DNA from: a virus
IMG/VR virus record: IMGVR_UViG_3300025646_000424
Coordinates: 1-22,354 of that record
Reading direction: 5' to 3' (one strand)
Length of the DNA: 22,354 nt
The number at the start of each line of letters is the position of its first letter. Positions within the stretch are counted from its first letter, which is position 1. This document shows, one piece after another, positions 1-22,354 of this stretch. The translations under genes and the position numbers were made by a program. The notes beneath the pieces were generated by a model. It saw only the letters and a list, made by a program, of their open reading frames with translations. It ran no database searches and was not told the DNA's origin.

Positions 1-10
1 TTTAAATGAA

Positions 11-1291
11 ATGAAACAGATTTATCTAGAATCTGTTTCAGGTAATGTTATTTCAAATAGAGATGAGTATTTGGAGTATGTTGAAGAGAAGTATAAAAAA
101 TCTAAAAAAGAAGACGAAGACGAAGACGAAGATAAAGAAGAAAATGACGATGAGGAAGAGAATGAAGATGAGGAAGGTGAAGAAAAACCAAAAAGATGGT
201 GGGATGATGATGGCGACGGAAAGGGTTGGGAAAAAGATGAAGTAAAAGGCAGCTTCAAAAAGAAAACTAAAAAAGTTAATGAATCACTTTCAAATTGGAG
301 AAGTGATCTATATGAAGCAATAGGAAATATTGACGATGAAATTGAAGGGTCGAAGCAAAGGCAAGTCACAGAAAAATCTAATATTCGTAATAAAATAGAT
401 ATCAATCCCAATGTTAATATTGGTGAGAGTGTAGAACTATCTGAAGAATATATTAGTGAAGTTGTTGATACTGCTGCTCAGTATTTTTATGATAGAGGAT
501 TGAATGAGGAAGGTCTCGCTATGGTAATCGAAGACCTCGGCCACGAAAAATTCCTTGAGTATGTATTCTATATCTCTGAAGATTTTATGTTAACTGAGGC
601 AAGAACTTTACTTGGTAAAAAGTCAAATCCAGCCACAGGAAAAGACAGAGGTATATCATTGAAAGCTGCTCCAGGAAAAACGACTCGAACAGCGGCAGAA
701 AAATATGGTACCACTAGAAGATTTTCATCATCTAGACCAACTGGGACAGTAAGAAAAAAAATTGTAACATCTGATGGAGATGGCTCAGTAAAAAAAGCAG
801 TTAATACCAAACCAAAAGGTATAGATAGAGCTGTTAGTCAGGTTAAAAACTTTGCTACTTCACCTGACACTAAAGCTAAATTGACTAATATGATTGGAGC
901 GGCTGTAAATAAAGCAAAATCTGATATTGGTAGAACGGGAATGGCTGCAGTTCATGCTACTGATGCTGCCAAGAAAGCAAGACAAAGAGGTGCATCTGGA
1001 GCTGGTGCTGCTGGTGCAGCTGCTGGTACATTTATTCGTGGTTTGATGCGTGGTTCTACTGCTACCGGAGTTAAAGAAGAAATCGAAGCATTTCTTCTAG
1101 AAAAATCAGAAAGTCAACAGCAACAAAAATTGTTTGGTCTTGCACTTTCAGTAAAAAGAGGTGAAACCCCAAGATCCGAAGTAAGTCAGGCAGTTCTTGA
1201 TATTGTCGATAAAATGTCTGAAGCGGAAATTCGTAAATTTGCGAAAACTTCACATGAAGGACTTCCCAAAAAAGTAGAAGAAAATGACTGA
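11..1291 (+). CDS. Long acidic/basic Ala-Lys-rich protein, probable internal virion protein
   Basis: The 426-residue product has three zones. A very acidic Asp/Glu/Lys tract spans about residues 30-60. A predicted helical domain spans about 140-195. A basic Ala/Gly/Lys/Ser-rich tail spans about 197-350, ahead of a short helical end. At the junction of the helical and basic zones lies L194-T-E196 followed by Ala-Arg. This fits the (I/L)-X-E/(A,G,S) cleavage rule of the T4 prohead protease gp21, and cleavage would free a basic DNA-binding-like fragment. The organisation resembles the second long protein at 8255-9478. I recognise no enzyme domain. The next gene overlaps its end by 8 bases. Virion location and cleavage are inferences; the open reading frame itself is solid. 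Only ten bases upstream are visible, so its promoter lies outside the window. Confidence 0.85.
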   Translation: MKQIYLESVSGNVISNRDEYLEYVEEKYKKSKKEDEDEDEDKEENDDEEENEDEEGEEKPKRWWDDDGDGKGWEKDEVKGSFKKKTKKVNESLSNWRSDLYEAIGNIDDEIEGSKQRQVTEKSNIRNKIDINPNVNIGESVELSEEYISEVVDTAAQYFYDRGLNEEGLAMVIEDLGHEKFLEYVFYISEDFMLTEARTLLGKKSNPATGKDRGISLKAAPGKTTRTAAEKYGTTRRFSSSRPTGTVRKKIVTSDGDGSVKKAVNTKPKGIDRAVSQVKNFATSPDTKAKLTNMIGAAVNKAKSDIGRTGMAAVHATDAAKKARQRGASGAGAAGAAAGTFIRGLMRGSTATGVKEEIEAFLLEKSESQQQQKLFGLALSVKRGETPRSEVSQAVLDIVDKMSEAEIRKFAKTSHEGLPKKVEEND

Positions 1292-1703
1292 TATGTCTAT
1301 CACATTTAATGAATTCATATTGGAAGCAAATATTGCTGGGTCTAGACCTAGACCAGTGGGTAAAGATATTTTAACTGCTGCAGAAAGGGCTAGAGTTAGC
1401 ACTAGAAGAGATCGTTCTCCGATACAGAGAACTGGTGGCGGAGTTTCATATGTTTCTATTTCTCCAGAAACTGAAACTCCATCACAACCACAAAAAGCTA
1501 CTTCCACTAAACCTAAAGGATATATCCAAAAGTGGCTTCCAGGATTTCCAGCACCAAAAGATTTAAAAGTGAAATCGCATAAAAAACCAAAATTGAACAA
1601 ACCAGATAAAAGACCTAAATCACCTAAAGTTAGAACAACTCAACTTAAATTGAAATTAAAAGAATTTATAAATTTATATCAACAAAGCATTGTTAACTCC
1701 TAA
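1284..1703 (+). CDS. Small basic protein with capsid-targeting-like N-terminus
   Basis: This 139-residue protein is rich in Lys, Arg and Pro and lacks a recognisable enzyme fold. A second in-frame ATG at 1293 gives an N-terminus reading MSITFNEFILEAN, close to the capsid-targeting peptide of T4 internal proteins (MKTYQEFIAEA), which gp21 protease cuts after the Glu. Start 1293 follows the upstream stop by one base and makes the match cleaner; start 1284 overlaps the upstream gene by 8 bases. Neither has an ideal ribosome site. The basic body, roughly residues 60-125, would suit binding packaged DNA. I infer an internal head protein, possibly delivered with the genome. Confidence 0.75.
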   Translation: MTDMSITFNEFILEANIAGSRPRPVGKDILTAAERARVSTRRDRSPIQRTGGGVSYVSISPETETPSQPQKATSTKPKGYIQKWLPGFPAPKDLKVKSHKKPKLNKPDKRPKSPKVRTTQLKLKLKEFINLYQQSIVNS

Positions 1704-1736
1704 ATATTTCTGGATACTATCCAAAAAATTATCACT

Positions 1737-1744
1737 AAGGAGGA
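1737..1744 (+). promoter_or_regulatory. Strong Shine-Dalgarno site (AAGGAGGA)
   Basis: This is a near-perfect anti-16S complement four bases before the ATG at 1749. It is one of the strongest ribosome sites in the window and fixes the start of the 56-residue gene. Confidence 0.8.
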
Positions 1745-1748
1745 CATC

Positions 1749-1919
1749 ATGGGTGTATTAGTAGAGGTCGTAAAACCACTTATTTTTGCTGCTCTGAATT
1801 CTTGTCATACTAAGCGTCTTGTAGTTGAATTACTTGAGCGTTATGTGAAAACTACTGATAATGACATCGACGATCTTATTTCAAATACTGTTAAAGTTGC
1901 ACTATTGAAAGGTTGCTGA
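1749..1919 (+). CDS. Small hypothetical protein, 56 residues
   Basis: A short frame begins MGVLVEVVKPLIFAAL and ends at TGA, preceded by a textbook ribosome site. The product has a hydrophobic N-terminal third (VLVEVVKPLIFAAL), a basic middle, and an acidic stretch (TTDNDIDD) before a hydrophobic end. It looks like a compact two-helix protein rather than a clear membrane protein. It sits between two virion-type genes and is followed at once by a terminator, so it is the last gene of its transcript. I do not recognise the family. The strong ribosome site suggests high expression. Confidence 0.7.
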   Translation: MGVLVEVVKPLIFAALNSCHTKRLVVELLERYVKTTDNDIDDLISNTVKVALLKGC

Positions 1920-1944
1920 TATAAAAAATTTACAAAAAAAGTAG

Positions 1945-1975
1945 AGAGATCTCAATAATATGAGATCTCTTTTTT
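1945..1975 (+). terminator. Rho-independent terminator
   Basis: A perfect 10-base-pair stem AGAGATCTCA/TGAGATCTCT with the loop ATAATA is followed by five T. It closes the upstream virion-type transcript. A late promoter starts at the very next base. Confidence 0.85.
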
Positions 1976-1983
1976 AATAAATA
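1976..1983 (+). promoter_or_regulatory. T4-type late promoter (AATAAATA)
   Basis: The octamer matches the NATAAATA form used by T4-like phages and cyanomyoviruses for late transcription (sigma gp55 with clamp gp45). It abuts the terminator and lies 35 bases before the virion protein gene at 2019. Confidence 0.65.
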
Positions 1984-2018
1984 TTCTTAGATAAAAAAAT
2001 TAGTAAAGGTACACAAGA

Positions 2019-2546
2019 ATGGCACTCTGGGGAAATAACGACAATATTTCATCTGATGGTAAAGTGTGGTTAGATTATACTACCGGAATTGTAACTGCAA
2101 CTGGGTCCAATTTTGGTACAGTTGGTGCTGCTTCAACTGGAGATGTAATTAGATTTGGAGTCGTAGGTGGAACTTATTTTGGCGATGCAGTAATTGTTGG
2201 GATTGCTAGCACAACTCAATTGTCAATCGGCTCTACAGCTGGTTTGAGTGGTGTAGCTATTGCAGATACTGATTTCTCTGTTTCACAATTACCAAAATAT
2301 GTAATTGGAGATAGTCAGTATAGTCAAACTCATGATAACTATGAGCCATATGTTGCTGGCGTTTCTACAGCAGGCATAGCCGCAGCTCAGGGCACAATAT
2401 ATTCCCCTGCACATGGTGGTTGGGTTGGAATTAAAACTTATGTTGATGGCTCTGGGAACTATAGAGTTAAAACTGAAGTTTTAGTCGCAATGTCTGGAAT
2501 TCAGACTGGAAATACTCCATTATATGATGAAAATCCACTAGTCTGA
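2019..2546 (+). CDS. Beta-rich virion structural protein
   Basis: The 175-residue product opens MALWGNNDNISSDGKVWLDY and is rich in Gly, Ser, Thr, Ala and Val, as in all-beta decoration or fibre-type proteins. The C-terminal segment (HGGWVGIKTYVDGSGNYR, then KTEVLVAMSGI) resembles the end of small T4-like cyanophage structural proteins that start MxLWG and end with HAGWV...YETLVAM; I recall this pattern and have not searched for it. No signal peptide or membrane helix is present. It is the first gene after a terminator and late promoter, which fits a virion role. Head decoration or a neck/tail accessory role is possible but not decided by the sequence. Confidence 0.8.
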   Translation: MALWGNNDNISSDGKVWLDYTTGIVTATGSNFGTVGAASTGDVIRFGVVGGTYFGDAVIVGIASTTQLSIGSTAGLSGVAIADTDFSVSQLPKYVIGDSQYSQTHDNYEPYVAGVSTAGIAAAQGTIYSPAHGGWVGIKTYVDGSGNYRVKTEVLVAMSGIQTGNTPLYDENPLV

Positions 2547-2552
2547 TAATAA

Positions 2553-2933
2553 ATGTTATTTACTGAACTGAATGAGGACAATTTCCTCTTGTTTGCAATT
2601 AAACATTATGAAAATCCTCAGGCGGTGACAAAAGAAGATTTTGATAGAGATTTGAATCATTTTAAATATATTAAAAGATTGCTTAGAAGATATAAAAATA
2701 CAGGTGTGTTAAAAACTCACCTGTTAATTAATCATTTTATAATTCTGTATAATATCTTTGGTGATGCGACAACTCCAATGTTATTTTTTAAAATAGATAA
2801 AGATCTTTGGTCTTCTATGAAGACTTTTATTATGTTTTTAAATAAATTGCCGGAATATCCAAAAGGACATGTACATAATATTCCAATAGATGAGACATGT
2901 ATGTTAGAGTTGGAGAAAATTTCAGATGAATAA
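2553..2933 (+). CDS. Conserved phage-type protein of unknown function
   Basis: A 126-residue, mostly helical soluble protein, beginning MLFTELNEDNFLLFAIKHYENP and containing a basic helix (FKYIKRLLRRYK). Small helical proteins of this look occur next to virion genes in T4-like marine phages, but I cannot name a function. It starts six bases after the stop of the preceding virion gene and overlaps the next gene by 8 bases, so it is probably translated from the same late transcript. There are no catalytic motifs, cysteine pairs or membrane helices. Confidence 0.75.
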   Translation: MLFTELNEDNFLLFAIKHYENPQAVTKEDFDRDLNHFKYIKRLLRRYKNTGVLKTHLLINHFIILYNIFGDATTPMLFFKIDKDLWSSMKTFIMFLNKLPEYPKGHVHNIPIDETCMLELEKISDE

Positions 2934-3159
2934 ATTAGATAAAATTATTAGTTTAATTAGAGAAAATATGGTTGCAAATTCTCCAGGGCAAGGTGGGGCA
3001 TTTGGTACTGACTCTCCTGCGACTGGACCAACAGCGGGAACTGATGTTGGTCTAGATTTGAGTATGTTTCGTAGAACTATAGGTGGTTTAGTGGACAAGA
3101 GAACAAAACAATATAATAAAAAATATGAAAAGTGGTTGAGATCCATGGGGTTACTATAA
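2926..3159 (+). CDS. Small phage protein, possible virion component
   Basis: This 77-residue protein has a short helix (MNKLDKIISLIRENMV), a flexible Gly/Ser/Thr/Pro linker (about residues 18-42) and a basic C-terminal helix ending KKYEKWLRSMGLL. The helix-linker-basic tail layout suggests an adaptor or virion accessory protein. It overlaps the preceding gene by 8 bases (ATG inside the upstream end), which implies coupled translation. A late promoter follows two bases after its stop. No family is recognised with confidence. Confidence 0.7.
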   Translation: MNKLDKIISLIRENMVANSPGQGGAFGTDSPATGPTAGTDVGLDLSMFRRTIGGLVDKRTKQYNKKYEKWLRSMGLL

Positions 3160-3161
3160 AA

Positions 3162-3169
3162 TATAAATA
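3162..3169 (+). promoter_or_regulatory. T4-type late promoter (TATAAATA)
   Basis: Exact T4 late consensus octamer, two bases after the stop of the previous gene and about 55 bases before the coiled-coil membrane protein gene. No terminator stands in front of it, unlike the copies at 1976, 8214 and 13077. Confidence 0.6.
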
Positions 3170-3223
3170 TTAATATAAGAATTATGTTTGTTGTGCGATG
3201 AATTCAATCACATCAAACTAGAT

Positions 3224-3640
3224 ATGTCAGACGAATCAATTAAAGTTGCTGTACTGGAACAAAAGCTTTTGGACTTTTCTAATGTAGTTCAGAAGTTAGA
3301 TAGTGCAATAGAAAAATTAAGTGAAGTCAATTCCAATGTAATTAAAATGTTGGCAGTACATGAAGAGAAGATAGAGCAATGTAATAAATCTGATGATCTT
3401 ATTATAAAGATGTTAGATGAGCTCAAACAAGAAAATTCAAAGGATGTAAGCATCATTACAAAAAGAATTGAAGAAATAGAAGATCAAGTTAAGGAAGTTA
3501 GTAAAATTAAGTGGATGACTGTTGGATGTGGTATTGTATTGACTGTTCTTACTGCAGCAGTATCTACGATGGCATCAGGTTGGTGGACGCCAAGCGAGAT
3601 GCAACAACACCATAGGCTACAAAACCAAACCAGAGTTTAA
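3224..3640 (+). CDS. Coiled-coil protein with C-terminal membrane anchor (XhlA-like)
   Basis: From this ATG the product is 138 residues. About residues 5-90 form a long charged coiled coil (repeats such as KLDSAIEKLSEV and KRIEEIEDQVKEV). One hydrophobic helix follows at about 97-118 (WMTVGCGIVLTVLTAAVSTMA), then a short polar tail. Coiled coil plus one C-terminal membrane segment is the layout of the phage XhlA/haemolysin-type proteins linked to lysis, and also of small membrane-bound virion proteins. A TTG at 3188 would extend it by 12 residues but is a weaker start. A seven-codon reading frame (3198-3221) ends two bases before this ATG. A late promoter precedes it and an early promoter follows two bases after its stop. 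Confidence 0.75.
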   Translation: MSDESIKVAVLEQKLLDFSNVVQKLDSAIEKLSEVNSNVIKMLAVHEEKIEQCNKSDDLIIKMLDELKQENSKDVSIITKRIEEIEDQVKEVSKIKWMTVGCGIVLTVLTAAVSTMASGWWTPSEMQQHHRLQNQTRV

Positions 3641-3641
3641 G

Positions 3642-3670
3642 TTGACATCTAACTCAAAGCGTGCTATTAT
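3642..3670 (+). promoter_or_regulatory. Sigma-70-type early promoter
   Basis: TTGACA, 17-base spacer, TATTAT. It begins two bases after the stop of the preceding gene and drives primase-nrdA-nrdB. Confidence 0.8.
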
Positions 3671-3693
3671 TATTTGCCTAGCCAAGATAGATC

Positions 3694-4668
3694 ATGGATT
3701 TAATTGACGACAAATATATTAATCTCTTATCTTCTAGATTGCAAAAATTCTCAAAAAAAGGACCAAATCTTTATAATTGTAGATGTATAATTTGCGGCGA
3801 CTCTAAGAGGAACAAATCAAAGGCAAGGGGATATTTTTATTCAGTAAAGAATAATACAAATTATAAATGTCACAATTGTGGTGTAAATATATCTTTAAAT
3901 AATTTTTTAAAACAAATTGATCCAAATTTACATCAAGAGTACTGTCTAGATAAATATTCGTCTGGCTTTACAGGTAAAAATTTTACGGCAGAAACTCCAA
4001 AATTTGAATTTAAAAAACCCACATTTAAAACTAAAATAAATTTACCAAAAGCGTCTGAAAATGAAGAAAGTAAAAAATATTTAGAAAATAGAAAGTTAGA
4101 TCCAACTAAGTTTTATTATGCCCAAAAATTTAAACAATGGACAAACGGTATAGTAAAAGTTTTTAATGAAAGCTCATTAAAATATGATGAACCAAGGATT
4201 ATAATTCCTCTTTATTATAATAAAGATTTAATTGGATTTCAAGGTAGAGCACTTGGATCAAACAATATTAAATATATTACTGTAATGATCGATGATGATG
4301 CACCAAAAATTTATGGCCTCGATGAAATTGAGAAGAATAAACCTATCTACATCACGGAAGGTCCATTCGACTCGACCTTTATCCATAATGCGATTGCATT
4401 ATGCGGTGCAGATGGTGATGTTAGTAAGTGGGGCATTGACGATGCTGTTTGGATATATGATAACGAACCTCGTAATTCAGAAATCTTATCAAGAATTTCC
4501 CGTGTTATCGAAATGGGAGAAAAAGTTGTCATCTGGCCATCTTCGATAAGTGAAAAAGACATTAATGATATGGTTATGTCTGGACTTGATGTCCAATCTG
4601 TGGTAGAATCAAGTACTTACTCTGGATTAGAAGCAAAATTAAAATTTAACGAATGGAAAAAGGTATGA
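3694..4668 (+). CDS. 61: DNA primase (T4 gp61-like)
   Basis: The 324-residue protein lays down RNA primers for lagging-strand synthesis at the phage fork, working with the replicative helicase. The N-terminus carries a zinc-binding module: C31-x2-C34 (CIICGDS) and C59-x2-C62 (CHNCG). The C-terminal half has a TOPRIM-like core: ITEGPFDS with Glu222, then IYDNEPRN with Asp256. The length suits T4-type primase. It is the first gene after a strong early promoter and its stop overlaps the nrdA start as ATGA, so replication and nucleotide supply are co-expressed. Identification is confident at the level of a CHC2/TOPRIM primase. Confidence 0.9.
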   Translation: MDLIDDKYINLLSSRLQKFSKKGPNLYNCRCIICGDSKRNKSKARGYFYSVKNNTNYKCHNCGVNISLNNFLKQIDPNLHQEYCLDKYSSGFTGKNFTAETPKFEFKKPTFKTKINLPKASENEESKKYLENRKLDPTKFYYAQKFKQWTNGIVKVFNESSLKYDEPRIIIPLYYNKDLIGFQGRALGSNNIKYITVMIDDDAPKIYGLDEIEKNKPIYITEGPFDSTFIHNAIALCGADGDVSKWGIDDAVWIYDNEPRNSEILSRISRVIEMGEKVVIWPSSISEKDINDMVMSGLDVQSVVESSTYSGLEAKLKFNEWKKV

Positions 4669-6968
4669 CCAACGGAATTAAGGTTCAAAAAAGAAATGGA
4701 AAAATTGAGAAGTTAGACCTAGATAAGATGCATTTGATGGTAGAAGAGGCTTGTAGGGGTCTCTCTGGCGTCTCTGCGTCCCAGGTTGAGATGCAATCTG
4801 GTATTCAGTTTTATGATGGAATTACTACAGATGAGATTCAAGAAATACTTATTCGATCTGCGTCTGATCTGATTTCTTTGGATTGTCCAAATTATCAATA
4901 TGTTGCTGCTAGGTTACTTCTCTTTTCCGTTCGCAAGAAGATTTATGGTGGCGCAAATGAAATTCCACATTTAGAAGATCATATTAATAATTGTGTGGCT
5001 CAGCGATTGTATGATCATGATGTATATTCTTGTTACTCAAAAGAAGAAATTGATAAGATCAATTCAATGATTGATCATGATCGTGATTTCATTTTTACTT
5101 ACGCTGGATTGAGGCAAGTAGTAGATAAGTATTTGGTACAAGATCGTAGTACTGGGGAATTATACGAGACTCCTCAATTTATGTACATGATGATTGCACT
5201 GACGATGTTTTCTAAATATCCAAAAGAAACACGCCTATCATATGTAAAAAAATATTATGACGCAATCAGCAAGCACAAAATCAACATCCCAACACCAATC
5301 ATGGCAGGAGTGCGGACGCCACTTCGACAATTTGCTAGTTGTGTTCTTGTTGATGTTGATGACACCCTCGATTCTATCTTTAGCAGTGATATGGCTATTG
5401 GCAGATATGTCGCACAAAGGGCGGGAATCGGCATCAATGCAGGTAGAATCCGTGGCATCAACAGTAAAATCAGAGGTGGAGAAGTTCAACACACTGGTGT
5501 TGTACCGTTTCTCAAAAAGTTTGAAGCGACTGTCAGATGTTGCACGCAAAATGGCATACGAGGTGGATCCGCGACAGTCCACTTCCCCATCTGGCACCAA
5601 GAGATAGAAGATATTATTGTTTTAAAAAATAATAAAGGAACAGAAGATAATCGTGTTCGTAAGCTCGATTACTCTATTCAGTTCAGTAAACTTTTTTATG
5701 AGAGGTTCATTAAAAATGAAGAAATCACGCTTTTCTCTCCAAACGATGTGCCTGGACTTTATGATAACTTCGGATTACCTACATTTGATGATCTCTATGT
5801 ATCTTATGAGAATAATCCATCTATTCCAAAGAAAAGGATCAAAGCTCAAGAACTCATTCTTAATGTTCTTAAAGAAAGGGCAGAAACAGGCAGAATCTAC
5901 ATTATGAATATCGATCATTGTAATTCACATAGTTCTTATAAAGATCAAATTACAATGAGCAACTTGTGTCAAGAAATCACAGAGCCCACTACTCCAATTC
6001 AACATATTGATGATGACAATTACTCTGAGATCGCAACTTGCATTCTTTCTGCAATTAATGTTGGGAAGGTAAAGTCTGATGAAGAACTTGAAGAACTTTG
6101 TGATCTTACTGTTCGTGCTTTAGATGAGCTAATTGAATATCAAGAGTATCCAGTAAAAGCTGCAGAAAACTTCACGAAGCGTCGCAGATCTTTGGGAATT
6201 GGGTATATTGGACTTGCTCATTATCTTGCTAAACTTGGATTTAATTATGATTCGCAAGAAGCATGGGATGCCGTTCATGGTTTATCCGAGAGCTTCCAAT
6301 ATTATCTTTTGAAATCTTCTAATGAACTAGCAAAGGAAAAAGGATACTGTGAATATTTTGGTCGCACGAAATATTCAGATGGAATTCTTCCCATTGACAC
6401 TTATAAAACAGATGTAGATCAAATTTCATCAATTCCTTACCAGCATGATTGGGAAACTCTTAGGGCATCTATCTTGGAGCACGGTCTCAGGCACTCAACA
6501 CTGTCCGCACAGATGCCATCGGAGAGCAGTTCCGTTGTGTCAAATGCAACCAATGGAATTGAGCCCCCTCGTGGATTCTTGTCCATTAAGAAGAGTAAAA
6601 AAGGACCACTCAAACAGATTGTCCCACAATACCATGGTCTTAAGAACAATTACACTCTTCTATGGGAAATGGAGTCTAATCGTGGTTATATTAATGTTGT
6701 TGCTATGATGCAAAAATTCTTCGATCAGGCAATTTCTGGTAATTGGTCATATAACCCAGAAAATTATCCTGATAATGAAGTTCCAGTCTCGGTGATGGCA
6801 AATGATTTTCTTACAACTTATAAGTATGGACATAAGACAGCATATTATCAAAATACTTATGACATTAAAACTGATGAAGTTGTAGAAGATCCAAAGCAAG
6901 AATTACAATCATTGCTTGATGAAATAGTATCTTCGGATGAAGAATCTTGTGAAAGTTGTACAGTTTAA
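4665..6968 (+). CDS. nrdA: Class Ia ribonucleotide reductase, alpha subunit
   Basis: The catalytic subunit converts ribonucleoside diphosphates to deoxy forms for phage DNA synthesis. The ATG at 4665 overlaps the primase stop (ATGA) and has AAAGG upstream; it gives 767 residues, close to T4 NrdA. An ATP-cone-like N-terminus is followed by the reductase barrel. The active-site set is visible: Cys226 (FASCVLVD), Asn433/Cys435/Glu437 (SNLCQEI) and Cys459 (ATCILS). A Tyr-Tyr pair (KTAYYQNTY) suits radical transfer, and the C-terminal CESC pair is for re-reduction. The phosphate-binding NATNGIEPPRG motif is present. No intron or frame break is seen, although phage nrd genes are often interrupted. 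Confidence 0.97.
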   Translation: MTNGIKVQKRNGKIEKLDLDKMHLMVEEACRGLSGVSASQVEMQSGIQFYDGITTDEIQEILIRSASDLISLDCPNYQYVAARLLLFSVRKKIYGGANEIPHLEDHINNCVAQRLYDHDVYSCYSKEEIDKINSMIDHDRDFIFTYAGLRQVVDKYLVQDRSTGELYETPQFMYMMIALTMFSKYPKETRLSYVKKYYDAISKHKINIPTPIMAGVRTPLRQFASCVLVDVDDTLDSIFSSDMAIGRYVAQRAGIGINAGRIRGINSKIRGGEVQHTGVVPFLKKFEATVRCCTQNGIRGGSATVHFPIWHQEIEDIIVLKNNKGTEDNRVRKLDYSIQFSKLFYERFIKNEEITLFSPNDVPGLYDNFGLPTFDDLYVSYENNPSIPKKRIKAQELILNVLKERAETGRIYIMNIDHCNSHSSYKDQITMSNLCQEITEPTTPIQHIDDDNYSEIATCILSAINVGKVKSDEELEELCDLTVRALDELIEYQEYPVKAAENFTKRRRSLGIGYIGLAHYLAKLGFNYDSQEAWDAVHGLSESFQYYLLKSSNELAKEKGYCEYFGRTKYSDGILPIDTYKTDVDQISSIPYQHDWETLRASILEHGLRHSTLSAQMPSESSSVVSNATNGIEPPRGFLSIKKSKKGPLKQIVPQYHGLKNNYTLLWEMESNRGYINVVAMMQKFFDQAISGNWSYNPENYPDNEVPVSVMANDFLTTYKYGHKTAYYQNTYDIKTDEVVEDPKQELQSLLDEIVSSDEESCESCTV

Positions 6969-7002
6969 TTTGTTTAAATATCTTATGTGAAAGGAGACTA
7001 GT

Positions 7003-8184
7003 ATGCAATTTAAAATTTCTTCAGTAGAGGAATCAAAAACAAACATTAAAGGAATGACAGTATTTAATACCGAAAAAGTAAATACTAAAAAACAACCAAT
7101 GTTTTTTGGTAAACCACTTGGAGTACAAAGATACGATTCATACAAGTATCCAATTTTTGATAAACTAACAACACAACAATTAGGTTATTTTTGGAGACCT
7201 GAAGAGGTCTCTCTCCAAAAGGACCGTGGAGATTATCAAACTCTTCGCCCTGAACAGAAGCATATCTACACTTCCAATTTAAAGTATCAGATTATGCTTG
7301 ATTCTGTTCAGGGTCGTGGTCCTGGGATGGCATTTATTCCATACTGCTCATTACCTGAATTGGAAGCATGTATGGAGGTATGGGGGTTTATGGAAATGAT
7401 CCATTCACGCTCATATACTTACATCATTAAAAATGTTTATTCGGATCCATCTGAGGTATTTGATACTATTATTACTGACAGCCGTATTCTAGACCGTGCT
7501 AAGAGTGTTACAGAGTCTTATGATGATTTTATACAATCTGCTCAATTCTATGGTACATCAAATTCTTGGATCCACAATTTAGAAGGAGTCACATACGCAA
7601 AGGAAACACTTACAGATGTTAAAAGAAAACTCTACAGAGCAATTGCAAATGTTAATATTCTTGAGGGTATTCGCTTCTACATTAGTTTTGCTTGTTCATT
7701 CGCTTTTGGTGAGCTCAAGCTCATGGAAGGATCAGCAAAAATCATCTCTCTTATTGCAAGAGATGAAAACCAACATTTAGCTATTACTCAGAATATCCTG
7801 AACAAATGGCGCGACGGTGATGATCCAGAAATGAAGCAGATTATGAAAGAGGAGGAAGAGTGGACCTATGCTATGTTTGATCGCGCTGTAAATGAGGAAA
7901 AGCGTTGGGCAGACTATCTGTTTAAAGATGGAAGTATGATTGGTCTAAATGATAAACTTCTTCAACAATATATTGAATGGGTCGCAAACCGTAGAATTAA
8001 ATCTATTGGGCTGAAACCACCTTATGACATTTCTGCAAAGAACAATCCACTTCCTTGGACAGAGCATTGGATTTCTTCTAAAGGACTTCAAGTTGCTCCA
8101 CAAGAAACGGAAGTCGAAAGTTATGTTGTAGGTGGAATTAAACAGGACATGCAGTCTGACACTTTCTCTAGTTTTACTCTATGA
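7003..8184 (+). CDS. nrdB: Class Ia ribonucleotide reductase, beta subunit
   Basis: The 393-residue radical-generating subunit pairs with NrdA. Di-iron ligands and the radical Tyr are recognisable: MLDSVQGRGP near the first Asp ligand, EMIHSRSYTYI with Glu, His and the radical Tyr, LEGIRFY with the third Glu, and RDENQHL with Glu and His. The conserved Tyr marks a standard Tyr-radical enzyme rather than a Mn/Fe Phe type. A clear ribosome site (AAAGGAGA) precedes the ATG. It follows nrdA by 34 bases and is closed by a strong terminator, so primase, nrdA and nrdB form one early unit. Confidence 0.97.
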   Translation: MQFKISSVEESKTNIKGMTVFNTEKVNTKKQPMFFGKPLGVQRYDSYKYPIFDKLTTQQLGYFWRPEEVSLQKDRGDYQTLRPEQKHIYTSNLKYQIMLDSVQGRGPGMAFIPYCSLPELEACMEVWGFMEMIHSRSYTYIIKNVYSDPSEVFDTIITDSRILDRAKSVTESYDDFIQSAQFYGTSNSWIHNLEGVTYAKETLTDVKRKLYRAIANVNILEGIRFYISFACSFAFGELKLMEGSAKIISLIARDENQHLAITQNILNKWRDGDDPEMKQIMKEEEEWTYAMFDRAVNEEKRWADYLFKDGSMIGLNDKLLQQYIEWVANRRIKSIGLKPPYDISAKNNPLPWTEHWISSKGLQVAPQETEVESYVVGGIKQDMQSDTFSSFTL

Positions 8185-8191
8185 TTTTATG

Positions 8192-8213
8192 GGGAGCATA
8201 AGCTCCCTTTTTT
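8192..8213 (+). terminator. Rho-independent terminator after nrdB
   Basis: Stem GGGAGC/GCTCCC, loop ATAA, then six T. A late promoter starts immediately afterwards. Confidence 0.9.
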
Positions 8214-8221
8214 AATAAATA
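8214..8221 (+). promoter_or_regulatory. T4-type late promoter (AATAAATA)
   Basis: Same octamer as at 1976 and again fused to a terminator T-tract. It lies 33 bases before the next virion-type gene, which has no clear ribosome site. Confidence 0.65.
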
Positions 8222-8254
8222 TATAAAGACAAACAAGAATTTTTTTGTATAACG

Positions 8255-9478
8255 ATGTCAAAATACTACTTAACAGAAGCTTACGGTGAGCTATATAACC
8301 CAAGAAAAGCTGATGAGACATTCTATGAGAATCTAAGATTCGTAGATTATCTCATGCAAGAAGAGATTGAGGAAGTCATGGAATCTCTTCTCTGGGAATT
8401 TATGGATTATGGTAATAATCTTGATGAATCTTATCGTTTAATCGAAAATGCTTTTTCTGATGTAATTCTAGAAGAAGTGTTAAGTGAAGCCAGAATGAGT
8501 CCACAAAGAATGGCTCAAAGAGCTGCAGAAAGACAGCAAACACTAAAGCAAGTTGCTGGACAGAAAGCAACTCAAAGAAGAGAAGCTAGAAAGGCTGCCG
8601 TTGTTGGTGGTCTCAAAAAAGCTAAGGAAACCGTAGGTAAAGCAGCTTCTGGGGTTGGATCTGCTGCTATGGGAGCAGTTAGAGCTGGTAAGCAAGCTGC
8701 ATCTGGTGCATATGAGCGTGCTAAGGGACTTCCTGGTAAAGCTATGGCTGCTCTTAAAGGACTTGCTCGTAAAGGTGCAGCTGCAGCTATTAAATCAGGT
8801 AGATCAGCTGAAAGAGCAGGAAAAGAAGCAGAAAGAACTACAGTAACTACAACATCTACCTCTGGTGGTGGTCGCGGTGTAGCACCATCTACTGAAACTA
8901 CAGTACAAAAATCAGGTGGAGAAAAGCGTAGAGCAGTTGGTGGATTGCTACAAAGAGCTGGTAAGGCACTTGCTGGAGCACTTAAGTCTAAGCCATCTCG
9001 TATGACCAGAGGAGAATACGAAGAAAGAAAAGCTGGTAGAGCTGCTGCTGCCAGATCTGCAGTTGCAGATACTACATCATCTGCACCAAAACCAGAAGCT
9101 AAAAAGACTGAGCTTGGACTTAAAAAATTACAATCATCTGGTCAAAAGCCAGTATATAATCCAGCTGCTGCAAATCGCAGTGAAAGAAAAAGGACAGGTG
9201 GAGCACTTCCTCCTTCCACTCCTTTGACCCCTTGGAATAAGGGACCAGATAAGAGTGGAAAAGCCTCCACTGCTCCTACTACAGTTAAAGCAGAAAGAGC
9301 AAAACAAATTCGTTTAGCACGCACACAAAGAGAAGAATACGAACTCCTAGCACAATATATCCTAGAAGACTTCATCAATGAAGGTTATGCAAATAATTAT
9401 GAGGATGCACTTGAAATTCTAGAAAATCTTTCAGAAAATTCTATTATAGAACTTACTGAAATGTATCTAGAAGGCTGA
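8255..9478 (+). CDS. Long basic Ala-Lys-Gly-rich protein, probable internal virion protein
   Basis: The 407-residue product has an acidic helical N-terminal domain (about 1-78), a long basic low-complexity middle rich in Ala, Lys, Gly and Arg (about 80-350), and an acidic helical C-terminal domain (about 355-407, YELLAQYILEDFINEGYANNY). Two sites fit T4 prohead-protease cleavage: L6-T-E8/Ala9 at the very N-terminus and L76-S-E78/Ala79 at the junction with the basic middle. The layout parallels the 426-residue protein at the left end, whose junction site also reads L-x-E-A-R. The basic middle is histone-like in composition. It is expressed from a late promoter after a terminator. Head interior location and processing are inferred; no enzyme motif is seen. 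Confidence 0.85.
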   Translation: MSKYYLTEAYGELYNPRKADETFYENLRFVDYLMQEEIEEVMESLLWEFMDYGNNLDESYRLIENAFSDVILEEVLSEARMSPQRMAQRAAERQQTLKQVAGQKATQRREARKAAVVGGLKKAKETVGKAASGVGSAAMGAVRAGKQAASGAYERAKGLPGKAMAALKGLARKGAAAAIKSGRSAERAGKEAERTTVTTTSTSGGGRGVAPSTETTVQKSGGEKRRAVGGLLQRAGKALAGALKSKPSRMTRGEYEERKAGRAAAARSAVADTTSSAPKPEAKKTELGLKKLQSSGQKPVYNPAAANRSERKRTGGALPPSTPLTPWNKGPDKSGKASTAPTTVKAERAKQIRLARTQREEYELLAQYILEDFINEGYANNYEDALEILENLSENSIIELTEMYLEG

Positions 9479-9488
9479 TCGCCAAAAG

Positions 9489-9514
9489 AAAAGGGAGCCG
9501 AAGCTCCCTTTTTT
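9489..9514. terminator. Bidirectional terminator between converging genes
   Basis: AAAAGGGAGC/GCTCCCTTTT with the loop CGAA. The run of A on one side and T on the other lets it stop transcription from both strands. It separates the + strand virion-type gene from the minus-strand nuclease gene, whose stop codon touches it. Confidence 0.85.
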
Positions 9515-9929
9515 AGTCTTCTGATTTAATTACTATTCCGTAGATGTTATCTTTTTCAGAACTAAAGAATTTACCTTCTACATTAGTATTGTAATAATCT
9601 TCTCTTAAAATTACATCTCGTTTAAATTGTTCCATGGTTTCATAGAAACTCATGGATTTTTTGTGTGGACAAAGATATAATATTTCACGAAGGAATTTAT
9701 CTTTACCTAATAACTTCACATCTTCTATCAATTCATCACAAGAACCAAAGTAATCTCTCCAATTACTTTCTTTTTTCTTTCTTCTTCCTGTTTTTCTATC
9801 TTTTCTTCTTTCCCAAAAAGTTTTCTTTCCGATATATTTTTTTTGGTTTTCTAGATTGGTGATAAGATATACAAATCCTTCCATGCCATCTGGCACTTCA
9901 TCAATAACTTTTCCTTTTATGTTCCACAC
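9513..9929 (-). CDS. GIY-YIG-like endonuclease, probable homing nuclease
   Basis: This 138-residue protein is the only minus-strand gene. The N-terminal part has the two short motifs of the GIY-YIG fold: VYLITN (GIY position) and KKYIGKK (YIG position). A very basic stretch (WERRKDRKTGRRKKK) follows, then WRDYFGS and an acidic FYETMEQF helix that could hold the catalytic Glu. Small free-standing proteins of this kind are common selfish nucleases in T4-like and other large phages. Translation appears to start at GTG, just beside an outward-facing + strand promoter. Its orientation against all neighbours supports an inserted element. Cleavage target and activity are unknown. Confidence 0.75.
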   Translation of the reverse strand: MWNIKGKVIDEVPDGMEGFVYLITNLENQKKYIGKKTFWERRKDRKTGRRKKKESNWRDYFGSCDELIEDVKLLGKDKFLREILYLCPHKKSMSFYETMEQFKRDVILREDYYNTNVEGKFFSSEKDNIYGIVIKSED

Positions 9930-9958
9930 TTGACATTCTCACTATTATGTTTTATTAT
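9930..9958 (+). promoter_or_regulatory. Sigma-70-type early promoter
   Basis: TTGACA, 17-base spacer, TATTAT. It begins one base past the GTG of the minus-strand nuclease gene. Because transcription would start near 9965, the next gene must use the ATG at 9981 rather than the in-frame ATG inside the -10 box. Confidence 0.75.
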
Positions 9959-9980
9959 GATTTGGAATCAAAAAGTATTT

Positions 9981-10163
9981 ATGATCGACGATCAAGACCC
10001 AATGGAAAATCTAGTTCTCGATATTAGGGACTGGAGCATCGAAAGATTTTCCAAATTAACTAAGAAGAATCAATTTGAAAATGCAATCGCACTAGAAGAA
10101 GAATTTTCTGAGTGGCTATCTTCGGATTTGGATGGCGACATCGAGATCATGACGGTGAATTGA
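9981..10163 (+). CDS. Small acidic hypothetical protein
   Basis: A 60-residue protein beginning MIDDQDPMENLVLDIRDWSIERFSK and ending DGDIEIMTVN. It is acidic and helical with no Cys and no membrane segment. It is the only gene between two strong early promoters; the -35 of the second overlaps its stop codon. Size, acidity and an early promoter are typical of small phage host-takeover proteins, but I recognise no family. Start choice follows the promoter position. Confidence 0.65.
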   Translation: MIDDQDPMENLVLDIRDWSIERFSKLTKKNQFENAIALEEEFSEWLSSDLDGDIEIMTVN

Positions 10164-10188
10164 CAAATTCTAAATAATCACTTATAAT
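10160..10188 (+). promoter_or_regulatory. Perfect-consensus sigma-70 promoter
   Basis: TTGACA, 17-base spacer, TATAAT: both hexamers are exact. The stop codon TGA of the preceding gene lies inside the -35 hexamer. It would start transcription near 10195, giving a leader of about 120 bases to the lysozyme gene. Confidence 0.85.
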
Positions 10189-10194
10189 GTAAAA

Positions 10195-10316
10195 TCCCTA
10201 TTATGAGTAGGGTATTTATTATGAGATTTTGAGTGCGATTAGAGCCGTGGGTACTGCCCTCTGAGAAGAGGGAACTTCTCCTTTACCTATACGGATGTAG
10301 AGTTCAATTAAAATTA
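10195..10316 (+). promoter_or_regulatory. Structured leader of the lysozyme gene
   Basis: Between the promoter and the ATG lie several hairpins: CCCTA/TAGGG (10197-10213), CCCTCT/AGAGGG with the loop GAGA (10257-10272), and an overlapping alternative GAGAAG/CTTCTC (10263-10280) followed by CTTT. The last two cannot form together, which is the layout of a switch or attenuator. A GTG at 10233 opens an in-frame extension of the lysozyme frame through this region. I match no known riboswitch. The function is inferred from folding by eye only. Confidence 0.4.
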
Positions 10317-10979
10317 ATGCAATCTATCTTTACAGTAGCCATGTCTCTTGTGGCATCGGTTACAACCACTACGGCATCACTGCCATTCATCAACTATAAG
10401 ATGCAAGGGACACCGCCTCCTATTATAGGACAAGTGCCCTTTTCTATTATTAAGGAATTTGATCTTGTAGATGAAAAGAAGACAGCAATCCGAGAGGTTG
10501 CACCAAAGCCAAAAGAAATACGGCTAATTTGTAAAGGGTGTAATGAAAATGAGAATGCTACCCTGGCATTTTTCCAGGATCGTGGTATTAAAGACAGAAA
10601 CGCCCTTGCTACCATCATGGGCAATATTCGTCAGGAATCAACTTTTATTCCTAACATTTGTGAAGGTGGTAGTAGAACTGGATACCATAATTGCGGTCGT
10701 GGTTATGGGATTATCCAATGGACATCTGCCAATCGTTATTATGGATTGGGTGATTTTGCTAGGAAGTATGGTGGCAATCCATCAACACTTACTACTCAAC
10801 TTCGATATTTGACTAATGAAGTTCAGTGGCAGAAAATTGAGGATTTGATGAAAACCCCAGGTAAATCCATTAATAGTTATATGAACTATGCGTATAGTTG
10901 GATTGGTTGGGGACATCATGGTGCTCGTACTTCTTATGCACACGATTATGCTAATAGAATGATCACGGTGGAAGTTTGA
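10317..10979 (+). CDS. Phage lysozyme (tail-lysozyme-type domain) with N-terminal signal-like segment
   Basis: From this ATG the product is 220 residues. It opens with a hydrophobic, signal-like stretch (MQSIFTVAMSLVASVTTT), then a linker, then a lysozyme-like domain over about residues 75-185. The motifs NALATIMGNIRQES, GYGIIQWTSANR and LTTQLRYLTNEVQW fit the phage tail lysozyme (Phage_lysozyme2-type) family, with the Glu of RQES as likely catalytic acid. It would cleave peptidoglycan during lysis or entry. The signal-like N-terminus suggests export or membrane anchoring without needing a holin pore. A GTG at 10233 would add 28 residues, including Arg and Lys before the hydrophobic stretch, and is the alternative start. 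A hairpin terminator follows. Confidence 0.85.
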   Translation: MQSIFTVAMSLVASVTTTTASLPFINYKMQGTPPPIIGQVPFSIIKEFDLVDEKKTAIREVAPKPKEIRLICKGCNENENATLAFFQDRGIKDRNALATIMGNIRQESTFIPNICEGGSRTGYHNCGRGYGIIQWTSANRYYGLGDFARKYGGNPSTLTTQLRYLTNEVQWQKIEDLMKTPGKSINSYMNYAYSWIGWGHHGARTSYAHDYANRMITVEV

Positions 10980-10984
10980 TATAT

Positions 10985-11010
10985 AGAGGGAGTAATTCTA
11001 CTCCCTTTTC
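10985..11010 (+). terminator. Hairpin terminator after the lysozyme gene
   Basis: GGGAGTA/TACTCCC with the loop ATTC, followed by TTTTC. The short T-run makes it moderate. It lies directly against the next ATG, leaving that gene without a separate ribosome site, so some read-through or leaderless translation is implied. Confidence 0.7.
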
Positions 11011-11012
11011 TC

Positions 11013-11309
11013 ATGTCAATAGATAATCTTCCAGATTCAGAAAGAGATGTGATAGACATAATTGCTAAAGCAGGGTATTTGAAGGCATCTAATGATAAAT
11101 TGGAAGTGTCATTAGAATCATCAAATACAATTAATATTCAACCTAAAGGAAATATATTTGGTGCAAAGTTAAAAGTAGAAGAGAATGGTGATGTAACACC
11201 TACATTGACATTTGATACAAAAAAACTTCGTAATAAAGAAGAGAGAATCGATGTGGAAGGAACAGTAGATGCTGCTCTAAAAGATTTTTGGGGAAATCAA
11301 AATGTTTAA
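11013..11309 (+). CDS. Hypothetical soluble protein, 98 residues
   Basis: The product begins MSIDNLPDSERDVIDIIAKAGYLK and has a central beta-type region (LEVSLESSNTINIQPKGNIFG) that ends near DVTPTLTFDTKK. It is acidic, with no Cys and no membrane helix. The start has no ribosome site: the base just upstream belongs to a terminator-like hairpin tail. It overlaps the next, membrane-anchored gene by 8 bases, so the two are probably coupled. Its position between a lysozyme and a membrane protein could mean a lysis role, but nothing in the sequence proves that. Confidence 0.65.
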   Translation: MSIDNLPDSERDVIDIIAKAGYLKASNDKLEVSLESSNTINIQPKGNIFGAKLKVEENGDVTPTLTFDTKKLRNKEERIDVEGTVDAALKDFWGNQNV

Positions 11310-11742
11310 AATCTTTGAAGTCAAAGAAGGAAAATTAAAAGTTTTACCGTCAATACGAATAAAAAATATTAAAGGATTTTTTATTGGTTCTATAGTTATT
11401 GTAATAATTGCTTCTCTATCTGGTTGGATGAATATTAATGAAAAAGATCTGTGGAAGATATATCATCTTTTGATTGAAAGATTAAATTTAACTCAGGAAA
11501 TACCAGAAATAATTGACAATCAAAAGAGAATAGATGCAAAAGTAGAACTTGAAGTCGATTCAGCATTGACAAAAGTTACTCCAGAGTATGATAGAATCAT
11601 AGAAGAGGCAGATAAAAAATATAAACCAATATACAGCGAATTTGACATAGATGAATCCGTATGTTATACTGACGAATGTAAATCACTTGGTGGAGAAATC
11701 AGGTTATGTGCACCATGGGTTGACAACTGCACGAAACAGTGA
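11302..11742 (+). CDS. Single-pass membrane protein next to the lysozyme
   Basis: This 146-residue protein has one hydrophobic helix at about residues 26-44 (FFIGSIVIVIIASLSGWM) preceded by a basic cytoplasmic stretch. A long acidic, helical outer domain follows. The last 30 residues hold four Cys (CYTDEC and two more near the end), consistent with disulfides outside the membrane. The topology (N-in, one helix, periplasmic helical domain) resembles an inner-membrane spanin, and it lies two genes after a lysozyme. No spanin partner was found, so this remains a guess. An early promoter for the tRNA region lies inside its 3-prime end. Confidence 0.65.
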   Translation: MFKIFEVKEGKLKVLPSIRIKNIKGFFIGSIVIVIIASLSGWMNINEKDLWKIYHLLIERLNLTQEIPEIIDNQKRIDAKVELEVDSALTKVTPEYDRIIEEADKKYKPIYSEFDIDESVCYTDECKSLGGEIRLCAPWVDNCTKQ

Positions 11743-11748
11743 TATATT
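11720..11748 (+). promoter_or_regulatory. Sigma-70-type promoter for tRNA-Leu
   Basis: TTGACA, 17-base spacer, TATATT. The -35 lies inside the end of the preceding gene. The -10 ends eight bases before the first base of tRNA-Leu, so transcription would begin almost at the mature 5-prime end. Confidence 0.7.
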
Positions 11749-11756
11749 TGATACAT

Positions 11757-11838
11757 CCTCGTTTGGCGTAATCGGTAGCCGCAGCGGTCTCAAAAACCGC
11801 TTCCGAAAGGAGTCCCAGTTCGAGTCTGGGAACGAGGA
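11757..11838 (+). tRNA. tRNA-Leu (CAA)
   Basis: Class II cloverleaf: acceptor CCTCGTT/AACGAGG, anticodon stem GCGGT/ACCGC around CTCAAAA (anticodon CAA, codon TTG), variable arm TCC/GGA, T arm CCAG-TTCGAGT-CTGG. The discriminator is A and CCA is not encoded. Another promoter starts two bases after its end. Confidence 0.93.
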
Positions 11839-11839
11839 C

Positions 11840-11868
11840 TTGACAATTTTGACTTTATGTCTTATGAT
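11840..11868 (+). promoter_or_regulatory. Sigma-70-type promoter for tRNA-Tyr
   Basis: TTGACA, 17-base spacer, TATGAT, within an inverted repeat GACAAT-N19-ATTGTC (11842-11872). The -10 ends eight bases before tRNA-Tyr. Confidence 0.8.
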
Positions 11869-11876
11869 TGTCTTAT

Positions 11877-11959
11877 GGGTAGGTGTCCGAGTGGTTGAAG
11901 GAGGGGGACTGTAAATCCCTTGGTTCTGTCCATCGTTGGTTCAAATCCAACTCTGCCCA
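11877..11959 (+). tRNA. tRNA-Tyr (GTA)
   Basis: Class II cloverleaf: acceptor GGGTAGG/TCTGCCC (two wobble pairs), anticodon stem GGGGA/TCCCT around CTGTAAA (anticodon GTA), a 14-base variable arm, T arm GTTGG-TTCAAAT-CCAAC. CCA is not encoded. It is followed one base later by an unusual cloverleaf-like element. Confidence 0.93.
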
Positions 11960-11960
11960 T

Positions 11961-12040
11961 TGCCGTGGTTCAGAACCTATGATAAAATCCAGTGGGGCGT
12001 TTATCAAATGGTTTTGATTTAGATTCACGACCACACGGCA
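11961..12040 (+). ncRNA. Cloverleaf-like folded element, not a standard tRNA
   Basis: An 80-base element is closed by a perfect 7-pair stem TGCCGTG/CACGGCA (eight pairs if the flanking T/A is counted). Inside are three arms. A tight GGTT-CAG-AACC hairpin shares one G with the outer stem. A 7-pair hairpin TGATAAA/TTTATCA has a 13-base loop. A 5-pair arm TGGTT/GACCA has a 15-base loop. Size, end-closing stem and three arms copy a tRNA, but the loops do not fit: there is no 7-base anticodon loop and no TTCRANY T-loop. It lies between tRNA-Tyr and the next promoter and would be co-transcribed with tRNA-Tyr. It could be a decayed tRNA or a separate stable RNA, comparable in position to T4 RNAs C and D. 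Confidence 0.45.
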
Positions 12041-12046
12041 ACCCAC

Positions 12047-12075
12047 TTGACAATCAAATCCTTAACTGGTATGAT
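12047..12075 (+). promoter_or_regulatory. Sigma-70-type promoter ahead of a folded RNA and tRNA-Arg
   Basis: TTGACA, 17-base spacer, TATGAT, again inside GACAAT-N19-ATTGTC (12049-12079). Transcription would start near 12082, about 80 bases before tRNA-Arg. Confidence 0.8.
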
Positions 12076-12081
12076 TGTCCC

Positions 12082-12160
12082 ATGAGCAGCGGAGGTCCAC
12101 ACTTCGTATAAGTCTCACCCCTCCCATGCCTCTCGTAGAAGCACAAACAGGGAGGGCTCT
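12082..12160 (+). ncRNA. Candidate small RNA with two competing folds
   Basis: This segment separates its promoter from tRNA-Arg by about 80 bases, whereas the neighbouring tRNA promoters sit 8-14 bases from their tRNAs. CCCCTCCC (12118-12125) can pair with either GGAGG (12091-12095, enclosing an ACTT/AAGT hairpin) or GGGAGGG (12150-12156, enclosing a GC-c-TCT hairpin). GAGC at the start can also pair with GCTC at the end. No reading frame or T-loop is present. It may be an independent small RNA released when tRNA-Arg is processed, or a leader. Seen by eye only. Confidence 0.4.
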
Positions 12161-12161
12161 T

Positions 12162-12235
<74 letters not shown>

Positions 12236-12238
12236 CTT

Positions 12239-12306
12239 GGAGTTAATCTCCATATATAAAAGTGATAGAGGGTAAGTCCCTGTTATATCCTTATGAGGTA
12301 TATCAC
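12239..12306 (+). other. Hairpin cluster between tRNA-Arg and the next gene
   Basis: A GGAG/CTCC hairpin (loop TTAAT) starts three bases after tRNA-Arg and may mark the 3-prime processing point. It is followed by AGGG/CCCT (12269-12281) and ATATCCT/AGG-T-ATAT (12285-12303), with GTG/CAC able to bracket both. It has no T-tract and no reading frame. This could be the folded leader of the 63-residue gene at 12347. Confidence 0.35.
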
Positions 12307-12346
12307 ACTTACTCCATCTCATTTGAATATTGTATTTTCTTAAATC

Positions 12347-12538
12347 ATGGCAAAAAACAAAACAATCAACACTTCTTATGATCTTGGTTATTCTGCCAGG
12401 AATGAAAATCATGATACAATTCGTGATATTCGAATTAATTTTGAAAATCCTGATGATGAATTTCTTATGGATAATTTGAACACTTGGCTTCGAGCAATTG
12501 GTGTTGGTCTAGAAGTTGTAGAGAAGAAAGTTGTTTGA
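12347..12538 (+). CDS. Small hypothetical protein, 63 residues
   Basis: The product begins MAKNKTINTSYDLGYSARNENHDTI and ends WLRAIGVGLEVVEKKVV. The pattern is a charged N-terminus followed by an amphipathic region (FENPDDEFLMDNLNTWLRAIG). Small proteins of this type sit among the tRNAs of T4-like cyanophages, but I know no function for it. It is preceded by a folded leader and followed six bases later by a tRNA-like RNA. No clear promoter or strong ribosome site lies just upstream, so it probably depends on the promoter at 12047. Confidence 0.65.
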   Translation: MAKNKTINTSYDLGYSARNENHDTIRDIRINFENPDDEFLMDNLNTWLRAIGVGLEVVEKKVV

Positions 12539-12543
12539 TTTGT

Positions 12544-12665
12544 ATAGTCCCAGCGACACCGTTGGTAACGGCTATGCAGTGGTGGTGCCACGCGGTCCAG
12601 AAGGAGATTAATCTCTGAGGTAGGTGTATCAAAACTTAAGGTTCGAATCCTTATGCTGGGACTAT
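12544..12665 (+). ncRNA. tRNA-like RNA with an 11-pair closing stem and oversized middle
   Basis: ATAGTCCCAGC (12544-12554) pairs perfectly with GCTGGGACTAT (12655-12665). Just inside lies a good T arm, TAAGG-TTCGAAT-CCTTA (12637-12653), placed as in a tRNA with acceptor CCCAGCG/TGCTGGG and discriminator A (12549-12661). A D-arm-like CCG-TTGGTAA-CGG follows the 5-prime acceptor. The middle is about 65 bases instead of 22-35 and holds GTGG/CCAC and GAGA/TCTC hairpins; no 5-7-5 anticodon arm was found by eye. It could be a tRNA with a small insertion, a decayed tRNA, or a stable RNA using a tRNA end for processing. Confidence 0.5.
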
Positions 12666-12684
12666 TAAATGATTTTATTAATAC

Positions 12685-12713
12685 TTGACAATTAAACTTA
12701 AATAGTTTATAAT
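12685..12713 (+). promoter_or_regulatory. Perfect-consensus promoter for tRNA-Gly and tRNA-Asn
   Basis: TTGACA, 17-base spacer, TATAAT, inside the third copy of GACAAT-N19-ATTGTC (12687-12717). The -10 ends ten bases before tRNA-Gly. Confidence 0.85.
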
Positions 12714-12723
12714 TGTCTCATAT

Positions 12724-12795
12724 GCGGAGTTAGTTCAGCGGTAGAACGCTATCCTTCCAAGTTAGATGTCGTCGGTTCGATTCCGATACTCCGCT
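12724..12795 (+). tRNA. tRNA-Gly (TCC)
   Basis: Perfect acceptor GCGGAGT/ACTCCGC, D arm GTTC/GAAC, anticodon loop CTTCCAA (anticodon TCC, codon GGA), T arm GTCGG-TTCGATT-CCGAT, discriminator T. The anticodon stem CTATC/GTTAG has one T-T mismatch. A GAACC-TTTT-GGTTC hairpin (12798-12811) follows directly. Confidence 0.93.
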
Positions 12796-12815
12796 CTGAA
12801 CCTTTTGGTTCTTAT

Positions 12816-12887
12816 TCCACAATAGCTCAGCGGTAGAGTCGGTGACTGTTAATCACTTGGTCCCTGGTTCGAATCCAGGTTGTGGAG
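12816..12887 (+). tRNA. tRNA-Asn (GTT)
   Basis: Acceptor TCCACAA/TTGTGGA, D arm GCTC/GAGT, anticodon stem GGTGA/TCACT around CTGTTAA (anticodon GTT, codons AAC and AAT), T arm CCTGG-TTCGAAT-CCAGG, discriminator G. A perfect GTTGGTA/TACCAAC hairpin (12887-12905) begins at its last base. Confidence 0.95.
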
Positions 12888-12958
12888 TTGGTATTAATTA
12901 CCAACTTCTACTACGGGTATCTTCCGTAGCGTCGTAAGGGAAGGGCACCGTTCTTCCC
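12887..12958 (+). other. Three consecutive hairpins after tRNA-Asn
   Basis: GTTGGTA/TACCAAC (loop TTAAT), CTACGG/CCGTAG with a 7-base loop (12911-12929), and GGGAAG/CTTCCC with a 9-base loop (12938-12958). None is followed by a T-tract, so they are not ordinary terminators. The middle hairpin has anticodon-arm dimensions. With the tRNA-like piece that follows they may form one folded RNA. Confidence 0.4.
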
Positions 12959-12960
12959 AC

Positions 12961-13032
12961 CCTCTGGTAGTCTATTGGTAAGGACAGGCGGACAACGCAC
13001 TTGGAAACTAGGTTCGATTCCTAGACAGAGAC
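12961..13032 (+). pseudogene. Degenerate tRNA
   Basis: This 72-base stretch has the length of its tRNA-Gly and tRNA-Asn neighbours. It keeps a D arm (GTCT/GGAC, loop ATTGGTAA) and an exact T arm (CTAGG-TTCGATT-CCTAG). The acceptor pairs only over its five central bases (CTCTG/CAGAG), with mismatches at both ends. The anticodon region does not form a 5-pair stem and lacks T33, so no anticodon can be read. It is most simply a decaying tRNA. An alternative is a tRNA-like module serving as the end of a longer RNA that starts at the hairpins upstream. Confidence 0.55.
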
Positions 13033-13045
13033 ATAAGTATTTCAT

Positions 13046-13072
13046 AACTCACCTTGCAAAAGGTGAGTTTTT
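13046..13072 (+). terminator. Rho-independent terminator
   Basis: Ten-pair stem AACTCACCTT/AAGGTGAGTT with a GCAA tetraloop, then TTTC. It closes the tRNA-Gly/Asn transcript and is followed five bases later by a late promoter. Confidence 0.85.
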
Positions 13073-13076
13073 CTTG

Positions 13077-13084
13077 TATAAATA
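13077..13084 (+). promoter_or_regulatory. T4-type late promoter (TATAAATA)
   Basis: Exact T4 late octamer, directly after a terminator and 30 bases before the zinc ribbon gene. Confidence 0.65.
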
Positions 13085-13114
13085 ATAAGATCTAAAAATA
13101 CATCATGAGAAAAA

Positions 13115-13366
13115 ATGTTAAAGATAAGATGCAAAGAGTGTAATACTGAAGTTTCTGCACATCCTGGACAATCCAAATCATGTGGATGTCCAAATATGGC
13201 TACAATCAAGGGAGATAAAATATCTGCACTAGATTTGTCTAAGATAGTTATGTTGAATTCTTATATTCAAAAGGAATCTAACAGAGTTTTGACAAATGAG
13301 GATATTATGTGGCAAGAGGCAAGACGCCAAAGAAAAGTTCGTAAACTGGATTTCGAGATCAAATGA
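13115..13366 (+). CDS. Small zinc ribbon protein
   Basis: The 83-residue product starts MLKIRCKECNTEVSAHPG and has Cys6, Cys9 (CKEC) and two further Cys in SKSCGCPN, a four-Cys zinc ribbon within the first 27 residues. The remainder is helical and charged, ending RRQRKVRKLDFEIK. Zinc ribbons this small usually bind nucleic acid or another protein; no catalytic domain is attached. Its late promoter argues for a role late in infection. A short overlapping frame from 13105 stops after 12 codons and is not favoured. tRNA-Ser begins nine bases after its stop. Confidence 0.75.
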   Translation: MLKIRCKECNTEVSAHPGQSKSCGCPNMATIKGDKISALDLSKIVMLNSYIQKESNRVLTNEDIMWQEARRQRKVRKLDFEIK

Positions 13367-13375
13367 TCTATGGTT

Positions 13376-13458
13376 GGAAGATAGCACTGATGGTCGGTAA
13401 ATCGTCTTGAAAACGATGCCAGGGTAAAAACCTGATAGTTCGATTCTATTATCTTCCG
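13376..13458 (+). tRNA. tRNA-Ser (TGA)
   Basis: Class II: acceptor GGAAGAT/ATCTTCC, anticodon stem ATCGT/ACGAT around CTTGAAA (anticodon TGA, codon TCA), long variable arm CAGG/CCTG, T arm GATAG-TTCGATT-CTATT, discriminator G. It has no early promoter of its own and is probably read from the late promoter before the zinc ribbon gene. Confidence 0.94.
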
Positions 13459-13460
13459 TT

Positions 13461-13468
13461 TATAAATA
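13461..13468 (+). promoter_or_regulatory. T4-type late promoter (TATAAATA)
   Basis: Exact late octamer, three bases after tRNA-Ser and only 12 bases before the metalloprotease ATG. By T4 spacing the mRNA would have a leader of only a few bases and no ribosome site. Confidence 0.65.
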
Positions 13469-13480
13469 CATAAAAAACTC

Positions 13481-13852
13481 ATGAGATTTAAAGAGTTTCT
13501 ATCTGAATCAACGAAGATTCAGGTTAAAGATTTTATGCATTTTGTTAAAGATGAACTTGGTCTAGCATCTTTGCCGAAAGTTATTGTAATAGATGACCCA
13601 CAGTTTTCTATAGACAATAAAACATTCGGATGCTTTAATTTAGGTAGTGATGAGATAAAAGTTCAAACTGCACAAAGACATCCTTTGGATGTATATAGAA
13701 CTTTAGCTCATGAACTTGTTCATTATCATCAAAAGCAAAGTGGAAAAGAGATGAGCGGTGAAGATGGATCAGAGTGTGAAAATGAGGCAAATTCTAGAGC
13801 AGGCGAAATATTAAGGAAGTATACTAAAACTATCAATAATCATGGATATTAG
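13481..13852 (+). CDS. HExxH zinc metalloprotease with capsid-targeting-like N-terminus
   Basis: The 123-residue protein has a zincin active site, H77-E-L-V-H81 (LAHELVHYHQ), and a downstream ENEAN with Glu102 as likely third zinc ligand: the gluzincin layout in minimal form. Its first residues, MRFKEFLSES, match the T4 internal-protein targeting peptide (MKTYQEFIAEA); L7-S-E9/Ser10 would be the prohead-protease cut. With the late promoter this suggests a protease packed in the head and injected. Similar small peptidases with ENEAN are, from memory, common in marine T4-like phages. The catalytic assignment is strong; packaging is inference. The substrate is unknown. Confidence 0.85.
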   Translation: MRFKEFLSESTKIQVKDFMHFVKDELGLASLPKVIVIDDPQFSIDNKTFGCFNLGSDEIKVQTAQRHPLDVYRTLAHELVHYHQKQSGKEMSGEDGSECENEANSRAGEILRKYTKTINNHGY

Positions 13853-13869
13853 GATTTCCTGACAATATA

Positions 13870-13897
13870 TTGACAATAAAGATGTTGATATTATAAT
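13870..13897 (+). promoter_or_regulatory. Sigma-70-type early promoter for the mini-gene cluster
   Basis: TTGACA, 16-base spacer, TATAAT. It starts 17 bases after the metalloprotease stop and precedes four overlapping small genes. Confidence 0.75.
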
Positions 13898-13921
13898 TAG
13901 TTTTGTTATGTTGGGTGTCCA

Positions 13922-14086
13922 ATGGACGATAGAACATATAGTAATTGGATTAAAATTAAAGAAACTTTTGAGGCATCTGGTAATACAGATAATATGTTTT
14001 ATAAGAGAGCATGTGAAATAGCAAAAACAAAAAAAGATCCTTTAGCAAAGTTTCTTGGAGATGTTCAGAGAGATGCAAATTACTGA
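13922..14086 (+). CDS. Mini-gene 1: basic 54-residue protein
   Basis: The frame reads MDDRTYSNWIKIKETFEASGN and ends DVQRDANY. It is a helical, Lys-rich soluble protein with a single Cys. It is the first coding frame downstream of a strong early promoter and overlaps the next start by 14 bases. No family is recognised. The reading frame is supported by its promoter, the chain of overlaps that follows and codon use like that of its neighbours. Confidence 0.6.
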   Translation: MDDRTYSNWIKIKETFEASGNTDNMFYKRACEIAKTKKDPLAKFLGDVQRDANY

Positions 14087-14183
14087 AAAAGATTTATTAG
14101 AATTGCAGCAGAGAATATTGCAGAAAAAGATGGAAGAATTATTTGAAGAACCATCTAGTTATGAAGATGAAGAAGATGACTAG
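14073..14183 (+). CDS. Mini-gene 2: acidic 36-residue protein
   Basis: A short helical product (MQITEKDLLELQQRILQKK) ends in an acidic tail of Glu and Asp (SSYEDEEDD). The start lies inside mini-gene 1 with a purine-rich ribosome site (CAGAGAG), and the end overlaps mini-gene 3 by 8 bases. It could be an adaptor or coiled-coil peptide. Support comes from overlap organisation rather than homology. Confidence 0.5.
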   Translation: MQITEKDLLELQQRILQKKMEELFEEPSSYEDEEDD

Positions 14184-14268
14184 TAGCACAATTTTTACAG
14201 CATTGACTATTTTCACCTCAATAGGATTATTTTTATATTGGGGTCTCACTCATGCATATCCACAATGA
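14176..14268 (+). CDS. Mini-gene 3: 30-residue single-pass membrane peptide
   Basis: Almost the whole product is one hydrophobic helix (about residues 5-24, TIFTALTIFTSIGLFLYWGL) with a short tail THAYPQ. It begins inside mini-gene 2 and its stop overlaps the next start as ATGA, pointing to translational coupling. Candidates are a holin-like or membrane-stress peptide, or a small subunit joining a host membrane complex; the sequence does not decide. I could not match it to known small photosystem subunits. Confidence 0.5.
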   Translation: MTSSTIFTALTIFTSIGLFLYWGLTHAYPQ

Positions 14269-14381
14269 TTTTCCATATCGTAGAGTCCCTGGCAGCAAGC
14301 CCACTTTTTCTTTTTCTTTGTGGGATGGGATTGACAGTAGTTCCATTTGCTGGTATCATGTATATACACCGAACTAAATAA
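14265..14381 (+). CDS. Mini-gene 4: 38-residue single-pass membrane peptide
   Basis: The second tiny membrane protein in a row: an amphipathic start (MIFHIVESLAASP), a hydrophobic helix (LFLFLCGMGLTVVPFAGIMYI) and a basic end HRTK. The start overlaps the preceding stop as ATGA. A pair of coupled membrane peptides suggests a two-component membrane complex. A tRNA promoter lies inside its 3-prime half. Confidence 0.5.
   Translation: MIFHIVESLAASPLFLFLCGMGLTVVPFAGIMYIHRTK
14331..14359 (+). promoter_or_regulatory. Sigma-70-type promoter for tRNA-Pro
   Basis: TTGACA, 17-base spacer, TATCAT, lying within mini-gene 4. Transcription would begin about 24 bases before tRNA-Pro. Confidence 0.65.
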
Positions 14382-14389
14382 CGATAATA

Positions 14390-14465
14390 CCGGATATCGC
14401 CTAACTTGGTCATGGCACCTGCTTTGGGAGCAGGAATAATTTCAGTTCAAATCTGAATATCCGGA
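14390..14465 (+). tRNA. tRNA-Pro (TGG)
   Basis: Acceptor CCGGATA/TATCCGG, D stem GCC/GGC, anticodon stem CCTGC/GCAGG around TTTGGGA (anticodon TGG, codon CCA), T arm TTCAG-TTCAAAT-CTGAA, discriminator A. CCA is the common Pro codon in the neighbouring genes. Confidence 0.93.
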
Positions 14466-14482
14466 TCATAAAAAACTACTTT

Positions 14483-14716
14483 ATGAAGATGGATCAACAA
14501 CTTAAAGAACTCCAATCATTTACAGTCGAAGAGTTTCAAGAAAACTTTGACTATTTGATAGATAGAGTGGAAAATGGCGAGTCCTTTGTGATTACAAGTG
14601 AATATGGCAATGCAATGGTAGTCCCATATGATGAAGTTATTTCAGTTGTAAGTGAGTCAAAATTGGATACAGAAGAATTTATTAGAATTCACACTGACCA
14701 TGAAGAGGGGTGTTGA
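14483..14716 (+). CDS. Phd/YefM-like antitoxin, no toxin partner seen
   Basis: This 77-residue protein carries the pattern of the Phd/YefM antitoxin N-terminal domain: FTVEEFQENFDYLIDRVENGESFVI followed by a beta segment ending MVVPYDEV (known proteins have sequences like EFRKNLSELLDEVENGEPVIIT...VLVPYEE). The N-terminal part would bind DNA; the C-terminal part, which neutralises a toxin in true pairs, is short and acidic (SKLDTEEFIRIHTDHEE). No Doc-, YoeB- or PIN-type toxin is visible nearby. It may counter a host toxin or act as a repressor. A second in-frame ATG at 14489 is an alternative start. Its stop codon lies inside the -35 of the tRNA-Ile promoter. Confidence 0.75.
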   Translation: MKMDQQLKELQSFTVEEFQENFDYLIDRVENGESFVITSEYGNAMVVPYDEVISVVSESKLDTEEFIRIHTDHEEGC

Positions 14717-14741
14717 CAGGCTAAACTGAATCTGCTATAAT
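14713..14741 (+). promoter_or_regulatory. Perfect-consensus promoter for tRNA-Ile
   Basis: TTGACA, 17-base spacer, TATAAT. The -35 contains the stop codon of the antitoxin-like gene. The -10 ends 14 bases before tRNA-Ile. Confidence 0.85.
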
Positions 14742-14755
14742 TGATAGGTCTTCAA

Positions 14756-14829
14756 GGGAGCGTAGCTCAACTGGTCAGAGCACAGACCTTATAAGTCTGG
14801 GGTTCTGGGTTCAAGCCCCAGCGTTCCCA
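14756..14829 (+). tRNA. tRNA-Ile (TAT)
   Basis: Acceptor GGGAGCG/CGTTCCC, D arm GCTC/GAGC, anticodon stem CAGAC/GTCTG around CTTATAA (anticodon TAT, reading ATA), T arm CTGGG-TTCAAGC-CCCAG, discriminator A. Reading ATA directly with TAT avoids the lysidine-modified CAT tRNA used by most bacteria. Confidence 0.95.
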
Positions 14830-14830
14830 T

Positions 14831-14848
14831 AGGCAGTAAAAACTGTCT
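14831..14848 (+). other. Hairpin directly after tRNA-Ile
   Basis: AGGCAGT/ACTGTCT, loop AAAA, two bases after the tRNA. No T-tract follows, so it may be a weak terminator or a 3-prime processing mark, like the hairpins after tRNA-Arg, -Gly and -Asn. Confidence 0.45.
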
Positions 14849-14890
14849 TCTATTCACAATCAATTGTAGTTACTAGATCAATTAACTCAA

Positions 14891-15106
14891 ATGTCAATTA
14901 CAGAAAAGTTTAAAAAAGACATGCAAGCCATTCGTGGCGCGGCAAAAGGTGACTTTTATCTAGATGTAAAAAATCCTAAACTTTACAAAAAACTTTTTAA
15001 ATTTTATGAAAATCAAGGTATTGTTTTTTCTGGCGAGCCCCTAGACGATTATGAAATTCTAATGGAATATGTTGCACAGGATCTAGAAACTGTAGAGGCA
15101 GCTTGA
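14891..15106 (+). CDS. Small hypothetical protein, 71 residues
   Basis: Begins MSITEKFKKDMQAIRGAAKGD and ends EYVAQDLETVEAA. It is a soluble, mainly helical protein with a conserved-looking centre (KNPKLYKKLFKFYENQG). It lies downstream of tRNA-Ile and its hairpin. No ribosome site stands out. The stop codon overlaps the first copy of a 29-base direct repeat. I recognise no family. Confidence 0.65.
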   Translation: MSITEKFKKDMQAIRGAAKGDFYLDVKNPKLYKKLFKFYENQGIVFSGEPLDDYEILMEYVAQDLETVEAA

Positions 15107-15171
15107 GTCACGGAGAGACTTTAAAAGTACTGGTCGGAGCATAGTCACGGAGAGACTTTAAAAGTACTGGT
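15106..15171 (+). repeat. Two perfect 29-base direct repeats, 37-base period
   Basis: The unit runs from AGTCACGGAGAGAC through TTTAAAAGTACTGGT and is found at 15106-15134 and 15143-15171, with an 8-base spacer. Each unit holds an ACTTT/AAAGT near-palindrome and a GTC/GAC bracket. Identity is complete, so duplication is recent or selected. It sits in the leader of the next gene. Confidence 0.85.
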
Positions 15172-15224
15172 GGAGTCAATTATGACCCTATTGTCACACA
15201 CAAACACACATATGGAGATTAATT

Positions 15225-15434
15225 ATGTCCAAAACACCTTACGAACTTCGGTTTGAAATCTTTAAGCAAGCATATCATATGCTGAATGATGAGTTTTGTA
15301 ACAAATTTGACATTGCTAGGGAATGGAATGAAAAAGTTGGTAAACTGGAACTAGAACTTCCAGAGTATCCAACTCTAAACCAAGTTCTTCAGCAAGCACA
15401 AGTCATTAATGACTTTGTTTCTGAAACGAAATAG
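15225..15434 (+). CDS. Small hypothetical protein, 69 residues
   Basis: Begins MSKTPYELRFEIFKQAYHMLNDEF, then a helix-rich body ending VLQQAQVINDFVSETK. The ribosome site GGAG lies nine bases before the ATG. It is soluble and helical with one Cys. It follows the direct repeats and precedes a folded untranslated region and terminator, so it probably ends a transcript. I do not know the family; size and location suggest a small phage regulatory or host-interaction protein. Confidence 0.7.
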   Translation: MSKTPYELRFEIFKQAYHMLNDEFCNKFDIAREWNEKVGKLELELPEYPTLNQVLQQAQVINDFVSETK

Positions 15435-15540
15435 GTTTCTTGCCATTCCTTAAAAAGGCAAGTGGTGCGGATGGAGATTACTCCCGCCTGGTTTCCAATT
15501 CCCAGTCAAAGAATTGGTGGCGTGCATGGCAGACCTAAAT
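15435..15540 (+). other. Folded untranslated region
   Basis: CTTGCC/GGCAAG (15439-15462), GGAG/CTCC (15473-15484), then a composite hairpin CGCC...GGCG enclosing CCAATTC/GAATTGG (15485-15522). A terminator follows. No reading frame of use. It could be a processed 3-prime small RNA or a stability element for the preceding mRNA. Confidence 0.4.
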
Positions 15541-15545
15541 TTATA

Positions 15546-15572
15546 AGAGGAGTTATTTACTCCTCTTTTTTT
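15546..15572 (+). terminator. Rho-independent terminator before the sugar cassette
   Basis: Eight-pair stem AGAGGAGT/ACTCCTCT, loop TATTT, then six T. It isolates the tRNA region from the sugar genes. I see no clear promoter between it and the next ATG. Confidence 0.9.
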
Positions 15573-15584
15573 ATATGATTTTAT

Positions 15585-15923
15585 ATGGAAAGAACTAATC
15601 GCCCTTGGGGCTGGTATGAAAACATACAAGAAGATACTGGATATAAAGTTAAAAGACTTTATGTTCAGCCAGATAAAAAAATATCTTTACAATATCACAT
15701 CCAACGAAATGAACACTGGATTGTAGTGTCTGGTGATGGTAAGTTTGAATTAAATGAAATAGTTAAAGATGTATCAATAGGTGATTATATTTTTGTTCCA
15801 ATGACATCTAAACATCGTATAATTGGGGGAAGTTGTGGTATAATGATAATTGAAATCCAGATAGGAACAATTTGTGACGAAGAAGATATTGTTAGACTTG
15901 AAGATGACTATGGGAGAATTTAA
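15585..15923 (+). CDS. Mannose-6-phosphate isomerase-type cupin
   Basis: A 112-residue stand-alone cupin matching the C-terminal isomerase domain of bifunctional type II phosphomannose isomerase/GDP-mannose pyrophosphorylases. Features are an RPWGWY start, SLQYHIQRNEHWIVVSG with His38 and His44 as metal ligands, His77 in TSKHR, and the terminal EEDIVRLEDDYGR signature. It would convert fructose-6-phosphate to mannose-6-phosphate and so feed GDP-mannose synthesis; the pyrophosphorylase half is absent and would come from the host. Only three bases separate it from gmd, supporting one operon. It could have drifted to another sugar isomerisation. Confidence 0.85.
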   Translation: MERTNRPWGWYENIQEDTGYKVKRLYVQPDKKISLQYHIQRNEHWIVVSGDGKFELNEIVKDVSIGDYIFVPMTSKHRIIGGSCGIMIIEIQIGTICDEEDIVRLEDDYGRI

Positions 15924-15926
15924 GTT

Positions 15927-16928
15927 ATGAAAACAGCATTATTAACAGGAATTACAGGACAAGATGGGTCGTATCTCGCAGAATTATTACTTGAAAAGGG
16001 TTATAAAGTTCATGGCATTGTCCGAAGAGCATCCCTTATTAATACTCATCGTATTGACCATATCTATGATTCTATTGCTCTCCATTACGGTGACCTTACT
16101 GATTCTACCAATCTTGTAAGAGTCATTCAGCAAGTTCAACCTGATGAGATTTATAATCTAGGGGCACAGAGTCATGTAAAGGTATCTTTTGAGATGCCTG
16201 AATATACAGGACAAACTGATGCTTTGGGGACACTTCGCATTCTTGAAGCAGTTCGTCTTCTTGGAATGGAAAGTAAAACTAGAATTTACCAAGCATCTAC
16301 ATCAGAGATGTTTGGTGAGGTTCAAGAGATTCCTCAGAGAGAAACTACACCTTTTTACCCTCGTTCACCTTATGGAGTTGCAAAAGTATATGGATACTGG
16401 ATCGTCAAAAACTACAGAGAGTCTTATGGATTACATGCAAGTTCTGGAATTCTTTTCAATCACGAGTCCCCTAGAAGAGGAGAAACTTTTGTCACAAGAA
16501 AAATCACTAGAGGATTATCATCTATTTCAACTGGGAAACAAGATGTACTATATCTCGGCAATCTGAATGCAAAGCGTGATTGGGGACATGCAAAGGATTT
16601 TGTGGAAGCAATGTGGTTAATGCTCCAACAAGATAAACCAGATGATTATGTAATTTCGACAGGAGAGCAATACTCAGTTCGTGATTTTGTTGAATCCGCA
16701 GCACCTTATTTTGGGATGCAAATTACTTGGAGAGGTGAAGGTATGGATGAAGTTGGATATGATGTTTTTACTGGAAAAGAGATTATAAAAGTTAATCCTA
16801 AATATTTTCGACCTGCCGAAGTTGAAACTTTATTAGGTGATGCCACAAAGGCAAAGGAAAAATTAGGTTGGGAGCCTAAAATTTCTTTCGAACAATTAGT
16901 TGAGGATATGTGTAACAATGAATTTTAA
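15927..16928 (+). CDS. gmd: GDP-mannose 4,6-dehydratase
   Basis: The 333-residue short-chain dehydrogenase makes GDP-4-keto-6-deoxy-D-mannose, the branch point for fucose, colitose, rhamnose and perosamine. It opens with the NADP-binding GxxGxxG (TGITGQDG, residues 7-14) and the family signature HGIVRRAS. The active-site set is T125/E127 (ASTSEMFGE) and Y149-x3-K153 (SPYGVAK); [15 protein letters not shown] is also typical. The length is usual for bacterial Gmd. It overlaps the next gene by 11 bases. GC and codon use look slightly richer than in the transferase genes downstream, suggesting a different origin. Confidence 0.96.
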
Positions 16929-17847
16929 TGATAAAATATTAGTTGCTGGATCCAATGGAATGGTTGGATCTGCAATTGTTCGTAATCTTAAACAAAAAGG
17001 TTATACGAATGTAATTCAAGCGACTCGTCAATGGGTTAATTTTACCAATCAAAATGATACTAATATATTTTTTGAATCAATAAAACCAGAATATGTATTT
17101 CTATCAGCTGCAAAAGTTGGTGGAATTATGGCAAATAAGACTAATCCAGCAGAATTCATCTATGACAATTTGATGATTCAGAGTAATATTATCCATGCTT
17201 CTTTGTATAATAAAGTCAAAAAAGTTTTATTTCTTGGATCTTCTTGTATATATCCAAAATTTGCTACACAGCCAATAACTGAAGATCAATTAATGTCTGG
17301 TCCACTTGAACCAACAAATGATGCCTATGCTATAGCAAAAATAGCAGGAATAAAGTTATGCCAAGCATATTCACAACAATATGGTATGAATATTGTTTCA
17401 TTGATGCCAACGAATTTGTATGGACCAAATGATAACTTTTCGATACATGAAGGTCATGTACTTGCTGCACTATTGAAAAAAATACACGATGCCAAGATTT
17501 CAAATAAACCTACGGTAGAATGTTGGGGTGATGGCTCTTCCATGAGAGAATTTTTACATGTAGATGATTTAGCTGAAGCATGTTATTTTTGTATGTTAAA
17601 TTATGATTCTTCCGACATATTAAATGTTGGGACTGGAATTGATATGACGATTAAAGATTTGGTGAATGTGATTGCGAATATTATTGGATACGAAGGAGAA
17701 TTTGTGTGGGATACAACTAAACCAAATGGTACTCCAAGAAAAGTTTTAAATGTAGATAAAATTAAAAATATAGGGTGGGAACCAAAAATTGAATTAAATT
17801 TTGGAATACAAGAAACATATAATTGGTATAAAGAAAATGAAATTTAA
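16918..17847 (+). CDS. fcl: GDP-4-keto-6-deoxymannose 3,5-epimerase/4-reductase (GDP-L-fucose synthase type)
   Basis: From this ATG (overlapping the gmd stop by 11 bases) the product is 309 residues, the usual Fcl/WcaG length. Motifs: GSNGMVG (11-17), LGSSCIYP with Ser and catalytic Cys110, Y137-x3-K141 (DAYAIAK), [11 protein letters not shown]. It would epimerise C3 and C5 and reduce C4 to give GDP-L-fucose. Because a ColD-like enzyme follows, a second possibility is that it acts as the ColC-type 5-epimerase/4-reductase that completes GDP-L-colitose; ColC is a relative of Fcl. Sequence alone favours Fcl, with the substrate open. Confidence 0.93.
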
Positions 17848-19000
17848 ATGGCCTTTGATGAAAAATAATATCACTTTCGGTGATAGATTTAAACTTGCCA
17901 AATTCGTATTAACATCTGATAGATTCACGAATGGCAAAAAAGTTAGACAATTTGAAAGTGAATGGAATAATTGGTTGGGATCTAAGTATTCTCTATATGT
18001 TTCTTCGGGAAGTACTGCTAATTATCTTCTTTTGTCGTCTGTTAAAGAATTATATGGATTAAAGGATGGCGATAAAGTACTTGTTCCATCTTGTACATGG
18101 GTTACAAATGTTGGGCCAGTAATTCAACTTGGATTTACTCCAATTTTTTGCGACATAAATTTAGAAAATTTTAGTTTTTGTGAAAAAAATCTAGAATATA
18201 TTTCTTCTATTCATCCCGATATTAAATTGATTTTTGTTACGCATTTAATAGGATATTCCGCAGATAATGAAAGATATAAAAAGCTTTTTCCTAATGCTCT
18301 AATATTAGATGATATTTGCGAATCTCATGGATGTAAAGATGATCTAGGAAACAAAAGAGGGTCTAATAGTTTAGGTGCAACTTTTAGTTTTTATTTCGGT
18401 CATCATATTTCTACGGTAGAAGGTGGGATGGTATCTACAAATAACTATGAATTATATGATTTGATGAGATTAAAAAGAAGTCATGGTCTAGCTAGAGAGT
18501 CTGAAAAATTTGATTTTTATATAAACAAATATCCAGACATTTCAAAGCAATTTATTTTTGTTACTGATGGTTACAATTTTAGGAATCATGAAATCTGTGC
18601 AGTCTTAGGTATGTCTCAATTAAAAAGATTGGACATGTACATTGAAAAGAGAAATAATAATTTTAAGAAATTTATTAATTTAGTTTCACAATACGAACAT
18701 TTATTTTATGTACCAGAAATAAATGATAAATGTAGTAATTTTTGCTTTCCTTTAATTTGTAAAGATAAAAATCTTACAATAAGATTGAAAAAAATATTTG
18801 ATGAGAATGGGATAGAACATAGACCGATAATTAGTGGAAATCTTCTAAAGCAACCATTTTTGAGTAACTATACAATAACTAGCAATAAACAAAAATTAAA
18901 TATTGATACTATTCATGATAATGGAATATACTTAGGGAATAATCAGTTCGTTGGTAACATGGAAATTAATTTATTATCTAAAATAATAAAGTCACTATGA
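17837..19000 (+). CDS. colD: ColD-like PLP-dependent GDP-4-keto-6-deoxymannose 3-dehydratase
   Basis: The 387-residue protein has the DegT/DnrJ/EryC1/StrS aminotransferase fold: SGSTANYL (58-65) for the phosphate, DDICESHG with Asp159 for the PLP ring, and the FRNHE region. The Schiff-base Lys is missing: the site reads FYFGHHISTVEGGM, with His at 189-190. A His here defines ColD (E. coli ColD uses His188), which removes the C3 hydroxyl of GDP-4-keto-6-deoxymannose, exactly the Gmd product. Four-Cys iron-sulfur sites of the related RfbH were not noticed. The ATG at 17837 overlaps the fcl stop by 11 bases; the frame is open upstream to 17801 but the longer start is unlikely. Confidence 0.85.
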   Translation: MKFKWPLMKNNITFGDRFKLAKFVLTSDRFTNGKKVRQFESEWNNWLGSKYSLYVSSGSTANYLLLSSVKELYGLKDGDKVLVPSCTWVTNVGPVIQLGFTPIFCDINLENFSFCEKNLEYISSIHPDIKLIFVTHLIGYSADNERYKKLFPNALILDDICESHGCKDDLGNKRGSNSLGATFSFYFGHHISTVEGGMVSTNNYELYDLMRLKRSHGLARESEKFDFYINKYPDISKQFIFVTDGYNFRNHEICAVLGMSQLKRLDMYIEKRNNNFKKFINLVSQYEHLFYVPEINDKCSNFCFPLICKDKNLTIRLKKIFDENGIEHRPIISGNLLKQPFLSNYTITSNKQKLNIDTIHDNGIYLGNNQFVGNMEINLLSKIIKSL

Positions 19001-19674
19001 ATAATGTACTAATAATATTATGTTCTTATAATAGTAAAAATCACACTAAAAAAGTTTATGACGAATTAAAAGATATTCAAAGTATAGACTTAATGGTTTT
19101 AGATAATTCTTCTTCTGCTGATCTGATATCCGATTTTGATCCATACATTCACATTGGATTTGAGAATGTTGAATATGGTGGTATGCATGATTATATTCTT
19201 AGTATGGATAAGATCTATTCATATGATTATGTTGGGATATTTAATAATGATATATTTGGGTTTACCGAAAGACATTTCGAAGTGTTACAAAATTACTTGG
19301 ATTCGGATGTAGGTTATATTTCATTTAGTATATCACCAGAATATGATAAGTCTGCTAATATAATGTATCCTAAATCTTCCACATGTAGAGAAGTAAATTT
19401 CGTTGAAAATGTTGCACCAATTTATAATATAAAATTGTTGAATGAACTTTCAAAATATAGACCAATCCATAAGTATGCATTGATAGATAAATTTATGTCA
19501 GCTAGATCAAATGAACTAGGAATGAAAAATATTATAATTGATGAAGTATTTTTTCATCACCTTAGAAGTGGAGTTAGAAAAGAAGTAAATTCATTTAATC
19601 AATACATAAAAAATCATACATTTGAAACGAATAAGTGGATTGAAGCTCACCCAGAGCTAATAAAATATTTTTAA
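18997..19674 (+). CDS. GT-A-fold glycosyltransferase (GT2-like)
   Basis: The 225-residue product starts with a family-2-like nucleotide-sugar region (NVLIILCSYNSKNHTKKVYDEL, then LMVLDNSS) and has GIFNNDIFGF near residue 81, where GT2 enzymes carry the DxD metal site; here it is Asn-Asn-Asp. There is no membrane helix, so it would work in the cytoplasm on a lipid-linked or protein acceptor. The start overlaps the preceding stop as ATGA. Family assignment is by motif only; the relaxed DxD leaves substrate and even activity uncertain. Confidence 0.75.
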   Translation: MNNVLIILCSYNSKNHTKKVYDELKDIQSIDLMVLDNSSSADLISDFDPYIHIGFENVEYGGMHDYILSMDKIYSYDYVGIFNNDIFGFTERHFEVLQNYLDSDVGYISFSISPEYDKSANIMYPKSSTCREVNFVENVAPIYNIKLLNELSKYRPIHKYALIDKFMSARSNELGMKNIIIDEVFFHHLRSGVRKEVNSFNQYIKNHTFETNKWIEAHPELIKYF

Positions 19675-19681
19675 AAAAATT

Positions 19682-20485
19682 ATGATAAGTATAAATTTAG
19701 TAGGATCTTCTTTTTCGCATTTGACAAATGGGAATAAAGGATACTCAGTCCATGGAAAAGAATCTAAACATATTTCATGGAAATTCGATAAATCTTTAGG
19801 TATAACTTTTTATATTGATAGGAGTTTGGAATCAGCACTATATGATGATATAAAAGGAATAAAATATGGTTGGTTATTAGAATGTAAATATATTACACCA
19901 GATATTGTAGAAAAGGTTAAGAACAATTATCAAGAGTATTTTAATACTTTTAAGTATATCTTTACAAATGATAAAGAATTATTAGATCTAGATGATAGAT
20001 TCAAGTGGTGTCCTACTGGTGGATTTTGGATAAAAAATCCAATGATTTATCCAAAATCAAAAATGATTTCTTTTATTACATCTAAAAAATCTTTTACTCC
20101 AGGTCATAAAGTTAGATTAAATTGGGTAGAAAAAATTGGAAATCAAGTTGATCTTTATGGTAGGGGGTTTAAAGAAATTGAAAATAAAGAGGAAGGACTC
20201 TGTGATTATATGTTTTCCGTAGCAATAGAAAATGGATTTTATGAATCATTTTTTACGGAAAAAATCTTAGATTGTTTTGCTACTGGAACAATACCAATCT
20301 ATTTGGGAACTAAAGACATTGGTAATCATTTTAATGTTGATGGAATAATAAATCTTGAAGACGAATTTCAAGTTTCTGAAGAAATTTACTTCAATAAAAT
20401 TGAAGCGATAAAAGATAATTTGGAAAGAGTCAAAAAGTTTGAAGTTTTAGAAGATTTTATTTACGAAAATTATGATATCATTTAA
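19682..20485 (+). CDS. GT10-type (alpha-1,3/4) fucosyltransferase
   Basis: In this 267-residue protein the C-terminal half carries the GT10 signature: YMFSVAIENGFYESFFTEK, then a GTIPIYLG segment (family pattern FxxxxEN...YxTEKI...G..P). This is the GDP-fucose-binding part of the Rossmann-like domain. The N-terminal half is more divergent. The donor would be GDP-L-fucose or the 3-deoxy analogue colitose made by the genes upstream. It starts eight bases after the previous gene and overlaps the next by 14 bases. The family call is fairly strong; linkage is not predictable. Confidence 0.8.
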   Translation: MISINLVGSSFSHLTNGNKGYSVHGKESKHISWKFDKSLGITFYIDRSLESALYDDIKGIKYGWLLECKYITPDIVEKVKNNYQEYFNTFKYIFTNDKELLDLDDRFKWCPTGGFWIKNPMIYPKSKMISFITSKKSFTPGHKVRLNWVEKIGNQVDLYGRGFKEIENKEEGLCDYMFSVAIENGFYESFFTEKILDCFATGTIPIYLGTKDIGNHFNVDGIINLEDEFQVSEEIYFNKIEAIKDNLERVKKFEVLEDFIYENYDII

Positions 20486-21260
20486 TCATCTTGGGAATCA
20501 TGGACATTTGGGGAATCAAATGTTTCAATACGCTGCAGTAAAAGCACTTGCAAAAAAACATAATAGATCTTTCATGATTCCTCCAAAAGAAGTTTTTGGA
20601 AAACAATATTATACTAAGTTGAGAAGTAATATTGATGAATGTTTCAACATTACTTGTGAAAGAGGTATTAGTGACTTTCCAACTTTAAATGAAAAAACTT
20701 TTTCATTTGATAAGGATCTATTTGATAATTTTCCAAAAGAAGATGTAAATCTCCTAGGATTTTTTCAGAGTGATAAATGGTTTAAACATATTGATGACGA
20801 AATTCGAAGTGATTTTACTTTTATTCCAGAATACTATGATCCTTCTATTGAGTTAAGAGAACAGTTTGGAAATAAGATTGCATGTATTCACATTAGAAGA
20901 ACTGATTATCTATCTAATCCTCATCATCAATGTCAAAGTGAGGAGTATTATAAAAAATCTTTAGAAAAAATTCCTGATGATTGTGAAGTTTTAATATTTT
21001 CCGATGATCCCCAGTGGTGTAAAAATCAAGATATTTTTTCTTCGGATAGATTTTTAGTATCTGAAACTAATAATGCATATGTCGATTTGTGTCTGATGAC
21101 GATGTGTGACTATATTATTACTGCTAGTAGTACATTTAGTTGGTGGGGAGCATATCTTTCCAATGCAGAAATTGCCATCGCACCTAAAAAATGGTTTGGT
21201 CCAAATAATTCTCATCTAGATACATCTGATATATACTGTGATGACTGGGTTGTCTTATGA
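20472..21260 (+). CDS. GT11-type (alpha-1,2) fucosyltransferase
   Basis: The 262-residue product has the GT11 opening motif GHLGNQMFQYAAVKALA (residues 11-27), the donor-binding IHIRRTDYL (139-147) and a late STFSWWGAYLS segment, all hallmarks of alpha-1,2-fucosyltransferases. Its neighbour belongs to GT10, so two unrelated fucosyltransferase families sit side by side with GDP-fucose/colitose synthesis. Members of GT11 are reported to use GDP-colitose, so either sugar is possible. The start lies inside the end of the preceding gene. Confidence 0.9.
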   Translation: MISFNHLGNHGHLGNQMFQYAAVKALAKKHNRSFMIPPKEVFGKQYYTKLRSNIDECFNITCERGISDFPTLNEKTFSFDKDLFDNFPKEDVNLLGFFQSDKWFKHIDDEIRSDFTFIPEYYDPSIELREQFGNKIACIHIRRTDYLSNPHHQCQSEEYYKKSLEKIPDDCEVLIFSDDPQWCKNQDIFSSDRFLVSETNNAYVDLCLMTMCDYIITASSTFSWWGAYLSNAEIAIAPKKWFGPNNSHLDTSDIYCDDWVVL

Positions 21261-21910
21261 ATGATATGAATGATATAAATTGCTTAATTTCATACCCAAG
21301 AAGTGGTAATACTTTGATTAGATTTTTAATTGAGTATATTACGGAAAGGATTGTTGTTGATTATAATGAAGAAATTCCAGATTCCGCAATTAAATATTTA
21401 AGTCCAGATGGTATTGATATTGTACCTAAAAATCCACCAATACTTCGTAAATTTCATCTAGTTGATTCTAAATTAAATGAAAAAAGCAAAATTGGAAAAA
21501 GTAAGATAAATTTGATTATTCGTGATTATTATGAATGTATATTATCACATTCTAAGAGAGGTTGTAGAAAAACATTATCCGAACAAATTAATGACTATTG
21601 TGACTTAATTAGATATTATGATGAATCTGAAAACAAAGAAACTTTAATTTATTATGAAGATATAATTGATGTTGAAAAGCAACCAGAAGTAATAAAAACA
21701 TTACTTGATAATAACGGTATTGATACTATTCCAAATTGGGATTCGTATTTAAAAAATATTTTATTTTTAAATAAAAAATCTAAAGACGGTTATATCAAAA
21801 TTTATAAAACAGTTGAGAAAGAATATGAAAATAAGTCTTTATATTATAAAGAAATTAAGTCTAATCTTGGAGAAATTTTATTTGAAAAATATTTAAGTAG
21901 ATATGAATAA
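21257..21910 (+). CDS. PAPS-dependent sulfotransferase
   Basis: The 217-residue protein begins with the 5-prime-phosphosulfate loop SYPRSGNTLIRFLIEY (residues 12-27) and has the 3-prime-phosphate motif IIRDYYECILSH, with Arg89 and Ser97 as the PAPS ligands. It would move sulfate from PAPS to a hydroxyl, most likely on a sugar given its position among glycosyltransferases. The length is at the short end of the family. The start overlaps the fucosyltransferase stop as ATGA. Substrate is inferred from context. Confidence 0.85.
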   Translation: MNDMNDINCLISYPRSGNTLIRFLIEYITERIVVDYNEEIPDSAIKYLSPDGIDIVPKNPPILRKFHLVDSKLNEKSKIGKSKINLIIRDYYECILSHSKRGCRKTLSEQINDYCDLIRYYDESENKETLIYYEDIIDVEKQPEVIKTLLDNNGIDTIPNWDSYLKNILFLNKKSKDGYIKIYKTVEKEYENKSLYYKEIKSNLGEILFEKYLSRYE

Positions 21911-22354
21911 AACACTTAATAATTACTTTGAAAGAATATATTGTGTAAATTTAGATAGAAGACCAGAAAGATGGGAGTCTTCTAGAAAACAATTTTTTAA
22001 GCACCATTTAAATGTTGAAAGATTTTCTGCAGTTGATGGGAAGACATGCAATCCAGTTAATAGATTAAAGTCTGGTGAAATTGGTTGTTTAATGTCACAT
22101 TTGAATATTCTTATTGATTGTCAAAAAAATAATATTGAGAATGTTCTTATTACTGAAGATGATGTTGAATTTTGTGATAATTTGAATGAAGTATTTTTTA
22201 AATACGAAAAGGAACTACCAAGGTGGGACATGCTTTATCTTGGCGCTAATCATGCTTTATGTAATCCATATGAAAATAATCCACCAATAAAAATTACTGA
22301 ACATGTGTATAGAATATTACATGCATATTCAACACATGCTTATGCAGTAAATAA
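21903..22354 (+). CDS. GT25-type glycosyltransferase, cut by the window edge
   Basis: About 150 residues are visible, with no stop before the right edge. The start FERIYCVNLDRRPERWESS, the GEIGCLMSHLNIL segment and ITEDDVEF are the hallmarks of the LPS glycosyltransferase family 25 (LgtB/Lex2B type), with EDD as the metal-binding acidic motif. These enzymes add galactose or related sugars to lipooligosaccharide. It overlaps the sulfotransferase gene by 8 bases, so the operon continues beyond the window. Confidence 0.88.
   Translation, partial: MNKTLNNYFERIYCVNLDRRPERWESSRKQFFKHHLNVERFSAVDGKTCNPVNRLKSGEIGCLMSHLNILIDCQKNNIENVLITEDDVEFCDNLNEVFFKYEKELPRWDMLYLGANHALCNPYENNPPIKITEHVYRILHAYSTHAYAVN

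Follow-up and report, generated by a model that had tools for sequence, protein, structure and literature searches.

The window analysed here, a 22,354-nucleotide stretch of viral DNA, is related to cyanophages S-SRM01, DSL-LC02 and B23, and its source virus is a freshwater T4-like cyanophage. A tRNA-Ser gene (13375-13459) is followed directly by the late promoter box TATAAATA, and the ATG of a small gene lies 12 nucleotides past the end of that box. The predicted product starts MRFKEFLSES and carries the motifs HELVH and ENEAN (Table 1). The preliminary description had recognised a minimal zinc protease, a capsid-targeting-like N-terminus and an exact late promoter at this spacing. Comparison with relatives establishes the gene, its catalytic motif, the N-terminal tag and the late box as sequence features, so these parts of the description stand.

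Table 1. Coordinates of features in and around the protease gene
Feature	Position	Strand	Basis
Intrinsic terminator-like hairpin closing the upstream tRNA unit	13046..13069	+	10-pair stem, T-rich tail
Late promoter box TATAAATA	13461..13468	+	Exact match; ATAAATA invariant in nine orthologues
Conserved block TAAAAAACTC; transcription predicted to begin here, giving a leader of 6-7 nt	13471..13480	+	Ten columns invariant, nine orthologues
Gene for 123-aa gluzincin-type metalloprotease (predicted)	13481..13852	+	ORF, motif, model, orthologue comparison
Peptide MRFKEFLSE, resembling a capsid-targeting sequence; gp21 predicted to cleave behind E9	13481..13507	+	Shared by B23 and 26 of 27 metagenomic loci
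HELVH, residues 77-81, two predicted zinc-ligand His and catalytic E78	13709..13723	+	H77, E78, H81 invariant
ENEAN (residues 100-104), with E100 or E102 as the expected third zinc ligand	13778..13792	+	Both invariant
Perfect sigma-70 promoter of the next, probably early, unit	13870..13897	+	12 of 12 consensus bases

The reading frame contains an in-frame TAA at 13463-13465, within the late box, and no ATG, GTG or TTG is found between this stop and 13481. The ATG at 13481 is therefore the unambiguous start, and any other start codon is ruled out. Six orthologue pairs give dN values of 0.05-0.10 against dS values of 0.95-2.0, which indicates a real gene under purifying selection. Together with conservation among orthologues, these ratios rule out a chance HExxH or a chance box.

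The consensus of cyanomyovirus late promoters is NATAAATA (PMC2984593). In nine orthologues, the positions from -19 to -13 (ATAAATA) and from -10 to -1 (TAAAAAACTC) are fully invariant, whereas every column from -60 to -21 varies. The arrangement ATAAATA-NN-TAAAAAACTC-ATG is thus unchanged in genes whose synonymous sites are highly diverged. Sites resembling TATAAATA are not over-represented across the whole window, so the late-box claim rests on comparative evidence. With respect to position, ATAAATA lies at most 40 nt upstream of 19, 51, 11, 20 and 18 ORFs in five genomes, versus 2, 0, 0, 0 and 1 for the control TATTTAT, an excess near ORF starts that puts the late box beyond chance. The exact box is absent next to the protease gene in B23 and in one metagenomic locus (L017).

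Transcription from T4 late promoters starts about six bases past the box, which predicts a leader of 6-7 nt for the protease mRNA. No Shine-Dalgarno-like stretch is present in the leader block TAAAAAACTC. The suggestion of a near-leaderless mRNA that lacks a ribosome site therefore holds in these respects, but the protease gene is not alone in having a short leader, a property that some other cyanophage late promoters have in common with it. In S-SRM01, the extended element ATAAATA-NN-TAAAAA is found at 12 of 98 boxes, compared with 5 of 2,971 anagram controls. The S-SRM01 elements lie mostly 13-17 nt ahead of genes whose starts look tail-fibre-like by eye. Across S-SRM01 (L040-L052) and the relatives G001 and G002, extended elements exceed the anagram controls and are located 12-17 nt from start codons; they are absent from B23 and G004. 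An exact copy of the element, ending CTCATG, precedes a different ORF in another locus (L229).

The flanks of the gene suggest where its transcription unit begins and ends. The hairpin upstream resembles an intrinsic terminator, with the caveat that matches to the terminator-like consensus are no commoner than in shuffles of the region. Scanning positions 12714 to 13461 gave no sigma-70-like site on the plus strand; this and the hairpin disfavour read-through from the upstream tRNA unit. With this putative terminator on the 5' side and the sigma-70 promoter on the 3' side, the protease gene seems to belong to a unit that is expressed only late. Late expression is thus supported at the level of sequence comparison.

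Several other elements were observed in the surrounding tRNA region. An abiF RNA (RF03085; 41 bits, gathering threshold 37) lies at 12120-12156 on the plus strand, within the tRNA array and just before tRNA-Arg; the family is named after abortive-infection genes. Positions 12546-12663 comprise a tRNA-like stretch, called neither by ARAGORN nor by Rfam, with acceptor-like ends TCCCAGC and GCTGGGA and the T-loop-like sequence GGTTCGAATCC. In B23, an annotated 110-nt 'tRNA-Undet' is located 5' of tRNA-Arg (L018, 9989-10098). A gene for a Phd-like antitoxin (phrog_375, E 3.7e-15) occupies 14483-14716, between tRNA-Pro and tRNA-Ile.

The predicted enzyme is best characterised by its motif residues. 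None of H77, E78, H81, E100 and E102 varies among 21 homologues, the most distant of which share about 40% identity, and all 21 sequences therefore have the HExxH and downstream Glu expected of gluzincins. The AlphaFold2 model has a mean pLDDT of 87.5. Foldseek ranks jannalysin, abylysin and IrrE at the top (probability 0.99, E 0.006, TM about 0.5), and no PDB match reached an E value of 0.001 or better. Pfam scores fall under the curated cut-offs for Peptidase_M78 (19.6 versus 22 bits), Tox-MPTase3 (20.1 versus 25) and MPTase-PolyVal (14 versus 27.5), and PHROG 87, 'metallo-protease', is matched at E 7.8e-5. A sequence search of the PDB gave no meaningful match, and the NCBIfam matches are all far under their family cut-offs. 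From the defence library, RmrA and CapP were set aside as weak matches (E 0.0018 and 0.017).

The best reading of the model is a minimal gluzincin with a predicted fold like that of minigluzincins and IrrE. The minigluzincins abylysin and jannalysin, selecase, and IrrE/PprI (M78) share this predicted fold, a size of about 110 residues, and an HExxH followed by a Glu in the next helix. However, identity to them is 13-20%, the M78 score is below its cut-off, and the cyanophage protein has no DNA-binding or repressor partner domain. From the motif and the model, we infer that it binds zinc and is proteolytically active.

The N-terminus of the protein conforms to M-x-[F/Y/L]-x-x-F-L-x-E-S in B23 and in 26 of the 27 metagenomic loci found by a second search, although two of these (L089 and L092) count as tagged only with a GTG start. 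This second list takes in nearly all of the 16 loci found by a first search. In Synechococcus phage B23 the protein begins MNYKQFLRE-STEKQIK. In the internal protein IPIII of T4, residues 4 and 7 are the main determinants of targeting, and residues 8 and 10 those of processing (PMC9026906). These correspond, with equal spacing, to F3, F6, L7 and E9, so the cyanophage tag is one residue shorter than that of T4. Both features of T4-type internal proteins, two aromatic positions and an [L/I]-x-E cleavage site, are therefore present. The tag class M-x(1-3)-[FYL]xxF[ILM]xE[ASG] is represented by 18 ORFs in five related genomes, compared with about 0.07 in shuffled N-termini, which places it beyond chance.

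Components needed for such processing are encoded by related phages. Genes for gp21 (PF03420) and gp23 (PF07068), which the window itself does not span, are found in four of five relatives; the remaining one is only a fragment. Near the N-terminus of gp23, similar candidate sites were seen by eye, such as FLSE/A in S-SRM01 and LME/S in G002 (the slash marks the predicted cut), so gp21 and a candidate gp23 site of this kind belong to the same phages. Head targeting of the protease is supported by these comparisons.

A protein that is not packed, but acts late in the dying cell, could also have such an N-terminus merely as part of its first helix. The model indeed draws residues 3-26 as a single helix, and the S-SRM01 homologue, gp257, keeps a late-type box and lacks the tag. 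However, the ten different residues that homologues have at the free position before E, with F, L and E-S fixed around it, suit a protease site rather than a general helix, and the N-terminus matches the genome-wide tag class. We regard the unpacked alternative as unlikely.

Similar N-termini were observed elsewhere. The ORF at 1293-1703 of the window has a second tag-like N-terminus, MSITFNEFILEA, with no late box nearby; its homologue in L067 reads MSITFNEFLCKLDEA, and the tag spacing is not kept. In G004, four consecutive genes (L038:8446-10334) are tagged (MKTYKQF...). One is a GNAT acetyltransferase by Pfam and another has a weak GNAT match, so this run is possibly an island of injected proteins.

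Viral contigs were also scanned for the canonical T4 tag, blind to the protease gene (at least 120 stretches). Among the matches listed, 126 of 130 begin a reading frame of at least 40 residues. Fifty representatives of the listed matches include, as positive controls, members of the PHROG families 'internal head protein' and 'internal virion protein', and also acetyltransferase, methyltransferase, glucosaminidase and ADP-ribosyltransferase-like matches. Two of the listed matches, L111 and L216, are zincins related to the protease, with which they align through RHPLD..RTL.HE.VHY.Q and ENEAN.

A cyanophage protein with an N-terminal tag is known from virions. The cytidylyltransferase T4-GC190 of S-SM1 begins MKKFSAFLNEA, and it was reported in purified S-SM1 virions by Sullivan et al. 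(PMC3037559). T4-GC190 is unrelated to the protease and, unlike it, near-universal in cyanomyoviruses. It shows that a tagged cyanophage protein is present in virions, and speaks for T4-GC190 only. For cyanophage capsid targeting, a literature search with subscription papers mostly outside its scope returned only a T4 review.

Relatives of the protease are rare. The gene is present in only three of 50,697 phage records, and its phage homologues include B23 gp332 and S-SRM01 gp257. No homologue was found on plasmids. A first scan of one genome for each of 84,980 species gave no relative, and a second scan gave a single one, untagged and on a contig binned as Bacteroidetes; a recent host origin was rejected on these results. 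The distant relatives L094 and L235 have no tag. In L094 (2001-2372), the part related to the protease is the C-terminal end of a larger ORF, whose long N-terminal extension resembles a nucleotidyltransferase by eye and is found in no other relative.

So rare a gene is more likely to be accessory than to serve head assembly, and its rarity bears on the possibility that a head-packed protease trims core or internal proteins during maturation instead of host targets after injection. The tag and late timing fit such a role, and the metallopeptidase domains of polyvalent proteins, which travel with DNA, have been proposed to process proteins in phage heads (PMC5512222). However, gp21 is present in those relatives whose sequence spans its locus, whereas the protease is rare, so head assembly does not generally need it. 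We consider trimming within the head distinctly unlikely.

Injection remains the preferred reading, and T4 provides its closest parallel. The small late head proteins IPI, IPII and IPIII, and Alt, are cut by gp21 and co-injected with DNA (PMC9026906, PMC12373910), and the IPs carry a short N-terminal tag with the same aromatic-xx-F-[I/L]-x-E spacing. The cyanophage protein differs in its cyanobacterial host, its shorter tag, its predicted rather than established packaging, and a mature part that is a predicted metalloprotease rather than an inhibitor or ADP-ribosyltransferase. Because injected IP1-3 each inhibit a different GmrSD enzyme (PMC12373910), the packed protein might likewise be a specific binder or inhibitor and not a protease, but this is very improbable, since binding alone would not require five motif residues to be invariant at such low identities.

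Metallopeptidases delivered with DNA by phages or plasmids are also exemplified by MPTase-PolyVal, ArdC and the N4 virion RNA polymerase (PMC5512222). Whereas polyvalent proteins combine several effector domains in one polypeptide, the protease is a single small domain with its own tag, and it scores well below the MPTase-PolyVal cut-off.

The events that we infer, from packaging and trimming to injection and the choice of substrate, would proceed as follows. The protease would be made late from its own short-leader promoter, and its first nine residues, acting as a T4-type capsid-targeting sequence, would bring it into the prohead core. There gp21 would remove MRFKEFLSE, and the trimmed enzyme would remain beside the DNA inside the head. 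When the virion next infects a cell, the enzyme would go in along with the genome and cut a specific host protein before phage gene expression, thereby serving as an accessory factor for counter-defence or takeover.

We consider this scheme as a whole, a late, stand-alone gluzincin that is packed by its tag, trimmed, injected and directed at a host protein, to be reasonably likely. A head-packing tag on a zinc protease suggests that the enzyme is probably injected with DNA and cuts its target at once; the target may, by analogy with injected T4 IP1-3 and DNA-borne metallopeptidase domains, be a host defence or regulatory protein. The preliminary description had proposed late expression, head targeting and injection. 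Comparison supports the first two, along with the predicted fold; injection and host-protein cutting would follow by analogy with T4.

The new element would be a stand-alone protease among the injected internal proteins of T4 type, themselves a known kind, and the comparisons strengthen this reading, short of proof. More tentatively, perhaps cyanophages carry an unrecognised set of capsid-targeted, injected enzymes, comprising acetyltransferases, ADP-ribosyltransferase-like and nucleotidyltransferase proteins, and a stand-alone protease encoded by this gene, which would disarm a cyanobacterial defence or regulator by proteolysis ahead of all phage gene expression. The first minutes of infection are when injected proteins act, and those of T4 specifically counter restriction. 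A tagged protease, if real, would work as a catalyst, and its substrate would lead to a defence or control protein not yet recognised in cyanobacteria. Such a tag may also provide a simple means of listing candidate injected effectors in cyanophage genomes.

Follow-up and report, generated by a model that had tools for sequence, protein, structure and literature searches.

The window, a stretch of viral DNA of 22,354 nucleotides, carries at positions 15927-19000 on the plus strand three overlapping genes: gmd, fcl, and a gene for a DegT-fold protein of 387 aa (Table 1). The Gmd protein matched PDB entry 7kf3 (Gmd; 2e-154) and is 62-63% identical to E. coli Gmd. The cupin encoded in front of it possibly contributes to the supply of mannose-6-phosphate. 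For the third gene, here called ColD-like, the start was placed at the ATG of MKFKWPLM, which is kept in L001, L002, and L003; the TTG listed at 17801 was unnecessary. The 225-aa protein encoded downstream belongs to no NCBIfam or PHROG family, and Pfam gave only a chance-level match (0.15). The possible sulfotransferase was named from TEG12, which we take to be such an enzyme, and from a SYPRSG motif.

Table 1. Features of the window at and downstream of the gmd-fcl locus
Feature	Position	Strand	Basis
MannoseP_isomer-type cupin (mannose-6-phosphate isomerase C-terminal family)	15585..15923	+	Pfam MannoseP_isomer 2e-28
gmd, GDP-mannose 4,6-dehydratase	15927..16928	+	TIGR01472 557 bits, cut-off 415
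fcl, GDP-fucose-synthase-type epimerase/reductase	16918..17847 (ATG)	+	PDB 1bws 6e-104; Fcl side of tree
ColD-type PLP/PMP-dependent sugar C3-dehydratase (predicted)	17837..19000	+	PDB ColD 2gms 3e-51; Foldseek; tree
Catalytic motif FYFGHHISTVEGGM	18389..18430	+	His189 codon, 18401-18403
225-aa protein	18997..19674	+	Glycosyltransferase-like by eye only; 92% identical relative in L001
GT10 (fucosyltransferase family)	19682..20485	+	Pfam Glyco_transf_10 2e-09
GT11, candidate colitosyltransferase	20472..21260	+	Pfam Glyco_transf_11 1e-26; ColD-linked clade
Possible sulfotransferase (weak)	21257..21910	+	PDB TEG12, E 0.07 only
GT25 glycosyltransferase, cut by window end	21903..22354	+	Pfam Glyco_transf_25 3e-19

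Related cassettes in other viruses

ColD relatives were detected on at least 82 unique IMG/VR viral contigs, with a ColD-like ORF above 250 bits on 81 of them (that of L006 is truncated). Among these 81 listed contigs, gmd is present on 74, fcl on 66, and both on 60. Eleven contigs of 12 to 37 kb, among the matches listed, have gmd and ColD followed by an SDR other than Fcl; no Fcl-type gene was found on these fragments or on the 72-kb contig of L164. The alternative SDR of L131, the sole one tested, is a GDP-mannose 3,5-epimerase, and the others are of similar length with a weak Fcl match. In a genome-contig scan, one match above 50% (L011) was present among the best 80 of 483.

In the named phages S-CAM7 (KU686212) and ACG-2014f, a tail-fibre gene is preceded by gmd, fcl, ColD-like, and GT11 genes, arranged as in the window; the window differs from them in having two genes between ColD and GT11. 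Their ColD-like proteins are 53-55% identical to that of the window and are annotated as CDP-sugar dehydrase or aminotransferase. Given these relatives and those on the IMG/VR contigs, the novelty lies in the interpretation and not in the existence of the genes. Cyanophage S-SCSM1 has gmd-fcl and fucosyltransferases according to the available text of PMC9602691, and S-SRM01 has them according to its annotation. Unlike the window, the 22-kb S-SRM01 stretch (L010) gave no ColD-like match. No paper on phage colitose was found in the literature searched.

The DegT-fold protein

It had been proposed in the first-pass annotation that the catalytic Lys of this protein is replaced by His in FYFGHHISTVEGGM (residues 185-198) and that the replacement marks a ColD-type enzyme encoded next to its Gmd. 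The 387-aa translation contains the motif at exactly these residues. In the PDB match alignment its first His, His189, is paired with E. coli ColD His188, a position held by Asn in PDB 3b8x and by Lys in PDB 2r0t. The aldimine column of a 24-row alignment reads H in 22 of 22 His-type rows and K in both Lys-type rows, and thus the Lys that the annotation had named as counterevidence is not there. The His motif is not a chance feature, since all 81 viral ColD-like ORFs above 250 bits among the matches listed, some on near-copy contigs, read SFYFGHH. Furthermore, the gene is under purifying selection (dN/dS of 0.04 against L001, 0.12 against L003, 0.15 against L002, and 0.09 against L100). Trp88, Glu162, His215, Arg219, Phe240, Arg250, and Glu329 of E. 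coli ColD, presumably active-site residues, are all retained in the window protein, and three E1 rows differ at these seven positions except at Arg219. The AlphaFold model (pLDDT 87; pTM 0.87) is uninformative on the catalytic loop (residues 189-192; pLDDT below 50).

The best PDB relative was ColD (3e-51). Next came E1 (5e-32) and a putative NDP-4-keto-6-deoxyglucose-3-dehydratase (8e-32), whereas aminotransferases reached 6e-25 at best. Foldseek with the predicted model placed ColD chains at ranks 1 to 12, followed by a Lys-type GDP-perosamine synthase and then by E1. Against BFVD, 26 of the 774 matches were below 0.001, and no close relative with a name was among them; one match was an unnamed 145-aa fragment (42%). 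At 21 columns diagnostic for ColD or E1, for which five non-ColD viral rows (four E1-like and the Lys-type L138) were excluded from the viral set, the window protein has ten ColD letters, three E1 letters, and eight that are neither.

The ColD-family tree comprised 83 of 179 rows; left out were 6 rows under 330 aa, 77 viral rows that were near-identical to others, the second copies of the window protein and E. coli ColD, and 11 named rows (L172 and 10 E1-like rows from cyanobacteria). This tree, like those of Fcl and GT11 below, is a quick SH-aLRT tree without bootstrap and with long-branch warnings. The window protein fell on the ColD side (51 rows; SH-aLRT 97); the E1 side (22 rows; SH-aLRT 95) and the Lys-type rows were apart. 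It belongs to its own virus-dominated clade (27 rows; SH-aLRT 99), separate from the canonical ColD clade (13 rows; SH-aLRT 100), of which six members adjoin a ColC-type gene. At the colC-colD loci L320 and L321, gmd is present in L321 only.

Two other assignments were weighed. The S-CAM7 record names the relative a CDP-4-keto-6-deoxyglucose 3-dehydrase, i.e., an E1/RfbH-type enzyme; RfbH is also the best NCBIfam match of the window protein, which shares with E1/RfbH the fold, the His for Lys, the predicted C3 deoxygenation, and the letters at three diagnostic columns. However, the match to NF011936 reached 170 bits, short of the cut-off of 423, which an RfbH-type protein of another phage contig (L157) does pass (441 bits), with its cysteine motif kept. 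As described in the available text of PMC8987622, E1/RfbH requires a [2Fe-2S] cluster and a reductase. Three of the four Fe-S cysteine columns are without Cys in the window protein, and at the fourth E. coli ColD likewise has Cys. With Gmd, not a CDP-glucose dehydratase, encoded next to it, we consider an E1/RfbH identity very improbable. An ordinary DegT sugar aminotransferase making GDP-perosamine or a similar sugar is suggested by the Pfam and PHROG names (PHROG 3139, labelled "aminotransferase") and by the Foldseek rank of GDP-perosamine synthase. We give this assignment just as little credence, because the conserved His occupies the place of the catalytic Lys in a gene under purifying selection, and because the Lys-type proteins form no group with the window protein, a grouping that the first-pass annotation had listed as an argument against its proposal. 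The alignment and the tree support the prediction of a ColD-type GDP-4-keto-6-deoxymannose 3-dehydratase, with a substrate suggested by the neighboring Gmd.

The Fcl-type protein and the GT11 protein

The colitose cluster of E. coli O55 resembles the window in combining Gmd, an SDR gene overlapping the ColD gene, and GT11. The names ColC, ColD, and WbgN are our presumed assignments for this cluster; the record reads GDP-L-fucose synthase family, DegT aminotransferase, and alpha-1,2-fucosyltransferase. Its ColD is also His-type and shares the predicted fold and many active-site residues of the phage protein. Unlike E. coli O55, the phage has Fcl for ColC, and its ColD-like protein is 32% identical to E. 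coli ColD and falls in a separate clade.

The middle gene had been described as Fcl/ColC-type, and the Fcl part of this description stood while the ColC part did not. The protein is 52% identical to E. coli Fcl versus 39% to ColC, and in the Fcl tree it lies among GDP-fucose synthases, outside the ColC clade (7 rows). Its best NCBIfam match is NF047922, but under the cut-off (460 versus 500 bits). At 25 ColC/Fcl columns, defined mostly on viral Fcl, it has 0 of 25 ColC-type letters; at the same columns, defined on ColD-free rows, the number of ColC letters is 0-5 in ColD-linked viral Fcl proteins and 0-1 in ColD-free ones. A ColC-type SDR next to a viral ColD was looked for among the viral contigs, and none was found. 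Equivalents of Ser107, Cys109, Tyr136, Lys140, and His179 of E. coli Fcl, which we take to be catalytic, are retained. Since the middle gene is Fcl and not ColC, formation of GDP-colitose requires that Fcl accept a 3-deoxy substrate, as it may.

Loci with and without ColD intermix in the Fcl tree, with 8 changes (at least 3 of them forced), after near-identical rows were removed and three "no ColD" rows were set aside as truncated or ambiguous. Shuffled ColD labels gave a mean of 11.3 changes, and only 8 of 500 shuffles were as low as 8; thus, the two kinds of Fcl are partly clustered.

The window GT11 is 32% identical to that of the E. coli O55 cluster. After removal of 13 duplicates, ColD was nearby in 12 of the 13 rows of its clade, where the label means within the stretch examined and 18 of the 68 rows of the tree were too near a contig end to judge. 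All eight rows with gmd/fcl but without ColD fell outside this clade; so did 8 of the 20 ColD-linked rows. Three near-duplicates within the clade had no ColD match on their contigs, and one row labelled as having neither (L345) is on the same contig as the ColD-bearing L163. The top matches are not a blind sample, because the query alignment was built from ColD-linked proteins. The linkage to ColD makes this GT11 a candidate colitosyltransferase. According to the available text of PMC12723683, GDP-colitose is the natural substrate of WbgN, which also tolerates GDP-fucose.

A proposed route to GDP-L-colitose

We propose that the carrier is a T4-like cyanophage (Kyanoviridae-type) with nucleotide-sugar genes, whose Gmd would convert GDP-mannose to GDP-4-keto-6-deoxy-mannose. 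Using PMP that is regenerated at the expense of glutamate, the His-type ColD-like enzyme would strip the C3 hydroxyl to yield GDP-4-keto-3,6-dideoxy-mannose, and Fcl, by C5 inversion and C4 reduction, would form GDP-L-colitose; from undiverted substrate, Fcl would form GDP-L-fucose. The GT11 of the ColD-linked clade would transfer colitose to a glycan of the host surface or the virion. Judged from sequence, we assign this whole route a probability of about 60%. A complete route from GDP-mannose to GDP-colitose, as proposed initially, is plausible. The analysis shows which genes are present, the fold predicted, the catalytic residue, the class of the enzyme, and the linkage; we infer the substrate (from the adjacent Gmd), the action of Fcl on the 3-deoxy compound, the donor of the GT11, the sugar product, and the purpose of the cassette.

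A true C3-dehydratase whose final sugar is not colitose appears unlikely, though it deserves attention. The 4-keto-3,6-dideoxy intermediate could be finished by a host enzyme or, in some phages, by GDP-mannose 3,5-epimerase, it could be reduced without C5 inversion, or the sugar could be a heptose. The Fcl in place of ColC and the eleven contigs with another SDR, an epimerase in the one tested, fit this explanation, as do Campylobacter ColD relatives (62-67% identical to ColD) that use heptose according to the available text of PMC10440746. However, Fcl accompanies ColD on most of the listed contigs, the Ser, Cys, Tyr, Lys, and His equivalents are common to Fcl, ColC, and the phage protein, the neighboring Gmd passes the hexose Gmd model, and inspection by eye revealed no heptose genes among the ORFs of the window, itself a fragment. 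That the cassette is host-derived cargo without present use seems hardly credible. ColD is indeed accessory, being present in 10 of 80 fcl-selected viral loci within the stretch examined (8 of 78 new loci plus L095 and L096), with one further locus, L252, cut off inside ColD; but the dN/dS values of 0.04-0.15, the gene order kept in many contigs, S-CAM7, and ACG-2014f, and the matched GT11 clade argue against it.

On the proposed colitose route, we tentatively suggest a branch of the cyanophages' own, in which a viral ColD lineage was repeatedly joined to the gmd-fcl unit common in phages. An ordinary Fcl, or GDP-mannose 3,5-epimerase in some phages, would serve instead of ColC, alongside GT11 colitosyltransferases of a lineage matched to it, and this rare sugar might alter a host surface antigen during infection or coat the virion.

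If the proposed route is true, the annotation of named cyanophage records and of PHROG 3139 would be corrected, and small enzymes (ColD-like, Fcl, and GT11) would be on offer for making and using GDP-colitose. Phages would gain a pathway for making a 3,6-dideoxy sugar, and why T4-like cyanophages bear long glycan gene clusters would become a sharper question, with a specific unusual sugar predicted.

ColD-type identity of the PLP-fold protein

In the PLP-fold protein, the first-pass annotation had reported His in place of the aminotransferase Lys, as in ColD (GDP-4-keto-6-deoxymannose 3-dehydratase). Indeed, the motif FYFGHHISTVEGGM was found at residues 185-198, and the first His of the window pair aligned on ColD His188 (a position occupied by Asn in 3b8x and by Lys in 2r0t). 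The top four sequences of a PDB search were all ColD (2gms, 3b8x, 2r0t, and 3gr9; 3e-51 to 7e-50), followed by E1 (5e-32), a putative NDP-4-keto-6-deoxyglucose-3-dehydratase (8e-32), and aminotransferases (6e-25 and weaker). Furthermore, an AlphaFold model (pLDDT 86.9, pTM 0.87) retrieved ColD chains at Foldseek ranks 1 to 12 (query TM-score, 0.84 to 0.89); a Lys-type GDP-perosamine synthase came next, and E1 stood at rank 16.

A review (PMC8987622) describes His instead of Lys as common to E1, SpnQ, and ColD, and states that E1 and SpnQ hold a [2Fe-2S] cluster via four cysteines, whereas ColD does not. E1 (CDP-4-keto-6-deoxyglucose 3-dehydrase) was weighed as an alternative identity at 21 diagnostic columns derived from 13 canonical ColD and 13 E1 rows; the window protein has the ColD residue at 10, the E1 residue at 3, and neither at 8. 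In contrast to the four Fe-S cysteines of E1, it retains one of these columns, the one that is also Cys in E. coli ColD. In an 83-row tree (SH-aLRT values in parentheses), it falls on the ColD side (51 rows; 97) rather than with E1 (22 rows; 95) or the Lys-type rows. The columns, the missing cysteines, and the tree side reject E1, and the protein is very probably a C3-dehydratase.

Besides the window, its clade (27 rows; 99) contains 24 rows from phages or viral contigs and two from contigs carrying a bacterial MAG label; canonical ColD, including that of E. coli O55, forms another clade (13 rows; 100). One MAG-labelled contig (L011, binned as Crocinitomicaceae) is also an IMG/VR contig (L118), with the same length, range, and match position.

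The gene block and its conservation among phages

The window spans a whole virus record of 22,354 bases. Its closest DNA matches in the phage collection are S-SRM01 and DSL-LC02/03, T4-like phages of Synechococcus, which cover 18 to 27% of it.

Features of the window and of compared viral contigs
Feature	Location	Strand	Remarks
NrdA and NrdB	window		encoded
Tail-lysozyme-domain protein	window		encoded
SegE-type GIY-YIG endonuclease gene	9513-9929	-	surrounded by + strand genes
Nine tRNA genes	11757-14829		two are tRNA-Leu(caa)
Sugar gene block	15585 to window end	+	compact, single strand; cupin, gmd, fcl, PLP-fold gene, unassigned gene, GT10, GT11, possible sulfotransferase, GT25 (incomplete at window end)
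PLP-fold (ColD-like) gene	17837-19000	+	in the sugar gene block
Second His-type dehydratase	L096:4726-6024		380 bits, under the cut-off
Second His-type dehydratase	L157:12886-14229		441 bits (cut-off 423)
Lys-type DegT protein	L138:2526 onward		shares a contig with a ColD-like protein

Two IMG/VR scans yielded at least 82 unique contigs, some of them near-copies of each other; the second was limited to the 80 best among 364 confirmed loci, and the set is therefore the near end of a larger one. The ColD-like ORF scored above 250 bits in 81 of the 82 contigs listed (the remaining one, L006, is truncated), and SFYFGHH was present in 81/81 viral ColD-like ORFs among the matches listed. Within the stretches fetched, 74 of the 81 contigs carried gmd, 66 fcl, and 60 both. 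Among the 15 without fcl, 11 had another SDR after ColD, L119 ends at ColD, L102 starts at ColD, in L139 the Fcl-like gene is divergent (34%), and no Fcl-type gene was found on L164. The dN/dS of the window gene was 0.04, 0.12, 0.15, and 0.09 against contigs L001, L003, L002, and L100, respectively.

The 11 contigs with another SDR (L121, L124-L129, and L131-L134) carry gmd, then ColD, then this SDR, which in L131 resembles GDP-mannose 3,5-epimerase (E 4e-87); an Fcl-type gene was not found on these 12-37-kb fragments.

Of 50,697 named-phage records, 79 matched the ColD-like protein. The best 40 of the 79 were S-CAM7 or ACG-2014f (53-55%), in which gmd, fcl, the ColD-like gene, and GT11 are consecutive; some weaker matches (28.5% and below) may be other DegT family members.

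The fcl and GT11 genes

The middle gene had been called 'Fcl/ColC-type'. The Fcl part of this label stands: the protein shares 52% identity with E. coli Fcl and 39% with ColC (GDP-L-colitose synthase), and every viral row of a 58-row tree fell with Fcl. The ColC part was dropped, with the window outside the single clade of seven ColC rows (99) and 0 ColC letters at the 25 columns separating ColC from Fcl, whose Fcl side is mostly viral. The window protein shares with E. coli Fcl and the ColC rows Ser107, Cys109, Tyr136, Lys140, and His179 or their equivalents, which we take to be the catalytic residues of Fcl; it is therefore equipped for C5 inversion and C4 reduction. Our guess is that it would accept a 3-deoxy substrate.

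Fcl proteins from ColD loci (30 rows) and ColD-free stretches (13 rows) were partly clustered, with 8 changes, at least 3 of them forced by starred branches; shuffled labels gave a mean of 11.3, and 8/500 shuffles were as low as 8. The gmd-fcl unit has gained or lost ColD on several occasions.

In a GT11 tree from the ColD and fcl scans, the window clade (15 rows; 98) came entirely from ColD loci; it held 0/20 ColD-free rows, and 21 other ColD-locus rows lay outside. When 80 viral loci were fetched by GT11 similarity instead, ColD was present at 23. The 18 best GT11s comprised 14 with ColD, 3 near-duplicates without, and 1 cut off. After removal of 13 duplicates, the window clade (13 rows; 97) contained 12 ColD-linked rows and 1 without; outside it were 8/20 ColD-linked rows and every one of the 8 rows in which gmd or fcl occurred without ColD. 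Three near-identical GT11s in the ColD-linked clade (L329, L330, and L333) are on contigs without any ColD match. Two genes separate ColD from GT11 in the window, whereas GT11 adjoins ColD in S-CAM7 and ACG-2014f; all belong to one GT11 clade. This pattern fits a candidate transferase retained for the putative ColD product.

Putative dideoxy sugar genes in phages and bacteria

The ColD-like protein had matches at 1e-30 in 68 of 386 genomes from the phylum of Hassallia. Of the best 20, 15 had the E1-type motif SFYPAHH or SFYPPHH, and two (L320 and L321; 2.7 and 2.0 Mb) had ColC-ColD, with gmd in L321. Genes for 3,6-dideoxy sugars are therefore no rarity in this sample.

PMC9602691 describes gmd, fcl, and fucosyltransferases of S-SCSM1 as GDP-fucose and cell-wall genes. 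Titles and abstracts on colitose with phage, cyanobacteria, or cyanophage sugar genes, from mainly openly accessible literature, revealed no phage colitose route. Cyanophage and dideoxy-sugar terms did not occur together in the papers found on cyanophage, S-CAM7, ACG-2014f, colitose, dideoxyhexose, or CDP-4-keto-6-deoxy.

Our reading, at a probability of about 0.6, is that the gmd-fcl cassette holds a genuine ColD-type dehydratase, conserved in phages, and that GDP-L-colitose is the most likely product: Gmd would feed the ColD-like dehydratase, and Fcl would complete the route. Four viral contigs (L096, L157, L127, and L158) encode, in addition to the ColD-like protein, another His-type dehydratase that bears the E1/RfbH Cys motif. 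Two kinds of 3,6-dideoxy sugar are therefore possible, and some phages may make both.
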